From Dethiobacter alkaliphilus AHT 1 (GTDB lineage Bacteria > Bacillota > Dethiobacteria > Dethiobacterales > Dethiobacteraceae): a DNA stretch of 64,000 nt. Both the position numbers and the translations under genes were made by a program. Position 1 is the first letter of the stretch. The number at the start of each line of letters is the position of its first letter. The notes beneath the pieces were generated by a model, which saw nothing but the letters and a program-made list of their open reading frames with translations, was not told the origin of the DNA and made no database searches. The stretch spans positions 124,001 through 188,000 of the forward strand of contig NZ_ACJM01000002.1 in NCBI RefSeq assembly GCF_000174415.1, written 5' to 3'. This document shows, in pieces, positions 1 to 64,000 of the stretch.

Positions 1-713
1 CGAACCTCAGCAAAGGCTTGCTCAACCTGGTATTTACTTTCCTTAAATCCAAACGTGTCTTCATTCAGAGAAATATAGATTTCGTCATTTAAATGAACCC
101 CAATATATAAAGGATTGTATAGGCGCCGAGACAATGTATCCAAATTTAAGCTGAGTACATCACTGCTGCGGAGTTTACCATCTTCCTTAACAGAAATGTA
201 ATACTCATAGGCTTGATATTGATCAGACTCAAATCCTACCATTTTTTCCGAAACGCTGTCTCGCTTAGAAGGACTTGTAATATAGATTTCGAATGAAGGT
301 TCATGTGTTATCTCTGCCATAAAATCAGCATAAAAGTAGCCTTCACTTTCAGATTCTGCAGCAATTGTTGTGAAAGTATCTTCACCACGCTTTCGGTAAT
401 TGAGGGTTACCTGGCTTCCTGCGCTATATTCCCTTAATTGCCACTCCAACCTTACCAGGCCTTCATCTGCCCATGTTGCCAAGAATTCCACATCTCTGAT
501 GTTCCACCAGCGCTCTGCTTCTCTCATATGTTGCACAGTACCTGAGATCTGTCCCACTTCATGTGAAACCTGAGATCGCAGCGAGGCAAACTCTCCGTGC
601 ATATTGTTAATTCTGTGCTCCAGGTTTCGTGTTGCAGAGATGTTCATCCAGGAAAGGATCAATATAACTGCTGTAAGAAAGAGTACTAAACCGTTGTTTT
701 TAATTTCCCTCAT
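1..713 (-). CDS. Membrane-anchored hypothetical protein, 3' part beyond window
   Basis: An open frame runs from an ATG at 713 off the left edge, about 237 residues visible with no stop. Residues 8-24 form one hydrophobic segment after a short charged N-terminus, so the protein is probably anchored by its N-terminus with the rest outside. A helical stretch follows (around residues 30-60), then mixed beta-rich sequence. I recognise no family. A good GGGAGGTGA sequence lies about 30 bases upstream of the ATG, which is too far for normal use, so the exact start is uncertain; the frame is closed by TAA seven codons above this ATG. No neighbour helps to assign a function. Confidence 0.6.
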   Translation of the reverse strand, partial: MREIKNNGLVLFLTAVILILSWMNISATRNLEHRINNMHGEFASLRSQVSHEVGQISGTVQHMREAERWWNIRDVEFLATWADEGLVRLEWQLREYSAGSQVTLNYRKRGEDTFTTIAAESESEGYFYADFMAEITHEPSFEIYITSPSKRDSVSEKMVGFESDQYQAYEYYISVKEDGKLRSSDVLSLNLDTLSRRLYNPLYIGVHLNDEIYISLNEDTFGFKESKYQVEQAFAEV

Positions 714-763
714 TTGTGTACCAGCTAATTAAGCCGGGTCACCTCCCAGATATTTAAAATATA

Positions 764-787
764 TTTAGTTAGACGTACGTAACTAAA
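764..787. promoter_or_regulatory. Inverted repeat, candidate operator
   Basis: Two perfect 8-base arms (TTTAGTTA and TAACTAAA) flank an 8-base spacer, about 50 bases upstream of the start at 713. Position and symmetry suit a repressor site for the leftmost gene. No regulator gene is adjacent, so this is inference. Confidence 0.4.
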
Positions 788-873
788 CTTTGTTCCCCGT
801 CAAACCGGGTTTGTCTTGTTTAATCATAAAGGATGCTTCTGAACATAAACTGAACATTTGCATAAAAGAAGCG

Positions 874-906
874 AAAAAAGCCACCGGTATAAATAACTCC
901 GATGGC
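874..906 (-). terminator. Rho-independent terminator of yefM-yoeB
   Basis: On the minus strand GCCATCGG and CCGGTGGC form a stem with one mismatch, followed directly by TTTTTT. It lies about 80 bases after the toxin stop codon. Confidence 0.75.
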
Positions 907-984
907 TGGTGAAAATGTATCCTATATACTATAGGTTATTTTTTTCTTCATTTTCTAATGCGAAGTGAAAAACTGTAAATGTAA

Positions 985-1239
985 TCAATAATGATTTCTG
1001 CAACTAACTATATAGATGTTATTCTCGTCAATGCTATAAATAAGCCGGTGAACATTTGTAATTCTTCTGCTCCAGTAACCAGACAATTCATGTTTTAGCG
1101 GTTCTGGTTTTCCAAGTCCAGTATTCCCATGGCGCTCAATGTCTCGCAGAAGTTCGTTTATCTTTCTGAGGATTTTTTTGTCCTCGGTCTGCCAGTACAC
1201 ATAATGGGTCCATGCGATATCTGAAAAAACTTTATTCAT
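985..1239 (-). CDS. yoeB: YoeB-family toxin (mRNA endonuclease)
   Basis: 84 residues, the usual length for Txe/YoeB toxins. These are RelE-fold ribosome-dependent mRNA interferases neutralised by YefM. The family signature is visible: an N-terminal AW-type beta strand, the GLGKPEPL segment, the RRI segment and the C-terminal SCRNHY, which carries the histidine and tyrosine typical of the YoeB active site. The start overlaps the antitoxin gene by 8 bases, so the pair is translationally coupled. A terminator follows. No residue looks missing, so the toxin is probably intact. Confidence 0.93.
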   Translation of the reverse strand: MNKVFSDIAWTHYVYWQTEDKKILRKINELLRDIERHGNTGLGKPEPLKHELSGYWSRRITNVHRLIYSIDENNIYIVSCRNHY

Positions 1240-1486
1240 CTAACAACTCTCTTTTCGTACCTCTACCTTGCTTTAGCTGTTCTATAGATCTCATAAGTTC
1301 ATTATAGTACTCTGGATTACTCCTAACATACAAGTTTTCTAAAAGATTATTATATTCGGATTCAGAAAGCATTACTACGTTTTCACCGCGTTCTCGCGTA
1401 ATGATAATGGTTTCGAAGTCGTTAGTTGCTTTGTCACAGAATTCTTTAAAACGCTGTCTAATGGCTGAATAGCTTATCGCTATCAT
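1232..1486 (-). CDS. yefM: YefM-family antitoxin
   Basis: 84 residues from the ATG at 1486, which has GGAGGTG 7 bases upstream; a longer frame to 1531 would run through the operator and is rejected. The N-terminal half matches the Phd/YefM DNA-binding fold (start MIAISYSAIRQRF, then an ITRERGENVVMLSESEYNNL block). The acidic and charged C-terminus is the part expected to wrap around YoeB. First gene of a two-gene operon with yoeB. Antitoxin and toxin together are expected to repress their own promoter through the TGTACA sites just upstream. Confidence 0.92.
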   Translation of the reverse strand: MIAISYSAIRQRFKEFCDKATNDFETIIITRERGENVVMLSESEYNNLLENLYVRSNPEYYNELMRSIEQLKQGRGTKRELLDE

Positions 1487-1508
1487 AAAAACACCTCCAC
1501 ACCTATAT

Positions 1509-1526
1509 TGTACAGAACATTGTACA
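1509..1526 (-). promoter_or_regulatory. YefM-YoeB operator: paired TGTACA hexamers
   Basis: Two TGTACA hexamers (1509-1514 and 1521-1526) lie 12 bases apart centre to centre, 23 bases upstream of the yefM start. Established work on E. coli yefM-yoeB describes paired palindromes with TGTACA cores at this same spacing, overlapping the promoter. The outer one sits in a longer TTGTAC/GTACAA inverted repeat. Confidence 0.8.
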
Positions 1527-1725
1527 AACATGCAATGTTATTCTGTGGCTTTTTTCCATAATTATTGATAGATGCTAGTTCCAATGTTTCTATTCTGCCA
1601 ATTCACATTCCCTGCCAGAAAGCTTATTCTTGTTAAACTTGACCACTATCAAATACAGGTGAACACGCATATTATGTATAAAAGGCTAGCGGTAGTTGTT
1701 ACTTTTAGCCTGGGGGAGGGACAGT

Positions 1726-2331
1726 ATGGAAAAAATCTTAAGTGCCTCTGCCTCAAAAGAGATGTACCAGATTGTATCCAAGTTAAACCAGCTATTTTCC
1801 GAAATACATACAGCTTTTATGAAAAACAGATTATCATTAAAATACAGGCAGGCGCTGGAGAAGTTGGGAAAACAAATTAGTATGGGTTTGGTGGAGTTTT
1901 CTGAGTCTGCAAGACAGATGGACAAAAATGAAGCTTTAACTGTTCATGCAACAGCGGTCAATCTCAGCAAAATTTTTTATGATCTGCTGCGGCTGGCTAC
2001 TCAGGTTGAAAAAAAGATAAACTCTAGAACCAGGTTCACAAATGCAGCCATCAAAGAGATGAATGACATATTGTGCCGCACTGTTAGTGTACTGCCACAT
2101 GTGGCAGACGGCCTGCGTACATGCAACCCTGTAATCTTAGCACACGTGCATAAAGAGGTGGACACTCTGCGCAGGGATTCGGCAAACAGTATAAATTTCC
2201 ACGAAGACAGATTGTGTGAAGGGAAATGTCACCCCAGGGCCTGCATTGTGTATATGCAAATGTTACAACATCTGCAAAACATTCTCTGGCACTACAAAGC
2301 AATGATATGTCGCAACAACTTCCCCACTTAA
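1726..2331 (+). CDS. PhoU-like helical protein
   Basis: 201 residues from the ATG at 1726, preceded by GGGGGAGGG; an upstream in-frame ATG at 1696 lacks a ribosome binding site. The sequence is entirely helical and soluble. Its layout resembles the PhoU-like helical bundle found alone or at the C-terminus of Na/Pi cotransporters, including a C-terminal block with the pattern RLCEGKC followed by YMQMLQHLQNILWHYKAM. The cysteines in CEGKC and the later MIC could bind metal. No phosphate transporter is adjacent, so the role is open. Single gene ending at a strong bidirectional terminator. Confidence 0.5.
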   Translation: MEKILSASASKEMYQIVSKLNQLFSEIHTAFMKNRLSLKYRQALEKLGKQISMGLVEFSESARQMDKNEALTVHATAVNLSKIFYDLLRLATQVEKKINSRTRFTNAAIKEMNDILCRTVSVLPHVADGLRTCNPVILAHVHKEVDTLRRDSANSINFHEDRLCEGKCHPRACIVYMQMLQHLQNILWHYKAMICRNNFPT

Positions 2332-2363
2332 GCTTCCTTAAGTCTGTCATAATCAGGAATATT

Positions 2364-2393
2364 AAAAGCGGTGCAGACCTCTGCACCGCTTTT
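2364..2393. terminator. Bidirectional terminator
   Basis: AAAAGCGGTGCAGA and TCTGCACCGCTTTT form a perfect 14-base stem with a 2-base centre between convergent genes; it has a T-run in both directions. Confidence 0.88.
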
Positions 2394-2404
2394 AATGTCC
2401 AGCC

Positions 2405-2938
2405 TTAAATTTCAAACTCCGCAGCCAAATAGTACGTATCAAAATCTCCCGGTTCTCTGACATCTAGTATATCTTTGACAATACGATAATTACCTGGCTC
2501 CAGGGTGCCATATAACCATTCCCACTTTGCCGTAAATTCTCCGCTACCACCTGGAGGCAAAGGATATCCGATATCATTAAATCCGTAATTCCCATCTACA
2601 ACCACAGGCAGCTGATACCAAGTTCCGTTTATTTTCTTTTCCAGGGAAAAGTATTCGCCATAGATGCATTCCCTCTCTGTGTTGTTCTCAAATACTACTG
2701 TCAACCCGGTGTTAGATACTGTTTCTTGATCAACAGTCATAGTGACCCCGACAAAGTTGTTTACCGTTTCATAGGGTGTGGTTTCTAAATCCGCCGGATC
2801 AATTGATTCAGGTGGAGAGTTTGAGTCTGCTGATTCAGGGGGTGTATTATTTGGGTCAGTTGTGTCTGGCTCATTGCATCCTACCAGAACCAGTAAACAT
2901 ACAGCAATACACATAATAAAACATAATCGCCTATTCAT
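2405..2938 (-). CDS. Lipoprotein with Ig-like beta domain
   Basis: 177 residues with a clear lipoprotein signal: basic start MNRR, hydrophobic core, lipobox LVGC with the cysteine near residue 21. A 35-residue linker rich in Pro, Ser, Asp and Asn follows. The C-terminal 120 residues are beta-rich and resemble the small Ig-like domains (Big type) found in Firmicute lipoproteins (around GLTVVFENNTERECIYGEYF and LEPGNYRIVKDI). It should sit on the outer face of the membrane. Ribosome binding site AGGAGGTG. Single gene; function unknown. Confidence 0.75.
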   Translation of the reverse strand: MNRRLCFIMCIAVCLLVLVGCNEPDTTDPNNTPPESADSNSPPESIDPADLETTPYETVNNFVGVTMTVDQETVSNTGLTVVFENNTERECIYGEYFSLEKKINGTWYQLPVVVDGNYGFNDIGYPLPPGGSGEFTAKWEWLYGTLEPGNYRIVKDILDVREPGDFDTYYLAAEFEI

Positions 2939-3052
2939 AGAATCGCACCTCCTGTTTTTTCAGACGCTGCTGATTGCAAAAGGTTCCCACACTCCAGAGT
3001 TTTTCTATGCCACCTAAAATAAATTGCCCCATAACGGGGCTGTATAAAAATT

Positions 3053-4114
3053 TTAGGCAGATTTAATGATCTTCAGCATAGCTTTAAAAGCAGCTTTGTG
3101 CCCCAGTCCATTTGATTGGTTTACTGTTCCCGTAAAATACAGGTCTTTATCAGGATTAAAAAATGCAAATGCTCCCGATGAGCCCCAGAAACCCAGAATT
3201 TCATTGATTGGTTTTACCGGAGACAACAACCGGGGGACCCACAGTTTTTCTAGCCCTATTCCAAAGTGAAATTGGTAGGGAAACAGGATGAAATTCCATT
3301 TTTTCAGTTCTTCCAGGTAGCTTGCGGGGAAGAATTGCCCGTTAAAAAATCCTTTTAACACTGCCATTGTTTCTTTGGCAGTTGACACTATACCACCCTC
3401 AGCGGTAACTGAGGCCATACAATTGGGAATTTGAATTGCCTGCAGTTGGAAATACATTGGAGCCGGAGTATTGTCTTTAACATTGGAATACGCATATGTA
3501 TCTATAAGATTTAACTCATCAAAAATGTATTTCTGAAAAACAGCATCTATTCTCATCCCGGCTATCTTTTCAATAACACTGCCCAGCAGTCGATAGTTTG
3601 TATTAGAATATAGAACCTTTCCTTTTTGTCCCGGTATAAATTTGGGTCTTAAACTTTTGGTAGCCTCCAGCACTTTTTCAAGCGGCCATGATTGATCTAT
3701 ACCTTTGTTGAAGAGCTCTGAATCTGCTGTGTTTCCGTTTACTTTGTATGACAGGTAGTCGGGTAGCCCTGAGGTATTAGCCAACAGATGAGTAACGGTA
3801 ATCTCCCTTGAATAGTCAATACCGTTATAATGATGCAGTCCGTCCAGTATTTCATCGCTAAAAAACTTAGAGAGCTTGTCATCTAACCGAAGAAGGCCTT
3901 CAGCTCTTAAGCGCAATATCATGGCAGTTGTATACAGCTTGGTTACGCTGGTGATAAAATACCGGTGGCCTTCTTGCATGTTACCGGCACCACCTGTCCA
4001 GGAAAAAGAGCCATCCCCCTTCTCTACACAAAGAACAGCCCCTAAAACATTTCGATTTCGGGCCATATTGTTAACCACGTTTTCAAGTAATGATTCATTC
4101 ACTCTCTCTTCCAT
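3053..4114 (-). CDS. Serine hydrolase, beta-lactamase class C / PBP4* family
   Basis: 353 residues from the ATG at 4114 (GGGGTGAGG upstream). The 4150 ATG lies inside a terminator hairpin and is rejected. The class C beta-lactamase-like fold is supported by the SxxK motif in ITSVTKLY, the YxN motif in YSNTNY and the C-terminal GFWGSSGAF block where a KTG-like triad normally lies. Family members are D,D-peptidases, esterases or peptidases. There is no signal peptide, so this one is probably cytoplasmic or acts on small substrates; the substrate cannot be told from sequence. Confidence 0.85.
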   Translation of the reverse strand: MEERVNESLLENVVNNMARNRNVLGAVLCVEKGDGSFSWTGGAGNMQEGHRYFITSVTKLYTTAMILRLRAEGLLRLDDKLSKFFSDEILDGLHHYNGIDYSREITVTHLLANTSGLPDYLSYKVNGNTADSELFNKGIDQSWPLEKVLEATKSLRPKFIPGQKGKVLYSNTNYRLLGSVIEKIAGMRIDAVFQKYIFDELNLIDTYAYSNVKDNTPAPMYFQLQAIQIPNCMASVTAEGGIVSTAKETMAVLKGFFNGQFFPASYLEELKKWNFILFPYQFHFGIGLEKLWVPRLLSPVKPINEILGFWGSSGAFAFFNPDKDLYFTGTVNQSNGLGHKAAFKAMLKIIKSA

Positions 4115-4138
4115 CTTCCTCACCCCTTTAAAAAACAT

Positions 4139-4161
4139 ATAATGCCTCAAGATGAGGCATT
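4139..4161 (-). terminator. Terminator hairpin after the small membrane protein gene
   Basis: ATGCCTCA and TGAGGCAT pair around AGA; on the minus strand a T-rich stretch (TATATGTTTTTT) follows. It separates the genes at 4193-4474 and 3053-4114. Confidence 0.65.
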
Positions 4162-4192
4162 ATCACGATTAACCCAACCGTGTTGCGTTAGA

Positions 4193-4474
4193 CTAGAAAG
4201 TCATTCGGCTAACAAAAAACATAATGATAAAAGAAGCAGCGAAAAGTATACTTAATCCTGCAATGAGATTGGAAAGTTTATCGCTCATTCCACTTTTTTT
4301 CGGTATTTCAAGCAAATTTACCGCTCCCAAGAGTAGAACCACATAAGCAATAATCCCAAATTGACCTGTGAGAATACCATAGATAGCTAAAATTAGGGCA
4401 AATTGTTGCAGCACCTTGAACACCCTGAAGATAACACCCATTGACGGGTTAACCTCAATACTATCTCTGGTCAT
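4193..4474 (-). CDS. Small membrane protein, unknown function
   Basis: 93 residues from the ATG at 4474, chosen because AAGGAGGGG stands just upstream; the frame is open to 4606 but no signal supports a longer start. Three hydrophobic segments are visible (about residues 20-33, 36-53 and 70-88), separated by a short basic loop near KKSGMSDK. I recognise no family. Confidence 0.6.
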   Translation of the reverse strand: MTRDSIEVNPSMGVIFRVFKVLQQFALILAIYGILTGQFGIIAYVVLLLGAVNLLEIPKKSGMSDKLSNLIAGLSILFAASFIIMFFVSRMTF

Positions 4475-4985
4475 TGAGCTACCCCTCCTTAATACAGAGA
4501 ATCTGCCAATAAGGCAAAAGCGATAATTAAGGCCCTTAGGAGATAGGTCTTCTGAGATAATGCCATGCCCACCATACACACACCAGTTCCCATCCTTCGT
4601 GCCCATATGAGGTCAGCATTCTTGAAGTGGTTCCTCCAAAACCTAAAATAAGGACGCATTTATATTCGTATTTTTGCACAACTATCTCCTCCACTCATTG
4701 TATTCCCTGCTAGCTAAACAATTGTCCATGCTGCTTAATTTTATTGTAAATTGGTCAACTAAACATCAACTGAACATTTCTAAACAATCTAAAGGAAGGC
4801 AAATCCCCTTTGATAGCCAACTTGGCAGAAAACAGATTTATCATTGTTTTTCTGCTTATTGTTATAATTATCCTCCCAACCAACAAATCTTTAGGATTCT
4901 TAACAGCTATCGCAGGAATTACAACCTGGTGAAGTAAATAGTACCATAGAAGTGTCTATCATAAACGAAAAAGGTGGAGATAAAG
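4475..4985. other. Intergenic region, no supported gene
   Basis: About 510 bases between divergent genes. It is AT-rich and holds the ribosome binding sites of both neighbours (GGAGGGG at its left end, GGTGGAG at its right end). An open frame at 4674-4937 has no ribosome binding site and no family character. Confidence 0.5.
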
Positions 4986-5343
4986 ATGACGTAAATTTGA
5001 AACTATCGATGAATATACCCAAGCTTTAGATGGATGGAAGCTTGAGGCCGCCAAGAAGCTTGATCAATTAGTGTTGGAGGTTGCCCCGGAAGCTCAAAGG
5101 GTTATGAAGTGGAAACAGCCAACTTATGAAGACCATGGTTTGTTATGTTATTTTGTAGCCTTTAAAAACCATATTAACTTCGGGTTTTTCCGTGGCACAG
5201 AAATCGAAGATCCAAATGGCCTCCTAGAGGGCACAGGGGATAAAATGCGTCATGTTAAGATAAAAAGCACGGATGACATTAATGATGCGCTAAAACAGAT
5301 AATTGCTTTTGCACTCCAATTGAATCGTAAGAGTAATAGCTAA
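4986..5343 (+). pseudogene. DUF1801 (YdhG-like) gene with a frameshift at the third codon
   Basis: GGTGGAG is well placed before an ATG at 4986, but the frame reads ATG ACG TAA and stops. If one base (T at 4992) is ignored, the reading continues as M-T-K-F-E-T-I-D-E-Y and joins the long frame that ends at 5343, giving about 118 residues of DUF1801: YTQALDGWK, then APEAQRVMKWKQPTY, then a cytosolic alpha/beta remainder. Family members are small proteins of uncertain role. Either the gene is recently broken, or the extra T is a sequencing error, or a GTG at 5071 starts a shortened 90-residue product. A terminator follows. Confidence 0.7.
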
Positions 5344-5372
5344 CTTAAACCAGGAGTCTAGATGCTAATTAC

Positions 5373-5420
5373 AATGCCCCGGACCACCTTTTCAAGAGGT
5401 GATTCGGGGCATTTTTCTTT
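5373..5420. terminator. Terminator between convergent genes
   Basis: AATGCCCCG and CGGGGCATT form the outer stem, with CACCTTTT/AAGAGGTG inside; TTTTTCTTTTT follows on the plus strand. Confidence 0.8.
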
Positions 5421-5442
5421 TTACCGGTGGTTTCCGCTTTTG

Positions 5443-5889
5443 CTATTGCCAGAACCCGTGATCATCTAATAGATCTGAACCGTAAAAGCCGGTGAACGTA
5501 TCAAGCCTAAAACTGTCCAGCTGATTACCCTTAAAATAAAGGTAAAGCCCGGTAGAGTCGTTATCGTAAGGAGTAAAGACCCAGATTTCCCGGTTAGCAG
5601 CGGGGAACACGGCGGTACTGCGAATTTTATAAGGCGGGTTGCCCAGGATTCTTCTGACTGTCCACACACTTTCTCCCTTTAGCTTGGTTTCCCTTCCTAT
5701 CGAAAAGTATTCTTCCCAGCCTTTTTTAGGTTTTCTGTTAATGGTATACCAATCTACAAGCTCCCTCAACCTTGTTAAAAACAGACCTTGCATTAAATGT
5801 AGCCGTTCTGTCTCAGAAACAATTGTGTCATATTCTTTTTGCAGCATCGCGATGGGATCTCTTATAGGAAGTTTCTTTTTATCCGTCAT
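5443..5889 (-). CDS. Hypothetical protein
   Basis: 148 residues from the ATG at 5889 (AGAGGTGA upstream). The upstream ATG at 5916 is rejected because the ribosome binding site lies after it. The N-terminal third is charged and helical (around LQKEYDTIVSETERLHL). The rest is beta-rich with many aromatic residues (WEEYFSIGRET, FTPYDNDSTGLYLYFKGNQ). No signal peptide or membrane segment. Family not recognised; single gene. Confidence 0.6.
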   Translation of the reverse strand: MTDKKKLPIRDPIAMLQKEYDTIVSETERLHLMQGLFLTRLRELVDWYTINRKPKKGWEEYFSIGRETKLKGESVWTVRRILGNPPYKIRSTAVFPAANREIWVFTPYDNDSTGLYLYFKGNQLDSFRLDTFTGFYGSDLLDDHGFWQ

Positions 5890-6092
5890 TCTATCACCTC
5901 TTATGTTCAAATTCATAGAACCCTGTTATATTTTATTCCGGAACTCAAAAATTGCTACTGCTCCTTAGAAGTAGACGCTGTGAAGTCAAATCATTAGAGC
6001 CATTGTGACACCCCTGGCATCCACAACATAAAATAAAGGGAATTACGTTGTCAGTAGGGGGCTAACAAAAACAGTGACAAGGAGGTGTGGAA

Positions 6093-7160
6093 ATGAGTAT
6101 AGCCCGGCAGTTATATCGTGTTCAGGCTGGAGCCTTCTCCTCAAGGCAAGGGGCCGAAGAGCAGGTCAAAAATCTAAAAGAGGCCGGTTTCGATGCCTTT
6201 ATCATTAGTCCTGCACCTGAAAACGGGGATTTAAGCGGTCAGAAACTTTACCGCGTTCAGGCGGGTGCTTTTTCTTCAAAGGAGCGGGCCAAAGAACAGG
6301 TCAGAAGGTTAAAAGAGGCCGGCTTTGATGCCTTTTTCATTAGTCCCCAACCTCCTGAAGGCAGGGTTGAACCGGAAACTCCGGCAATTTATGTTGGGCA
6401 ACAGTTAATCATACCGTTTTCCGAAAACGATAGCCCAAGTATCTCAAAGGTAGTAAACGAGGGAATTCTAAAACAGATTGCTCTTACCTTTGACGCCGGT
6501 TGGTATTATGACCAAACAATCCCTCTGTTGGATGAGTTGGATAAATATAATGTAAAAAGCACCTTTTTTCCCAGAGCTCTTTGGGTAAGGGATAATCCCG
6601 ATTTGACCCGCGAGATAGTTAACCGAGGTCATATTGTTGAAAACCATTCTCTGACCCACGCAGATATGTCACAGATGAATGAAACGGAAATCAGAGAAGA
6701 ACTTGGTGAATCCACCCGTATCATTGAAGAAATCACCAACAGAAGGCCTTATCTGTTTAGGCCGCCCTACGGTGCCTATAATGAGCGTATGCTGAAAATC
6801 CTGGCACAGGAGGGGTACCCGTATACCATTATGTGGACGGTAGATTCCCACGATTGGGCTCATGAAATCGGCGGGAAGCCAATTACTGCCGACTATCTGG
6901 TTAACAGGGTTTTAGATAATTCCTCCCCCAACGGAATCATCCTGATGCATGTGGGCGGCTACAATACAGTAAAAGCTCTGCCGCGCATCATTACCGGACT
7001 GATGCATCAAGGGTACAGATTGGTCACCGTAAATGAGATGATGCCTGCACCGACTCCCAGTTCCCGGATTCATACCGTTAACCAGGGAGAAACATTACAC
7101 TCTATCGCCGAGAAGTACGGTGTCACTGTAGAGGAAATTATCGCGGCTAATGGTCTCTAA
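6093..7160 (+). CDS. Polysaccharide deacetylase with two SPOR repeats and C-terminal LysM
   Basis: 355 residues from the ATG at 6093 (AAGGAGGTG upstream). Residues 7-39 and 52-84 are two near-identical SPOR-type repeats, each with LYRVQAGAFSS and LKEAGFDAF. Residues about 125-320 are a NodB-type metal-dependent deacetylase: LTFDAGW (motif 1, with Ala where TFDDG has its second Asp), HSLTH (metal histidines), RPPYGAY, and LMH near the end. Residues about 325-355 are one LysM (GETLHSIAEKYGV). The likely job is removing acetyl groups from peptidoglycan or a related glycan at septum or spore wall, because SPOR binds denuded glycan. No classical signal peptide is visible, so export may depend on engulfment or another route. 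Confidence 0.88.
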   Translation: MSIARQLYRVQAGAFSSRQGAEEQVKNLKEAGFDAFIISPAPENGDLSGQKLYRVQAGAFSSKERAKEQVRRLKEAGFDAFFISPQPPEGRVEPETPAIYVGQQLIIPFSENDSPSISKVVNEGILKQIALTFDAGWYYDQTIPLLDELDKYNVKSTFFPRALWVRDNPDLTREIVNRGHIVENHSLTHADMSQMNETEIREELGESTRIIEEITNRRPYLFRPPYGAYNERMLKILAQEGYPYTIMWTVDSHDWAHEIGGKPITADYLVNRVLDNSSPNGIILMHVGGYNTVKALPRIITGLMHQGYRLVTVNEMMPAPTPSSRIHTVNQGETLHSIAEKYGVTVEEIIAANGL

Positions 7161-7171
7161 GGCAGACATGA

Positions 7172-7203
7172 TAAAAGCACTGACAATGAAGTCAGTGCTT
7201 TTA
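7172..7203. terminator. Bidirectional terminator
   Basis: AAAAGCACTGAC and GTCAGTGCTTTT form a perfect 12-base stem between two convergent genes. Confidence 0.85.
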
Positions 7204-7222
7204 ATGTGTGTATGCAATGGTG

Positions 7223-9571
7223 TTAGAGGACTGTAATGTTGGAAAAGTAAAAGATTATAAGGAAAAACAATACTAGCATTATTGCCATCAGCAGTGAATC
7301 AAAATTAAGGTTTTTAATGTTCCAGTCAGATGGCTTGCCTCTCAGTTTATCCCAAAAACTGCGGGAGCGTTGACCGGATTTTTCATACATATCGTCCAGA
7401 GAGTCATCAAATTGTGCGGTTTTTTGGGCCATTTTCTTGGCATACTTTCCGGATTTTTCATAAGCATCATTTAAGGAAGAGTCAAACCGCTTAGTTCCCT
7501 CCGCCATGCGCCGGGCATAACTGCCGGATTTTTCATAGGCATCATTCAGCGAGGTGTCGAACTTTTCAGTACCCTCTGCCATGCGCCGCGCCAGGCTGCC
7601 CGTTTTTTCATAGGCGTCATTAATTGATGAGTCAAATCTTTCAGTTCCCTCTGCCACACGCCGGGCAAAAGTCCCTGATTTTTCGTAGGCATCATTGATG
7701 GACTCATCAAACATGTTTACGTAGGTACACATTTTATTAGACACAGCTCCTGTTTGCAGATACACCTTATTAATGGCTGCATCAAACTTTGTGCCGAAAT
7801 TACAGCAAGTATGCACGATGAAATGATATGCTGGGCGGTAAAAGGCAAACTCCACGCTGAGCCAATGAGGCGCTCTCCACTCCATCAGGCGGAAGCGGTT
7901 TAAGACATAGAATAAAAGGACAGCTAAAACAACCACGATTACCATCTCGCGGATATCCGGCCAAATCCAGACACTGAGATTTTCCAGGTACGCTACTTTA
8001 TAAGGGTCATAGGTGAAGCCGGCCATAGCGGGGATGACCATCCGATTCAGCAGGAAATGGGGAAACAGGCCGATTGCAATGATTATCGCGCCAAAGGTAC
8101 CCAGAACCGCATATACGGGCCAAGTGAAGTTATAACTCTTCTTATCGTATTTCTCCGGGACATCACCGAGAAAAAGGCCCCTAAACAGTTTGGCAAAATA
8201 GCAGAGAGTCATGGCACTGGTAACCACAAATATCTTTTCTGCAACATGCAGCGGAACGGATCCGTGCAGGTTGGCGGCATCAACAATGGCATGATGAAGA
8301 ATGGTTTTACTGCCATAGCCATTAAACCCGGGGATTCCACCAATCCCGGCATAACCTATCAAAAAGGTAACAGCGATAAAAGGCACTTTTTTGGCCATGC
8401 CTCTAACCTGGGTTATGTCCAGGTTATGGGTAATCATATAAATTGAGCCCACCATCATAAAAAGCCCTGCTTTAAAGAAGGCGTGATTAATGATGTGATA
8501 CAAGGCCCCGGCAAAGCCCATGGGACCGGCAAAGCCCAGATACGCGGCCGTGCCGACTCCCAGAAGAATATAGCCCATTTGCGATACTGAACTGTAAGCG
8601 AGAATTTTTTTGGCACCGGTGGAAAGCAGGGCCATAAAAGCACCCAAAAACATGGTGATGATACCCATCCAGATGATGGCGTATCCGAAATTAACTGATA
8701 CTATGGACGGCACGGCCACCTCGCTGAATTCTGACGGAGTAAAAATCATGCCTACCACGCGGAAAATACCGTACGCACCAGCTTTAATCATCAGGCCGGA
8801 AAGCAATGCGCTGGCCGGAGCCGGGGCCACCGGATGCGCTTTGGGCAACCAGATATGCAGAGGTACCATTCCTGCCTTAATACCGAAGCCAACCAGAAAC
8901 AGTGTAACCACTGTGTATGGATTAATGGCACTTGCTGCAATCTGCTCATACAGGGGTATAATTTCCATGGTTCCCACATTGAAGTAAAGCAGAAAAATGG
9001 CCATTAGCAGGCACAAGCCTCCGAAAACACCCAGGTACAACGTAACCGCACCGCCTGCCATGGCATCCGGAGTTTCCTCGTGAATCACCAAAACATAAGA
9101 TGAGAAGGTCATTAACTCAAAGAATAAGAATAAACTGAACAGATCCCCTACCAACACCACGCCCAGACAGTGACCCAGAGTGGAGAGCAAAAAAACATAA
9201 TACCTGTTTTTTGCCCGCCCGTGTTCCATATAGGCAATGGAATAAAGGGTTGCCAGAAACCAGATGCATGACATTAAAGCCGCGAAGACAAAACCAAAAA
9301 AGTCCACACGAAAATGAATGCTAACCTGGAGAAATTTCGCAAACTCATATTGCAGCACTGCCTGCTGTACCAAAGGATACATGGAGAATACGATACCAAA
9401 AGTAATAAGTGCGGTAATAACAGCACAGATATCCCGGAGTTTTTCCGAAAATCTTCCGGCAAAAAAAACCAGCAGGGATCCTGCTAAAGGAACCGCCACT
9501 GCAAATACGGGTAAAAGCGAGGTAATAACTTCAGTTGTAGCCTGAATTTCCTGTGCAGCTGTAAAGCTCAT
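7223..9571 (-). CDS. Orphan NuoL/MrpD-like proton-translocating membrane subunit with repeat extension
   Basis: 782 residues. The first 560 form an antiporter-like subunit of the complex I/Mrp/hydrogenase-4 superfamily. Key residues are visible: FFELMTFSSY (channel glutamate), GIKAGMVPLHIWLPKAHP (lysine and histidine of the half-channel) and LYHIINHAFFKAGLF. After the last conserved helix there is an amphipathic region (residues 596-745) of six 25-residue repeats, then a final membrane helix. In NuoL a long lateral helix followed by one anchoring helix sits at the same place, so the repeats may be an enlarged lateral helix; that is inference. No other complex I, Mrp, hydrogenase or DabA gene is adjacent, so its partner is unknown. 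Start ATG with GGGAGG upstream. Confidence 0.85.
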   Translation of the reverse strand: MSFTAAQEIQATTEVITSLLPVFAVAVPLAGSLLVFFAGRFSEKLRDICAVITALITFGIVFSMYPLVQQAVLQYEFAKFLQVSIHFRVDFFGFVFAALMSCIWFLATLYSIAYMEHGRAKNRYYVFLLSTLGHCLGVVLVGDLFSLFLFFELMTFSSYVLVIHEETPDAMAGGAVTLYLGVFGGLCLLMAIFLLYFNVGTMEIIPLYEQIAASAINPYTVVTLFLVGFGIKAGMVPLHIWLPKAHPVAPAPASALLSGLMIKAGAYGIFRVVGMIFTPSEFSEVAVPSIVSVNFGYAIIWMGIITMFLGAFMALLSTGAKKILAYSSVSQMGYILLGVGTAAYLGFAGPMGFAGALYHIINHAFFKAGLFMMVGSIYMITHNLDITQVRGMAKKVPFIAVTFLIGYAGIGGIPGFNGYGSKTILHHAIVDAANLHGSVPLHVAEKIFVVTSAMTLCYFAKLFRGLFLGDVPEKYDKKSYNFTWPVYAVLGTFGAIIIAIGLFPHFLLNRMVIPAMAGFTYDPYKVAYLENLSVWIWPDIREMVIVVVLAVLLFYVLNRFRLMEWRAPHWLSVEFAFYRPAYHFIVHTCCNFGTKFDAAINKVYLQTGAVSNKMCTYVNMFDESINDAYEKSGTFARRVAEGTERFDSSINDAYEKTGSLARRMAEGTEKFDTSLNDAYEKSGSYARRMAEGTKRFDSSLNDAYEKSGKYAKKMAQKTAQFDDSLDDMYEKSGQRSRSFWDKLRGKPSDWNIKNLNFDSLLMAIMLVLFFLIIFYFSNITVL
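7337..7786 (-). repeat. Six tandem 75-base units coding 25-residue repeats
   Basis: Each unit codes a version of FDxSxNDAYEKSGxxARRMA plus EGTE(K/R). The first and last units are degenerate and the four central ones are close copies. In helical geometry 25 residues make about 7 turns, so one face is kept from unit to unit. Confidence 0.9.
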
Positions 9572-9599
9572 CAGTTTAAAAGCCTCCCTTAAACAAATA

Positions 9600-9700
9600 A
9601 TAGGCGACTACCCCTTAGGGTTCTGCCCTGTCATGCTCGTGGGTAAAGCGTCCAATTTAACACTGATGTTGAGTCTCTACAAGTTGCAGAAGTTGGACTT
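9600..9700 (-). promoter_or_regulatory. Structured leader RNA upstream of the NuoL-like gene, class unknown
   Basis: On the minus strand, GTCCAA (9698-9693) pairs with TTGGAC (9655-9650). They enclose two small hairpins: TTCTGCA/TGTAGAG around 9691-9675, and AACA/TGTT around 9670-9658. A second domain pairs TACCC (9645-9641) with GGGTA (9613-9609) around AGGG/CCCT. The gene's GGGAGG follows about 20 bases later. This looks like a riboswitch or other regulatory RNA, but it matches no class I can name with confidence. Confidence 0.4.
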
Positions 9701-9995
9701 CGAATATAACTATATGCTATGAAACTTCTCGATTACATCTTTTTTCCTTATAATTAATGATTCCTATTCTTCAAAATAATAAAGTATTCCTGCCAGGCAA
9801 ACGAAAAATTTCACAAAAAATGCAATAACATATACCTTACCTTATTTTTATCACTTTAGACTTGAAACGTAAAGACTATTTTTTTCTTACGTAAAAATAG
9901 TTCTCACCTCTGAGCCATAATTGAGCCTAATGTTATATCTCGACAATTTCATCATAGAATTAAATATAAATGTCATATAACAGGGAGTGTTTGAT
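9700..9995. other. AT-rich promoter region between divergent genes
   Basis: About 300 bases that should hold the promoters of the NuoL-like gene and the ParM-like gene. It is strongly AT-rich (for example 9810-9900). No single −35/−10 pair stood out clearly, and no coding region is supported. Confidence 0.35.
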
Positions 9996-10937
9996 ATGAA
10001 GGAGTCTGTCGTTGGCATCGACTTAGGCTTTGGCTGGACTAAGGCCGGCCATAACGGCCAGTTCTTTCGTTGCCCGTCTGTTGTGGGCGAGGCTGTTAAT
10101 CTATTTGAATCACCTACCGGCATCGAAAATAATATTCAGTTATGGTATAACGATCAACATTACTTTGTTGGGGAGCTGGCAATTCGGCAAGCGACAATTA
10201 AATACTTTAGCATGGCGGCAAATAAGGCACGCAGCGACATTTCTGCAATATTAGCTGCCACTGCCTTGGCAGCCTTAAAACCTGGCCGGGTCAATATTGT
10301 AACCGGATTACCTGTAGATTTTTACTTTCAGTATAAAGACGATTTGGATAATCAACTGCAGCACCTGCCTAACCGGGTGCGGATTCAAATGGACAATAAA
10401 ACATACAACTGTGCTCTGGAAGTTCAACAGACAAAAATCGTACCGCAGCCCTTAGGAAGCGCCATGTCGCTTATTCTGGACTCACGTGGAAATACAATTG
10501 ATCATCGGTTAGCGTCCAAAAACATTTTAGTAGTAGATGTTGGCTTCCATACTCTGGACATTTTAGCCCTCTCAGCGCTGGAAATTATCCGACCCTTTTC
10601 ATTTACACGTCCTCTGGGAATGGCCGTAGCTTATAAAGGAATCAGTCAGGACTTGGGTGGCCTTCCTCTGTATGACGTAGATCGGTTATTTATAAAGAAC
10701 CAATTGCAAAACCACACCGCTGCGTTTCAATCTTTGGCCAGGCAGATCACAGAAGAAATAGCCGGCTTAAATCAAAAGTTTGATCATTACCTGATAACCG
10801 GCGGAGGTGGAGCACAACTGTATAACTGGCTACTTCCCGGATTCGAAAGAATATTGGTCCCCGATGCTCAACAAGCCAATGTGGTTGGCTATCAAAAACT
10901 GGGAGCCAAAACCTGGAGTAAAAGAAACATATCTTAA
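9996..10937 (+). CDS. ParM/StbA-like actin-family ATPase
   Basis: 313 residues from the ATG at 9996 (GGGAG 8 bases upstream). It has the actin/Hsp70 ATPase layout: phosphate-1 motif VGIDLGFGWTKAG at the start, phosphate-2 ILVVDVGFHTLDIL near residue 180, and the adenosine motif YLITGGGGAQL near residue 260. In ParM-type proteins filament growth separates plasmids or moves other cargo. Here there is no centromere-binding partner gene and no plasmid context, so this is an orphan chromosomal copy that could belong to an integrated plasmid remnant or to a cytoskeletal system. A strong terminator follows. Confidence 0.82.
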   Translation: MKESVVGIDLGFGWTKAGHNGQFFRCPSVVGEAVNLFESPTGIENNIQLWYNDQHYFVGELAIRQATIKYFSMAANKARSDISAILAATALAALKPGRVNIVTGLPVDFYFQYKDDLDNQLQHLPNRVRIQMDNKTYNCALEVQQTKIVPQPLGSAMSLILDSRGNTIDHRLASKNILVVDVGFHTLDILALSALEIIRPFSFTRPLGMAVAYKGISQDLGGLPLYDVDRLFIKNQLQNHTAAFQSLARQITEEIAGLNQKFDHYLITGGGGAQLYNWLLPGFERILVPDAQQANVVGYQKLGAKTWSKRNIS

Positions 10938-10957
10938 CTAAAGAGCGGTCAAATAAA

Positions 10958-10988
10958 GCAACCCCCGTAAATAATTACGGGGGTTGCC
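10958..10988. terminator. Bidirectional terminator
   Basis: GCAACCCCCGTAA and TTACGGGGGTTGC form a perfect 13-base stem between convergent genes. Confidence 0.85.
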
Positions 10989-11001
10989 TGTGCGTTGATC
11001 A

Positions 11002-12108
11002 TTAGTATTTTCTCAGTTCATCCAGGATTTCTTCAGAAGGGTTATTGGGGATGGAGGCGATTTCTTTACCCTGGTACTCAAAGACAACTTTATCATCATT
11101 GGTAATTTCACCAACAACAGTGGCTTTGGCGTTTTGAGAACGGATAGCCTCTAAGACTTCATCTACATCCTCCGGGTTAACCTGGAACTGCATCCGGGCC
11201 TGTGTTTCGCAGATTAGAATTTCCTCAGGCGTAATATCCTTATCTCTTACCGGAACGTTGGTTAAGTCCACCTTGGCTCCAAAGCCGCCATAACGGGCTG
11301 ATTCGCATACTGCTGCTCCAATACCGGCGGCTCCTAAATCGGAGCAGGCATTAATTTTACCTGTCTTAAACGCAGCGATGCTGGCATCCATGGTCACTCT
11401 TTCTTCTTCAAAAAGCGCTATAGCCGGACGCATCTCCGAAACCAATCCGGCTCTGTACAGAGTGTCGTTTCCGTCGGTACCTGTTTCGCCCACTACGATA
11501 ATCTTGTTCCCGGCAATCTTGGCAGGTTTGGTGAGAGGCTTGTCCGTTACCAGCTTACCCACCACAGCGACTACACAAGCAGGCACTATGTCGCTAAAGG
11601 AAGTGGAGAAACCTCCTCCCGCAACAAATACATCCATAGTATTACACATATCCCTGATCCCTTTTAACATTATGTTTAAGCGATCCTGACTGGTCATAGT
11701 TTCGCAATTACCGCAGGTACATTCACCTTTAAAACCGCAGGGACCAACCAAAACTTCTTGTTCAAGAGGGCGGGTGCCGATAAAATCCAGGGCAAAAAGT
11801 GGTCTGCCGCCCATAGCTACCACATCCCTCATTGCACCGCCGGCTCCTGTGGCTGCAGCATCATAAGGCCTTGGCACACAGGGAGAGTTATGGCTCTCCA
11901 TTTTTCCTACTACCAGGGTGCCTTCCCCGGGAATTTCAACTACCGCAGCATCGTCGTTGGCGTCCGGGCCAACCAAAAGAGCTCCCGGCCAGGTTTTGTC
12001 TACCTTTTCATTGAGCTTTTTAAAGGCACCAAAATCAATGGCTTTGTCAATGTTGTGATGCAAATGGACAAAAAGTCCATGCATTAACGCTTTTTCCACT
12101 TTGTTCAT
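11002..12108 (-). CDS. AIR-synthase-related, PurL-like half-length protein
   Basis: 368 residues from the ATG at 12108 (GGGAGGAAA upstream). It matches one half of the PurM/PurL superfamily: GPDANDDAAVVEIP, KMESHNSPC (compare PurL ETHNHPS), YDAAATGAGGAMRDVVAMGG, and the C-terminal EILICETQARM that resembles the PurL SESQERM segment. True PurL is about twice as long with two such halves. A cysteine cluster absent from ordinary PurL is inserted near residue 135 (CGFKGECTCGNCE) and may bind metal. Members of this superfamily (PurL, PurM, SelD, HypE, ThiL) use ATP to activate a substrate; which one applies here is unknown. No purine genes are adjacent. Confidence 0.7.
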   Translation of the reverse strand: MNKVEKALMHGLFVHLHHNIDKAIDFGAFKKLNEKVDKTWPGALLVGPDANDDAAVVEIPGEGTLVVGKMESHNSPCVPRPYDAAATGAGGAMRDVVAMGGRPLFALDFIGTRPLEQEVLVGPCGFKGECTCGNCETMTSQDRLNIMLKGIRDMCNTMDVFVAGGGFSTSFSDIVPACVVAVVGKLVTDKPLTKPAKIAGNKIIVVGETGTDGNDTLYRAGLVSEMRPAIALFEEERVTMDASIAAFKTGKINACSDLGAAGIGAAVCESARYGGFGAKVDLTNVPVRDKDITPEEILICETQARMQFQVNPEDVDEVLEAIRSQNAKATVVGEITNDDKVVFEYQGKEIASIPNNPSEEILDELRKY

Positions 12109-12259
12109 TGATGTTTCCTCCCTCTTAGATAACACTTGCTTTACCAAATGTTTCATAAATATTTTATCTATAATTCGTCAAGAAGTGATTTTTTTCCTCC
12201 CACTATTTTTTTATTATGGTCAATAAGGAATTTTATTATGATTAACTATGGAACGCAAC

Positions 12260-12288
12260 TTGACTAATATACCATATAGGGGTATGCT
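12260..12288 (+). promoter_or_regulatory. Sigma-A type promoter
   Basis: TTGACT (12260-12265), a 17-base spacer and TATGCT (12283-12288) form a near-consensus promoter, 34 bases before the ATG at 12322. It should drive the UGA-containing gene. Confidence 0.7.
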
Positions 12289-12321
12289 AAAGGATATCAT
12301 GCCTGAAAGAGAGGTGCGAAA

Positions 12322-12741
12322 ATGACAAAAGATATTTTGACCGATGAAGAATGGGAAGATGCGGAAAATCTTACTGTACGGCAAAAAAAGCACCCGCAAC
12401 CGGCTAATGGCGGCGGTGCCAAACAATATATTCCTCTTTTCCTAATCGCTATTGTGGCCATAGTGTTAATTAACAGATTTATGATAACCCGCTCTATGCC
12501 AAATTTTGCCCGCTTTAGCCGGTGAGGTGCCGGCACTGCAGTCGGTGCGGCTGCTACCTGTTTTGAAGAGTTGGAACAAATGGGTCTGGAGTTTTACCAG
12601 GCCAAAACCAATGATGAAGACATTGATGGTTTAAGCATCCAGATTCAGGACTTCGGTTATCACCAGGAAATATATATCTTTAAAAACGAAGACTTGGTCA
12701 TGAAACTTGAACATGCCGATGGCCAGATAGATAGAATGTAG
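12322..12741 (+). CDS. Small membrane protein with in-frame UGA at codon 68: selenoprotein candidate or nonsense-interrupted gene
   Basis: ATG at 12322 with GAGAGGTG upstream. The first 67 codons give an acidic N-terminus, one membrane helix (about residues 36-52) and a basic end, then TGA at 12523-12525. The same frame stays open for 71 more codons to TAG at 12741. That tail is plausible protein: a Gly/Ala-rich stretch GAGTAVGAAATCFEELEQMG, then an acidic beta-like domain. Just after the TGA the mRNA can fold as GGU-GCC-GCAC-UG, loop CAGU, CG-GUGC-GGC-ACC, loosely like a bacterial SECIS but with the loop only about 13 bases from the UGA, slightly closer than usual. Alternatives are a nonsense mutation, or a stop with a separate downstream gene from the ATG near 12580. 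The stop lies one base from the convergent gene. Confidence 0.5.
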
Positions 12742-12742
12742 C

Positions 12743-13354
12743 TCACCTCTGTTTCGTTTCTTGTTTTAACTTTAATGTCTTAGCTAGTCTTTCCCCTGCT
12801 TTTGCCGCTTGTTCTAAGGAGATTTTGTCTTGTCGGGCTTCTCCTGCCGCAAATAATTTTAAGACCTTAACTTTATCAATTACCCTGTAGCCCAATGCCT
12901 CCAACGGTAGTGCCATTGCTTCAGGGGTATACCGCATGTCTGCCTCCGAATATTGTTCACATACCGCAATAACCGTGGCGAATTTTCCGCCCTGGGCTTC
13001 ATTAATACTTACCCAGACTGAACGGTCGTCATCAGCAAAGGTAACGAAACAATAGCACCGGTCGATAAAGGCCTTTACATCGGCGGTCACATTATAAAAA
13101 TAAGTGGGTGAACCGAGAATAATGGCATCTGCTTCCAACAAAAGAGGGTAAATCTTCTGCATATCATCGTCAATAACACATCTATAGGTATCTTTACAGC
13201 CTTCACAGCCGGTACACCCTGCAATGGAGTGGTCTCCCAGGAAAATTAAATCTGTTTGCATCCCCTCTGCTTCGGCTTTTCTTAATGCGCTCTGCACCAG
13301 AATTGACGTATTTCCTTTTTTTCTTTTACTGCCTACTATCCCTAAAACTTTCAT
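12743..13354 (-). CDS. NADPH-dependent FMN reductase / iron-sulfur flavoprotein-like
   Basis: 203 residues from the ATG at 13354 (AGGAGGTC upstream). The flavodoxin-like fold is evident: MKVLGIVGSKRKKGNTS (FMN phosphate loop) and GSPTYFYNVTADVKAFIDR. A cysteine cluster CTGCEGCKDTYRC around residue 50 resembles that of iron-sulfur flavoproteins, which carry a 4Fe-4S cluster near FMN. It probably transfers electrons between ferredoxin-like proteins and an acceptor. The coding start overlaps the end of the upstream ferredoxin gene by 29 bases, so the two are translationally coupled. Confidence 0.83.
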   Translation of the reverse strand: MKVLGIVGSKRKKGNTSILVQSALRKAEAEGMQTDLIFLGDHSIAGCTGCEGCKDTYRCVIDDDMQKIYPLLLEADAIILGSPTYFYNVTADVKAFIDRCYCFVTFADDDRSVWVSINEAQGGKFATVIAVCEQYSEADMRYTPEAMALPLEALGYRVIDKVKVLKLFAAGEARQDKISLEQAAKAGERLAKTLKLKQETKQR

Positions 13355-14156
13355 GCCTGACCTCCTGTGCATAAGATTTTTCTTGCAGGGTAATTGCATC
13401 AGTATCACAAACCTGGCGGCATACCCCGCAGCCGTAGCATTTTTGCTCATTTATTTTACAGCATCCGTGCGCCATATCGATGGCCTCAAACTGACAAAGC
13501 TTTTGGCAGCGCCGGCATCCGGTACAGGCAGATGCTTCGATTGAGGCAACATATTCAGCCTTAAACATTAAGTCCAGCAGATCGGACTGAACCTGGACTT
13601 TATAGGCCAGGCAATCCTGGTTGCAGTTGCACAGGGCCCCAATAAAAGGGGTCTTCATTGTCCAGACAGAATGAACCAGCCCCTCCTCATCAAACTGACG
13701 CAGCAGTTCCTTTGCTTTCTCAGGCGGTATTGTCTCTAGGCTACTTTGCAGATCTGCATAATCGATTCCGGCATTATTGGGGTCAATCCCCAGCATAAAA
13801 CAGTAACGTCCGTTTTTGCTCCCTGAAGAAACACTTCTGCAAACACAGGCAATCCTGGTAATGGACTGCACCATGTCAATTATTCTTTCCGCATCCTCCA
13901 GGGGGACCACCTGACCAAAGTGGATTCTCTTCATGCGGCTTGTGCCAATGGCACGAATATAACGGTAAACTGAAGGAAAATGTTCTTTGGCCCATGCCAG
14001 TTTAGCAATATTGGCCTGCGCATTCCTTTGTACATTGGGAATAAAGTGACGAATATATTTTTGCCTATCCTGGTGTGCCAGCAGTTCGGCAGAGTAATTT
14101 CCCATAACCTCATACCATTTCTTTCCTTCACCATGCTGAATGCAAAACTCACACAA
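13326..14156 (-). CDS. 4Fe-4S ferredoxin-type protein with N-terminal Cys domain
   Basis: 276 residues. The start is TTG at 14156 with GGGGTGAG seven bases upstream; no ATG fits. The N-terminus MCEFCIQHGEGKKWY is a recognisable block of a family seen in anaerobic Clostridia and Deltaproteobacteria. A middle region has more cysteines (IACVCRSVSSG, ALCNCNQDCLAYKV). The C-terminal 70 residues are a two-cluster ferredoxin: CTGCRRCQKLCQ and CYGCGVCRQVCD. It is likely a cytoplasmic electron carrier for the flavoprotein encoded directly downstream. Confidence 0.82.
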   Translation of the reverse strand: MCEFCIQHGEGKKWYEVMGNYSAELLAHQDRQKYIRHFIPNVQRNAQANIAKLAWAKEHFPSVYRYIRAIGTSRMKRIHFGQVVPLEDAERIIDMVQSITRIACVCRSVSSGSKNGRYCFMLGIDPNNAGIDYADLQSSLETIPPEKAKELLRQFDEEGLVHSVWTMKTPFIGALCNCNQDCLAYKVQVQSDLLDLMFKAEYVASIEASACTGCRRCQKLCQFEAIDMAHGCCKINEQKCYGCGVCRQVCDTDAITLQEKSYAQEVRHESFRDSRQ

Positions 14157-14315
14157 ATTGGCTCACCCCATTCGATAATCAACCATACCTGTTCTACATT
14201 AGAATAATTCCTGGCCGTTCTTCAACAGAGGTAATGCTTCCTTTGTTCGAAGTATACTATTGCTTTCCATATTTCGGCAGCGTCGCGTGAATATCCTTCT
14301 GATAAGCAAACAGTA

Positions 14316-14348
14316 AGCCCTGAATCCGTTATCTGGGATTACAGGGCT
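14316..14348 (-). terminator. Terminator
   Basis: GCCCTGAATCC pairs with GGATTACAGGGC (one bulge) right after the stop of the gene at 14351-14794. Confidence 0.7.
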
Positions 14349-14350
14349 TC

Positions 14351-14794
14351 TCAGACATTATTTTTTTCAAGCCATAACATCACATATGGCAACACTATAC
14401 CGTATATTGAGGCTGCTATTAAATTGGAAAAAGCTGTGTTCAAATTAACTTCAGAAACAGCCGGTACTTGAAACAGAACCGTAACGGCATAAATTGCAAA
14501 CCAAACTGTAACTGAATAAAACCATCCTTTAAAATAAACATGTACACTTGATATATACGGCAATAGAAAAGCAAAGATAACCCCCAATAATGCAGAAAAA
14601 GCAATCTGTCCGGAAAGAGCAAATAGCAACTCCAACAAGTTTTCAGATTTTCTGCCAAACATGGCAACTGCCGCATAGTCAAGAAATCTTAGATCTGTGA
14701 AGTTGAACACGTTAAAGCTGATGTAACCAAAAATATTTGTAAACCCTCCACCCACTGCACCGGCAATAAAACCTCTGGTGAATCTGTCTTTCAT
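14351..14794 (-). CDS. Four-helix membrane protein, paralogue of the next gene upstream
   Basis: 147 residues starting MKDRFTRGFIAGAVGG, with four hydrophobic segments. It shares its plan with the protein at 14923-15378: a KDRF-RG start, a DY-A-MFGR segment after helix 1, and an LFQVP / LFEVP segment before the last helix. The two genes are about 130 bases apart in the same direction, so this is a tandem duplication that has diverged. Ribosome binding site GGGGTGAG. The role is unknown; small integral membrane proteins of this type are common in Clostridia. Confidence 0.65.
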   Translation of the reverse strand: MKDRFTRGFIAGAVGGGFTNIFGYISFNVFNFTDLRFLDYAAVAMFGRKSENLLELLFALSGQIAFSALLGVIFAFLLPYISSVHVYFKGWFYSVTVWFAIYAVTVLFQVPAVSEVNLNTAFSNLIAASIYGIVLPYVMLWLEKNNV

Positions 14795-14922
14795 CAGCTC
14801 ACCCCTGTTCTCTTAAAACCTTCTTTATAGTTTTTAACATAAACAAACCGAATATGAAATTCTTTTCCCGTCTACGCAAAAAAGATGAATCTGGACTTCT
14901 GCTTAATTCAAGCTTTTAATAT

Positions 14923-15378
14923 TTATGATAGCATTCGCTTCTCAATTAAGGACAGAACCCAGGCTAAGACAACTCCAAAAACTGTTGAAGTTATGCCATG
15001 CCCTATAATTGTAGATACCGTATTCTTATCAAGCAGGGGAACTTCAAACAAAATACCCAGCGAATACAGGATAAACCATGAGGCCCAGGCAAATGCCAGG
15101 GCTTTATAGAAAATGTAATCACTATCCACAATAGTTAATATATAAACAAAGACTACTCCCAAAGTACCTGTAAAAAGGATGTGACCGATTAGAGCAACCA
15201 CCGACTCCACTGGCATCAGGGGGGTCCGGCCAAACAACATTTCTGCCATGTAATCCGTTAACAAATCCTCGCCGAATCCCAGAATTCTGACCAAAAGATA
15301 ACTAACCATATTCATAATGATGCCGGCAATCATTCCGGCTATTGAGCCGCGGACAAACCTGTCTTTGAGAAATAACAT
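14923..15378 (-). CDS. Four-helix membrane protein, paralogue of the next gene downstream
   Basis: 151 residues from the ATG at 15378 (AGGAGTAA upstream, spacing slightly long). Four hydrophobic segments, with a Gly-rich first helix (GSIAGMIAGIIMN) and a loop DYMAEMLFGR that matches the paralogue. The frame is open further up to 15432, but no start signal supports that. Function unknown. Confidence 0.65.
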   Translation of the reverse strand: MLFLKDRFVRGSIAGMIAGIIMNMVSYLLVRILGFGEDLLTDYMAEMLFGRTPLMPVESVVALIGHILFTGTLGVVFVYILTIVDSDYIFYKALAFAWASWFILYSLGILFEVPLLDKNTVSTIIGHGITSTVFGVVLAWVLSLIEKRMLS

Positions 15379-15480
15379 GGCGTCTAGGTTACTCCTTTCG
15401 TAAACCTTCAACTGTAAAATAGTGTAACCCAAAAGTTATAAATCAAGTACCGATTTAGTGCATTTTACCCTAAACCTAAC

Positions 15481-15513
15481 AACCCCGCTTCCTATACTGC
15501 AGGGAGCGGGGTT
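15481..15513 (-). terminator. Terminator of the liv-type operon
   Basis: AACCCCGCTTCCT pairs with AGGGAGCGGGGTT (one G-T pair), about 30 bases after the livF stop. Confidence 0.8.
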
Positions 15514-15541
15514 ATCTTAAATTGATTAAGCTGATTATTGT

Positions 15542-16294
15542 TTATAATCCCAGATAAGATGAGCGAATGCCCTCATCCTCCAGTAAATCTTGGCTGGAAC
15601 CTTCGTTTACCAATCGGCCATGAGAGAGAATGTAGTTGCGGCTGGCCAGGGTAAAGGTCAGTGCCACATCCTGCTCAACAAGTAAAATAGTAATACCGGA
15701 GCGGGCTATTGCACTGATCCGCTCAAAAAGATCGGACTTTACAATGGGGGCCAACCCAATTGAAGGCTCATCAATGCATAAAAGTTTTGGTTTAAGCATT
15801 AAAGCCCGGGCTATGGCCAACATTTGCTGCTCTCCGCCGGAGAGTGTACCGGAAATCTGTTTGGCTCTTTCTTTTAAAACGGGAAACAGATGATATATCT
15901 CTTCCAGCAGTCGATTAAATTCCGTTCCGTTCTTTTTTAGCAGATAAGCACCGGCCAGCAGGTTTTCGTAAACGGTCATTTCTGCAAAAGGACGGCGGCG
16001 TTCCGGACAGTGGACAAGCCCTTTGCGGACAATCTCATGGGCCGGCAGGTGATCAATTCTTTCGCCCATGAATTCCACAGTACCTCCCATTTTAATTCTA
16101 CCTTGGCGCTGGCCTTTTTTGTTGTCTTTTTCCCATTTCACAAGCCCGGTAATGGCCCGTAGGAGCGTACTTTTACCGGCACCGTTTGGCCCTACCAAAC
16201 CTACCAATTCATTGTCTTCAACCTTAATGTTTATGTCACTGAGTACATTGGCGGTATCGTAACTCACTGAAAGATTATTTACAGTAAGGAGCAT
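15542..16294 (-). CDS. livF: ABC transporter ATPase, LivF type
   Basis: 250 residues. Walker A GPNGAGKST, Q-loop region, signature LSGGEQQ and Walker B LLCIDEP are intact. This is the smaller ATPase of branched-chain-amino-acid-type (HAAT) importers, acting as a heterodimer with LivG at the cytoplasmic face. A short insertion around residues 55-70 (KWEKDNKKGQRQGRIK) is charged and unlike standard LivF. Last gene of the operon; its start abuts the livG stop, and a terminator follows. Confidence 0.92.
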   Translation of the reverse strand: MLLTVNNLSVSYDTANVLSDINIKVEDNELVGLVGPNGAGKSTLLRAITGLVKWEKDNKKGQRQGRIKMGGTVEFMGERIDHLPAHEIVRKGLVHCPERRRPFAEMTVYENLLAGAYLLKKNGTEFNRLLEEIYHLFPVLKERAKQISGTLSGGEQQMLAIARALMLKPKLLCIDEPSIGLAPIVKSDLFERISAIARSGITILLVEQDVALTFTLASRNYILSHGRLVNEGSSQDLLEDEGIRSSYLGL

Positions 16295-17062
16295 TTAAAT
16301 TACCTCCTTACCGATATAGGCTTCAATAACTTTAGGATTTCTGACAATCTCCTCCGGAGTGCCCATGGCCAATGTCTGGCCGAAATTTAGGACTATCACT
16401 CTGTCTACAATTTTCATTAACTCAGAAAGTTTATGCTCGATAATAATCATGGCCGGGCCTTCACTGTGAAGGCGCCCAAATCTGCCACCTTTGTGTAAAC
16501 GGCGGATAGATTTAGCCATGAGGCTGGTTTCTGTGGGATTAAGGCCTCCAAAAGGTTCATCCAAAATAAGGAGTTCCGGCTCACAGGCAATGGCACGGGC
16601 TACTTCCAAACGTTTAAGATCGCCCTGAGAAAGGAGTGATGCCGGCTCTTTGGCAAGATCCGCAATGCCGACAAACTCCAGAGCATCCATAGCCCGGGCT
16701 TCTACGGTCTTTACCCACTCCCCCCTTCTGGAAGCACGGGGCCCCAGGCAGGGAACCATTACATTGGCGATAATGGGTAGATGACCGAAAGGACGGGCGT
16801 TTTGAAACGTTCCGGCAATGCCTTCACCAACAATATTCCATGTTTTCTTTCCGGTCAGGTTCTTACCTTTGAATAAGACCTGGCCTGAATTTGCTTTAAT
16901 AATTCCTAAGATGAGTCGAACCAGGGTAGTCTTGCCGGCACCGTTTGGGCCGATTAAACCAACTATTTCCTGACGACCTACAGTAAAACTTACATCACGG
17001 ACAGCATGCAGTCCACCAAAGCGCTTGGACAGTTTATTTACTTCCAGGAAATGTGCGGCCAT
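16295..17062 (-). CDS. livG: ABC transporter ATPase, LivG type
   Basis: 255 residues. Walker A GPNGAGKTT, signature-like LSQGDLKRLEVARA (LSQGD in place of LSGGQ, a usual LivG variation) and Walker B LLILDEPFGGLNPTE are present. Partner of LivF. Ribosome binding site GGAGG. It follows the acyl-CoA ligase gene by three bases. Confidence 0.92.
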   Translation of the reverse strand: MAAHFLEVNKLSKRFGGLHAVRDVSFTVGRQEIVGLIGPNGAGKTTLVRLILGIIKANSGQVLFKGKNLTGKKTWNIVGEGIAGTFQNARPFGHLPIIANVMVPCLGPRASRRGEWVKTVEARAMDALEFVGIADLAKEPASLLSQGDLKRLEVARAIACEPELLILDEPFGGLNPTETSLMAKSIRRLHKGGRFGRLHSEGPAMIIIEHKLSELMKIVDRVIVLNFGQTLAMGTPEEIVRNPKVIEAYIGKEVI

Positions 17063-17065
17063 AGG

Positions 17066-18766
17066 TTATATAGCCTCCTCTTCCTCTTCCCTTAGTTCCC
17101 GTCGCGAAACTTTGCCAACGTCAGTCTTGGGTAATTCCCCACGGAACTCCACAATTTTTGGCACCTTGTAGTGAGCAAGGCTCTCTTCGCAAAATTTAAT
17201 TATCTCTTCCTCTGTTACTTTCCCTCTGGCTTCCGGCTGCAAAACTACATTAGCCTTAACCATCTGCCCTACTTTAGGATTAGAGACACCAATTACACCT
17301 GCTGCTTTGACATGAGGGTGAGTGTAAAGTACTTCTTCCACATCTCTGGCAAAAATCGAATAGCCTTTGAATTTGATAAGATCTCTGGTGCGGTCAACAA
17401 AATGGAAGTATCCTTCTTCATCCATATATCCCAGGTCGCCTGTACGTAACCACTGCTCTCCGTTTATCTGCACCAGTGTTTCAGCAGTAGCTTCCGGCTT
17501 GTTCCAATATCCCATCATCACATTGGGTCCTTGCAAAACAATCTCTCCCACTTCTCCCGGAGGTACAAACTCCGTAGAATCAATGGCTATGACTGCTGCC
17601 TTAACGTTGGAGACAGGAATACCCATGGTTCCGGTCTTGGGCCGGTTGCGAGGATTTACAATAGACACCCCTCCACTTTCCGTCTGCCCATATCCTTCAA
17701 TAATCTGTGTACCCGTACGCTTTTCCCAATCCTGCACAGTTCTTTCATGAAGTGTATCCGCACCGCAAATCAGCAGTTTCAGACGTTTCCAGTCTACTCT
17801 GCCGGTTTTATCATACTCCTTTAGGTATTCATACATTGTGGGCACACCGAAAAAACCGGTACATTGGTAACGCTCTACTGCAGCTAAAACTTCATCTATA
17901 TCCGGTGTAGTAAATATTACTAAAGTGGCACCCTGGGTTAATCCCATCACCATAATGACCAGCTGACCATAGATATGGTATAGCGGCAGAAATGCCGGAT
18001 AGACCTCTTTCCCCTCTTCGAGAAACGGGAAAAACCCCTTCATCATCATGCCGCAGGCGATAATCTGATGGTGGTTCAGCATAACACCTTTAGGGGGGCC
18101 CGTTGTGCCTCCGGAATAGGTGATGGAAGCTATATCACTATGGGGGTCAATCTCTGCATTTACAGGGGGAGCAGAAGAACGCAACAACTCTTTAAACTGA
18201 TAAAACCCTTCTTGACTGGGGATGTCTGTCCTGGACAAATTCATTTCCTGGGAAAAGTTTTTTAGTAGTGTTTTGCCTAAAAGCTTCTTTAATGGCGGAA
18301 GGTATTCATCTATGCCGGTTATGATTACCCTTTCCATGTCTAAACCTGTATTAAACAGGTTTTCGTAAAGAATATCCTGACAGATAATTGTTTTGGAACC
18401 ACTGTCCTGCAATTGATATTTTAGTTCATGACTGGTAAATACAGGACTCACAGGGGTGACTGCCGCTCCGGTCATCAGTACAGCCATATAAGAGATAATA
18501 TACTGCGGGCTGTTTAAAACATATAATGCAACCACATCTCCCTTACCTACGCCAAGTTCGGCCAGAGCAGCCGCCAGGCTTTCCACCTGCTTTTTAAGCT
18601 CATTGTAGGTGAGTTGCTTACCGTAAAAAATAATGGCGGTCTTTTTACCGTACTTAGCACACATCTCTAAAAATACTGCTGGAACAGAAAGCTCAGGTAC
18701 TTCTACGGACGGCTTCATTCCCTCAGTATAGTATTCAAGCCATGGCTTTTTCATGTACCCTTCCAT
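17066..18766 (-). CDS. AMP-dependent acyl-CoA synthetase inside the transporter operon
   Basis: 566 residues of the ANL superfamily. Motifs: TYSGGTTGPPKG (AMP-binding P-loop), GYGQTESGG, RTGDLGYMDEEGYFHF with the hinge region RTRDLIKFKGY, and the C-terminal catalytic lysine in TDVGKVSRREL. It forms acyl-AMP and then acyl-CoA from a carboxylic acid. It lies between livM and livG with gaps of only 2-3 bases, so import and CoA activation are co-expressed. The transporter's substrate is therefore probably a carboxylic acid (aromatic, branched or fatty) and not an amino acid. The exact acid cannot be told. Confidence 0.88.
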   Translation of the reverse strand: MEGYMKKPWLEYYTEGMKPSVEVPELSVPAVFLEMCAKYGKKTAIIFYGKQLTYNELKKQVESLAAALAELGVGKGDVVALYVLNSPQYIISYMAVLMTGAAVTPVSPVFTSHELKYQLQDSGSKTIICQDILYENLFNTGLDMERVIITGIDEYLPPLKKLLGKTLLKNFSQEMNLSRTDIPSQEGFYQFKELLRSSAPPVNAEIDPHSDIASITYSGGTTGPPKGVMLNHHQIIACGMMMKGFFPFLEEGKEVYPAFLPLYHIYGQLVIMVMGLTQGATLVIFTTPDIDEVLAAVERYQCTGFFGVPTMYEYLKEYDKTGRVDWKRLKLLICGADTLHERTVQDWEKRTGTQIIEGYGQTESGGVSIVNPRNRPKTGTMGIPVSNVKAAVIAIDSTEFVPPGEVGEIVLQGPNVMMGYWNKPEATAETLVQINGEQWLRTGDLGYMDEEGYFHFVDRTRDLIKFKGYSIFARDVEEVLYTHPHVKAAGVIGVSNPKVGQMVKANVVLQPEARGKVTEEEIIKFCEESLAHYKVPKIVEFRGELPKTDVGKVSRRELREEEEEAI

Positions 18767-18768
18767 TT

Positions 18769-19845
18769 TTAAGCACCCCTTTTTAGAAAATTAATTTGTA
18801 GGCGGGAATCAATTTCCGTACCACATATCCGGCATGAAGAACGGGTAAAAGCGTTTCGCTCTTTACATCTGGGACATTCATTCTCCAGTAAATCCTGTGC
18901 CCAGTTAGAAATCCCTTCCGGCATAATCCTAAGAACCAGAATAACGATCAAAGCAAAAATTAACATCCTGTATTCAGGGACTACACGGAGATACTCCATT
19001 AATGGAAAGAGGATAAATACACCCACAGCGGATCCATAGATAGTGGCTATACCCCCAAAAATAACCCAAACAATAATCTGCAACGACATAATCAGCTCAA
19101 GTGTTGACGGGCCCACCACCCGCATAAAATGCGCATACATACCGCCTGCAACCCCGGCAAAAAGACCGCTTATGATAAAAGCCAGCATTTTATACAACGA
19201 GGTATTAATACCGGAAGCGCGAACAGTAATTTCATCTTCCCGGATGGCATGAAATATAAGCCCAATCTTAGATGTAACAATTTTCCACATAGCTAAAACA
19301 ATTATCAGCATGATTATTAAACTCAGATAATATTCGGCAAGTCGGGTTTCTGCCAGACGCGTAATCCCCGAGATGCCCAACTCGCCCCCGGTTAGCTGAG
19401 GGAAGGTAAAAACAATACCCATCATAATAATTGGAAACGCCAGACTGGCAAGGCTAAAGTATGGTCCTTTCAGCCTGAGCCCCGGCAATCCCAATACTAA
19501 GCCGCTTAATACAGCTGCTAAAGCACCAAGGGGAATTGTTATGAGAACAGGCATCCCCAGGTGAAGATTCAGTAGTGCTGAAGTATAAGCAGCCACACCG
19601 AAAAACAGAGCGTGCCCAAAACTTATTTGTCCGGTGAATCCGCCCAATAGATCCCAGCTGGCTGCGTAGATGGTAAAAATACTGGTGAGGGTAATAACGC
19701 GCAACAGGTACGAGCTATCATTTAGCAGCGGTAAGACCAGCAAGATTAAGAAGGATATTAACAAAATTGTCCGGGTGGGCAGGGAAACGATCTCCCCATG
19801 GAAATCACGGCCTAGTTTGCGAAACAGGTATGCGATTAATTGCAT
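18769..19845 (-). CDS. livM: ABC permease, LivM type, with C-terminal zinc ribbon
   Basis: 358 residues. About ten membrane segments and the LivM block GGFTGQISFGHALFFG are present, then GMYAHFMRVVGPSTLELIMSLQ. The last 35 residues are unusual: cysteines at 324, 327, 338 and 341 (CPRC and CRIC, 10 residues apart) form a zinc-ribbon-like tail on what should be the cytoplasmic side, next to the ATPases. Ordinary LivM proteins stop before this. The tail ends only two bases before the ligase start. The core function, substrate translocation with LivH, is not in doubt. Confidence 0.9.
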   Translation of the reverse strand: MQLIAYLFRKLGRDFHGEIVSLPTRTILLISFLILLVLPLLNDSSYLLRVITLTSIFTIYAASWDLLGGFTGQISFGHALFFGVAAYTSALLNLHLGMPVLITIPLGALAAVLSGLVLGLPGLRLKGPYFSLASLAFPIIMMGIVFTFPQLTGGELGISGITRLAETRLAEYYLSLIIMLIIVLAMWKIVTSKIGLIFHAIREDEITVRASGINTSLYKMLAFIISGLFAGVAGGMYAHFMRVVGPSTLELIMSLQIIVWVIFGGIATIYGSAVGVFILFPLMEYLRVVPEYRMLIFALIVILVLRIMPEGISNWAQDLLENECPRCKERNAFTRSSCRICGTEIDSRLQINFLKRGA

Positions 19846-19854
19846 GTATTTTAC

Positions 19855-20733
19855 CTACCTTTCCCCTTCCATAAATATCCCAAATAAGCCTTCAGGGCGT
19901 ATCATCAGCACAGCCAACAGCACAGCCATGGAAACGGCTCCCCGCAGGAAAGCCAGTTGTGGTACAAGAAAAACTAACCCAACCTCTGCAAAGGCCAAAA
20001 TGAAAGCCCCGATAATACTTCCTTTGATGCTGCCGAGGCCACCAAGGATTACGGCGGCCATTACCACCACAAGGGGATGCATCCACATTGCAGGTTCTAA
20101 AATATACAGAGGCGCAACCACCGCTCCCGCAACAGCTGCCAGGCCCACAGAAATAGCTACAGTTATCCCGGCTATCTGGCTCTCAGGCATGCCCATCAGA
20201 TTGGCAACCTCTCTGTCCATGGCCATGGCACGAATTGCTATACCTAAACTGGTCCTAAATAACAGTATCCAGATAGATCCCAGCACAAAAATCACGGCAC
20301 CAAGAGTGAAGAGGTGCTGGTTAGTCAACGTCATCCCGCTAAAGCTCGTAGTGCCTGAAACAAGCTTTGTCAATGTACGGTAGTGTCCGCCAAAGACAAT
20401 CAGCACCGCCTCCTGGACAACCATGGCCAGAACCAGCGTAATAATCAGGACAGCTGTAAACCGCTCACGCACCGGGGCAACCATAACTTTATAAGCAGCC
20501 ATCCCGATAATCACAACGATGATAATGGAGAGAATATAAGACAGAATTAAAGGCACAGCCAGTGTCTGATGTAAATAGAAAATAAGATATGCAGAGAGCA
20601 TATAATAAGCGGTGTGTGTAAGGTTCATAATTCGGGCAACACCGTAAATTAATGAAAACCCCAAAGCAAGCATTGCATATTTACCGCCGGCGATTATCCC
20701 GTTTACAAAAATTTGTTCCCACATATCTGCCAC
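19855..20733 (-). CDS. livH: ABC permease, LivH type
   Basis: 292 residues, about eight membrane segments. The LivH signature is visible (NGIIAGGKYAMLALGFSLIYG at the start, then RIMNLTHTAYYM and GGLGSIKGSIIGAFILAF). It forms the channel with LivM. Ribosome binding site GGGTGG; ten bases separate it from livM. Confidence 0.92.
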   Translation of the reverse strand: MADMWEQIFVNGIIAGGKYAMLALGFSLIYGVARIMNLTHTAYYMLSAYLIFYLHQTLAVPLILSYILSIIIVVIIGMAAYKVMVAPVRERFTAVLIITLVLAMVVQEAVLIVFGGHYRTLTKLVSGTTSFSGMTLTNQHLFTLGAVIFVLGSIWILLFRTSLGIAIRAMAMDREVANLMGMPESQIAGITVAISVGLAAVAGAVVAPLYILEPAMWMHPLVVVMAAVILGGLGSIKGSIIGAFILAFAEVGLVFLVPQLAFLRGAVSMAVLLAVLMIRPEGLFGIFMEGER

Positions 20734-20758
20734 CCTTTCTGTTTACAGGGGAATATGT

Positions 20759-20784
20759 GGCGGTAAAACATAAGTTTTACCGCC
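20759..20784 (-). promoter_or_regulatory. Intercistronic hairpin between binding-protein and permease genes
   Basis: GGCGGTAAAAC and GTTTTACCGCC make a perfect 11-base stem with a 4-base loop and no T-run. At this place such hairpins usually protect the upstream binding-protein mRNA so that it is made in excess over the permeases. Confidence 0.6.
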
Positions 20785-20791
20785 CTGAAGT

Positions 20792-22090
20792 CTACTGCCA
20801 AAAATCTACTACCCAGGGTGCCAGCTCGTAACGTACCGTTCCCTCGTACTTAATGCCCTCCCAGTCATTGGGCCAGAACACTTTAAGTTCACCGTCCTGC
20901 CACTGTGTGCCAAGGCCTGTAACATATCCCGGACCCCAGGTAACATCATGCTCATCGGTAAATACTACTCGCCCACCAAGGGCAGGAGCATCAGTTTCTT
21001 GTAATGCTGCAATCACTGCTTCATTTTCAGTTGTTCCGGCTTCTTCAATGGCGGAAACAAGAATGTTCAACGCATCATACGTTGCCACAGTATAAACAGG
21101 AATTTCCTCATACCTATCCATGAATCGGTCAAAGAAATCGATAGAATGGGGGGAGGTCTCAACACGGCCTACCAGGTTTAACGTGCTGACATATGCACCC
21201 AGTCCTCCGGTTGTTTCCCAGAACTTACCGCCCATTGCATCTACGTTAATACCGGCAACTGCAGCAGGTACCTGAAGTTCTTCATACTGTCTGGCAAATG
21301 GCCCGCCTACGGGACCAGACATCACAGTGAAGATAATATGCGCACCGGAAGCACTGATTGCAGAAAGTTCTGCCGAAAGATCTGTGGCATTTGCCGACGG
21401 ACGCCAAACACCAACTATCTCCAGACCCATTTCCGGCATCTGTGCTTCAGATGCTTCAATAATGGGATCTACCCAAATTGCACTTTCTGCCAGGATTGCT
21501 ACTTTGGGCTGCGCAAAGCCCAGGTCCTCACGAACTACGGTGGCAACTTCATGCAGAATCAAGAACGAAGCTCTGGCCATATTGTTAGAGTTCATAGGGT
21601 TTGTACGGAAGAAGTACTTATACTTTTCATAGTCTTCGCCCACCCGTGTTGTAAGCTGAGGGTGCCCTGATCCTGTGATGATAAAGATTGTTTCATGATC
21701 CGCCGCCACATCCTGCATTCCCAGGACAGCCTCTGTCCGAAACCCGCCAAGCAGAAAATCTACATTATCAACGGTAATGGCACGCTCAATGGCATTAGCA
21801 GCGTCCGGTACGTTTAGAATCTCATTGGTTTCCACACTAACCAATTCAATTGGGCGCTTAACATCACCAACCTGTACCCCGCCAGCCGCATTAATTTCTT
21901 CTGCAGCCATAGTAGCACTCTTCCACATATGTTCTCCGTGAATAAATGTCATCGGCCCGGCTATACCTATCCGAATCGCATCGTCCTGTGCTGCGGAGTC
22001 ATCTCCGTTACCACCGCACCCGCTTAGGGCCATGCTAACCAATACACCAAACACCACTAATACGGCTAGTACTCCTCGCTTACTTTTCAC
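20792..22090 (-). CDS. ABC substrate-binding lipoprotein, LivK type
   Basis: 432 residues from a GTG at 22090 (GAGAGGGGGATTAAG upstream). Signal peptide with lipobox ALSGC, then a periplasmic-binding-protein type 1 fold (family 6): DAIRIGIAGPMTFIHGEHM and AAEEINAAGGVQVG at the start. It captures the substrate outside the membrane and delivers it to LivHM. First gene of the operon binding protein - LivH - LivM - acyl-CoA ligase - LivG - LivF. Confidence 0.9.
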   Translation of the reverse strand: MKSKRGVLAVLVVFGVLVSMALSGCGGNGDDSAAQDDAIRIGIAGPMTFIHGEHMWKSATMAAEEINAAGGVQVGDVKRPIELVSVETNEILNVPDAANAIERAITVDNVDFLLGGFRTEAVLGMQDVAADHETIFIITGSGHPQLTTRVGEDYEKYKYFFRTNPMNSNNMARASFLILHEVATVVREDLGFAQPKVAILAESAIWVDPIIEASEAQMPEMGLEIVGVWRPSANATDLSAELSAISASGAHIIFTVMSGPVGGPFARQYEELQVPAAVAGINVDAMGGKFWETTGGLGAYVSTLNLVGRVETSPHSIDFFDRFMDRYEEIPVYTVATYDALNILVSAIEEAGTTENEAVIAALQETDAPALGGRVVFTDEHDVTWGPGYVTGLGTQWQDGELKVFWPNDWEGIKYEGTVRYELAPWVVDFWQ

Positions 22091-22409
22091 CTTAATCCCC
22101 CTCTCTTATTTCACACTTTTGCAGAATCACTTCCATAAAATCAGCTATTTCGGGCATCACTTCCCTCCAACTGTTAACTAACATTCGGCTTGTGGCCATA
22201 GACAGTGATTAATGATTGTATTTTCTGAATATTTTTACTATTTATTCTGCATTAAGGATACCATTTCCTTCCTGTGGATTTTTTTTTCTCTAAACATACT
22301 TATCCTATAATATTAAAAAAACGCCTATTTATGCCCTGCAGAGAAATTCCCATTTTCTACGGTTGACTTAACCATGGCACAAAGACCCCTTATACCCTGT
22401 TCAAACACA
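22091..22409. other. Upstream region of the liv-type operon
   Basis: About 320 bases, AT-rich, between the operon's GTG start and a terminator. It should hold the operon promoter on the minus strand. I see no gene and no convincing palindrome. Confidence 0.4.
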
Positions 22410-22443
22410 AAAGAACCCGTAATCCTGTGATTACGGGTTCTTT
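22410..22443 (-). terminator. Terminator
   Basis: AAAGAACCCGTAATC and GATTACGGGTTCTTT form a perfect 15-base stem with a 4-base loop just after the stop at 22451. Confidence 0.85.
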
Positions 22444-22450
22444 AAAATGG

Positions 22451-22630
22451 TCACACAGCGGTACTGACTACTGACCGGTACATTTGGACATTTTTATGTG
22501 AGCATTCTTTACATACCGGTTCATACCATTTGTTACAAAGGTTCTCCGGGGTAATAATAACACTACAAAAGAGACATTCAGACCCATAAAAAATTTCAGC
22601 CGGGTATGGTTTAAAATACCCTCTTACCAT
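22451..22630 (-). CDS. Small protein with two CxxC pairs
   Basis: 59 residues from the ATG at 22630, preceded by AGAAGGTGAGC. Two CxxC pairs (CLFC and CKEC, about 25 residues apart) suggest a small zinc ribbon. The open frame extends upstream through the leader, but that part lacks a start signal and codes for basic, proline-rich sequence, so it is not accepted. Function unknown. Confidence 0.6.
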   Translation of the reverse strand: MVRGYFKPYPAEIFYGSECLFCSVIITPENLCNKWYEPVCKECSHKNVQMYRSVVSTAV

Positions 22631-22748
22631 AGGCTCACCTTCTTTTTTGAGATAAAAAATCCGGGGGAGAAGATGACGGGGACCGCTTCGGGGGAGCAAC
22701 ATCCCTGCCATACGCCTTCCCGCCGGAAACTGGCTGACAAGCTCTATG
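22631..22748 (-). promoter_or_regulatory. GC-rich structured leader of the small CxxC protein gene
   Basis: The roughly 115-base leader is much more GC-rich than its surroundings and holds local stems: GCCA/TGGC around TTTCC/GGGAA, then GGGA/TCCC, then CCG/CGG. It ends at CCGG followed by TTTTTT before the ribosome binding site. It could be a regulatory RNA or attenuator; no known class is recognised. Confidence 0.3.
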
Positions 22749-22753
22749 GTTAG

Positions 22754-22762
22754 ATTATAGCA
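22754..22762 (-). promoter_or_regulatory. Extended −10 promoter
   Basis: TGCTATAAT on the minus strand is an extended −10 box that would start transcription just before the structured leader. The −35 is weak. Confidence 0.5.
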
Positions 22763-22846
22763 AAACAATATTAACATATTTTTTCGTAATTTATAAAGTG
22801 TGTTTCTAAAAAGTTAACAGTTGTTACGAATTATATTTCCTCCCAA

Positions 22847-24439
22847 TTAATCTTCTTTGGTATAGGTTGGGAAGGTAATGGTAAAGGTAGTCCCCTTACC
22901 TAATCTACTTATAACTTCGATTTTACCATCCTGCAACTCCACAAGTTTTTTTACAATTACCAGCCCCAGGCCGCTGCCGTTTTCCTGCATGTAACGGTCT
23001 CGCTGATTTTTGGTTCTGTAAAATCTATCCCAAATGTGGGGCAGTTCATCAGGCGGTATACCGATGCCGTTGTCGGCGATGGTTAAAATGACCTGCTTTT
23101 GTTGTTCTTCAACTCCTACCTTGATGGTTCCGTCCTTTGTGGCTTTGATGGCATTTTTAAGCAGATTGCGAATAATCTGCTCCATACGGTCCACATCGCC
23201 AAGCACAAAGCTGTTTCCTGTTTTGGTTACGAACTGAAGTGTGGTGTTATTGCCGCCGGCCATCCCTTCCATGGAAGTAACAACTCCTTGCGCAAGAGCA
23301 GTCAAATCCAGGGGAAGCTTCTCCACAGTAATGTTGCCGCTTTCCAACCTGCTTAATGAAAGCATGTCGTCCACCAATCTGGTGATATGCACCGTCTGAT
23401 CACAGATTGTTTCCAAGTACCTCTTAAGCACCGCTTCATCTGGTACCATACCATCGCGAATTGCTTCTACAAAGCCCTGAACAGCGGTCAATGGTGTGCG
23501 CAACTCATGAGATATTTCCGCAAACAGTTTGGTTCTGTCTTCTTCCATCTTTGCACTGGCGGCCTGAGCATTCTGCAGTCTGACAGACATTTTATTTAGC
23601 TGCCCAGCCAGGTCTCTGATTTCATCCAGAGAATCATCGTCATAATCTGAAGAAAAGTTACCTCTGCTGAGATCGGCAACTGTAGCCGATAAACGGGAAA
23701 TGGGCCTGGATATTGACATGGCAAGGTAGACTGAGATAAAGAGGATTACCACCAATATTACCATTCCCGCAAGCAGCAAATACCACTGCATATTATTTAA
23801 GGCCAGATTTAGGTTGGACAACCTTGCTTCCAGGAGGATTCCCAGATTCATAGGGTCCGACTGATTGCCCATTGGCACAAAAGCAATAAAATTATTCTGA
23901 CCGGTTTCTCTTTCCATGTTTTCGATTATGGCAGGCTCGCCCAAGCTCAATGTGTCCAGAAATTTAGCATCAACCTTGCTGCCGGGTACCACATCCTGCT
24001 CCGCAGATGTACCCAAGATATTTCCTTCATCGTCGAAAATGGTGATCCTGGAATCAAAGGTGTCGGAGAGATATCTCAGCAAACCATGGCTGCCATGGGG
24101 AAGTTCACTTAAAGTCTCATCGGCGCCATTCCACTCATAGTCTGTTTGCTGCATTAAAGCGAAGTTTACCCTTCTGGCTTTGCGTAGCAGTTCCTGCTGA
24201 GCCTGCTCGTAAATGACATGCCTTACCACAAAAGAAGAAAACATGGTCAAGACAATCATCACCACAACAAAAACCGTCACATTAGTGAACAATATTTTTG
24301 TGTAGATATTTTTATCAAATTGCTGCCGCAGAAAACGTTTGGTCCCACTAAAGAGTTTGTTAGCAACAGGAACATATCCCCGCACTCTGTCTTTTCCCTG
24401 CTTGAGGTATTCTCTGCCTTGTTCAAGGTAGGCGTTCAT
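22847..24439 (-). CDS. Sensor histidine kinase
   Basis: 530 residues from the ATG at 24439. Two membrane helices (about residues 45-70 and 215-240) enclose an extracytoplasmic sensor domain. HAMP follows (SISRPISRLSATVADLS), then the HisKA helix with the phosphorylated histidine in AEISHELRTPL, then HATPase with N box LLKNAIKATKDG, G1 DNGIGIPPDELP and G2 GSGLGLVIVKKL. The architecture resembles WalK/PhoR-type kinases. The stop-start overlap (ATGA) with the response regulator gene makes them an operon; the signal is unknown. Confidence 0.9.
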   Translation of the reverse strand: MNAYLEQGREYLKQGKDRVRGYVPVANKLFSGTKRFLRQQFDKNIYTKILFTNVTVFVVVMIVLTMFSSFVVRHVIYEQAQQELLRKARRVNFALMQQTDYEWNGADETLSELPHGSHGLLRYLSDTFDSRITIFDDEGNILGTSAEQDVVPGSKVDAKFLDTLSLGEPAIIENMERETGQNNFIAFVPMGNQSDPMNLGILLEARLSNLNLALNNMQWYLLLAGMVILVVILFISVYLAMSISRPISRLSATVADLSRGNFSSDYDDDSLDEIRDLAGQLNKMSVRLQNAQAASAKMEEDRTKLFAEISHELRTPLTAVQGFVEAIRDGMVPDEAVLKRYLETICDQTVHITRLVDDMLSLSRLESGNITVEKLPLDLTALAQGVVTSMEGMAGGNNTTLQFVTKTGNSFVLGDVDRMEQIIRNLLKNAIKATKDGTIKVGVEEQQKQVILTIADNGIGIPPDELPHIWDRFYRTKNQRDRYMQENGSGLGLVIVKKLVELQDGKIEVISRLGKGTTFTITFPTYTKED

Positions 24440-25146
24440 GACGAAATCTCTCCCTCTTTGACAGGTGGCGTAAACTGGTAACCAACCCCCCAAACAGTGG
24501 ACAGATACTCATGCTGCAGCGATACCAGTTTTGTCCTCAGTCTGCGAATATGCACATCCACTGTCCGTTGGTCACCAAAGTAGTCATACCCCCATACAGC
24601 GGCCAAAAGTTCGTCACGGGTAAAAACACGCTGCGGATTTTTTGCCAGGTGATAGAGCAAATCGAATTCTCTCGGTGTTAACTCAATGTGCTCCCTATCC
24701 ACCAGTACTCTTCTGATATCAGCATGAATTTCCAGTCCGTTGTATTTTAATTTCCAATTGGTCACCCCTTCAACCGCCTGGGTGCGGCGCAGTACCGCTT
24801 TAATTCTGGCCACCAGCTCCCGGGGACTGAAAGGTTTGGAAATGTAGTCATCTGCACCCATTTCCAATCCCAGAACCCGATCAGCTTCCTCGCCTTTGGC
24901 GGTAAGCATAATGATTGGGATCATGCGTATCTCTCTTAAGCTGCGGCAAAGGGTAAGCCCGTCTTTGCCGGGCAGCATAATATCCAAAATAACAACATCC
25001 GGGTTTTCTCGGTCATATATAGGCAGGACCTGGTCGCCATCGCTTACCACGATGACTTCAAACCCTTCTCTCTCTCCATACAATTTAACAAGTTCCAAAA
25101 CAATGTGATCATCATCCACCACTAAAACTTTACCCATGTATGACAT
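24436..25146 (-). CDS. OmpR/PhoB-family response regulator
   Basis: 236 residues from the ATG at 25146 (GAGGAGGG upstream). Receiver domain with the acidic pair VVDDD, phospho-acceptor Asp in VVILDIMLPGKDG, and conserved Thr/Lys (IIMLTAKGEE, YISKPFSPREL). The C-terminal winged helix is typical: VLVDREHIELTPREFDLLYHLA, then RTVDVHIRRLRTKL. Phosphorylated by the kinase encoded immediately downstream. A long structured leader stands before this gene. Confidence 0.93.
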   Translation of the reverse strand: MSYMGKVLVVDDDHIVLELVKLYGEREGFEVIVVSDGDQVLPIYDRENPDVVILDIMLPGKDGLTLCRSLREIRMIPIIMLTAKGEEADRVLGLEMGADDYISKPFSPRELVARIKAVLRRTQAVEGVTNWKLKYNGLEIHADIRRVLVDREHIELTPREFDLLYHLAKNPQRVFTRDELLAAVWGYDYFGDQRTVDVHIRRLRTKLVSLQHEYLSTVWGVGYQFTPPVKEGEISS

Positions 25147-25194
25147 AGTGCCCTCCTCAGGTACGTACGTTTTAATTGACACCCGGAGCGAATA

Positions 25195-25281
25195 ACCATA
25201 AGCTTTCTCAGAACTGGAACCTGGCTGTAGCGTAGCGTAAATAAAAGCTGAGCGGGAAACTCAGCTTCAGTAAGCTTATGG
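25195..25281 (-). promoter_or_regulatory. Large inverted-repeat element in the response-regulator leader
   Basis: CCATAAGCTT (25281-25272 on the minus strand) and AAGCTTATGG (25204-25195) form a perfect 10-base outer stem. Inside lie AGCTGAG/CTCAGCT (7-base stem) and a further ACTG/CAGT pairing. It could be a structured leader RNA of the two-component operon or a tiny insertion element. It has no protein-coding content. Confidence 0.45.
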
Positions 25282-25421
25282 ATTTATAACAGATCTGTGT
25301 ACTCCGGACACTTAGAGAACAATCCTAATCCCATTTATAGTTTTCGAACCTCTCTTCTTGTTTTTGAGGGTCATTTATCCAAATGTAGAAAAAAAATGCC
25401 ATTAATCGACTGCAAAAATAT

Positions 25422-25547
25422 TTAATCATTTTTTTTCTCTTCCCGGTCAAGAGCACTGTCGGTAAACTTCTTAGATACTAAAGTACGCATCCCCCAGGAA
25501 AAAGAAATAAATATAATCAATGCAAGGACTCTGCCCCAAAAAGTCAT
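25422..25547 (-). CDS. Very small membrane protein (41 residues)
   Basis: ATG at 25547 preceded by AAGGGGGT at good spacing, ending at TAA 25422. The product has one hydrophobic helix (VLALIIFISFSWGM) and a charged tail ending in DREEKKND. Single-helix proteins of this size are often regulators of membrane complexes, but no function can be assigned. It lies about 275 bases upstream of the response-regulator start in the same direction. Confidence 0.5.
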   Translation of the reverse strand: MTFWGRVLALIIFISFSWGMRTLVSKKFTDSALDREEKKND

Positions 25548-25849
25548 CTGTTCTACCCCCTTACTCATTTAATAACTTCTGCATTGACAACCCAGGTTGA
25601 CCAGCAGCTTTGTACAAAAATGAACAAGAGTGTAGAAAAATCAACGACGGGTCCACATTAATTATAATATAAAGTAATTGCCCATGTTTTACCAATTAAT
25701 GAAAAACTGTTGCCAAATTATTAACAATTGTTACAAAGCCATTTATTGTAATTGTTGACATTATTATATCAAACGCTGTGTTTATTATCGTGAGGATGCA
25801 GTACTATTTTTTTGGGCTACAGGTCCTATTGTCAAAAGCATAGAAAAAC
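25548..25849. other. Intergenic region, no supported gene
   Basis: About 300 AT-rich bases. The palindrome-like TTAACAATTGTTAC at 25731-25744 recurs with one change at 22814-22827. A TTGACA near 25760 has no well spaced −10. Confidence 0.4.
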
Positions 25850-25872
25850 CCCCGTACCAATCAGATACGGGG
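25850..25872 (-). terminator. Terminator
   Basis: CCCCGTA/TACGGGG stem; on the minus strand TTTTT follows. It ends the acetyltransferase operon. Confidence 0.8.
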
Positions 25873-25895
25873 ATCACAAATAGCTTCCTTGCTCA

Positions 25896-26330
25896 TTAAA
25901 TTAACTGCTTCTTAAAACCCTTATGTGTATCCTTACGAAACCCTAATGAACTATAGAAATTAACTGCCTCAGTTCTGTGGTTCTCAGTGATAAATAATAC
26001 CTGGTAGCAGCCGTGCTTAATGGCTGCTTTCTCCATCTCTGCAATAAGAGACCGGCCAACCCCTTGCCTTCTGCGTTGACGGTCTACTACTAAATTCTCG
26101 ATAACTAAAAACGGCTTACATTCCCCATATAATTCTTCGCAAATTATCCCTTGCACTGATCCCACTAAACGATTACCCTCAACTGCACTCAAAAAAATGT
26201 AGTGGGGATTATTCTGCAGCTCCTTAAATTTCTGTGTCATTAACTGAGAAGATGATTCTTCTCCCCAAAACTGCTTATACAGTACTGCCAGTCCGGCAAT
26301 ATCACTTGCAGACATATTCCTGATCTCCAT
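25896..26330 (-). CDS. GNAT-family N-acetyltransferase
   Basis: 144 residues. The acetyl-CoA pyrophosphate loop (motif A) is RRRQGVGRSLI, preceded by ENLVVDRQ; the C-terminal FYSSLGFRK is the usual motif B end. It transfers acetyl from acetyl-CoA to an amine; the substrate is not predictable. Ribosome binding site AGGAAGTGAG. Downstream of the MutS-like gene in the same direction, gap 23 bases, so probably co-transcribed. Confidence 0.88.
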   Translation of the reverse strand: MEIRNMSASDIAGLAVLYKQFWGEESSSQLMTQKFKELQNNPHYIFLSAVEGNRLVGSVQGIICEELYGECKPFLVIENLVVDRQRRRQGVGRSLIAEMEKAAIKHGCYQVLFITENHRTEAVNFYSSLGFRKDTHKGFKKQLI

Positions 26331-26353
26331 TTGCTCTCACTTCCTGCTTATTC

Positions 26354-28204
26354 CTATTTCTTATAATCGGTAGTGATTTTAACCCTACTGTCCTCTTGCT
26401 CTTCTATACCAATCATCTTCATTAATGCTATGGCGTTGGCTGTTTTAGAGATGCCGGGTTTAATTTTATAATCAAATTCTATGTGGTCGTCTTTGATGTC
26501 ATCGGTAAAATGATAGTTGGAGATTGTGCCGGGGTACTCATCGGCCAGACTGCCTAACTCCAGGTCATGGGTTGTCACCAGGGTGATGGTGTTTAGTTCA
26601 TGTAGTTGGCGGATTACGGTCCGGGTGGCAGTGATCCGGTCTCGGGAGTTAGTACCTCTGAAGATTTCATCCAGCAGCACCAGGAGCGGTTCTTTGCTTT
26701 TGGCTGCATCTATGATCATCTTCATTCTCTTAAGCTCGGCATAAAACGTGGAGGTCCTCTCTTTTAAGTCATCATGGATTTGCATTTTACAGTAGATATC
26801 CATCATGGAGCAGGACATTTCTGTGGCACAAACCGCTGAGCCGGTATAGGCCAAAACCAGGTTAATGCCTAATGTGCGAAGCAGGGTACTTTTACCGGAC
26901 ATATTGGAGCCGGTTATCATCAGCACCCGGCCCTGCTCGGGCATGGCTAAGTCATTGCCAACGCGCTCATCCGGTGAAATAAGCGGATGGGCTATGTTTT
27001 GCCCATCTATAAATGGCGTTCCATCCATTACTTTGGGGAAAATCCACTGGGGATTATCGTGGTACAGCCCGGACAGACAGGAGATTGCCTCTATCTCGGC
27101 AACGGCGTCAAACCACTCCCTGACGGAGTTTCCCCATTTGTCTTGCCAGGCCTGCAGTTTCCGCAGGGTCCACAAATCCCAAAACAGGCTGATATTTAAC
27201 GGGTAATAGATCAGAGCGTTGCTAAAGCGCAGATCATTTCGCTCAGCTATACTCTTTAAGCGCTTAATAAGGCGGGAGGACGAAACATCGCCGGTAAAAA
27301 GCCGTTGTTTTTGCTCTTTCAAAAAGGAGGCTTTAAACTCCTCACCCTCTATCCATGCTAACAGTTCGGCATATCGCCTTAGGAGTATAACGGGCTTTTC
27401 CAGGTCCTTAAAACGTTCCAATACTACCCGTTCGCCCCAGAGAGCTATAAGCGCCTGTAGCATCAATGAAGCAAGAGGCAATATATACGGTACAAACCCC
27501 AAAAAAGCCAGGGCAAACATGACCAGGGTTACAACGGGCAGGAAAAATACTGCTTGAGGCACAGAACCTGTACTATACTTCCTTTCCAGCCAGGAAAGCA
27601 CTTCTGCGGGGTTTTTCTTTTTAAAGTAGGCATCGCTTGCCGTTGCCTGCAGGTGTTGTCTGAAATCCAGACGTTGTGCCAGGTCGGCAACCGCTTCCTG
27701 TCGCGGTGCAATTTCGGTAAACGATGGCCGAGAGCTTAACATCTCCACCAGTCGCTTTTTCCCCCCGGAAGACAGGGGTACGTATATAAATTGAAACAGT
27801 GAACTTTTCCCGAAGATATGCAGGTCTGTGGTATAGGGATGATTGTGGTTAACGTATTGGCTTCCGTCATCGGTAAAGGTTGTCCAGTTGCCATCCAGCC
27901 TTACAATGGCCGTTTCATTGATTTGCACCAAGTTCTCCAGAAAACTGATCTTGTCATTAAGCCTTGAGTGACGGACAATCAGATGAACAAACAGAACGAA
28001 CAGGATAAAGGCCAGAAAATACATGACCGGCATTGTCCTGTAATAGCCGTAGGACAAAGCACCCCCTCCACCGAGAAAAGAAATAAGACGCAGAGAGGAT
28101 AATCCCCTGCTTTGTCGGTGGGCATGGACCAATTGATTTTGATAATCCTCTGTCCGTTGCAGGTATATTTTCCTTATGTCGGTATGTTCTCTAGCATTGT
28201 TCAT
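26354..28204 (-). CDS. MutS-family ATPase with N-terminal membrane segments
   Basis: 616 residues. Two hydrophobic segments at about residues 40-75 and another pair around 220-250 suggest membrane attachment, unlike true MutS. The C-terminal 200 residues are a MutS domain V ATPase: Walker A ITGSNMSGKSTLLRTLG, Walker B LLVLLDEIFRGTNSRDR, and TLVTTHDLELG. The mismatch-recognition domain I is absent, so it is not a repair MutS. The family of membrane MutS-like ATPases is widespread in Bacteroidetes and Firmicutes and has no settled function. Confidence 0.88.
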   Translation of the reverse strand: MNNAREHTDIRKIYLQRTEDYQNQLVHAHRQSRGLSSLRLISFLGGGGALSYGYYRTMPVMYFLAFILFVLFVHLIVRHSRLNDKISFLENLVQINETAIVRLDGNWTTFTDDGSQYVNHNHPYTTDLHIFGKSSLFQFIYVPLSSGGKKRLVEMLSSRPSFTEIAPRQEAVADLAQRLDFRQHLQATASDAYFKKKNPAEVLSWLERKYSTGSVPQAVFFLPVVTLVMFALAFLGFVPYILPLASLMLQALIALWGERVVLERFKDLEKPVILLRRYAELLAWIEGEEFKASFLKEQKQRLFTGDVSSSRLIKRLKSIAERNDLRFSNALIYYPLNISLFWDLWTLRKLQAWQDKWGNSVREWFDAVAEIEAISCLSGLYHDNPQWIFPKVMDGTPFIDGQNIAHPLISPDERVGNDLAMPEQGRVLMITGSNMSGKSTLLRTLGINLVLAYTGSAVCATEMSCSMMDIYCKMQIHDDLKERTSTFYAELKRMKMIIDAAKSKEPLLVLLDEIFRGTNSRDRITATRTVIRQLHELNTITLVTTHDLELGSLADEYPGTISNYHFTDDIKDDHIEFDYKIKPGISKTANAIALMKMIGIEEQEDSRVKITTDYKK

Positions 28205-28404
28205 TTTGCTCTTCTCCTTTTACCCTTCAGCTAGTGGCAGGCAACCCATGCAGAGGGTCTCCTTGTCCCACATATTAAAAAAAAATGGATATTGTATACT
28301 ACCTACAAAAACAATTACTTTACTACATAAGCTTTCCTGTTATTTTATTGCCGTTTAGTAAGAAACTAATAATGCACTTTGAAAAACTGACAGGAGGTTT
28401 TTGT

Positions 28405-28848
28405 ATGAAAAAGAAAAAAGAATTTGATAAAGAAAAGCATAAGCATAAAGAAGAGTTTGCTGAGGACGCAAAGCTTACGTTACACGAAGAAAGAATGGAT
28501 ATTGATAAAGATCGGGTAAAAAGCGGCGAAGTTAATCTGCACAAAGATGTTATCGAAGAGTATAAAGCGGTTGACGTGCCTGTAAGCCGTGAAGAAGTCA
28601 TTATTGAACGCAGAGCATTAAACGAGCAAAGTGATACTCCCATTGGCGAAGAAGAGACGTATCATATTCAGACAAACAGAGACGAAATCGATGTAGATAA
28701 ACACACCATGGTGACAGGCCAGGTTGAAGCTCACAAGCAGAGTGTTGAGGGAAGCAGACAGGTTGATAAGAAACTGAAAAGAGAAGAAGCCGACATCGAC
28801 GCCGAAGGTGAGCCCCGGTTAAAGAAGAAGGATAAATACCGCCACTAG
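28405..28848 (+). CDS. DUF2382 (YsnF/AvaK-type) stress protein
   Basis: 147 residues from the ATG at 28405 (AGGAGG upstream). Very charged. After a Lys-rich start it holds the DUF2382 core: LTLHEERMDIDKDRVKSGEV, then VPVSREEVIIERR, then a second half-repeat with DEIDVDKHTMVTGQVEAHK. The domain occurs in YsnF of B. subtilis (general stress) and in photosynthetic-reaction-centre-barrel fusions. Soluble. A second DUF2382 gene follows after a terminator. Confidence 0.8.
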   Translation: MKKKKEFDKEKHKHKEEFAEDAKLTLHEERMDIDKDRVKSGEVNLHKDVIEEYKAVDVPVSREEVIIERRALNEQSDTPIGEEETYHIQTNRDEIDVDKHTMVTGQVEAHKQSVEGSRQVDKKLKREEADIDAEGEPRLKKKDKYRH

Positions 28849-28871
28849 GAAGATAATAACATTAATCCACT

Positions 28872-28904
28872 ACTCCTACAAATTAATAATTTGTAGGAGT
28901 TTTA
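28872..28904 (+). terminator. Terminator between the two DUF2382 genes
   Basis: ACTCCTACAAATT pairs with AATTTGTAGGAGT, followed by TTTTAAA. Confidence 0.8.
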
Positions 28905-28928
28905 AATAACTGTGTATTGGAGGATGTT

Positions 28929-29513
28929 ATGGTGCAAAACAGTTTATCCCGTACAATGAGAATAATTGTTGGCGCAATTGTGGGAGCCTTTCTTGGCTTT
29001 TTCATTGGGTTAATTGGAGAAAGCATACTCCCGGGCCTGGGCCTCCTCTTTACGGCTATACCTCTGTCCATGTCCATCACGTTGAGCGCAATTGGCCTGG
29101 TCATGGGAGCAGTTATTGGCTCTAACACAGATGCTCGACGTTACAACGAAGTAGAATACAAAGTAGAAGATGATATAAAGATACCACTTCGTGAAGAACA
29201 ACTGGATATTGAAACACACAGAGTCAAAACCTCCGATGTAGATATTCATAAAGACGTTATCACTGAAGAAAAAACGATAACAGTCCCTGTATCCCGTGAA
29301 GAACTGGTGGTTGAGAAATCTGTGGGTGACAACGAAAAAACTGAGACCATGCGAATTCCACTTAGTGAAGAGCGCATCGATGTTAATAAAGAAAATGTAC
29401 AGTTAAACGAAGTTTCGGTTTACAAAGCAGAATTCCAAGACACAGAAACCATTGACGAAACTCTGAAAAAGGAAAAGTTAGAGATAGATGCTGAGTCAGA
29501 AGATAAAAGCTAA
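28929..29513 (+). CDS. DUF2382 protein with N-terminal glycine-zipper membrane segments
   Basis: 194 residues from the ATG at 28929 (GGAGG 5 bases upstream). Residues 8-70 hold two hydrophobic, Gly-rich helices (IIVGAIVGAFLGFFIG and ITLSAIGLVMGAVIGS), which resemble a glycine zipper. The C-terminal 120 residues are DUF2382 with the same landmarks as the preceding gene (PLREEQLDIETHRV, VDIHKDVITEEKTI, VPVSREELVVEK). One paralogue is thus soluble and the other membrane-bound, so they may interact or act at different sites; that is inference. Confidence 0.8.
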   Translation: MVQNSLSRTMRIIVGAIVGAFLGFFIGLIGESILPGLGLLFTAIPLSMSITLSAIGLVMGAVIGSNTDARRYNEVEYKVEDDIKIPLREEQLDIETHRVKTSDVDIHKDVITEEKTITVPVSREELVVEKSVGDNEKTETMRIPLSEERIDVNKENVQLNEVSVYKAEFQDTETIDETLKKEKLEIDAESEDKS

Positions 29514-29606
29514 AATAGAGAGAATTTACTGCAGAGTCAATACCCATTAACATATTTCGCCGGTTTTTCCCTATGTCCTTTTGACATTTAAAAGACCTGC
29601 GGAATT

Positions 29607-29639
29607 AATAAGCGCCCTGTATCGTACAGAGCGCTTATT
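29607..29639 (-). terminator. Terminator of the DUF4474 gene
   Basis: AATAAGCGC and GCGCTTATT form the outer stem, with CTGTA/TACAG inside. It touches the stop codon. Confidence 0.75.
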
Positions 29640-29640
29640 G

Positions 29641-30582
29641 TTATAGGTATCTTTTTATTATTGAATACTTTTCATAGAGTTGCCTGTTTCTGCCGAAATT
29701 GCGCAGGGCTATATATAGTTCTGGTGAGTGTTGCTTTATTAATTTTAATCTGCTGGATAAACCAGCTTCTGACCAGGATCGTGTCTTCACTATATCCTGG
29801 TATATATCACATAATAGTTTATTTTTTTGTTGGATAACCCCGTCTGTAATGGGGTTGCGTGTATAAGGTTGGGGTGTCCTGGGCTGGGCAAAACGAAGAC
29901 TGACATAATTTCCTCTCCGGAGTATTTCATCGTCATGGTATCCCGCTTCTACTAATCCTTTGACAAATGCCCGGCGCATTTCATAATCCAATAGTTCGAT
30001 GGTAATATCCACACTAAGCTCCCAGGGCTGAGAAAACTCCCCCAGGATAAAGCCGGTTTGCCACCAGTGCAGTCCGCTGCGGGTAAAAAGTGCTCTCTCG
30101 TCCTTAATAAGGGTTACAGTTATATCCATTAGATCTTCGTCGGGGACCACATGATAAAATGTTCCGTTAAAAACTCCGGGAATATTTAAATCTGGTCCTG
30201 TGGTATTGTATACACCCACCTCACAACCCGTTGCCATGGCATACTGGCCTTTCCAAAACTCAATCATCCACCGTTTGCCGGCATAGTCAAAGTATATGGG
30301 CTCACAGTCAATAATCAGGTTTAAGGGGGCGGCCGCTTCATCATAGAGTCGGCAGTAACCGAAATTTCTTTGCCATGCATACATGGTGGTATAAAAAATA
30401 TCCTGCTCTGCATCGTAGGCATAGCCCGCCGCAGCTATTATTTCATCTACTTTCCCCCCTGTGCCGATACTGTCCACAATTTCCCTGATAAATCTTTTTA
30501 TCCTGGGCCAGTTATAGGCTATTTTCAGCACAATCACCAGAAGTACCAGCAGGATCCCCAGTAGAATAATCCACTTATCCAA
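29641..30582 (-). CDS. DUF4474 protein, membrane anchored
   Basis: 313 residues from a TTG at 30582, chosen because GGAGGGAGAGG is correctly spaced before it; the ATG at 30597 lies before this signal. One N-terminal membrane helix (WIILLGILLVLLVIVLK). The rest has the recognisable DUF4474 core: AAGYAYDAEQDIFYTTMYAW, then IIDCEPIYFDYAGKRWMIEF and GPDLNIPGVFNGTFYH. This domain is common in Clostridia and has no known activity. A C-terminal helical region follows (RLKLIKQHSPELYIALRN). Divergent from a phospholipase C-like gene. Confidence 0.85.
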   Translation of the reverse strand: MDKWIILLGILLVLLVIVLKIAYNWPRIKRFIREIVDSIGTGGKVDEIIAAAGYAYDAEQDIFYTTMYAWQRNFGYCRLYDEAAAPLNLIIDCEPIYFDYAGKRWMIEFWKGQYAMATGCEVGVYNTTGPDLNIPGVFNGTFYHVVPDEDLMDITVTLIKDERALFTRSGLHWWQTGFILGEFSQPWELSVDITIELLDYEMRRAFVKGLVEAGYHDDEILRRGNYVSLRFAQPRTPQPYTRNPITDGVIQQKNKLLCDIYQDIVKTRSWSEAGLSSRLKLIKQHSPELYIALRNFGRNRQLYEKYSIIKRYL

Positions 30583-30618
30583 TGCCTCTCCCTCCATCCC
30601 ATTTTAGATACTATATGC

Positions 30619-31413
30619 ATGAAAATATTTTATGTTAAACGGGGGATAAGCGCTGGCAGAAAGCAGTTTATATGCATATACTGGAACATGGATATAAGAT
30701 ATTTTGCCAGACCACTATTTACAATTGAAAATCACATGGACCTCGCCGACCACACCTCTTTGATTTTAAAAAACGATGGTTATGAGGAAATCTATCAACT
30801 GTTGAACAGCACCGACAAGGATCTGGGAAAAACATATTTGGAACTGATCATTGAAGGCTCCAAAGATGCTGACCTTCCCTTTTCCGGGGGCTATATCTGC
30901 CATCTGTGGCATTTCCACCACCCCTGGTCTCATCGGGGCTACATTGTTTCCAGAAGCTCTGCAGACGCCACCTCGCGGTTATTTACCATAGCAAACAATC
31001 TCTGGCAGCTTGGTAAAAGAGGAAAAGCCATCTATCATCTGGGACGGGCGCTGCATTTAATCCAGGATATCTTTATTCCTCATCATGCCGGAATTACCGC
31101 TTTTAGAGGTCACGGCGAACTGGAACACTGGCTGGCCGCAAACTGGCAACAGTATAAAGTGGGCAGCGCAGGTTACTATTACTGGGAGGAGACTTTCTGT
31201 CACAACGATCAGTGTCATCATGTTATGTCAGCCAACATTTATGATTGGATTGATTACGGCAGCCATCTTTCCATTAACTGGTATGAAAGCTATTTTGCCG
31301 ACGGGCGCTATGATGAACATACATTTCGTGAGGTGGCGCCGTTAATCGTCCCCAATGTTCTCCGATTGTCCGCCGGTTTCATCCACAGATTTTTCAGCAC
31401 CGTAGAAATCTAA
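30619..31413 (+). CDS. Zinc-dependent phospholipase C / P1-nuclease-like protein
   Basis: 264 residues. The metal-binding histidines of the phospholipase C/S1-P1 nuclease fold are in place: NHMDLADHTSLIL, CHLWHFHHPWSH, GRALHLIQDIFIPHH and HGELEHW. These normally hold three zinc ions. In secreted members the mature chain starts with Trp after a signal peptide; here no clear signal peptide is seen. The start at 30619 has no good ribosome binding site, so the N-terminus is uncertain. Divergent from the DUF4474 gene. Confidence 0.75.
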   Translation: MKIFYVKRGISAGRKQFICIYWNMDIRYFARPLFTIENHMDLADHTSLILKNDGYEEIYQLLNSTDKDLGKTYLELIIEGSKDADLPFSGGYICHLWHFHHPWSHRGYIVSRSSADATSRLFTIANNLWQLGKRGKAIYHLGRALHLIQDIFIPHHAGITAFRGHGELEHWLAANWQQYKVGSAGYYYWEETFCHNDQCHHVMSANIYDWIDYGSHLSINWYESYFADGRYDEHTFREVAPLIVPNVLRLSAGFIHRFFSTVEI

Positions 31414-31416
31414 ATA

Positions 31417-31451
31417 AGAGATCCCCGATACTAGCAGTATCGGGGATCTCT
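31417..31451. terminator. Bidirectional terminator
   Basis: AGAGATCCCCGATACT and AGTATCGGGGATCTCT form a perfect 16-base stem between convergent genes. Confidence 0.88.
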
Positions 31452-31452
31452 T

Positions 31453-32199
31453 TTAAGTCAGCCGGTCTGATAATTTCTTCAGGACTTCTTTGGCATTACC
31501 AAGCAGGGTCAAATCAAAGGAATAATGTTGGCTGCAGTCCTCCTTATTTATAAAGACGGTTCTGCCTTTGGCCTGGAAAGGAAGTTGGTTAACCGGTGAA
31601 ACTTCCAGGCTGGTCCCAATGACCAACAACAAATCAGCTCTTTGGATATGGGAAAGTGCCTGTGCCCAGACATCCTGGGGCAGAGCCTCGCCAAATAAAA
31701 CCACATTGGGCCTGAGGGCACCTGTATTGCAGCCCGTACAGTTTTCACCGGCCAAGAAATCAGCTGTGTCAGCCTGGCGGCCGCAGCTGTTACATCTAAC
31801 GGTAGCGATGTTGCCGTGCAGTTCATAGACTTTTTCACTGCCGGCCAGACGGTGCAGGCCGGAAATATTCTGCGTAGCAATACTTTTTATAATGCCCCTC
31901 TTTTCCAGATCAGCCAGAATATAATGACCGGGATGAGGCTTGACGTTCTGCAACAGTTTAATTCGCATGGAGTAGAACTCCTGAAAAAGTGAATAGTTTT
32001 GTGCAAAGGTGTCGATATTGGCTACCGTTCTGGGATCAATATTCTTCCACCATCCTCCTTCTCCCCGAAAGTCGGGAATGTTGCTGTCCGTATCCATACC
32101 CGCACCTGTAAGGACTACAGTGTTATCAGAGGCCCTAATGAAAGCGGCCAGTGTTTCAATGCCCTTATCCATGTGCTCGCCGGCAAAATAGTTTTTCAT
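31453..32199 (-). CDS. Sir2-family NAD-dependent deacylase with unusual active-site substitutions
   Basis: 248 residues, start ATG with GGAGGGAAAT. Sirtuin landmarks: NAD-binding GAGMDTDSNIPDFRG, TQNISGLH, HGN (catalytic His), zinc cysteines CNSC and CTGC, FGEALP and VIGTSLEVSP. Two positions differ from the usual pattern: GAG(I/M)S reads GAGMD, and TQN(I/V)D reads TQNIS. The lost Asp of TQNxD is normally important for NAD binding and chemistry, so activity may be altered. Single gene bounded by terminators on the 3' side. Confidence 0.88.
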   Translation of the reverse strand: MKNYFAGEHMDKGIETLAAFIRASDNTVVLTGAGMDTDSNIPDFRGEGGWWKNIDPRTVANIDTFAQNYSLFQEFYSMRIKLLQNVKPHPGHYILADLEKRGIIKSIATQNISGLHRLAGSEKVYELHGNIATVRCNSCGRQADTADFLAGENCTGCNTGALRPNVVLFGEALPQDVWAQALSHIQRADLLLVIGTSLEVSPVNQLPFQAKGRTVFINKEDCSQHYSFDLTLLGNAKEVLKKLSDRLT

Positions 32200-32274
32200 A
32201 TTTCCCTCCGAAAAAAAGATATATCGGTATATTCTGGATTAACCCATTGTTTCCCTGCCCTGCATTTGCAGACA

Positions 32275-32305
32275 AAAGCCTGTGTCATGCTCTGACACAG
32301 GCTTT
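32275..32305 (-). terminator. Terminator
   Basis: AAAGCCTGTGTCA and TGACACAGGCTTT form a perfect 13-base stem directly after the acetyltransferase stop. Confidence 0.85.
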
Positions 32306-32306
32306 G

Positions 32307-32918
32307 CTATAACCTGCCGGTGGTAGTGGTTCTGACTAAATAAGTACCGATTTGTTTGCCACCATAAGTTGTTATGTTTTCTCCCGCCACTTTAAAACCA
32401 AAATTTTTATACAGTTTCATTGCCCGGTGGTTATTGATATTTACATCCAGGCACACCGTTGGGTGTTTGGCCAATATTACCTGTAAGATTTGGGAGCCCA
32501 ACCCCTCTCCTCTGTAATTTTCATCTACACTGAAGCTGTTAATATAATAGTTACCTGCCGGTACATCTTTAGTAATTATCTTACTCATTGCAGGCAAACG
32601 CGGGACTGTCTGCAAAAGTTTGACCAGGCTAAATGCCTTTATATAATCCAATGGTCCTTTTTTATTGATTTGTTGTTTTCGCTTACCGTCAAACCCAACA
32701 ATCACACCGGCCACCTCCCCTGCCAGGCAGGCACAGGTAATATGGTTGGCGCTAAAATGGTTGTTAGGCAGCTGCATTAGTTTCTTTACCAAACCCACCG
32801 CTTTGCCTTTCTCACCAAACATAAATGACATAATTTCGGTATCAGCCAAAAAAATCAGAGTGGCTACCGCATGTTCATCATGCCGGCGGGGATTATATCT
32901 TTCCAACGTCAGCGCCAT
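32307..32918 (-). CDS. GNAT-family acetyltransferase
   Basis: 203 residues from the ATG at 32918 (GGGAGGAATC upstream). The GNAT signature is in the C-terminal half: INSFSVDENYRGEGLGSQIL (beta4 and the pyrophosphate loop), then NINNHRAMKLYKNFGFKV. The N-terminal part is unusually long and basic (GFDGKRKQQINKKG). Substrate unknown. Single gene. Confidence 0.87.
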   Translation of the reverse strand: MALTLERYNPRRHDEHAVATLIFLADTEIMSFMFGEKGKAVGLVKKLMQLPNNHFSANHITCACLAGEVAGVIVGFDGKRKQQINKKGPLDYIKAFSLVKLLQTVPRLPAMSKIITKDVPAGNYYINSFSVDENYRGEGLGSQILQVILAKHPTVCLDVNINNHRAMKLYKNFGFKVAGENITTYGGKQIGTYLVRTTTTGRL

Positions 32919-33044
32919 CAGGATTCCTCCCATAGATTATTTGGCATGAGCAATTGTATTACTTGTTAAGTACTCTTATTCATTCTGTATATTATATCGT
33001 TAATCCTGTCGTCTGACACTGAGGTTAATGAAAAGACCAACAGC

Positions 33045-34145
33045 TTAATTAGCTGCTGGTCCTTCTTTATTAATCCATTCCTCAAGTCCGGAAACGATAT
33101 CTTTGGCCTTGGGGGGACACCCTTTGATATTAACTTCAAAGTTACGGGAACATTCACCCACTCCGATGGTGCCGGAAAGTTTTTTACAGCCCTGGCCGAT
33201 ATGGACCTTAAAGCCCTTTTTTAATTTCCCCTTTTCCTGTAATCTCATCAAAGCATGGATCAGGCTACCGTAACAGGCGGAGCAGGCCTGGTCCTCTTCA
33301 ATCCAGCGCGCCAGATTATCCACTTCGTTGCTGGCCAGAAGTGATTCGGGGGCTCTGGCTTCTTTTTTGTTATTAAGCTCCACAATTCTGCCGGTGAGCA
33401 AAGTACTGCCGATTCCCAGTTCTTCTGCCATCCTGATATAGGGGACATCTTCGATTTCATAGCCAATCAACTCTGCAGCGTAGGTGTCAATCAGGACCGG
33501 ATCACGACTGGCTAAGGACCGGTTCATGCGGACCGGAGTCCCCCCTTCTTCGTAGGTCAGATCCCCGATGATTCCATCTACCACAGCTATGTTGGCTCGT
33601 AACACTTTGTTCAAAGCAGCAATGGGTTTATGCAGGCCCAGGGTATGAAAGCGTCTTTTTTCTTTGTCCGGCACACATCCTTTTAGATTCTTAAGTGCAC
33701 AGGTTAACCTGGTCTGGCAATGGGCTTTTAATACCGGCATATTAATCAGATAATCCACTTCCAGTGCTTTTTTGCACACGTAGATTTCGGTTCCGTCAAC
33801 TTCAAAAGGAACACCATCGTCCTTTTTAAGATCCACCAGGGGAACACCCAATTCACGGTAGCCGCATACATCAAATGCCTTCTCTGTGGAATCACCCACC
33901 CAGGCGCTTTCCAGGATAATAATATTGCAAAAGCCGTGCTGCTGCAGATATTTTATTACTCCGCGGACCAGGTTTGGATCGGTTGTGGCTCCCCACTCTG
34001 CCGGCTGTGAAACTACCAAATTCGGTTTAATTCCGATAAGGGGATTTTCCATACCTGCCAGTTCACCGGCCACATCCATTGTTTCAAGTAAAGTAAAGGC
34101 CATCTGTTCTGCTTCTGCACCGTACATAACATATAACTTTTCCAC
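33045..34145 (-). CDS. DUF362 protein
   Basis: 366 residues from a GTG at 34145 (GGAGGTAAATAA upstream). DUF362 is recognisable by GIKPNLVVSQPAEWGATTDP, INMPVLKAHCQTRLTCALKNLKGC and IAVVDGIIGDLTYEEGG. The C-terminus has further cysteines (CSACYG, GQGCKK, VGECSR, IKGCPP), which may bind an iron-sulfur cluster. DUF362 proteins are common in anaerobes and often carry or neighbour ferredoxin domains; their reaction is not established. Single gene. Confidence 0.85.
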   Translation of the reverse strand: MEKLYVMYGAEAEQMAFTLLETMDVAGELAGMENPLIGIKPNLVVSQPAEWGATTDPNLVRGVIKYLQQHGFCNIIILESAWVGDSTEKAFDVCGYRELGVPLVDLKKDDGVPFEVDGTEIYVCKKALEVDYLINMPVLKAHCQTRLTCALKNLKGCVPDKEKRRFHTLGLHKPIAALNKVLRANIAVVDGIIGDLTYEEGGTPVRMNRSLASRDPVLIDTYAAELIGYEIEDVPYIRMAEELGIGSTLLTGRIVELNNKKEARAPESLLASNEVDNLARWIEEDQACSACYGSLIHALMRLQEKGKLKKGFKVHIGQGCKKLSGTIGVGECSRNFEVNIKGCPPKAKDIVSGLEEWINKEGPAAN

Positions 34146-34183
34146 TTATTTACCTCCAGACGCATTCAAGTAAGCTATCTATA

Positions 34184-34570
34184 CTAGTTTGACGTCTGCA
34201 GCAGCGCTTCCTCCACCGCTTTTAGAATAACGGTACTGCTCAGTGTTGCTCCGGAAATACTGTCCACTGAAAGCGACTGGGCAGCAATCACATCGTCTAC
34301 AATAACCTCTGCGTCTGAGCCGCGACCATTTTCATGCTCCAGAATATCGATGGCTGTAATCCTGCCGTCTGAAACATCCACACTAACCTCAACTTTAATC
34401 CCGGTAGTATCCTGGCGCCCGGTATAAATACCGTCTGCCAATTCAGTCAAGGAAACATCATAAACTTCCATTTGCTGAATTTCCCTGATTCCCTGCCAAA
34501 CTGAGAAACCGATAGATAAGGGAAACAATAAAACCAGTGCCATCACTATCATCCACCATTTAATACGCAT
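34184..34570 (-). CDS. FMN-binding domain protein (RnfG/NqrC-type), membrane anchored
   Basis: 128 residues from the ATG at 34570 (GAGAGG upstream); an ATG at 34591 that overlaps the TetR stop as ATGA is the alternative. One N-terminal membrane helix (WWMIVMALVLLFPLSIGF), then an FMN-binding domain with SGATLSS, where threonine is flavinylated in RnfG/NqrC relatives. It probably carries covalent FMN outside the membrane and passes electrons. It is the third gene of the flavodoxin - TetR - FMN-binding operon. Confidence 0.82.
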   Translation of the reverse strand: MRIKWWMIVMALVLLFPLSIGFSVWQGIREIQQMEVYDVSLTELADGIYTGRQDTTGIKVEVSVDVSDGRITAIDILEHENGRGSDAEVIVDDVIAAQSLSVDSISGATLSSTVILKAVEEALLQTSN

Positions 34571-34587
34571 ACTTATCATCCTCTCAC

Positions 34588-35178
34588 TCATTTATGAATT
34601 AAATAATCTATTGTCTGCTCCATCCTGCCTATTAGTTCGTTTTCTTTTACCTGCATCCGCTCCGAAAAATAGAACAGCAGCAGTCCGTGTACAAAAGTGG
34701 TAATCAATCCCCCCACAACGGGAGCATCTTCCAGCTGCAGCAAACCTTCTTTTGCGCATTGGGCCAAAGCTTCAATCTGTTTTTGGGCCAATACCGGTGC
34801 AGACATTTTTTCTGCCACCTTGGCAGGCGGTTCCCCCAGCTTAGCAAAAAAAGTGAAACGGTAGATCGTAGGGTTTTCCAGAAAATAATTTATATATGCC
34901 CGGTATCCTTCTTTTAGTGCTTCCACCCCGTCATGGGGATGTCTTTGCCCTGCATTCTCCAGCAGTTCTATAATCTCATCTAAGAAATCCGCTGCCACAT
35001 ACCAGAGCAATTCATTTAAATCGGTAAAGTAATTATACATGGTGGTGTAGGAGTAGCCGGCCAAATCGGCCACCTTTCGCACAGTTACTGCCTCTACCCC
35101 TTCATCCCGGATTATGGTTTTTGCTGCATCTATTAAGTATCGCTCCATACGCCGGCGTTGAATTGCTTTTTTATCCAT
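34588..35178 (-). CDS. TetR-family regulator
   Basis: 196 residues from the ATG at 35178 (AAGGTG upstream). N-terminal helix-turn-helix: AAKTIIRDEGVEAVTVRKVA, then LAGYSYTTMYNYFTDLNELL. The C-terminal ligand-binding bundle is not identifiable by ligand. It lies inside the operon that it probably represses through the palindrome at 35672-35700 upstream of the flavodoxin gene. Confidence 0.9.
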   Translation of the reverse strand: MDKKAIQRRRMERYLIDAAKTIIRDEGVEAVTVRKVADLAGYSYTTMYNYFTDLNELLWYVAADFLDEIIELLENAGQRHPHDGVEALKEGYRAYINYFLENPTIYRFTFFAKLGEPPAKVAEKMSAPVLAQKQIEALAQCAKEGLLQLEDAPVVGGLITTFVHGLLLFYFSERMQVKENELIGRMEQTIDYLIHK

Positions 35179-35188
35179 AAGAAACACC

Positions 35189-35659
35189 TTACCTTATGGC
35201 GTCTGCCATTTTTTCTATGTTCCCCGTTTCAATGTTTTCCTGATTATTATTTACTTTTCCGATAACCTGGATTATCTTGCGCTCAAAAAAGTTCAGCTTC
35301 TTAAAATCATAAGCATACCCAAAATGTTCCGTAGCCAGTGCATGTTTTCTCAGAGATTCTGGGAAAGCCGTGTTCATCTGGGTTTCCATCTGTTCCAGAT
35401 TACCCCCTACCAGAAACAATCCTACCCTTTTTTGCTGTAGTGCATCCAGTTGGCTTTGGATAAAGGCTGCCACCGGCTTTTTTATCTGTCCCGCATAAAC
35501 CGGACTACCTATCACCACCGCAGAAAATCCTTCCAGATCCGGAGACTGCTCCTTCTCAAGATTCACCGCCACCGCTTCACCGGACATCTTTTCTTTGAGA
35601 ATACCAACACATTTTTCTGTACAACCGTGTTTTGACCCATACACTATTAGGGTCTTCAT
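35189..35659 (-). CDS. Flavodoxin-domain protein
   Basis: 156 residues. FMN loop LIVYGSKHGCTEKCV (flavodoxin pattern with KHG, as in HemG-like Flavodoxin_5 proteins) and GSPVYAGQIKKPVAAFI. It may act as a one- or two-electron carrier or as an oxidase of the HemG type. First gene of a three-gene operon with TetR and an FMN-binding membrane protein, gaps 10 bases and an overlap. Start ATG with GAGGTGAG. Confidence 0.85.
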   Translation of the reverse strand: MKTLIVYGSKHGCTEKCVGILKEKMSGEAVAVNLEKEQSPDLEGFSAVVIGSPVYAGQIKKPVAAFIQSQLDALQQKRVGLFLVGGNLEQMETQMNTAFPESLRKHALATEHFGYAYDFKKLNFFERKIIQVIGKVNNNQENIETGNIEKMADAIR

Positions 35660-35671
35660 AAACTCACCTCA

Positions 35672-35700
35672 TAACATAGTTAATTTTATTAACAATGTTA
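35672..35700 (-). promoter_or_regulatory. Palindromic operator for the TetR regulator
   Basis: TAACATAGTTAA and TTAACAATGTTA are inverted repeats (one mismatch) around TTTTA, immediately before the flavodoxin ribosome binding site. It fits autoregulation by the operon's TetR protein. TTGTTAATTATAGCAACA just upstream may add a second half-site. Confidence 0.65.
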
Positions 35701-35767
35701 ATATAGCATATTATTGTTAATTATAGCAACATATTTTTTCTGTTTTCCCTACGCTGTTTTAAAAAAT

Positions 35768-35797
35768 AGAATCCCGCATTTTTCAAAGCGGGATTCT
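35768..35797. other. Hairpin between divergent genes
   Basis: AGAATCCCGC and GCGGGATTCT form a 10-base stem. Both neighbouring genes point away from it, so it ends no visible gene; it may terminate an unseen short transcript or belong to a leader of pcm. Confidence 0.4.
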
Positions 35798-35898
35798 AAT
35801 ACAGACATGTTTTTTTAATATTTTTGTAATTAAGAAACGGCAGGACACTCTAAAAGTATAACGAAAGTCCATCTAAAGCGCTAAGTAGGTGAGAAAAT

Positions 35899-36537
35899 AT
35901 GTATAATCAAAAAATGGAACAAATGATTACCACTCAGCTTATGGCTCGCGGGATCCGCGATGAAAGGGTGCTGAACGCTATGCGTAAAGTGCCGCGCCAT
36001 GAGTTTGTGGTGGCGGGTAAAGAAGAATATGCCTATGCAGATGCCGCTTTGCCTGTGGGGCATGGGCAAACAATTTCTCAGCCCTTTATGGTGGCGCTTA
36101 TGACCCAGGCGTTGCAGTTGCAGGGAAATGAGAAAGTACTGGAAATCGGCACCGGTACCGGATATCAGACTGCTATTTTGGCCGAGCTTGCCAAAACAGT
36201 ATATACCGTGGAAAAGGTAAGCCAACTCTCACAAGAAGCGCAGGTGAGATTGGAGCAGTTGGGCTATGACAATGTTCGGTTTCTTATCGGTGACGGGACA
36301 AAAGGCTGGCCTGATAATGCTCCCTATGACGCCATAATTGTCACCGCCGGCGGGCCCCTGGTACCTCCTTCTTTATACGACCAACTGGCCATGGGCGGCA
36401 GGATGGTTATCCCTGCCGGTGAGCGCAAATTTCAGGATCTGCTTTTAGTCTCCAAAACAGAAGACGGCAAAGAGGTTATCAATCTTGGTAAATGCGGATT
36501 TGTGCCGCTGTTGGGTGAAGAAGGCTGGGAAGACTAA
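35899..36537 (+). CDS. pcm: Protein-L-isoaspartate O-methyltransferase
   Basis: 212 residues. It repairs isoaspartate in ageing proteins by SAM-dependent methylation. Motifs: MRKVPRHEFV, AYADAALPVGHGQTISQP, and SAM motif I VLEIGTGTGYQTAILAEL, then ITAGGPLVPPSL near the C-terminus (here VTAGGPLVPP). Start ATG with AGGTGAG. It is convergent with the aminotransferase gene, and the two stop codons overlap tail to tail by 4 bases, with no terminator between. Confidence 0.93.
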   Translation: MYNQKMEQMITTQLMARGIRDERVLNAMRKVPRHEFVVAGKEEYAYADAALPVGHGQTISQPFMVALMTQALQLQGNEKVLEIGTGTGYQTAILAELAKTVYTVEKVSQLSQEAQVRLEQLGYDNVRFLIGDGTKGWPDNAPYDAIIVTAGGPLVPPSLYDQLAMGGRMVIPAGERKFQDLLLVSKTEDGKEVINLGKCGFVPLLGEEGWED

Positions 36538-37733
36538 ACCGGATTTGTCTCTTGGTTTAATACCGCGGCTACCCGTTTTAATCCCTCACGCAAAACAGAC
36601 CTGGGGCAGGCTATGTTAAAGCGCATAAAGCCCATCCCCTCACTGCCAAACACCGTACCGCTCTGGGGCAGCACCTGCGCCTGGCAAACAAGCTTTTTGT
36701 ACAGCGCTTCATGGGTATAGCCGTAAGAACTGAAATCTACCCAGGCCAGATATGTACCTTCCGGAGGCGAAAAGCGGGCTTTGGGCAGGTGCTCCGCCAG
36801 ATAAGACTGCATAAATGAGATGTTTTCATCCAGATAATCCAGCACCTGCTCCAGCCATTCTTCTCCCTGGCTGTATGCAGCCTGAGTGGCAGCGATGGAA
36901 AGCGGTGTGGGCCCCATGATCGCTAGGCGGCCTTTGACATATAGTGCCCATGCCTCCCTCAGCTCATCATCGCGAATAATAATATTGGAAAACTGCATGC
37001 CGGCCAGGTTGAAGGTTTTACTGGGTGCCGTGGTGGTGATGATACGGTGCTGCTCCCGGGGAAACAGGGTTTCCAGGGGAGTATGCCTGATACCGCGCCG
37101 CAGCAGGTCGCAGTGGATTTCATCGGAGATGATAAAAACGTTGTTTTGCAGGCAGATTTTACCCAACCGCAATAATTCGTCCTTTTGCCAGACCCGGCCA
37201 ACCGGATTATGGGGACTGCAAAGAATCATTACCTTTGTATCAGGATTTTGCGCCTTTTTTTCCAAATCCGCATAATCTATGCGATAATCACCGTCCTGAT
37301 TGATTAACGGATTGTTGACCACAACTCTGCTTCGGCTCTCAATTATGTTGGTAAAGGGGTGGTAGACAGGCCTTTGAATGATAACCCCTTCCCCTGGCTT
37401 GGTCAATAAGTCCAAAATAAAACCTATTGCCGGAACCACACCGGGGCTGTAAGCAAGATGGGCAGGATCCACATTCCAATTAAACCGGTTTTGATACCAG
37501 CCGCAGACCGCCTGGAAGAACTCTGGGGTGTCATGGGAGCTGTAGCCAAATACCTTTTGCTCCGTTCTGTTATGTAGGGCCGTGAGAATGGGCTCGGCGC
37601 AGGGAAAATCCATATCCGCCACCCAGAATGGCAATGTGTCGGCAGTAACCTCAGACTCCATGACCTGCATGAATTCCCATTTCACACTGTTTGTGTGGGT
37701 GCGGTCTATAATTTTATCAAAATCATAGTGCAT
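36534..37733 (-). CDS. MalY/PatB-type PLP-dependent aminotransferase or cystathionine beta-lyase
   Basis: 399 residues from the ATG at 37733 (AAGGAGAG upstream). Fold type I PLP enzyme. MalY/PatB character: MHYDFDKIIDRTHTNSVKW start, LPFWVADMDFPCAEPI, ILCSPHNPVGRVW, SDEIHCDLL, and the PLP lysine in TTAPSKTFNLAGMQ. MalY and PatB cleave cystathionine or cysteine-S conjugates; some relatives only transaminate. Single gene. Confidence 0.9.
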   Translation of the reverse strand: MHYDFDKIIDRTHTNSVKWEFMQVMESEVTADTLPFWVADMDFPCAEPILTALHNRTEQKVFGYSSHDTPEFFQAVCGWYQNRFNWNVDPAHLAYSPGVVPAIGFILDLLTKPGEGVIIQRPVYHPFTNIIESRSRVVVNNPLINQDGDYRIDYADLEKKAQNPDTKVMILCSPHNPVGRVWQKDELLRLGKICLQNNVFIISDEIHCDLLRRGIRHTPLETLFPREQHRIITTTAPSKTFNLAGMQFSNIIIRDDELREAWALYVKGRLAIMGPTPLSIAATQAAYSQGEEWLEQVLDYLDENISFMQSYLAEHLPKARFSPPEGTYLAWVDFSSYGYTHEALYKKLVCQAQVLPQSGTVFGSEGMGFMRFNIACPRSVLREGLKRVAAVLNQETNPV

Positions 37734-37784
37734 ATACCGCTCTCTCCTTTTAAAAGCTAACATAACCTGTTTTTAATATTGTAT

Positions 37785-37825
37785 AACAGATTACGGCGCC
37801 CTAAAAGCCGGCGCCGTAATCTGTT
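37785..37825. terminator. Terminator after sdhB
   Basis: AACAGATTACGGCGCC and GGCGCCGTAATCTGTT form a perfect 16-base stem. Confidence 0.8.
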
Positions 37826-37829
37826 ATTT

Positions 37830-38558
37830 TTATTTCATTCCCAGCAGCTTACCTGCCATTAACTTTTTACGGCTTTCAACTATACCATGAGTGGGCGGCA
37901 CATCTTTGGGGCAGACATCAACACATTTAAAAACCGTATCACACCCCCACAGACCGTCCTGTGAATCCACCCGCAGCAGGCGTTCAAAACGTCCTCCCTC
38001 CCGGGAATCGGCATAGAAACGATAATTTTTGGCCAGGGCTGCCGGTCCCAGAAAGTTTTTGGTTGCAGAGCGTGGGGGCACTGGGCACACTCCATAACAA
38101 GACGCACACAAAATACAGTTTGCATAAGGATCCAGCTTGACACGCAGTTTTTCTTCCATATGTCTTTCTGTCTCCGGAGGATCGTCTTTAGGTTCAAGCC
38201 AGGGCTTAATATGCTGATATTTATTCCAAAACTCCGTCATATCCACAACCAGGTCTGTAATAACCGGCAGGTTTGGCAGAGGCTCGATTTTGATGTTGGC
38301 AGAATTCAAATAACCAATCTGGGTGCGGCAGGCCAAACTTATTTCATTATTTATCAGCATGGCACAGGCACCGCAGACCGCGCCACGGCAGGAATACCGG
38401 AAAGAAAGGGTTGGGTCCTGGTTTTCCTGGATAGAAATTAACGCCTCCAATACCGTAAGGCCGGGAGTCACCTGGACCGTATAGCTCTCATAGGCTGCTG
38501 AGTCTGGTTCTCCGGCGGGTTGGCGGCGAATGACAACGGCAACTTCTTTAAGCTCCAT
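37830..38558 (-). CDS. sdhB: Succinate dehydrogenase/fumarate reductase iron-sulfur subunit
   Basis: 242 residues. Three cluster motifs are visible: 2Fe-2S YSCRGAVCGACAM with a later C in LACRTQ, 4Fe-4S CILCASCYGVCP, and 3Fe-4S CDTVFKCVDVCPKD. It carries electrons between the flavoprotein and the membrane quinone site. Last gene of sdhCAB; one base separates it from sdhA. Confidence 0.93.
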   Translation of the reverse strand: MELKEVAVVIRRQPAGEPDSAAYESYTVQVTPGLTVLEALISIQENQDPTLSFRYSCRGAVCGACAMLINNEISLACRTQIGYLNSANIKIEPLPNLPVITDLVVDMTEFWNKYQHIKPWLEPKDDPPETERHMEEKLRVKLDPYANCILCASCYGVCPVPPRSATKNFLGPAALAKNYRFYADSREGGRFERLLRVDSQDGLWGCDTVFKCVDVCPKDVPPTHGIVESRKKLMAGKLLGMK

Positions 38559-38559
38559 A

Positions 38560-40260
38560 TTAATACTTCCTTTCCTGGGGTGTGAATTTGGTAATGGTTA
38601 CTTCTTTGTCGGAAAGCTTCGGCCCCTCTTTTGTATAATCGGCCATGGTGTGTACAAGCCACTTTTCATCATCCCGTTTGGGAAAATCAAGCCGGGAATG
38701 GGAACCACGGCTTTCGTTTCTCCCAAGTGCCCCCAAAGCCACAGTTTCTGCTAAATTAAGCATTCCTTCCAACTCCAGGGCATTGATAAGTTCCAGATTA
38801 TATTGCCGACAACTGTTCTTAATTTTTACAGAAGGGTAGCGTCGGCGTAAGTCGGCCAAAATTTCCACCGCTTCTTTTAGCTCATTTTCCTGGCGGAATA
38901 TGCCCACCTTTTCGGTAAGAGTCTGCTTCATTTTATCCCGCAGCTCCCTGTAATCTTCGCTGCCTTCTCCTGTCAAGAAGTTCTTTAGCCTTGATTCCTC
39001 TTTCTCCCACAGGCCTTCCACAACTTTTCTGTCCGGACGGGGCTTTTCTTTGCTAAGATAATTAATTGCTTCACGGCCCGCCCTTTTGCCAAATACCAGG
39101 GTATCCAAAAGGGAATTCCCACCCAGTCGGTTTGCACCATGGACACTGACACAGGCTGCCTCCCCTGCCGCCAGCAGACCCTTCACCCGGGTATGTCCGT
39201 CCACGTTTGTGGCGATGCCCCCCATGGTGTAGTGCTGCCCGGGTTGAATGGGAATGGGCTCATGTATGGGGTCCACCCCGGCAAAATCCATGGCTAAGAT
39301 GCGAATACCGGGAAGCAGTTCCATTATTTTCTCTTTACCCAAATGAGTTAAATCCAGATGAACATAATCACCGGGGAAACCGCGGCCCTCATCTATTTCG
39401 GTCTGGATAGAGCGGGCCACAATATCCCGGGGGCCCAGTTCCATGGCTTGAGGAGTGTACTTTTTCATAAAGCGCTCTCCGTTTTTGTTTAACAGATAGC
39501 CGCCTTCCCCCCTTGCCGCTTCGGATATAAGAATATTGGTCCCATATAAACTGGTGGGATGGAACTGAATAAACTCCATGTCTTCCAGTTGTGCACCTGC
39601 TCTGTACGCGGTGGCTGTACCACTGCCGGTATTTATCAGTGCATTGGTGGAATTGCTGTAAATCTGCCCCGCACCACCGGTGGCCACAATTACCACCGGA
39701 GCAGCATAGACTTCCAATTCACCGGTAATCATATTTAAAGCCACCAAACCATGGCATAGGTTATTATCGGTGGCAATATTGGTTACCAACCGCTCTTCAT
39801 AAACATTAATCTGATGTTTTACCGATTGCTCGTAAAGAGTATGTAGTAAATGATGGCCGGTTCTGTCTGCTGCGTAACACGTTCTTGGAAAACCGGCTCC
39901 GCCAAAGGGGCGCTGGGCAATCTTTCCGTCGGGAAGGCGGCTAAACAAAGTCCCCCAATGTTCCATTTCATAGACACAGGCCGGAGCATCTTGTGCCATA
40001 ATCATTGCCGCATCCTGATCAGCTAAATAATCACTGCCTTTAATGGTATCAAAGGCATGTTTTTCCCAGCTATCGTCTTTTCCCTCGGCATGATTCTTGA
40101 GAGATGCGTTAATACCTCCCTGAGCAGATATAGAGTGAGAACGGACAGGGTGCACCCTGCTAATCACCGCAACATCATGTTTTTCAGCAGCCTCTCTTGC
40201 GGCCCTCAACCCGGCAAGGCCGGATCCCACCACAAGTACCTCGTGTTCATAAACCTGCAT
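38560..40260 (-). CDS. sdhA: Succinate dehydrogenase/fumarate reductase flavoprotein subunit
   Basis: 566 residues. FAD-binding VVGSGLAGLRAAREA, the FAD-linking histidine in RSHSISAQGGINAS, GGAGQIYSNSTNALINTGSGTA, and active-site arginine region HGANRLGGNSLLDTLVFG. It oxidises succinate or reduces fumarate. The direction in this organism cannot be told from sequence; in an anaerobe fumarate reduction is possible. Confidence 0.95.
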   Translation of the reverse strand: MQVYEHEVLVVGSGLAGLRAAREAAEKHDVAVISRVHPVRSHSISAQGGINASLKNHAEGKDDSWEKHAFDTIKGSDYLADQDAAMIMAQDAPACVYEMEHWGTLFSRLPDGKIAQRPFGGAGFPRTCYAADRTGHHLLHTLYEQSVKHQINVYEERLVTNIATDNNLCHGLVALNMITGELEVYAAPVVIVATGGAGQIYSNSTNALINTGSGTATAYRAGAQLEDMEFIQFHPTSLYGTNILISEAARGEGGYLLNKNGERFMKKYTPQAMELGPRDIVARSIQTEIDEGRGFPGDYVHLDLTHLGKEKIMELLPGIRILAMDFAGVDPIHEPIPIQPGQHYTMGGIATNVDGHTRVKGLLAAGEAACVSVHGANRLGGNSLLDTLVFGKRAGREAINYLSKEKPRPDRKVVEGLWEKEESRLKNFLTGEGSEDYRELRDKMKQTLTEKVGIFRQENELKEAVEILADLRRRYPSVKIKNSCRQYNLELINALELEGMLNLAETVALGALGRNESRGSHSRLDFPKRDDEKWLVHTMADYTKEGPKLSDKEVTITKFTPQERKY

Positions 40261-40266
40261 CCCAAA

Positions 40267-40569
40267 CTACCTCCAATAAATGTAGTACAGAGCATAGACG
40301 GACAAAAGCAGGGACAGCGCTGTTGCTGCATAAAACAAGACCTTTTCCTGCTTAATCCCTGCATCAATTAACATCACCCGTAATCCGTAAGCAAGATGAA
40401 AAATCACTGTGACAATCAGCAGACCGTCAAGTGTAGCCACGATATGGCTGCTAAGCAGTCCCTCAATGCGGGGAACCTGCCCGGTTAGCGCATAGCCGGA
40501 ATAAATTTTCCAGGGGATTAAAAACATGAGAAAGATTCCTGTAATTCGTTGACTCAACCAGGCAAACAT
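40267..40569 (-). CDS. sdhC: Short cytochrome-b-type membrane anchor of Sdh/Frd
   Basis: 100 residues with three membrane helices. It starts MFAWLSQRITGIFLMF, matching the SxRxTG opening of SdhC, and has HLAYGLRVMLID, where the histidine (H58) normally binds haem b. Usual anchors are one protein of about 200 residues or two of about 110 (SdhC plus SdhD); no second anchor gene is present within the operon or upstream. Either this single 3-helix subunit works as a dimer, or the second anchor is elsewhere. Start ATG with GGAGGTC. Confidence 0.8.
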   Translation of the reverse strand: MFAWLSQRITGIFLMFLIPWKIYSGYALTGQVPRIEGLLSSHIVATLDGLLIVTVIFHLAYGLRVMLIDAGIKQEKVLFYAATALSLLLSVYALYYIYWR

Positions 40570-40808
40570 GGTGACCTCCTTATAAATAATCTTATGATTT
40601 TATCTTAAACCATTTGAGGGGCTCAGTTATTTCATATTTGTTAACTTGTCCTTATAGGGGAATACTGATAGTGTTTATAGTTTAAGCAGCTATAACAAGT
40701 TTTAATTCTTTTGTCACTTTTAAGTAGTAGGCATTGTTATATACTTGATAGTGAGGAAAAGACAGGTTAACCAAAATTATTTTGTACCAGTAAAGGGAGG
40801 TAATTTAA

Positions 40809-41990
40809 ATGAGTTTTAAAATTACAGACAGTGTAACCTGGGTTGGAAAAGTTGATTGGGATTTAAGAAGATTTCACGGGCATGAGTTGTCCACGCACCG
40901 CGGATCTACATATAACTCCTATCTGGTTCGTGACGAAAAAAATGTGCTGATTGATACCGCCTGGACACCCTTTGCCCATGAGTATGTGGATAAACTGGCT
41001 GAAGAAATTGATTTGGATGATATTGATTATATTGTGGCTAACCATTCAGAAGTAGACCATAGCGGTGCTTTGGCTGAGTTAATGAAGCGAATCCCGGATA
41101 CGCCCATCTACTGCTCCCAAAACGGAGCAAAGATGATCAAAGCACAGATGCATCAGGACTGGAACTTCAAAATTGTAAAAACCGGCGATAAGATTGATTT
41201 AGGCTCAAAAGAATTAATCTTTATTGAAGCCCCCATGCTGCATTGGCCGGATAGTATGTTCTGTTACCTGACCGGTGACGCCATTCTTTTCAGTAATGAT
41301 GCTTTTGGCCAGCACTATGCCACAGAGGTTATGTTTAATGATTTGGTGGATAAAGATGAGCTCTATCAGGAAGCTCTCAAATACTATGCCAATATCCTGA
41401 CTCCATTTAGCAGGTTTGTCCCCAAAAAAGTAGCGGAGTTCAATGAGCTGAACCTACCGCTGAACTTAATCTGCCCCAGTCACGGTGTTATTTGGCGCGA
41501 TAATCCCCTGCAAATAGTGGAGCAGTATGCAAAATGGGCCGATAACTATCAGGAAAACCAAGTGGCCATAATTTATGATACCATGTGGAATTCAACTAAA
41601 AAGATGGCAGAGGCCATAGCCGAGGGGCTGCACCAACAAGATGAAACCATGAAAATAAAACTTTTCAACCTGAGCATCTCCGACAAAAATGATGTGGTCA
41701 GTGAAGTGTTTAAATCAAAAGGTATTCTGGTGGGTTCCTCCACTATCAACCGCGGCATACTCTCTGCGGTAGCCGGATTTCTGGAAGAAATCAAGGGCCT
41801 GGGCTTTAAAGATAAAAAAGCAGCGGCCTTTGGTAGCTATGGTTGGAGCGGTGAATCGGTGGGTATAGTTACTGAAAGGTTAAAAGAGTGCGGTTTTACG
41901 GTGGAAAGTGAGGGCCTGAAAGCTCTCTGGAATCCGGATCAGGATATGGTTGCCCAGTGCAGAGATTTTGGTAAAGAGTTTGTAAAATAA
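40809..41990 (+). CDS. A-type flavodiiron protein (FprA/Rubredoxin:oxygen oxidoreductase)
   Basis: 393 residues from the ATG at 40809 (AAAGGGAGG upstream). The N-terminal beta-lactamase-like domain has the diiron ligands NHSEVDHSG, then HWPDSM and SNDAFGQHY. The C-terminal flavodoxin domain starts IIYDTMWNSTKKMAEAI. It reduces O2 to water or NO to N2O without releasing radicals, taking electrons from rubredoxin or a similar carrier. It protects anaerobes against oxygen. Single gene with its own terminator. Confidence 0.94.
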   Translation: MSFKITDSVTWVGKVDWDLRRFHGHELSTHRGSTYNSYLVRDEKNVLIDTAWTPFAHEYVDKLAEEIDLDDIDYIVANHSEVDHSGALAELMKRIPDTPIYCSQNGAKMIKAQMHQDWNFKIVKTGDKIDLGSKELIFIEAPMLHWPDSMFCYLTGDAILFSNDAFGQHYATEVMFNDLVDKDELYQEALKYYANILTPFSRFVPKKVAEFNELNLPLNLICPSHGVIWRDNPLQIVEQYAKWADNYQENQVAIIYDTMWNSTKKMAEAIAEGLHQQDETMKIKLFNLSISDKNDVVSEVFKSKGILVGSSTINRGILSAVAGFLEEIKGLGFKDKKAAAFGSYGWSGESVGIVTERLKECGFTVESEGLKALWNPDQDMVAQCRDFGKEFVK

Positions 41991-41996
41991 TTTGCA

Positions 41997-42024
41997 AAAG
42001 GCTCGCCGGGTGGCGAGCCTTTCT
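41997..42024. terminator. Bidirectional terminator
   Basis: AAAGGCTCGCC/GGCGAGCCTTT perfect stem with GGGT loop between convergent genes. Confidence 0.85.
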
Positions 42025-42440
42025 TATTTGAGTGTGTGTGCATGTAATTGATAAATAGTTTTCTTCGGAGTTTCCACACAACCCTTACTGGTCCAAAACC
42101 CCTTGGAATCTCCCACCGCTTCTCCTTCGATCTGTTCTATGTCATACTTTTTGCACAAATCTACAAGCCAGTTAAAACAGTGGGTGCCGATTCCTTTATT
42201 CTGCAACTCCTTTGGCAGGCGAACCGCTTTTAACACAATTACTTTTCGGGCAAAGAAAATCTGAAAGGACATCTGGGGCATCCAGTCCTTGCCATAGGGA
42301 TAGGTGGTATCCGTTAGCAGGACATCAATGCAGTGAAATTCGTTACGTACGGTTGGCTTCATGTTTAAACCGTACTTTTCATGGAGGTCGTTGGCCAATG
42401 AATCCAAGTGTTCATCCAGGTCAAACAATATTTTCACCAT
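42024..42440 (-). CDS. GNAT-like acetyltransferase
   Basis: 138 residues from the ATG at 42440 (GAGGGAG upstream). The acetyl-CoA site is suggested by LPKELQNKGIGTHCFNWLV (a Q/R-x-x-G-x-G/A-like loop) and by the closing strand EGEAVGDSKGFWTSKGC. The family fit is weaker than for the other acetyltransferases here. Substrate unknown. Confidence 0.65.
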   Translation of the reverse strand: MVKILFDLDEHLDSLANDLHEKYGLNMKPTVRNEFHCIDVLLTDTTYPYGKDWMPQMSFQIFFARKVIVLKAVRLPKELQNKGIGTHCFNWLVDLCKKYDIEQIEGEAVGDSKGFWTSKGCVETPKKTIYQLHAHTLK

Positions 42441-42559
42441 CAAAACCACTCCCTCTATCCATATTATGTAGGATAAGCAATATCTTCTCAATGGGAGTGG
42501 ACAACAAATATGGTAAATTTTTAATCTTTATAATTATTATGTTAAGCAGAACAGAAAAA

Positions 42560-42583
42560 GGCGAAAATCTTATGATTTTCGCC
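42560..42583 (-). terminator. Terminator
   Basis: GGCGAAAATC and GATTTTCGCC make a perfect 10-base stem just after the tautomerase stop. Confidence 0.75.
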
Positions 42584-42589
42584 TCACAT

Positions 42590-42793
42590 TTACATTCCTT
42601 TTTTACGTCGCACCGTGATTGACTCTCCGCCCACACCCCAGTTGTCTGTCTCCACTTCATCAATGACAACTACAGTAGTTTTGGGATTTTTGCCAAGCAC
42701 ATCCACCAAAAGCTGCGTAGCTCCTTCGATGAGCTTAGCTTTTTGCTCGGCAGTGGCGCCTTCCCGGGTAATTTTAATGTTTACGTACGGCAA
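42590..42793 (-). CDS. 4-oxalocrotonate tautomerase-family enzyme
   Basis: 67 residues from a TTG at 42793 (AGGAGG about 10 bases upstream). It starts M-P-Y-V-N-I-K-I; Pro at position 2 becomes the catalytic amino-terminal proline after Met removal. GATQLLVDVLGKNPKTTVV and the C-terminal arginines (VRRKK) fit the family. Such enzymes tautomerise 2-hydroxymuconate-like or other enols. It follows an ABC ATPase gene by 16 bases but shows no functional link. Confidence 0.85.
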   Translation of the reverse strand: MPYVNIKITREGATAEQKAKLIEGATQLLVDVLGKNPKTTVVVIDEVETDNWGVGGESITVRRKKGM

Positions 42794-42809
42794 ATAAGTT
42801 TACCTCCTC

Positions 42810-43487
42810 TTAACAATATTGGACAAGCTGTTTTTCTGAGGACAGTGAATGTCTTTGCAGCTCTCCTTTTATAATAACGGCAATTTCTGTGGCAATACCG
42901 TCAATATGGCAGGGGTCACTTGTGGCCATGATTATAATTCTGTCTTTGGACAAATCACTCAGCAGTTTATTTAGATTTTCACGTTCTTTTTTATTAAGGC
43001 CCGCTGCGGGCTCATCCAGGACAAGCAGTTGGGGGTTATTAATTAAAGCCTGGGCAAGACCGGCAAGTTGCCGCTCCCCGGCAGATAGCTCACTTAGCGC
43101 TTTATTGCGCTGGTGAGTTAGGTCAAACTGCTGAAGCAATTCTTCCGTTTTTTGCTCAGCTGTTTTTGCGCTCATTCCTTTAACAGCAGCCGCCTGTCTG
43201 AGAAAATCATTTACTGTCAGGTTGGGGAAAACTCCAAACCCCTGGGGCAGATAGCCCAAATCAGGGCGCAAATCAAAGGGGTTTTTTTCAATATCTTCCC
43301 CATTCCATTTTATTGTGCCTGTGGTAGGTTTGGTTATGGTGGCCAGCATCCGAAGCAGGGTGGTTTTACCGGCTTCCTTTGGCCCCAAAAGGCCTAAAAG
43401 CCCCGGCGTTAATTCCAGGGAAAAATCCCTTACACCCCAGGTATTATCTTTGAAGCGCTTGCCTACGTGCTGAATCTGTAATTTCAA
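42810..43487 (-). CDS. ABC transporter ATP-binding protein, no permease adjacent
   Basis: 225 residues from a TTG at 43487 (GAGGAG upstream). Walker A GPKEAGKTTLLRML, signature LSAGERQLAGLAQAL, Walker B LLVLDEPAAGLN. The sequence resembles ATPases of drug or lantibiotic-type exporters. No permease gene lies next to it, so the partner is unknown. Confidence 0.85.
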   Translation of the reverse strand: MKLQIQHVGKRFKDNTWGVRDFSLELTPGLLGLLGPKEAGKTTLLRMLATITKPTTGTIKWNGEDIEKNPFDLRPDLGYLPQGFGVFPNLTVNDFLRQAAAVKGMSAKTAEQKTEELLQQFDLTHQRNKALSELSAGERQLAGLAQALINNPQLLVLDEPAAGLNKKERENLNKLLSDLSKDRIIIMATSDPCHIDGIATEIAVIIKGELQRHSLSSEKQLVQYC

Positions 43488-43504
43488 GGTAACATCTCCT
43501 CAGT

Positions 43505-44191
43505 TTATTCTTCCAACATCAATTGTTCCAACTCCAAAGGTTCCGCACAGACCCCGTTTTTATAAGCGCGCATGTTGCCTCCGGAAATTTCGTCAATTAA
43601 AGCAATTTGCCCGTCTTCACCAATGCGGCCAAACTCGAATTTAATATCGTAGAGTTCCAGACCCTTTTTGGCCAGTTCTTCTTTGACAACGGCGCCGATT
43701 TGCTTTGTAAGGTCCTTTAACACCTGGTATTCTTGCAGTGTAAGGATACCCAACATGTCCAAAGCGTCATCTATTATAGGTGGATCCCCTCTACCGTCAT
43801 CTTTGAGGGTAACTTCTACAAAAGCATCCAAGGGCTGTCCCTCTTCCACATATTTACCGTAACGGCGCAAAAAACTACCCACGGCACGGTAGCGGCAAAT
43901 AACCTCCAGGCCTTGTCCAAAAACTGTGGCCGGCTTAACGGTCATGGTGGCCTCATCAATGTTGGCATCGATGTAGTGTGTTGGAATGCCCTGTGCCCTT
44001 AACTTTTCAAAGAAAAACTTAGTCAGACGCAACCCGGCTTTGCCAACACCACAAATGGTGAGACCCACCGAATTGGCACCGGGATCAAACACACCGTTTT
44101 CTCCGGTGCAGTCATCTTTAAATTTAAGCAGATAATTGCCATCCTCCAGCTCATAAACGTCTTTTGTTTTGCCGGTGTAGATAAGTTTCAT
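43505..44191 (-). CDS. purC: SAICAR synthetase (purine biosynthesis)
   Basis: 228 residues. Converts CAIR and aspartate to SAICAR with ATP. Motifs: YTGKTKDVYELEDGNYLLKFKDD (start region), CRYRAVGSFLRRYGK and the GDGRGDPPIIDD-like segment (DDGRGDPPIIDD), IDEISGGNMR. It stands alone without other pur genes. Confidence 0.95.
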   Translation of the reverse strand: MKLIYTGKTKDVYELEDGNYLLKFKDDCTGENGVFDPGANSVGLTICGVGKAGLRLTKFFFEKLRAQGIPTHYIDANIDEATMTVKPATVFGQGLEVICRYRAVGSFLRRYGKYVEEGQPLDAFVEVTLKDDGRGDPPIIDDALDMLGILTLQEYQVLKDLTKQIGAVVKEELAKKGLELYDIKFEFGRIGEDGQIALIDEISGGNMRAYKNGVCAEPLELEQLMLEE

Positions 44192-44290
44192 CCAAAAACC
44201 CCTTTATTTTCATGTTCAAAATCATTATACATGACAGCCCCCAAGAATATCAACAATTTCTGACAATATTTCTACGCTGTAGTTATTCTC

Positions 44291-45631
44291 TTACCCCCGT
44301 ATTCCGGTTATAAAGATATAAAAAATAGCTATCGGCATCACAAAGCGAATCAAGAATGACCAGGCTCTCCCCCAGTAAAAACCGGGCGAGCCTTTTTCTA
44401 TTTCCAAAAGTGCTATGTCGGTACTCCAGACCCAACCCAGAAAGATCACAATGAGCAGGCCGCTGATGGGCAGAAAGAAGCTTGAAGAAACAAAATCCAT
44501 AAAGTCCAGAATGTCACGTCCCAGAAACACCACATTGGACAGCACTCCCTGAGATAGTACCGCAGGCAGGCCAAAAACAAAGATTAAAACGCCCATGGTA
44601 ATGGCCGCCGCTTTGCGGGTCCAGCCTCTTTGATCCACAATGTAGGCCGCTGCCACCTCCAAAAGGGAAACAGCTGATGTGATGGCTGCAAAGGAGAGCA
44701 TGAGGAAAAAAAGACTTGACCAAAAAATCGGCCAGGGTAGAGTGTTAAATATAGCCGGCAGGGTAACAAAGACGATGGCAGGACCAACGCCCGGTTCAAT
44801 ATTAAAAGCAAACAGGGCGGGGATAACAATCAGGCCCATTAAAATGGCAATGCCCACATCGGCAACACCTATTAAAAAGGCGCTCTGTGGTATGTTTTCC
44901 TCATCGGTCAGGTAGCTGCCGTAGGTCAGGATGGCCCCCATACCCAGGCTGAAACTAAAAAACACCTGCCCCACCGCATCAAGGGCCGTATTAACATTTA
45001 TCAGACCTAACTCAGGGCGAAAGAACCAGATTACTCCCTCCACCGCTCCTTCCAGCGACAGGGTTCTGCCCAGTAGAATGAGCAGGATGACAACAATTCC
45101 GGGCATGATGATTTTGCTGATGCGCTCAATGCCGCCGGTAACCCCTAAAAGGACAATGAGAACCGTAAAGAAGATAAAAACTGCCTGGCCCAGAACCGGT
45201 ATTACCGGATTGGAAATCAGCTGCTGGTTCAACTGTGTGAGCCCTGCTGCATCTAACCCGGTGAAAATCCCCATTACGCTACCGACAAAGTAAATTACCG
45301 CCCAACCGGCAATAACGGAATAAAACGAGATTATGATAAAGACGGTAACCAGGCTAAATAGCCCCACCAGCCACCAACGGGTATTTGGAGCCAGACGGGA
45401 AAATGTGGAGACGATATTCTGCTTGCCGGCCCTTCCCAGAGTCAGCTCGGCGATAATCAACGGCACTCCCACCACCACCACTATCAAAAGAAAAAGTGCC
45501 ACAAAGGCTCCGCCTCCGCTTTGCACCACCACTGTGGGGAATCGCCAGACGTTTCCCAATCCCACCGCCGAGCCCACGGTGGCCAGAATAAAGCCGATGC
45601 GCGAGTTCCACTGTTCCCTCTTACCACTCAT
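44291..45631 (-). CDS. Sodium:neurotransmitter symporter (SNF) family transporter
   Basis: 446 residues from the ATG at 45631 (AAGGAGGGG upstream). Eleven or twelve membrane segments with the LeuT-fold signature ATVGSAVGLGNVWRFP at helix 1, which builds the sodium and substrate sites, and GGGAFVALFLLI. Bacterial members import amino acids with Na+. The substrate is not readable. A repeated structured element lies about 90 bases upstream. Confidence 0.92.
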   Translation of the reverse strand: MSGKREQWNSRIGFILATVGSAVGLGNVWRFPTVVVQSGGGAFVALFLLIVVVVGVPLIIAELTLGRAGKQNIVSTFSRLAPNTRWWLVGLFSLVTVFIIISFYSVIAGWAVIYFVGSVMGIFTGLDAAGLTQLNQQLISNPVIPVLGQAVFIFFTVLIVLLGVTGGIERISKIIMPGIVVILLILLGRTLSLEGAVEGVIWFFRPELGLINVNTALDAVGQVFFSFSLGMGAILTYGSYLTDEENIPQSAFLIGVADVGIAILMGLIVIPALFAFNIEPGVGPAIVFVTLPAIFNTLPWPIFWSSLFFLMLSFAAITSAVSLLEVAAAYIVDQRGWTRKAAAITMGVLIFVFGLPAVLSQGVLSNVVFLGRDILDFMDFVSSSFFLPISGLLIVIFLGWVWSTDIALLEIEKGSPGFYWGRAWSFLIRFVMPIAIFYIFITGIRG

Positions 45632-45718
45632 GTAAATCCCCTCCTTGTAAACCTTAGAGTGCCACAAAGAGAGAAAATTACACTTTTACAAGAAAAGCCC
45701 GCTTATTCGGTTTCCTCA

Positions 45719-45789
45719 GCGCGTGCTTTTCAATACTGGATACCTTAGCAGCTTCGCAAACTGCGAAGCGTTATAATTTCCTGCCAGTA
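45719..45789 (+). repeat. Structured intergenic element, copy A
   Basis: It shares 54 of 61 aligned bases with the inverted copy at 54462-54527. TACTGG (45734-45739) pairs with CCAGTA (45784-45789) as an outer stem, and GCTTCGCA/TGCGAAGC forms a perfect 8-base inner hairpin with an AAC loop. A TATAAT inside is conserved in both copies. In copy B the outer stem is ATACCGG/CCGGTAT, so the stem position T-A here is C-G there, which is a compensatory change. Confidence 0.8.
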
Positions 45790-45795
45790 CAATGG

Positions 45796-45820
45796 AATAA
45801 GCACGCCGCAGCGTGCTTAT
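45796..45820 (-). terminator. Terminator of the kor operon
   Basis: AATAAGCACGC and GCGTGCTTAT form a stem that overlaps the korC-like stop codon. Confidence 0.7.
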
Positions 45821-46356
45821 CTGGTCAATGTTTGCGCCAGGCGCATACCTAACTCCAATGCTTTTGTATTAATAACTTCCGTACCCTTAGGTGCTCTGTT
45901 TAAAACCGCTTCCTGAAGAAGATTGTGGGGTACTTCCTCAGACAAAGCATTGATAACACCCAATGCTACGATATTAGCCACTATTTCCGTCCCCAGTTCT
46001 GTGCGGGCATGGCGCGTAATAGGAAGTTTGACGGCAAACTTGTTTTCTGCATCGGTGACAAACGTGCTATCCAGTATAACGGTGCCCTGGGGATGATAAT
46101 CGGCACCGTATTTTGCGTAAGCTTTGCTGCTCATAATCAGAACCGTATGCGGCTGAATTACTTTAGGGTGGTCTATGCGGTCCGGGGCCACAATTACTTC
46201 GGACTTACTGGCTCCTCCCCGCGCCTCTGGACCGTATGATTGGGTTTGCACCACCTGCATACCGTTTTGCGCCGCTGCTTCCGCCAGAATTATAGATGCC
46301 AGTATCAGCCCCTGGCCGCCGGTACCGCATAGCCGGTACTCCCGCCGGTTATTCAT
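45817..46356 (-). CDS. korC: 2-oxoacid:ferredoxin oxidoreductase gamma subunit
   Basis: 179 residues. Gamma-domain motifs GTGGQGLILASIILAEAA and SYGPEARGGASKSEVI. It completes the four-subunit enzyme that interconverts a 2-oxoacid plus CoA with acyl-CoA plus CO2 using ferredoxin. The start overlaps the korB stop as ATGA. The likely substrate is 2-oxoglutarate or a branched 2-oxoacid, from subunit order and similarity; the exact one is inference. Confidence 0.9.
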   Translation of the reverse strand: MNNRREYRLCGTGGQGLILASIILAEAAAQNGMQVVQTQSYGPEARGGASKSEVIVAPDRIDHPKVIQPHTVLIMSSKAYAKYGADYHPQGTVILDSTFVTDAENKFAVKLPITRHARTELGTEIVANIVALGVINALSEEVPHNLLQEAVLNRAPKGTEVINTKALELGMRLAQTLTR

Positions 46357-47183
46357 GAGCTTCCACCACTTTTCTGCCTTTGGCTTTCAATAATCTTTTC
46401 ATACTCGGAGACAAACTCCGCTTCCTGCTCTTGGTGATGGATACCGATGGTAATTCTTTCTTTTACCGTTTTGGCATCGGACACCGCAGCCTTTTCTACC
46501 GGCACCGCATGATCCTTATACCAGTTTAGCATGGCGGCAGCACTGCCGCTCTTGTTCTGGCGACCAAATCCGGTGGGGCAGTAGGTCATTGCTTCAACAA
46601 TGGAAAATCCCTTGTTGTTTACACCTTCTTCAATCATCTTATCCAAAAGCTTCAGATGATAGGTGGTACTGCGGGCCGCAAAGGTGGCGCCGGCACCCAT
46701 GGCCAGCTTCATGATATCAAAGTTTCGTTCCGTGCACCCAAAGGGTGCGGTGGAGCCTTTTTTCCCCTGTGGAGTCAGAGGAGACGCCTGCCCCCCCGTC
46801 ATCCCATATATCTGATTATTGAATATAATGGCATTAACATCAATATTGCGCCTGGCGGTATGAATGAAATGATTACCGCCAATGGCAGTGGAATCGCCAT
46901 CCCCCATCAGCACAAAGATTGTAAGTTCGGGACGTACCATTTTTAAACCGGTGGCAAAAGCCAAAGCTCTGCCGTGGGTGGTATGCAGTGTCTGAAAGTT
47001 AAGATAGCCGGCGGCCCGGGAAGAACAACCAATCCCTGAAACAATGGCCACGTTTTCAGCCGGTATCTGCATCTTTTCGATAGTTCGCAAGAGAGCTCCG
47101 ACAACCAATCCGTTTCCACAACCGGAACACCAGATATGAGGGAAACGGTCCGAACGCAGGTAGGAAGGAGAGAATGCGTAGAT
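46353..47183 (-). CDS. korB: 2-oxoacid:ferredoxin oxidoreductase beta subunit, probable ATC start
   Basis: 277 codons read from 47183. The TPP domain is complete only when read from here: WCSGCGNG (cluster cysteines and TPP site), then GIGCSSRAAGYLNFQTLHTTHGRA and GDGDSTAIGG. No ATG, GTG or TTG occurs between the korA stop (TAA at 47184-47186) and a TTG at 47108, which would delete the WCSGCGNG motif. The codon right after the korA stop is ATC, with AAGGGAAG correctly spaced before it, giving M-Y-A-F-S-P-S-Y-L-R, which fits the usual KorB start. A CTG at codon 9 is the alternative, or a base error in an ATG. Confidence 0.85.
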   Translation of the reverse strand: MYAFSPSYLRSDRFPHIWCSGCGNGLVVGALLRTIEKMQIPAENVAIVSGIGCSSRAAGYLNFQTLHTTHGRALAFATGLKMVRPELTIFVLMGDGDSTAIGGNHFIHTARRNIDVNAIIFNNQIYGMTGGQASPLTPQGKKGSTAPFGCTERNFDIMKLAMGAGATFAARSTTYHLKLLDKMIEEGVNNKGFSIVEAMTYCPTGFGRQNKSGSAAAMLNWYKDHAVPVEKAAVSDAKTVKERITIGIHHQEQEAEFVSEYEKIIESQRQKSGGSS

Positions 47184-48296
47184 TTAAATCACTTCCCTTA
47201 TCTTTTTCAGTATCTCTTCCGGATTGAATAATTCTCCGTCATAGCGCCAGAGGCCCACTACTTCCGTTTTTCCCTTCACTGCTCTTTCCACTTCGCCGAT
47301 GATTTGCCCCATATTCATTTCGGGCACCAGGATGCTTTTCTTATCAGCAAGAGCAGCAATTCTTTCATATGGAAAGGGCCATAATGTTCTGAGGCGAACA
47401 TAACCTACAGACAAACCACTGTCTCTGGCCAACCTTACCGCTTCCCGGGCGGGGCGGGCGGTACAGCCGTAGCAGAGGATGACCAGGTCGGCATCAGCGG
47501 CTTCTGCTTCTTCGATGCCGGGAAGTTCAGAGAGATTATTTTCTATCTTTTGATGAAGACGGTCCAAGAGACGCCGCACAACCTCTCCGTCATTGGTGGG
47601 GAAACCCTTCTCATCATGGGCCAGGCCGGTGATGTTGTAAGCATATCCTTCACCAAAGGGAGCGAAGGGCGATACATCAGAATCTTCCGCATATGGCAGG
47701 TACAATTGGTCCGGTTCCGGTTTGCTGCGATCAATTACTCTAATCTTTGTCCTGTCCGGTTCAGCTATGTTTTCCCGCATGTGCCCCACCACTTCATCCA
47801 TTAACAGAATCACCGGCTGCCGGAGCATCTCGCTTAAATTAAAAGCCTCAATGGTCAGATAATATACTTCTTCCACCGATGAGGGGCAAAGGACAATAGC
47901 AGGATGGTCCCCATGTGTTCCCCAGCGGGCCTGCATCACATCGCCCTGGGCGGGCGCGGTGGCCACACCGGTGCTGGGACCCATGCGCTGCACATTTACC
48001 AACACGCAGGGGATTTCTGCCATGGCAGCGTAGCCGAGGTTTTCCTGCATCAGGGAAAACCCTGGTCCGCTGGTAGCTGTAAAAGCCTTAGCTCCACCCA
48101 CCGATGCCCCGATCATAGCGGCAATACCACCAATCTCATCTTCCATCTGGATGAACTTTCCTCCCTGCGGAGGAAGCCTGCGGGAGGCAATTTCGGCAAT
48201 TTCTGTGGAAGGCGTAATGGGATAGCCGGCATAAAACCTGGCCCCTGCCGCAATTGCGCCTTCCACACAAGCCTCGTTACCTTGCCACAGTTTCAT
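47184..48296 (-). CDS. korA: 2-oxoacid:ferredoxin oxidoreductase alpha subunit
   Basis: 370 residues. It begins MKLWQGNEACVEGAIAAGA with AGYPITPSTEIAE, then MEDEIGGIAAMIGASVGGAK, and TATSGPGFSLMQENLGYA, all typical of the alpha subunit (pyrimidine-binding TPP part). Second gene of korDABC; its start overlaps korD by 20 bases. Confidence 0.93.
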   Translation of the reverse strand: MKLWQGNEACVEGAIAAGARFYAGYPITPSTEIAEIASRRLPPQGGKFIQMEDEIGGIAAMIGASVGGAKAFTATSGPGFSLMQENLGYAAMAEIPCVLVNVQRMGPSTGVATAPAQGDVMQARWGTHGDHPAIVLCPSSVEEVYYLTIEAFNLSEMLRQPVILLMDEVVGHMRENIAEPDRTKIRVIDRSKPEPDQLYLPYAEDSDVSPFAPFGEGYAYNITGLAHDEKGFPTNDGEVVRRLLDRLHQKIENNLSELPGIEEAEAADADLVILCYGCTARPAREAVRLARDSGLSVGYVRLRTLWPFPYERIAALADKKSILVPEMNMGQIIGEVERAVKGKTEVVGLWRYDGELFNPEEILKKIREVI

Positions 48297-48525
48297 ATTT
48301 CCAGTTCCTTTCAGGCTGAGGAATTACATGAATAGCAAAATCCGGGCAGTAAAGCTCACACTTATTACATGCCACACAATTTTCCGAATGCACCACACAT
48401 GCCTTTTTGTCTTCACTCATTGCCAAAACATTTTTGGGGCAAAAATCAACACAGATTCCACAACCCTTGCACCATTCATTCTTAACAGCAATCTCCATAC
48501 ATGGCTTTTGTGCGGGTATAGCCAA
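48277..48525 (-). CDS. korD: Ferredoxin subunit of the 2-oxoacid oxidoreductase
   Basis: 82 residues with two 4Fe-4S motifs: WCKGCGICVDFCPKN and NCVACNKCELYCPDF. It passes electrons between the TPP subunit and free ferredoxin. First gene of the operon; GGAGGG upstream of the ATG. Confidence 0.93.
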   Translation of the reverse strand: MAIPAQKPCMEIAVKNEWCKGCGICVDFCPKNVLAMSEDKKACVVHSENCVACNKCELYCPDFAIHVIPQPERNWKYETVAR

Positions 48526-48545
48526 AATAGACCCTCCTTTGATTT

Positions 48546-49511
48546 TTAATTCTTTTTTTCCTCACCGCCACCGTCTCTGATAAGGGGCAAAAGCGCTTTT
48601 GCCGATCCCAGATCCAGTGTGGTGTTAAAAATTATTACCTCTTTTTTTCCCGCCACCAGTTTCTTTACTTCCTCATACCTCCCGGGTGAGACGATTATTA
48701 CATCTGCATTGGCAATCATCGCTTCCAGTTCTTCTGTTACCCTGGTAATGGTATGGCTGATACTTAAGCCGGCCAGACCGGCAGATTGCATATTGCGGTT
48801 AAATTTACTGTAAAACTCTTCGGAGGTGCTGATTAAACAAAAGTTAGTGTCCCCCGAATACTGGGCAATCTTTACAATCCCCTCCAGGCAGGGGCGGACG
48901 GCAACACCATAAACATTACTGTTCTCATTGGCAATAAGTTCACGCACTTCCGTCAGGTGGCTGAAGGTGGTAAAAACAAAATTGGCTGCAGCGATGGTTT
49001 TCTTCATCTTTTCGTCATACTGTCGCAGTGCGGATAAAACTACCGGTATAGTTCCCAAATGAGTCATTTCCGTGATTTCCCGGGAAAAAATCCGGGCCTG
49101 CTCAATGTTGCACTCCACAAAAACCGCTCTTACGTTTTGCATCATTTCTTCCTTACGTCCGACCCTTTCCTGCACCATGGAAAGAAATGATTCTGTGGTA
49201 ATTCCCTCGCTGAGCACATCGTCCAGCAAATCATCCACCCGTTCCACGAAGGCCTGCATCAGCATTTTCTGCCGCTTGGGCTGATCAACACAATTTACAA
49301 ATGTGCCCCTTCCCTGGTGGGCCACCAGTACTCCTTCATTGATTAGCATATCGTAAGCATGACTGACGGTATTGCGACTGGTGTTGAGCCTGCGGGCCAA
49401 CTCTCTTTCTGTGGGCATTTTCTGCCCCGGCTTAAAATTATTATGATTTATTTCATTCAGAATCTGATTCTTTATCTCCAGATATAAAGGAGCTCTATGT
49501 TTGACATTCAT
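48546..49511 (-). CDS. GntR-family regulator
   Basis: 321 residues from the ATG at 49511 (GGGGTGAGCC upstream). N-terminal GntR winged helix: PLYLEIKNQILNEINHNNF, PTERELARRLNTSRNTVSHAYDML and GVLVAHQGRGTFV. The C-terminal 230 residues are an effector domain that resembles a periplasmic-binding-protein-like or PTS-fold sensor of unknown ligand. It lies directly before korDABC in the same direction, so it may control that operon as well as itself. Two CCAAT-ATTGG palindromes are candidate sites. Confidence 0.88.
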   Translation of the reverse strand: MNVKHRAPLYLEIKNQILNEINHNNFKPGQKMPTERELARRLNTSRNTVSHAYDMLINEGVLVAHQGRGTFVNCVDQPKRQKMLMQAFVERVDDLLDDVLSEGITTESFLSMVQERVGRKEEMMQNVRAVFVECNIEQARIFSREITEMTHLGTIPVVLSALRQYDEKMKKTIAAANFVFTTFSHLTEVRELIANENSNVYGVAVRPCLEGIVKIAQYSGDTNFCLISTSEEFYSKFNRNMQSAGLAGLSISHTITRVTEELEAMIANADVIIVSPGRYEEVKKLVAGKKEVIIFNTTLDLGSAKALLPLIRDGGGEEKKN

Positions 49512-49532
49512 GATTGGCTCACCCCTTTGTAA

Positions 49533-49551
49533 TCCAATATGGCTAATTGGA
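49533..49551 (-). promoter_or_regulatory. Candidate GntR operator 1
   Basis: TCCAAT and ATTGGA arms around 7 bases lie just upstream of the ribosome binding site of the GntR gene. Autoregulation is likely. Confidence 0.5.
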
Positions 49552-49732
49552 CCTTTCTGAGTACATTTTACCATGGGGCGAAATAACTGGCTATTTTGAT
49601 ACCATAGTATGCTGACCCACTTATCCTGTTCTGCTTTATTTAGTTAATTAATACTTTTGTTATCGTTCACTTATTCACTATTTCGCAAATTATCTGTTAT
49701 TTTAATCACAATATTGGCCTTATTTTCATAGT

Positions 49733-49747
49733 CCAATTGATAATTGG
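49733..49747. promoter_or_regulatory. Candidate GntR operator 2
   Basis: CCAATT and AATTGG around GAT, about 220 bases upstream of the regulator, share the CCAAT/ATTGG half-sites of operator 1 with a 2-base shorter spacer. Confidence 0.4.
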
Positions 49748-49789
49748 CTCTATATTATTAGTGCCAACTAAGAAAGCCAAAAAAAAAGA

Positions 49790-49821
49790 AAGCCTGTCTG
49801 TGCAGCTGCACAGACAGGCTT
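49790..49821 (-). terminator. Terminator of the TRAP operon
   Basis: AAGCCTGTCTGTGC/GCACAGACAGGCTT: a perfect stem with AGCT centre just after the permease stop. Confidence 0.85.
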
Positions 49822-49835
49822 CTGAAAAACTAAAG

Positions 49836-51779
49836 TTAGCTTACACTGATCCCTTCGGACATATCGTCACGGCGCTTGGCAATATATTCCAGAATCATAA
49901 TCAGGGCAATCAGCGCAGCACCGATTATATCTAACATAATTGTGGGACTCATCAAAAGTACACACCCTACAGCCAAAACAGCTCTGTGCCACCAGGGCAT
50001 TACCCGAATAAAGTAACCCTGCATGGCAGCGCCCATCAAGCCGCAGGCGATAAACACCGTGGGGAACACGATGAGCATTTCAGACAGCGGTGCATCAAGA
50101 ATTATGGCCGGGTAGTAAATTATGAGAAACGGTATAATATACGCCGTTATCCCCATCTTCATCGCCTCCCAGCCCGTTCGCAGCGGATCAGCGCCGGCCA
50201 GTCCGGCAGCAGCATAGGCAGCCAGACCTACAGGAGGCGTGATGTCGGCATCCGTTCCGAAGTAAAGTATGAACAGGTGAGCCGCCATGAGCGGAGCTCC
50301 CAGATTAACAAGAGCCGGGGCAACAAGGGTAGCAAGGATAATGTACTTGGCTGTGGTGGGAACCCCCATCCCCAATAACAGCGAGGCAATCATGGTCAGA
50401 GGCAAGGCCATCCATAACTGGCCGCCGGCCAGTTGCTCAATAATTCCGGAGAATTTTAGGCCCAGCCCTGTCATGGTGACCATACCGATAATGATACCGG
50501 CTATGGCACAGGCAGCACCAACCTCCAGGGCCTTGATAACGCCGTCGGAAACTGTTTCAAAGATATCTTTGGGATACATGCGGGTTTCTTTTTTGATCCA
50601 GCTGAGCAAGACAGTGAGGATAATGGCATAAAACACAGAACTTGCCGGAGAACGACCCACAAACAACATATATACCAATAAGAAAAGCGGCAGAAAATAA
50701 TAAAAACCGCCTTTTAGTGTTTCAAACATATTGGGCAGCTCAGACTTAGGCAATCCCACTAAGCCGTCTTTTTTTGCCCGGTAGTGAATCATAAAAAAAG
50801 TTGTGGCAAAATACATAAAGGCAGGAAACGCAGCTGCTACCATGACGTCGCGGTAGGGTACTCCGATCATTTCCGCCATAACAAAGGCTGCTGCACCCAT
50901 TACAGGAGGCAGAATCTGGCCGCCGGTGGACGCATCCGCTTCCACACCTCCGGCAAAAGCCGGATCATAGCCCAACTTCTTCATCAGTGGGATAGTAAAC
51001 GTCCCGGTGGTAACAACGTTGGCCGTTGAACTACCGGTAATAGAACCAATCATGGCACTAAAAACAACAGAGGCTTTAGCAGGCCCGCCAACATACTTTC
51101 CGGTGAGAGCCAAAGATAAATCCTTAAAAAACACTCCTGCTCCACATTTGTCCAAAAAGGAGCCAAAAATAATAAACAATATAATGAACCTAGCATAAAC
51201 TCCCATGGGCAGGCCGAATATGCCGGCATCGGTCAGGTACAGATATGGAAAAATGCGTGAAAAATCATATCCTCGATGAATAAGGATACCGGGCATGCTT
51301 TGACCAAAATAGGCGTAGATTAAAAAGGTTACTGCAACCACGATAATCGGCCAGCCTACAGTACGTCTGGCCGCTTCTATGACCAAAAATACCAATACTC
51401 CACCCAGCACAATGTCCGACATAATAGGAGCCCCTGCCCTACTGGCTATGGCACCGTAATTTAGAAGAACATTTAGGCCTACCACAAAGGTAAGCAGAAT
51501 ACAAACCAGATCCCAAAGCTGTGGGCGGTGCGGTACAGACCTTCTGCTGGCAGGGTATAGCATAAAAATCAGCGGAAAAATCATCGTTAAGTTTAATGTC
51601 CTAAACATCTGGGCAAATGGCGGGCCGGCATAGGCGGTATAAATATGGTACAAGCCTACAAGGGCTGCGTAGACGGTGACCAATAAACGCCAGTTACCCT
51701 CAAAATGACGATATTTGCCTTGTAGAGCTTCGGTGAATTTGCTTTCTGCAACCTTATCCATGTAATCGCGGATAACCAT
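49836..51779 (-). CDS. TRAP transporter, fused 4TM/12TM permease
   Basis: 647 residues from the ATG at 51779 (AAGGAGTGGG upstream). About 16 or more membrane segments. DctM-like features: GGVEADASTGGQILPPVMGAAAF, GMGVPTTAKYIIL and FGTDADITPPVGLAAYAAAG, which are the hallmark blocks of fused TAXI-TRAP permeases. It uses ion gradients, usually sodium, with the TAXI binding protein encoded upstream. Confidence 0.93.
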   Translation of the reverse strand: MVIRDYMDKVAESKFTEALQGKYRHFEGNWRLLVTVYAALVGLYHIYTAYAGPPFAQMFRTLNLTMIFPLIFMLYPASRRSVPHRPQLWDLVCILLTFVVGLNVLLNYGAIASRAGAPIMSDIVLGGVLVFLVIEAARRTVGWPIIVVAVTFLIYAYFGQSMPGILIHRGYDFSRIFPYLYLTDAGIFGLPMGVYARFIILFIIFGSFLDKCGAGVFFKDLSLALTGKYVGGPAKASVVFSAMIGSITGSSTANVVTTGTFTIPLMKKLGYDPAFAGGVEADASTGGQILPPVMGAAAFVMAEMIGVPYRDVMVAAAFPAFMYFATTFFMIHYRAKKDGLVGLPKSELPNMFETLKGGFYYFLPLFLLVYMLFVGRSPASSVFYAIILTVLLSWIKKETRMYPKDIFETVSDGVIKALEVGAACAIAGIIIGMVTMTGLGLKFSGIIEQLAGGQLWMALPLTMIASLLLGMGVPTTAKYIILATLVAPALVNLGAPLMAAHLFILYFGTDADITPPVGLAAYAAAGLAGADPLRTGWEAMKMGITAYIIPFLIIYYPAIILDAPLSEMLIVFPTVFIACGLMGAAMQGYFIRVMPWWHRAVLAVGCVLLMSPTIMLDIIGAALIALIMILEYIAKRRDDMSEGISVS

Positions 51780-51864
51780 GAACCCACTCCTTCCTATCAC
51801 CGTCCCAAGTTAATAGCTTGCTGCGGCATAAGTTCATATAAGCTTTGTTATTTGTGGAAAAAAG

Positions 51865-51901
51865 ACCCTGCCCCGGGGAAATAAGTCCCTGGGAGCAGGG
51901 T
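51865..51901 (-). terminator. Internal terminator between DUF1850 and permease genes
   Basis: On the minus strand ACCCTGC and GCAGGGT form the outer stem, with CCC/GGG pairings inside, followed by CTTTTTT. Partial termination here would make the binding protein in excess over the permease. Confidence 0.65.
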
Positions 51902-51919
51902 GTTCTTGCATCATCAGGG

Positions 51920-52354
51920 CTATTTCTTAACTGTAATCCGAACCAAAAGAGACGTGCCACCCGGCGCCAGGTCCGAGAGCAATATTTTTTTGTCCCGAAT
52001 CTGAAACTCCTGGGGGACGGTCCACGCTACCCGGAAGGGCAGTTCGGCAAATGAACGGTCATAACCGGTAATCCGGACCATGTCCCCCGTTGTATCCACA
52101 TCCAGGCCGGAACCAAATTCCAGCCCGGCACCATACCAGGCATAGCGCTCTTCCACCAGATGAAGCAGGCCGTCATCCTTTACAATAAAGGACTGCTCCA
52201 CCGGGGTCCCGTCGGAGGAGTGAATATAACTATACTCAATTTCCTCTCCCGCTTCAACAGGAATCACAGTTAAAACTTCGTTATCTTCTCTGCTGACAAT
52301 CTCAAAAGAAAATGCTGATGTACTATTACTGCTCCTGAAAGAATCTCTCTGCAC
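51920..52354 (-). CDS. DUF1850 protein of the TRAP operon
   Basis: About 144 residues. The DUF1850 core is clear (VIPVEAGEEIEYSYIHSSDGTPVEQ, LHLVEERYAWYGAGLEF). DUF1850 genes typically sit between TAXI and the permease. The usual N-terminal membrane segment is absent here: the readable frame starts with a GTG at 52354 inside the TAXI gene (29-base overlap), and the first residues are polar. The start is uncertain. Role: accessory to the transporter, mechanism unknown. Confidence 0.75.
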   Translation of the reverse strand: MQRDSFRSSNSTSAFSFEIVSREDNEVLTVIPVEAGEEIEYSYIHSSDGTPVEQSFIVKDDGLLHLVEERYAWYGAGLEFGSGLDVDTTGDMVRITGYDRSFAELPFRVAWTVPQEFQIRDKKILLSDLAPGGTSLLVRITVKK

Positions 52355-53318
52355 CGGGATGCAGCGGAATGGGGGATACGGCGGAATCCTGAACGTTCAT
52401 CAGGCCTGCCACCTGGTGAATGCCCACCAGTTCATTAAGAGAAGCTTCCTTAAACATGGCTTCAACCAATGCATAGGCAAAGTCTTCATCCATGTCTGCA
52501 TGTACCAACATCAGGTTACCTACAGTCAAAGCGCTAACATCTTCGTCAAGGCCGTATACACCGGCGGGGATAACACCTTTGGTGAAGTACGGGTAGTCAG
52601 CGATGATGGCATCTAAGAGCTCATCTTCGATGGGGATGAAGCGAATGTCTTTGGTTGTCATAATTTCTTCCACAACAGCGCCGGGATGGGCGAAGTTATA
52701 GAATACCGCATCTACCTGCCCGTCTTTTAGGGCATCGGCTGCTTCAGGCTGGGAGAAGTTCCGTGTATTTACTTCATCACGGATTCCTGCAGCTTCCAGA
52801 ATGATGTAGGAAGTTACTTCTGCGCCGCTGCCTGCAGCGTCAACGCTAACGGTTTTGCCTACCAGATCTTCTACGGAGTAAATATCGGAATCGGCACCTA
52901 CAATCAGATGCTGTGCTGCGGGATACATGGAGAACAAAGCAACTACGTCCTGCTGATCCCCGTCAAAATCTCCCTGGCCTGCGTATGCGTCATAGGCAAC
53001 GTTGGCCATGGCCATACCCATTTCGGAAGCACCACTGCCTACCAAACGGGAGTTTTCTACCGATGCGCCGGTGGATTCGGACTGAGCAAAAACACCTTCA
53101 ACATTGTCTGTAATAACCTTGGCCATCCCTGCACCCAGGGGGAAGTACGCGCCACCGGGGCTACCGGAAGCAATGCTGATGAAACTGGGGGAAGCATCTC
53201 CGGTATCATTGTTATCACCGTTTACATTCCCGTTTCCTTCGCCACAACCTGTCAGTGCAGTCACCATAACGGCAACAACAAAGATCAGCGTTATGAACAT
53301 CGTCCATTTTTTCTTCAT
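52326..53318 (-). CDS. TAXI-family TRAP solute-binding lipoprotein
   Basis: 330 residues from the ATG at 53318 (AGAGGAGAGG upstream). The longer frame to 53468 lacks support. Signal with lipobox ALTGC, then the TAXI domain: IASGSPGGAYFPLGAGMAKV, TGASVENSRLVGSGASEMGMA, DAAGSGAEVTSYIILEAAG. It binds the solute outside the membrane; TAXI ligands include 2-oxoglutarate and other carboxylates. Confidence 0.93.
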   Translation of the reverse strand: MKKKWTMFITLIFVVAVMVTALTGCGEGNGNVNGDNNDTGDASPSFISIASGSPGGAYFPLGAGMAKVITDNVEGVFAQSESTGASVENSRLVGSGASEMGMAMANVAYDAYAGQGDFDGDQQDVVALFSMYPAAQHLIVGADSDIYSVEDLVGKTVSVDAAGSGAEVTSYIILEAAGIRDEVNTRNFSQPEAADALKDGQVDAVFYNFAHPGAVVEEIMTTKDIRFIPIEDELLDAIIADYPYFTKGVIPAGVYGLDEDVSALTVGNLMLVHADMDEDFAYALVEAMFKEASLNELVGIHQVAGLMNVQDSAVSPIPLHPGAERFFQEQ

Positions 53319-53445
53319 TAAACCCTCTCCTCTCTTTTTTAAGTATATATTCAGCTTTTCAGCCATATATTCGATTCTACCTGCCTTGTGATTTTTCCTG
53401 CTTGTAGGGCCAAATATTTTCAGACAACAAGGAAAAACAAAAAAA

Positions 53446-53475
53446 GCCTGTGCACCATATGGCGACACAGACTTC
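53446..53475 (-). terminator. Terminator
   Basis: Imperfect hairpin (CTGTG/CACAG around CCATATGG) followed on the minus strand by TTTTTTT, after the YlbF-type gene. Confidence 0.7.
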
Positions 53476-53479
53476 TTTT

Positions 53480-53806
53480 TTAGCTGAATAATTCCTGGCT
53501 AATGACCTTATTAGCCTCTTCCATAACTTTGCCAAACGCTTCCTGGGCCTGAAACAACTGCTTAAGTGTTTCATTTTGCATTGCCTTCTGCTGTGCCAGC
53601 TGCATTTGCTGGATATCTTCCTGTCCCGGGGGAATTCCCTGAGACTGAGCCTGCTGAAGCTTTTGCTGGCTTTGTTCCATTTCGGAAACCAGTTCCTGGG
53701 CTGCAGGGTCAAGCTTAATTCGGGCATGAGCCGCATTAAGGTTGGCGTATTCTTCGGTCTCTTTAATTGCATTTGCCAATTCTTTGGCTGAGTTTTCTAC
53801 ACTAAT
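53480..53806 (-). CDS. YlbF-family protein, probable ATT start
   Basis: 108 residues from the ATT at 53806, which stands 8 bases after GGGAGGTGA. Read so, the protein begins M-S-V-E-N-S-A-K-E-L-A-N-A-I, the normal YlbF opening. The only other start nearby, GTG at 53815, lies inside the ribosome binding site. Long coiled-coil, Gln-rich (MEQSQQKLQQAQSQ). YlbF relatives form the YaaT/YlbF/YmcA complex that alters RNase Y and sporulation in Bacillus. Bounded by a terminator. Confidence 0.82.
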   Translation of the reverse strand: MSVENSAKELANAIKETEEYANLNAAHARIKLDPAAQELVSEMEQSQQKLQQAQSQGIPPGQEDIQQMQLAQQKAMQNETLKQLFQAQEAFGKVMEEANKVISQELFS

Positions 53807-53885
53807 GGTTCTCACCTCCCATCTTTATGCTATTCTTGCCAATATGCCCAATTCCTTTTTTTTTAATCAAATTTTGGCCTTATAT

Positions 53886-54431
53886 TCAGTGCTGCAGCTG
53901 GGGCATATCTCTTTGGGTGCGCAGGGAACCGGTCACAGTATAATCATAGCCCTGATCTTTGGGGCGCCTGACGTATTGGGGAATGCAAACTTCCACCGGT
54001 AAACGGTAATCCTCCAGCACAGGCAGTTGGCCGCTGATTGCCGACCCTTCCAGCACTGTTATGGCAACTTTTTTGCCAAAGTTCAGGTTGCGGCATTTAT
54101 TCCTCAACTCTTCAAGATTTTCTTTTTTGACATCGGCGTTCAGGTCAGCCTTGTCTCCTCCCACACCGTGAATATACCTTTCTGCCAGGTCCACAAAGTC
54201 TTTGTTTTTCACCACATACAAAGCAATCATCATTAAACCGTCTTCCAGCACGCTGTCACTGCGGGGAACCCAGGTCACACAGGAACCGTTTAACTCCGTT
54301 TGCTCAATTCCCGTTTCCTGCAAAAACCAAACGGGTTTTTCCTCTTCGATGAGATACATACTGTGTGTAGCATAGATACCATCTTTAGTTGAAGAACGAC
54401 CAATAAGCAAGCTGGCAGTAATATTTGACAT
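53886..54431 (-). CDS. Hypothetical protein
   Basis: 181 residues from the ATG at 54431 (GGGG upstream). Soluble, alpha/beta. Visible blocks: ASLLIGRSSTKDGIYATHSMYL, FLQETGIEQTEL, ADLNADVKKENLEELRNKCR, a C-terminal stretch with KDQGYDYT. No signal peptide or metal motif; family not recognised. The structured repeat copy B lies about 30 bases before the start and may supply its −10 box. Confidence 0.6.
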   Translation of the reverse strand: MSNITASLLIGRSSTKDGIYATHSMYLIEEEKPVWFLQETGIEQTELNGSCVTWVPRSDSVLEDGLMMIALYVVKNKDFVDLAERYIHGVGGDKADLNADVKKENLEELRNKCRNLNFGKKVAITVLEGSAISGQLPVLEDYRLPVEVCIPQYVRRPKDQGYDYTVTGSLRTQRDMPQLQH

Positions 54432-54461
54432 ACGGACAACCCCTTTCAATAGACTTTTTTT

Positions 54462-54527
54462 ATACCGGAAATTATAGCGCTTCACAGTTTGCGAAGCTGC
54501 TAATGAAACCGGTATAGAAAAGCACGC
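54462..54527 (-). repeat. Structured intergenic element, copy B
   Basis: Inverted relative to copy A at 45719-45789. ATACCGG (54462-54468) and CCGGTAT (54509-54515) form the outer stem, and GCTTCGCA/TGTGAAGC the inner hairpin with one G-T pair in place of G-C. Shared flank GCGTGCTTTTC extends to 54527. Confidence 0.8.
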
Positions 54528-54699
54528 GTAGAGGAACCGTGCCTTTCTAATATGGTTGCCATACACCACCAGTATATACCGTTCAAATTTTCGTCAAAAA
54601 AATTTAAAATTTTTAACTTATTTGCAGGGTTAATCCACCGAAAGGTAGAATATTTATTTCTTGGTATCATTTTTAATCTTTTCCAATGAGGAGGTACTT

Positions 54700-55083
54700 A
54701 TGGATAAGAAAACAACGCAGTTTTTAATTTTTTCACTTGTGGTAATGGTTCTGTTCGGTTTCCTGGTTAGAGGGGTAATTCTGGCTCCAAAGCAGGCTGT
54801 AGCAGGCCCGGTTTTGGAAAGCCATGACTTGGGGCCACGTTATGAAGATACTTGCGATGTCTGCCACAGAAATGAAATCGAATTCCACGAAGATCTCTTC
54901 GGGTATTTTGATGACTGTATGCTGTGCCATGGTGGAGAGATTGTTACGCCTCACGGCACCACCGGGAATTTTGAATACTGCCTGGGTTGCCACGACGATA
55001 TTGTTCCGTCCCATGACGAAATGTTCCCGTTCGATGATGCCAGCTACGAAGCAGATTGCCTTGGTTGCCACCCTGCTAACTAA
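54700..55083 (+). CDS. Small membrane-anchored four-haem cytochrome c
   Basis: 127 residues from the ATG at 54700 (GAGGAGG upstream). One N-terminal helix (FLIFSLVVMVLFGFLVRGVIL) serves as anchor or signal. Then four CxxCH haem-binding motifs (CDVCH, CMLCH, CLGCH, CLGCH) lie within about 80 residues. It should face outward and carry electrons at the cell surface, perhaps to or from the quinone pool. It is a small multihaem protein of NapC/NrfH-like or cytochrome c3-like size, but no specific family could be assigned. No partner oxidoreductase is adjacent. Confidence 0.85.
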   Translation: MDKKTTQFLIFSLVVMVLFGFLVRGVILAPKQAVAGPVLESHDLGPRYEDTCDVCHRNEIEFHEDLFGYFDDCMLCHGGEIVTPHGTTGNFEYCLGCHDDIVPSHDEMFPFDDASYEADCLGCHPAN

Positions 55084-55127
55084 CAGCCGACACCACGAAA
55101 ACACAACCAAAGAAGTACGCTGATACC

Positions 55128-55162
55128 AAAATGGTCCCGGAGCTTAGGCTCCGGGACCATTT
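55128..55162. terminator. Bidirectional terminator
   Basis: AAATGGTCCCGGAGC and GCTCCGGGACCATTT form a perfect 15-base stem between convergent genes. Confidence 0.88.
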
Positions 55163-55163
55163 C

Positions 55164-55445
55164 TTAATGCAGAGTTTCTTTTATACTGTCATACAACCTG
55201 CGAGCCTGTGCAATACACTGCATTCTCTTTTCATTGGATAGCTGTGGTGCTTTTTTTAATATTATGCTTTGCACAATTATCACATATTGCTCCCTGGTCA
55301 AAGCAGCAAATTGCTGTGGATCATTTTTGCTGAGGAACCTTAGTTCATCCTCCATGTGCCTGATTAAACTCGTTGTTTCACCAATCATTTCCGCATCCTC
55401 AGACGAAGACTTAAAAACTGCCGCCACATGATCAATTAAACCCAT
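55164..55445 (-). CDS. Hypothetical protein
   Basis: 93 residues, all helical and charged (DAEMIGETTSLIRHMEDELRF, REQYVIIVQSIILKKAPQL). Start ATG with GGGAGG upstream. No signal peptide and no recognised family. It lies directly downstream of the penicillin-binding protein gene, gap 43 bases. Confidence 0.6.
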   Translation of the reverse strand: MGLIDHVAAVFKSSSEDAEMIGETTSLIRHMEDELRFLSKNDPQQFAALTREQYVIIVQSIILKKAPQLSNEKRMQCIAQARRLYDSIKETLH

Positions 55446-55488
55446 GACGCTTGCCTCCCGTTATGTTATATGCTTATTTTATACCAGT

Positions 55489-57459
55489 TTAAAACCCGTA
55501 TTCAAGTATTCGTTCACTCACACTAACAGCCTCCCGGCTTGTAATTGAACTGTCGCCTTCCAACGCCACCACAATCACATAGTCATCAAAATAACTGACA
55601 AACCAGCCAATCTGCTTCTCCTCAGTTATCTGCGCAGTCCCTGTTTTTCCACGCAGTCCCAGGGATGAGGAGTTACTGATATAAGCCAGTGCGTCTTCAT
55701 CCTGAACCGCTGCCTGTAGTGTTTCATCAACCAGTGCAATATTCTCTGCAGAAAAGCCGGTTTCCTGCCAAATGCCCGTATCGTCACCCATGGTAATTCT
55801 GGGCTGTGGCAGATTACCGTCACCGCGGGAAATAGCGGCTATCATTAAACCCATATGAAGCGGTGTGACCTGCAGTTCCCCCTGCCCATACCCCGAATCG
55901 GCAAGCAAAGTTTCACGCGGGCTGGAGGAGATAACCTGCGAAGCACGCATTGGCAGATGTGGCGGAACTTCGCCAAATCCCAGTCTTTGAGCATACTCTT
56001 CAAACTTATCCCAACCGATCTTCAGGCTTAAATCAGCAAAATATACATTATCAGACCATTTCATGGCCTTGCGCAAATCAATTTCTCCTTCGGGCCTGTC
56101 AACCCTTCTGACATGGTAGCTACCCCAACCGGCATCTTTCTGCCACTGGCGGGGAGTGTTCCAGGCCTCATCGGGATCAAACACTTCTGCTTCCAGCGCC
56201 ATTTTAGCGGTTATAGCCTTAAATACCGAACCGGGAGGATGAGGGGTACGCAGTACCCGATTTGTAAACGGACTGTCCAGTTCCCGCAGTTCATTAAACT
56301 GCTGCGGGGTTATTCCCAGAGAGAACAGATTACTGTCAAATCCGGGTTTGCTGGCCATGGCCAGGATATCACCGGTGCCTGCATCCAGAATCAGGACACT
56401 GCCGTTGTAGCGGCCCAATGCCCAGTCCACAGCCCTAACCAGATCTTTATCCAGCGTTAACTCAATATCCTCACCATCCACTGCCGCTTTTTCCGCCACA
56501 GTATGTATAGCTTCGTTTTCTTCATTATTGATGGTGATACTAAACCCGATACTTCCTGCCAGACGCTCTTCAAAAAAAGCTTCCAAACCAATACTGCCCA
56601 CATAATCTCCGGCCCGATATCCCGCTTCCTTTAACTCTTCCAATGTCTCGGCGGTGATTTCGGACAAATGACCGATTGCCGGTCCATGGGAAACGGGTAA
56701 ATCATAAACCCGGCTTTCTGCCCGGTTAACCAAAATCCCCTGCAGTGCCAAGAGTTCATCCTGGTTTTCCTGCCAGAAATCCTCGGTGACGCGCTGGATG
56801 GGCACAAACATATCCGGCTGCACCCAGGACTGGGTATAAGCCGCATTAATCCTCTCTTCGCTTATCTGCAATATTTCGGCCAGGCCGGACAACAGAGCTT
56901 CTTCGTCCCCGATACGACCGGGTACAACACCCACTTCCCTCACCTGTCCCCGATAAACCAGAGGGGTGTTGTTTCTGTCATAAAACCCTCCCCTTTGTGG
57001 GAAATCACGGCTTACCCTGACACTGGTATCGGCTGTAAGCCCGGTTAAAATATGTTCATGTTCCCAGTCCATGAGCCACTTCTCTTCCCCTTTTTGCAGG
57101 GTAATATGGTATTCCTGGGTAAATTGGGGGACGGTTCCGGTTTCAAAAAAAAGGGTGTAGCTCACACTCTTCTGCTCGGAGTTCTCCTCCTCCTCCTCGG
57201 GAATCTCAACTTCCTGCAATGTCAGGCTTTGTAAAACCAAGCCGGTGGAGATATTGTCATAGCGTGAAACAAACACATCCAAATCATGAAAACTTTGTGA
57301 CTCTTCAGACAAAAGCTCATACATCTTTTCGTACTCACCTGCATCCCACAGTTCTGTAAACTCCAAAAGAGTATCTTCGGGAGCAGGAAAGGTTTCCCCA
57401 CAACCGCTAACCAAAAATAACAATAACAATAAAATAAATAACCAAATTATTTTTCGCAT
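55489..57459 (-). CDS. Penicillin-binding transpeptidase with MecA_N domain
   Basis: 656 residues from the ATG at 57459. Membrane anchor with lipobox-like LVSGC at about residue 20. NTF2-like MecA_N domain (residues about 25-145), PBP dimerisation domain (to about 330), then transpeptidase: SxxK in PPGSVFKAITAK, SxN as SDN in KWSDNVYFA, and KTG in LRGKTGTAQI. It cross-links cell wall. The layout is that of low-affinity class B PBPs such as PBP2a/PBP3; whether it lowers beta-lactam sensitivity cannot be judged. Confidence 0.92.
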   Translation of the reverse strand: MRKIIWLFILLLLLFLVSGCGETFPAPEDTLLEFTELWDAGEYEKMYELLSEESQSFHDLDVFVSRYDNISTGLVLQSLTLQEVEIPEEEEENSEQKSVSYTLFFETGTVPQFTQEYHITLQKGEEKWLMDWEHEHILTGLTADTSVRVSRDFPQRGGFYDRNNTPLVYRGQVREVGVVPGRIGDEEALLSGLAEILQISEERINAAYTQSWVQPDMFVPIQRVTEDFWQENQDELLALQGILVNRAESRVYDLPVSHGPAIGHLSEITAETLEELKEAGYRAGDYVGSIGLEAFFEERLAGSIGFSITINNEENEAIHTVAEKAAVDGEDIELTLDKDLVRAVDWALGRYNGSVLILDAGTGDILAMASKPGFDSNLFSLGITPQQFNELRELDSPFTNRVLRTPHPPGSVFKAITAKMALEAEVFDPDEAWNTPRQWQKDAGWGSYHVRRVDRPEGEIDLRKAMKWSDNVYFADLSLKIGWDKFEEYAQRLGFGEVPPHLPMRASQVISSSPRETLLADSGYGQGELQVTPLHMGLMIAAISRGDGNLPQPRITMGDDTGIWQETGFSAENIALVDETLQAAVQDEDALAYISNSSSLGLRGKTGTAQITEEKQIGWFVSYFDDYVIVVALEGDSSITSREAVSVSERILEYGF

Positions 57460-57657
57460 TATTTTTATGCATCCTTCCATTATTATTCTGCTTGTCCAAA
57501 TACTATCAAATACTATTATATATAAAAACCTGCAATCGTCCATACTCCCTTTGATGGAAAAATATCTGCCTTTTTGTCGTCTGTCTGTTACAAATCTATC
57601 GCAATCCCTTTCGTTGCAACATATTGTATTGTAACAATTTGACGGAGGGATTTTTTT

Positions 57658-58944
57658 ATGATTTTTCAGGATGTTAATTGGATGCGGGGATATGGGACAA
57701 AAATTTGCCCGGAATTACGTAAACGGGTTTTGGACTGTTACCGTCCTACCCGTCTTACCCCCTGTTTTCTGCAAAAATCCATTGGTAAGCTGACTCGTAG
57801 GTGGAAGAAATTCCCCATTATTGTGCAACTGGAAAAATATGCAGTTCATGCCATTTCCACCTACTCCCTGGCCGAGGAAACAGGATGCAAGCTAAAGAAA
57901 AATCTCCAGGTTATTGACGCTTTTGCCTCCGAGGTAACAACGGAGCAACTAGAGAAACTGCTTCGCAACAAAAATGTAAAGAAAATCTGGCATGACGGTG
58001 AAGTTCATGCCGTGCTGGACGCGGCGTCCCCCACCGTTGGCGCGCCCGGGCTCTGGGATGAGGGTTACACGGGAAAAGGCATTGTCATTGCGGTGCTGGA
58101 TACAGGCATCTATAATCATCCGGATTTGCAAAATCGTGTTCTTGATTTCAAAGACTTGATAAACGACGATACCAACCCCTACGATGATAACGGCCATGGC
58201 ACCCATGTGGCAGGATGTGCAGCAGCATCCGGAAGTGAGTCAAACGGTAAGTATAAAGGGCCGGCACCGGAAGCAGGACTGGTTGGCGTGAAAGTCTTAA
58301 ATAAATCTGGCTCCGGCAGCCTCTCCACCGTTATTGAGGGGATTGGTTGGTGCGTTCAAAACAAGGAGCGCCTTAGTATCCGGATAATTAATCTGTCGCT
58401 GGGCAGCAATGCTTACCAATCCCACCGGGATGACCCGGTCTGCCAGGCAGCAGTCCGGGCCTGGGAAGCGGGCATTGTGGTCTGTGCTGCAGCGGGCAAC
58501 AGCGGGCCCCAGCCCCGCACCATTAACTCACCGGCCATAGAGCCCGGTATTCTTACCGTAGGAGCCATAAATGACAGGAATCCCAACGAAGAAGGCTTTG
58601 TTGCAGAATTCTCCAGCCGGGGGCCCACCATCGACGGTCTGGTAAAACCCGATGTTTGTGCACCGGGAGTACAGATAACTGCCCTGCGCTCACCCGGTTC
58701 CACCATTGATAAACAAAACAGAGATGCACGGATAGACAACTGGCACACAAGCCTCTCCGGCACCTCCATGGCCACACCGGTCTGCGCCGGAGTCATCGCC
58801 CAACTTCTGCAGCAGAACCCCTTCCTCACACCGGATCAAATAAAAAATCTCCTGACGGAAACAGCCAACCCCCTTACGGGTTACGGCGAAAACGACCAGG
58901 GAGCCGGAGTGGTAAACGCCCACCGGGCATCGCAAACTCCCTAG
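57658..58944 (+). CDS. S8 subtilisin-like serine protease (AprX-like)
   Basis: 428 residues. Catalytic triad visible: Asp in IAVLDTGI, His in DNGHGTHVAG, Ser in LSGTSMATPVCAG; oxyanion Asn in AAAGNSGPQ. The N-terminal 130 residues are a propeptide-like inhibitor domain without a signal peptide, so it is probably an intracellular or non-classically exported protease, as AprX. Start ATG with GACGGAGGGA upstream. Confidence 0.93.
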   Translation: MIFQDVNWMRGYGTKICPELRKRVLDCYRPTRLTPCFLQKSIGKLTRRWKKFPIIVQLEKYAVHAISTYSLAEETGCKLKKNLQVIDAFASEVTTEQLEKLLRNKNVKKIWHDGEVHAVLDAASPTVGAPGLWDEGYTGKGIVIAVLDTGIYNHPDLQNRVLDFKDLINDDTNPYDDNGHGTHVAGCAAASGSESNGKYKGPAPEAGLVGVKVLNKSGSGSLSTVIEGIGWCVQNKERLSIRIINLSLGSNAYQSHRDDPVCQAAVRAWEAGIVVCAAAGNSGPQPRTINSPAIEPGILTVGAINDRNPNEEGFVAEFSSRGPTIDGLVKPDVCAPGVQITALRSPGSTIDKQNRDARIDNWHTSLSGTSMATPVCAGVIAQLLQQNPFLTPDQIKNLLTETANPLTGYGENDQGAGVVNAHRASQTP

Positions 58945-58952
58945 CAAAAAAA

Positions 58953-58977
58953 GACTCCGGGGACATCTCCCGGAGTC
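58953..58977 (+). terminator. Terminator
   Basis: GACTCCGGG and CCCGGAGTC form a 9-base stem right after the protease stop. Confidence 0.75.
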
Positions 58978-59048
58978 TCACAGCGCAAAACAGGGACCCT
59001 CTGCGAGGACAGGCGGACCTTTTTTTGCACTAAACCCTTTTGAAATAA

Positions 59049-60023
59049 TTACGGCCCATAGGTAGGAGCGGGATTTAGCCAACCCTTTAATTTGCCGATT
59101 TTCATAAACTTGTCCAGCATGTTAATTTCCTCAATGAGAAGCTGCTTGAAAATCCCGCGGACCCGGTCTGTGGATGCACATTCTTTAAAAGACTGGGCAT
59201 GTAAAATTGCAGCCCCTTGTATTGAAGCTAATAGTACACGGTAAATGTGGTCATCATCTAAGATTTGCAAATCACTAAACGTTTGCGTAAATTTACCCGG
59301 CCTTTTGGGCATGGGGATGCCGTATCTTTTCAGCTCTTTCTCCAAAGCAGCTATTTGGCTGTTTAACTGCTTACTGCCTAAATGCAGAACCAACTTAAAG
59401 TCCACATCATGGACAGCTTTATAAAAAATTTCTGTGGTTTTTCTGTTATCATAACGATAAGTAAGATGATCCCAGAGGTTAGACACAGCACACAGGCTTA
59501 TGTCCTCCTTGATGTCGGCGGGCAGATTACGATAGGCTGGTGGCTGCGAAAACCAGCCCTTAGCTTTTAGATAAACGACAAAAGTATCCGCTTCATTAAT
59601 GGTCCGGATGGCCATTTTTTTTATGGTTTTACGCACCAAATCGTTTGTTACAGTATTGCGCAGTGCTTTTAACAGGTTTTCAACATGTTCCTGCATATGA
59701 AAAAACGTATCCATCGCTATGTATTCATCTGTCACCACTTTGGGGTTGATGGGTGTGTTTGTGGCACTGCGGTTACGGTCCGGTGAATCAATGGAAAATC
59801 GCTCCATCATTTTCTCCAGGATATGAATGTTCTTGAGAACCGGCTTTTTTATAATGCGCAAAGCCGCTACCAGATCCTTGTCATGGGCAAAGTCTTCCCA
59901 AATCTGCAGTTTTTCCATCATCATATATTTGGAATTAAGGATGTCCCAGATGATAAACGCTTCCCGCACATCCACGTCCTGCTGTTTTCGTTCTGCTGAC
60001 TTTTGTTTCCATGAAAGTAACAT
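59049..60023 (-). CDS. DUF3231 protein, duplicated coat-like helical domain
   Basis: 324 residues from the ATG at 60023 (AGGTGGGAG upstream). Two similar helical halves, each ending with a GW-x-x-P-P/AP-x-Y motif (KGWFSQPPAYRN in the middle, KGWLNPAPTYGP at the end). This fits DUF3231, common in sporulating Firmicutes and related in fold to spore-coat F/ferritin-like bundles. Function unknown; it may be sporulation or envelope related. Confidence 0.8.
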   Translation of the reverse strand: MLLSWKQKSAERKQQDVDVREAFIIWDILNSKYMMMEKLQIWEDFAHDKDLVAALRIIKKPVLKNIHILEKMMERFSIDSPDRNRSATNTPINPKVVTDEYIAMDTFFHMQEHVENLLKALRNTVTNDLVRKTIKKMAIRTINEADTFVVYLKAKGWFSQPPAYRNLPADIKEDISLCAVSNLWDHLTYRYDNRKTTEIFYKAVHDVDFKLVLHLGSKQLNSQIAALEKELKRYGIPMPKRPGKFTQTFSDLQILDDDHIYRVLLASIQGAAILHAQSFKECASTDRVRGIFKQLLIEEINMLDKFMKIGKLKGWLNPAPTYGP

Positions 60024-60187
60024 ATTATCTCCCACCTGTTTTGTGTTATTAATAGCATTTCCTATCTTTTAAATTTTAAAGCGCTTAAATTTGTCTTGCA
60101 AAAAATAGCGTAACCTTGTGTATGGGAGAAATTGCGTTTATAATAAACAGTGCGAGGAAAACTATAAAAAAATTTTAGGAGTGACCA

Positions 60188-60994
60188 ATGGAAATTAAAT
60201 CATTTAAAAAGCTCAAGCTTTACGGGTTTAATAATCTGACAAAGTCCTTGAGTTTTAATATGTACGATATCTGTTATGCCAAGACCGACGAAGACCGCAA
60301 AGGTTACATCGAATACATTGATGAGCAGTATAACGCCGAAAGGCTCACCAGCATCCTCACCAATGTTTCCGATATTATCGGTGCCAATATCTTAAACATT
60401 GCCAAGCAGGATTATGAACCCCAGGGCGCCAGTGTTACCATTCTTATTTCCGAAGGCGATGAATACAATGAGCAGTCGGAGAACGAATCGCCGGGCCCGC
60501 TGCCTAACTCCCTGGTGGGACATCTGGACAAAAGCCATATTACGGTACACACTTACCCTGAAAGTCATCCCGACGACGGCATCAGCACATTCCGGGCCGA
60601 TATTGATGTTTCAACCTGTGGGCACATTTCACCGCTAAAAGCGCTGAACTATCTGATACACAGCTTTGAATCAGACATTATGACCATGGATTACCGGGTA
60701 CGCGGGTTTACCCGTGATGTAAACGGCAGAAAATACTTTATCGACCATAAAATCAATTCCATTCAGAATTATATTCCCGGCAGTACCAAAGAAAAATACC
60801 ATGCCATTGATGTAAATGTTTATCAGGAAAGCATTTTTCACACTAAGATGCTGCTTAAGGAATTTGATCTGGATAACTATCTCTTCGGCATTTCCAAAAA
60901 AGACTTAGCCCCCAGTGAGCGGAGAAAAATTAAACAACGGCTGAAAAAAGAGATGATGGAAATCTTCTATGGCCGAAACATTGCCAAAGTATAA
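60188..60994 (+). CDS. speD: S-adenosylmethionine decarboxylase (E. coli type)
   Basis: 268 residues. It makes decarboxylated SAM for spermidine synthesis. Self-cleavage site K115-S116 in [14 protein letters not shown] creates the pyruvoyl group from Ser116. Length and [23 protein letters not shown] match the class 1A enzyme, which is longer than the B. subtilis type. Start ATG with TAGGAGTGA. No spermidine synthase gene is adjacent. Confidence 0.93.
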
Positions 60995-60995
60995 G

Positions 60996-61030
60996 AAAGG
61001 CGAAACCTAGCAATTAGGTTTCGCCTTTTT
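60996..61030. terminator. Bidirectional terminator
   Basis: AAAGGCGAAACCTA and TAGGTTTCGCCTTTTT form a long stem between convergent genes. Confidence 0.85.
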
Positions 61031-61036
61031 TATAGC

Positions 61037-61669
61037 TTAAACAGTATTTGTTTCCCTAACTTCCACATTAATCTCATAGGTTCCGTCACCGTCAATGATT
61101 CGCGCCAGGCGGGCCAGGCGGTTAGCCAGGGCGTGTCCTGACAGGCGGCCGTTAAAAGAAATGATAAAAGTATTCTCTCCTGACGGTGCCGTCGGTGTGA
61201 GTTCCACAGAGGTTTCAGTATCTGTCCGGTCAGTAACGGAAGTTTCCTCAGTTTCTTTTTTAGGCCGTCGGCCGCGGGGTTTGGTTTCTATTCCCAGACT
61301 TTTTAAAACATCACTATAAAACTTTTTACGGGAAATTTTCATATCTTTAATAATATTGTTGGTACCTACTTCATCCCGCCATTTGGTCATCAAAACCACT
61401 TGTTTTTCAATGGGTAGTTCCTTAAATTCCTCATAGGGCATTACCTTTTCTTCGTACATATTATACACCTTCACCTCACTGTTTTGCATGTATGCTTTTT
61501 TGTCTTTTCCCCGCAAAAAATCAACGGGGGTCATCACTGCACCTTTGCGCCCCGTCCGGGAAGCACGTCCCCGCACACCACTTAGGTTTTTTTTGCTGGT
61601 GGTGGAACTAAAAGCCTGTTCAGCCTCCGAGGGCTTATCTTCATCCTGTAAATAAGTTTCTTCAGTCAT
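61037..61669 (-). CDS. Hypothetical protein with probable DNA-binding helix-turn-helix
   Basis: 210 residues. Basic N-terminus (VRGRASRTGRKGAVMTPVDF), a central block EEKVMPYEEFKELPIEKQVVL followed by a probable helix-turn-helix (NNIIKDMKISRKKFYSDVLK), then an acidic Thr-rich linker and a C-terminal beta-rich domain (NTFIISFNGRLSGHALANRL). The combination suggests a small DNA-binding protein, but I cannot name the family. Confidence 0.6.
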   Translation of the reverse strand: MTEETYLQDEDKPSEAEQAFSSTTSKKNLSGVRGRASRTGRKGAVMTPVDFLRGKDKKAYMQNSEVKVYNMYEEKVMPYEEFKELPIEKQVVLMTKWRDEVGTNNIIKDMKISRKKFYSDVLKSLGIETKPRGRRPKKETEETSVTDRTDTETSVELTPTAPSGENTFIISFNGRLSGHALANRLARLARIIDGDGTYEINVEVRETNTV

Positions 61670-61781
61670 TCTCTCACCCTATTCGTCTATACATCGGTTG
61701 CATTATTATATCTTTTTCCTTCCCAATTTATGCATATTCCCCTGAGAAACAAGAAAGGTGCACAGATTAGTTTTTTACAGC

Positions 61782-61807
61782 AAAAAAAAATCGTCCCCCA
61801 AAGGACG
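61782..61807 (-). terminator. Terminator of the prenyltransferase gene
   Basis: CGTCC/GGACG stem followed by TTTTTTTTT on the minus strand. Confidence 0.75.
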
Positions 61808-61808
61808 T

Positions 61809-62729
61809 TTAGACAAAAAAGCGGGTGAGAATGGCTGCCAAAACCATGGTAAGTCCGGTCAGCTGATATGTTTTTATTGTGTTGGCATTGGCCACTATCA
61901 TCTTAGGGATATCTTCACTGTACCTGGCCGCTGCGCCAACAGCCTGAATAACCAGCGGCAGGCTCACAAAAGACATAAGCCAGAAAGGATTAAGGGTGGT
62001 TGCAAACAGGCCCACAAAGGAAAGGTAGGTGCCGGCGAACAAGGCTTTATAAATGCTTAACCCTTTTGTTTTGCCAAGGCGTACCACCCAGTTGCGTTTA
62101 TTGCCCTGTAAATCGGCTTCATAGTCGGGATACTGATTTATGAAAAGTACATTGGCAATTAATAAACCAATGGGAAGCGATGCCAGAATAACTTCCCAGG
62201 ACAGAAAATGAGCCTGAACCAGAAATGTCCCCGACACAATCAGCGGCCCAAAGGTAACGCCCACCACCGCTTCACCCAAGCCCCTATACGCCAGTTTAAA
62301 CGGAGGGAGGCTGTACGCTGCGGCAAAAAACAATCCGCTTAAACCAATCCATAAAATGCCGGGCTCCCTCATAAAAGCAATGTAAAAACCAATTAAACTT
62401 CCTGCTGCCAAAGTGGCCAGAGTAATCCATCTGGCCTGAGATAAGGTAAGGTTGCCGTCCACAATGGCCCGTTTACCACCGCTAAACGGGGTACGTTTGT
62501 CAGGTGCCACCATTAAATCCACGCCGCTTTCATAGTCCACCAGGTCATTGGCGGCGTTTTTGCCGATTTCAATAAGGAATACCCCCAGCATGCTTATGAG
62601 AAACCAATACCAGCTAAACTGGCCGGTAAGGCCATATGCCAGGGCACCTCCCACGGCCATGGGCACTGTGGACGCCACCCAAATTTTGGGGTCGGCAACC
62701 TGCCAGAACCCCTGCCACAATGTTGTCAA
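61809..62729 (-). CDS. menA: UbiA-family prenyltransferase (MenA-like)
   Basis: 306 residues from a TTG at 62729 (GGGGGGAGG upstream). Eight or nine membrane segments. Mg-prenyl-diphosphate site NAANDLVDYESGVD, and second Asp motif NQYPDYEADLQGNKRNWVVRLG. Members attach a prenyl chain to an aromatic ring; MenA acts on 1,4-dihydroxy-2-naphthoate in menaquinone synthesis. Other men genes are absent here, so MenA is the likely but unproven call. Confidence 0.8.
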   Translation of the reverse strand: MTTLWQGFWQVADPKIWVASTVPMAVGGALAYGLTGQFSWYWFLISMLGVFLIEIGKNAANDLVDYESGVDLMVAPDKRTPFSGGKRAIVDGNLTLSQARWITLATLAAGSLIGFYIAFMREPGILWIGLSGLFFAAAYSLPPFKLAYRGLGEAVVGVTFGPLIVSGTFLVQAHFLSWEVILASLPIGLLIANVLFINQYPDYEADLQGNKRNWVVRLGKTKGLSIYKALFAGTYLSFVGLFATTLNPFWLMSFVSLPLVIQAVGAAARYSEDIPKMIVANANTIKTYQLTGLTMVLAAILTRFFV

Positions 62730-62749
62730 TTTCCTCCCCCCTTCTTTGG

Positions 62750-63154
62750 TTAAAGGTTATTTAACAACAACTCCAAAAGCTGCTCTTTGTTGTCGCCATC
62801 TTCGGGAAAGGTTATGTACGAAACACGAAATGTTGTGTTACCTGCCACATCATCCAGGTAATCCTCCGAAGCAAAGGCGTGCTGCAGCCGCTCTATTACA
62901 AACCTTGCACCCTCCTTGTTGGTCATGGGCATGAACACAAGAAAGCTTGTTTCCCCGTGACGGATTACGGTATCCGTATCCCGCAGTGTATCCTGCAGAA
63001 TGCGCACGGCACGGCCTGCACTGGTCCCGGTGGAAAAAGCCACAAGTGCCAGCGAAAAAGACTGTCCTCCACGATAGGCCCGTTTAAGCTCCATATCAAG
63101 AAGTTCCTCAAAGCTATAAGATACGTATTCCGTTAAGGGCAGTTTAATGCGCAT
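62750..63154 (-). CDS. Degenerate GGDEF-like domain protein
   Basis: 134 residues. The layout matches a GGDEF fold: SLALVAFSTG, AVRILQDTLRDTDTVIRHGETSFLVFMP, and EGARFVIERLQHAF. The usual RxGGDEF is replaced by RHGETS, so it should not make cyclic di-GMP; it may bind a nucleotide or act as a regulatory protein. No other domain is fused. It lies directly upstream of menA, gap 20 bases. Confidence 0.7.
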   Translation of the reverse strand: MRIKLPLTEYVSYSFEELLDMELKRAYRGGQSFSLALVAFSTGTSAGRAVRILQDTLRDTDTVIRHGETSFLVFMPMTNKEGARFVIERLQHAFASEDYLDDVAGNTTFRVSYITFPEDGDNKEQLLELLLNNL

Positions 63155-63237
63155 ATAATCCCCTCCGTCCTCATTTTCGATTGATTTCGACCTGCAAAGA
63201 CACTTCTCCTGCTTTGCAGGGAAATAAGCAAAAGCAA

Positions 63238-63257
63238 AAGGCGCACAACAGTGCGCC
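63238..63257 (-). terminator. Terminator
   Basis: GGCGCAC and GTGCGCC stem followed on the minus strand by TTTTGCTTTT, just after the glutamate-synthase-like stop. Confidence 0.7.
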
Positions 63258-63264
63258 CGGCAGC

Positions 63265-63999
63265 TTAATATTTTACATACATGTTCCCATATGGACGACT
63301 CCCAACAGGAGCCAGTTTGGTAAAAGGCAGCTCATCCAGCCCCGGCAGATTTGTCTGGAAATAGCGTGAATAACGGTCCTGTGTTTCCTGCAAAAACTCC
63401 CGCTCCCTTTGAGATGGTTGTGACTTTTGCACTTCCCGGCCTAACTTGTAGTCGGGTACATCTCCTCGGATATACATGACACCGCCATGCATACCGGTAC
63501 CGCAGTAATTCCCCACTGAATCCTGGCCGTCGGGCATTCCCAACACCACAATGATACCCCCGGCCATATATTCACCTAAAAAGTCACCGGTTTTGCCGCC
63601 CACAACGATTTTAGGAACCTGCTCTCTAAATTCTTTCATATGAATCCCCACCCGGTAGCCAACATTGCCGCGCACAAAAACTTCACCGCCGCGCATGGCA
63701 TACCCCAAAGTGTCACCGGCATCACCATGAATGATAATTGATCCGCCATTCATGGTATTTGCCACCGCATCCTGAGTATTGCCCTGCACCACAACTTCCG
63801 GCCCATCCATATAGGCAGCCAGATCATTGCCGGCAATGCCCTGGATGGTCAGCTTATAATTTCCACGGATGGCGTCGGCAATATAGCGCTGCCCGTTTAC
63901 ATTTTTGAGCAGAATTTCCTCAGCCCCGTCCCGTAGTGCTTGGCGGATCCGCTTGTTTAACTGCATATAGTAAACACCCCTGGCATCGATGGTAACCAC
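63265..63999 (-). CDS. Stand-alone GXGXG domain of glutamate synthase, 5' end near or beyond the edge
   Basis: 244 residues visible. GXGXG (GltB C-terminal) beta-helix: repeated glycine patterns such as GGSIIIHGDAGDTLGYAMRGG, GGEVFVRGNVGYRVG, TGDFLGEYMAGGIIVVLG and GNYCGTGMHGGVMYIRGD. In the split archaeal or clostridial type this domain is its own subunit, beside separate amidotransferase and FMN subunits, so the rest of the operon may lie to the right. A GTG at 63999 is the last possible start here; the true start may lie outside the window. Confidence 0.85.
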   Translation of the reverse strand: MVTIDARGVYYMQLNKRIRQALRDGAEEILLKNVNGQRYIADAIRGNYKLTIQGIAGNDLAAYMDGPEVVVQGNTQDAVANTMNGGSIIIHGDAGDTLGYAMRGGEVFVRGNVGYRVGIHMKEFREQVPKIVVGGKTGDFLGEYMAGGIIVVLGMPDGQDSVGNYCGTGMHGGVMYIRGDVPDYKLGREVQKSQPSQREREFLQETQDRYSRYFQTNLPGLDELPFTKLAPVGSRPYGNMYVKY

Positions 64000-64000
64000 A

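Follow-up and report, generated by a model that had tools for sequence, protein, structure and literature searches.

A gene in the 64,000-nt stretch of DNA from the anaerobe Dethiobacter alkaliphilus analysed here (the window) raises the question of whether an in-frame UGA ends a short membrane peptide or is read as selenocysteine (Sec). Selenoprotein genes are widely misannotated because the UGA is taken as a stop. The gene very probably encodes a membrane protein with a single TM helix, whose codon 68, a UGA, specifies Sec. This reading had been proposed in a first-pass annotation of the sequence and is supported by the Sec machinery of the genome, by homologues with cysteine in the corresponding region and by a bSECIS-like hairpin resembling that of the genome's own fdhA; the tests that were run did not refute it. 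Machinery, homology, Cys context, SECIS architecture and lack of decay were computed directly, and from these we infer that Sec is inserted in the protein. A UGA cluster that consists of one sequence ranks as a 'candidate' under a published rule (PMC1088965), and the window gene holds that rank since the UGA is known in one sequence only. The gene is a candidate for a new selenoprotein family that would be decoded by the ordinary bacterial machinery.

The reading frame on both sides of the UGA

The frame opens with an ATG at 12322 on the forward strand and runs for 67 codons to the UGA at 12523-12525, after which 71 open codons follow in the same frame up to a TAG at 12739-12741; the first-pass annotation had described this arrangement, and the same coordinates were recovered here. 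Read through the UGA, the coding sequence (12322-12741) specifies a protein of 139 amino acids with a predicted Sec68. Open length alone is unremarkable, as the window holds five single-TGA read-through frames with at least 60 codons on each side. What lifts the case above chance is that homology flanks the UGA on both sides and that a hairpin lies downstream.

In an AlphaFold2 model of the protein, residues 33-58 (12418-12495) form a predicted transmembrane helix and residues 81-138 (12562-12735) form a C-terminal alpha-beta4 domain with pLDDT above 90, which is the conserved part of the alignment after the UGA. Residues 56-75, Sec68 among them, are disordered in the model. The protein has no match in Pfam or NCBIfam, and neither a sequence search nor a fold search of the PDB gave anything usable (best E 0.18 for the fold search). 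A search of the literature on selenoproteins of this organism found nothing on the gene.

Homologues with cysteine at the UGA position

Cys-containing homologues were found in 13 of 60 sampled relatives and subsequently in 18 of 98 genomes of the class. A scan of GTDB contigs with the window protein as the single query found no relative, and the same scan with the alignment as query found 18 Cys homologues. The homologues start with a hydrophilic stretch, followed by a single TM helix and a linker that is rich in Gly and contains CC or CxxC; their C-terminal domain bears the signature DFGCHQEI.IYKDG. With few exceptions the complete homologues are one uninterrupted chain, and their sequences continue past the UGA position with Cys-containing sense codons and no stop there, as the first-pass annotation had proposed to check. 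A few short copies (e.g. L011 and L049) are without the Cys linker. A seeming TGA in one homologue (L041) proved to be located upstream of the start codon.

The UGA lies in the Gly-rich linker and falls within the CC/CxxC motif of the homologues. In a 21-row alignment U68 stands on the second Cys of CC, and an ungapped count from the Arg that follows the TM helix likewise leads to the second Cys in members with CGGC. The pairing of U68 with an exact Cys column is uncertain by about one residue because the linker is Gly-rich and has indels.

The same genome carries a paralogue (C4:165568-166011) that is approximately 40-46% identical to the read-through protein and has an intact CC. Identity to this paralogue is 50% over residues 82-139 and 33% over residues 34-66, which precede the UGA. 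Across the 58 codons compared after the UGA, the differences at codon positions 1, 2 and 3 number 22, 13 and 34. As judged from these substitutions, the comparison shows long coding constraint on the domain encoded after the UGA, with which a very recent stop would still be compatible.

A bSECIS-like hairpin downstream of the UGA

A hairpin at 12538-12554 on the forward strand, GCAGUC[GGUGC]GGCUGC, has a 6-bp stem and presents a GGU apical loop 18 nt past the UGA. This 5-nt-loop form has an energy of -7.4 kcal/mol; an alternative form of the same hairpin has 7 bp and a GUG loop 19 nt from the UGA, with an energy of -8.6 kcal/mol. The published bSECIS model calls for a loop of 3-9 nt with a G in the first two loop positions, located 16-37 nt from the UGA on a stem of 4-16 bp, and an energy of -7.5 kcal/mol or lower (PMC13188914 Fig. 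2). The hairpin agrees with all four of the published criteria, for energy by way of its 3-nt-loop form. The fdhA gene of the same genome has GTGGCC[GGTCT]GGCCAC at 18 nt after its UGA, likewise with a 6-bp stem, so that the layout is the same and the bSECIS check proposed earlier gave a match to the genome's own fdhA SECIS at the canonical distance. This layout, with UGA, 18 nt, a GGU loop and a 6-bp stem, also corresponds to the arrangement in E. coli fdhF.

The exact layout (UGA, 18 nt, 5-nt GGU loop and 6-bp stem) occurs at 22 of 26 FDH Sec sites from the class, two of the 28 sites picked (L121 and L125) having been left out as mispicks by sequence. Among 11,577 TGA triplets otherwise tested it occurs once, at the window UGA itself, and it is found at none of the 32 Cys codons of 16 Cys homologues. 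The 18-nt GGU layout is also absent from selD and from the NF041239 gene of the same genome. The first-pass annotation had warned that GC-rich codons yield hairpins by chance, and the codons of the linker are GC-rich: under the strictest null, synonymous resampling of the same Gly/Ala-rich peptide, the exact layout appears in 2.5% of sequences. A looser bSECIS model is matched by 2% of all TGAs, by 7% when these are GC-matched and by 16% upon synonymous resampling.

The hairpin right after the UGA that the first-pass annotation had singled out, which belongs to the minimum-energy fold, is not the relevant one. As a SECIS it is not significant (z -0.9), and its loop, CAGU, is wrongly spaced at 13 nt. 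The earlier doubt that the spacing was a little short arose because this hairpin had been picked; the 18 nt of the 12538-12554 loop lie within the published range. The unconstrained minimum-energy fold (-14.0 kcal/mol) pairs the bases of the 12538-12554 hairpin otherwise, and a ribosome positioned at the UGA would be expected to melt the first part of this competing fold and so free the hairpin. An Rfam search gave no real match.

Selenocysteine machinery and other Sec genes of the genome

The genome possesses selA (C1:107068, 586 bits), an adjoining selB (C1:108438, 389 bits), selD (C1:110375), which adjoins selB and carries its own in-frame TGA, and a tRNA-Sec with a UCA anticodon (C1:86930), which answers the question of sel genes that had been attached to the original proposal. 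Besides the window gene, three selenoprotein genes are recognisable: fdhA, which has a TGA and matches Fdh-alpha with 900.8 bits, selD, and a member of the CC/Se motif family NF041239. The latter gene (C2:113151-113420) has an in-frame TGA in the context KKG-U-CHSG and is located approximately 10.6 kb before the window start. NF041239 members with one TGA are common across the class, as is TGA-containing fdhA.

A second tRNA-Sec-like gene (C3:124334-124423; 1501-1594 in the extracted locus L018) scores above the tRNA-Sec cut-off and has a GCA (Cys) anticodon. It is a selC*-type tRNA-Cys, a class already known (PMC7609411).

Based on these elements, UGA codon 68 would be decoded as Sec by the genome's SelA/SelB/SelD/tRNA-Sec system, with the stem-loop at 12538-12554 directing SelB. 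The Sec residue would then replace one Cys of the homologues' CC/CxxC pair, in the flexible Gly/Ala segment that joins the TM helix to the small alpha-beta4 domain.

Transcription signals and genomic setting

The promoter and ribosome binding site noted in the first-pass annotation were both found again. A sigma-70-like promoter, TTGACT-17 nt-TATGCT (12260-12288, forward strand), matches at 9 of 12 positions, a degree of match that chance is also expected to give, and a ribosome binding site, AAAGAGAGGTG (12306-12316), has AGAGGTG as its Shine-Dalgarno sequence. Overlapping the promoter is a CsoR-like operator palindrome, ATACCATATAGGGGTAT (12269-12285). The pattern ATACC-N7-GGTAT has 7 genomic sites, compared with 2 for a reversed control pattern. 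Two CsoR-family genes are present in the genome, both with Cys-His-Cys ligands, and one of them lies approximately 1.4 kb from another ATACC-N7-GGTAT site. The palindrome may be a putative operator through which a CsoR-family protein controls the window gene.

Further copies of the palindrome precede a HesB-like gene, a CcdA-TlpA pair, a ferredoxin gene and a NapH-like gene (L101, L102, L103 and L105, near 1501-1517), these names having been assigned by eye from translations. It is possible that the redox-gene promoters bearing the palindrome form a copper or persulfide regulon.

The operon of the Cys homologues encodes a BlaI-like repressor, an M56 peptidase, an FtrD-like (DUF2318) protein, the homologue, a MacB/FtsX permease, an ABC ATPase and a second FtsX permease. 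Both in this genome and in relatives the homologue gene sits between the FtrD-like (DUF2318) gene and the MacB/FtsX ABC transporter genes. The window copy stands alone, outside such an operon, and would be a solitary, diverged duplicate of the operon-encoded thiol protein. Its divergent neighbour in the window (11002-12156, reverse strand) encodes a protein of the AIR-synthase/SelD superfamily with a Cys-rich insert (GPCGFKGECTCGNC), which as a SelD fails the curated cut-off. Farther off are a ParM/actin-like ATPase gene with an ALP_N domain in a chromosomal setting (9987-10937, forward strand) and a gene for a membrane antiporter/NuoL-like subunit (7223-9571, reverse strand), the C-terminal tail of which consists of near-identical repeats (DAYEKSG..ARRMAEGTE.FD).

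Alternative explanations for the UGA

The main rival to the selenoprotein reading is that the duplicate is dispensable and diverging and has recently picked up a nonsense mutation (or that a base is in error), in which case only a 67-aa TM peptide would be made and the downstream frame would be a leftover. The first-pass annotation had named a nonsense mutation as an alternative. A single UGA-bearing sequence is known. A single change turns the Cys codon TGT or TGC into TGA, and the intact CC paralogue is present in the same genome. The window copy has also lost conserved residues: the near-invariant Cys113 is gone (GCHQE to GYHQE), Arg67 stands in place of the first cysteine of CC, and the KDG motif is KNE, changes that may reflect relaxed constraint. 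No second homologue bearing a UGA was found in 98 genomes of the class or 398 of the phylum, nor among GTDB loci picked out by a pattern that required Cys; this pattern demanded GCHQE and was therefore blind to orthologues of the GYHQE type. Against this explanation, the hairpin shares its layout with the fdhA of the genome, and this layout is missing from the other TGAs and the Cys homologues tested, the stop coincides with the location of the family cysteines, and the promoter and ribosome binding site are retained. Moreover, the region after the UGA has neither a frameshift nor an extra stop, and it keeps its third-position excess and its 50% identity to the paralogue. We consider a nonsense mutation or base error unlikely.

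Alternatively, the UGA could be a programmed end of a short TM peptide, with the C-terminal domain made by re-initiation at an in-frame ATG (12580) and a role as RNA element or weak terminator for the 12538-12554 hairpin. An SD-like GAAGAG (12565-12570) does lie 9 nt upstream of that ATG, and a terminator scan flags the hairpin too, but its tail (TACCTGTTTT) does not qualify as a U tract, and chance alone would give 0.9 such sites. Since the complete homologues are, with few exceptions, fused in a single chain, and since a programmed split leaves the SECIS-type loop and spacing unexplained, this arrangement is very improbable. The chance that the UGA is read as Cys rather than Sec is smaller still and close to negligible: the selC*-type tRNA-Cys that might suggest such recoding reads UGC and UGU because its anticodon is GCA and not UCA, and a true tRNA-Sec(UCA) is present in the genome.

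Possible function and significance

The selenoprotein reading, if correct, would extend the list of roughly 119 selenoprotein families and subfamilies of prokaryotes (PMC13188914) by one that is anchored in the membrane. It would also connect selenium with a transport system that is a relative of Fet/P19-type iron uptake, and provide a case of a Cys-to-Sec switch following gene duplication, with the Cys paralogue retained in the same genome. The gene was caught from raw sequence, and its protein belongs to a family that lacks database matches. The protein may have a role in thiol/selenol redox chemistry or in the handling of metals (Fe/Cu) at the outer face of the cytoplasmic membrane. In its fullest form the proposal is tentative, and we would give it somewhat less than an even chance: a selenoprotein family with an undescribed domain, comprising a TM anchor and Sec on a Gly-rich arm, that was duplicated from a DUF2318/MacB-type operon and came under CsoR-family (copper or sulfur) control, where selenium would bind metal as a ligand or act as a redox relay on the cell surface.

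Comparison with known systems

The Sec-containing formate dehydrogenases (fdhA/fdhF) resemble the window gene in having a UGA alongside SelA/SelB/SelD/tRNA-Sec and in the layout of their bSECIS, with its GGU loop at 18 nt and 6-bp stem. They are different proteins, however, and the stem sequences are unrelated; the loop is GGUGC in the window and GGUCU in fdhA. Proteins of the NF041239 family are likewise small and have CC or Cys/Sec near a Gly-rich motif, but they look soluble and HesB-like, and their SECIS differs (loop CGUG, 23 nt). The window protein does not match this family, and its paralogue scores 12.9 bits against a curated cut-off of 40. Many CC/Se-motif TGA genes of the class (L074-L098) share a distinct SECIS-like hairpin, CCUGC[CGUGNNN]GCAGG, the loop of which follows the UGA at 23 nt.

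In the Fet/P19 iron-uptake cluster, FetA is a DUF2318 protein, FetBCD form an ABC transporter and FetEF are thioredoxins, and a relay of reducing power has been proposed for its CXXC proteins (PMC10783030). The Cys-homologue operon resembles FetA-FetBCD; it differs in that FetM, FetP and thioredoxin genes are absent from the stretches read and in that the small CC protein is no thioredoxin. Finally, the HesB-like selenoproteins, the mercuric transport protein and further predicted selenoproteins with a link to metals (PMC13188914 Table 1), which share no sequence family with the window protein, are likewise small predicted Sec proteins, and their roles are probably those of redox proteins or metal ligands.
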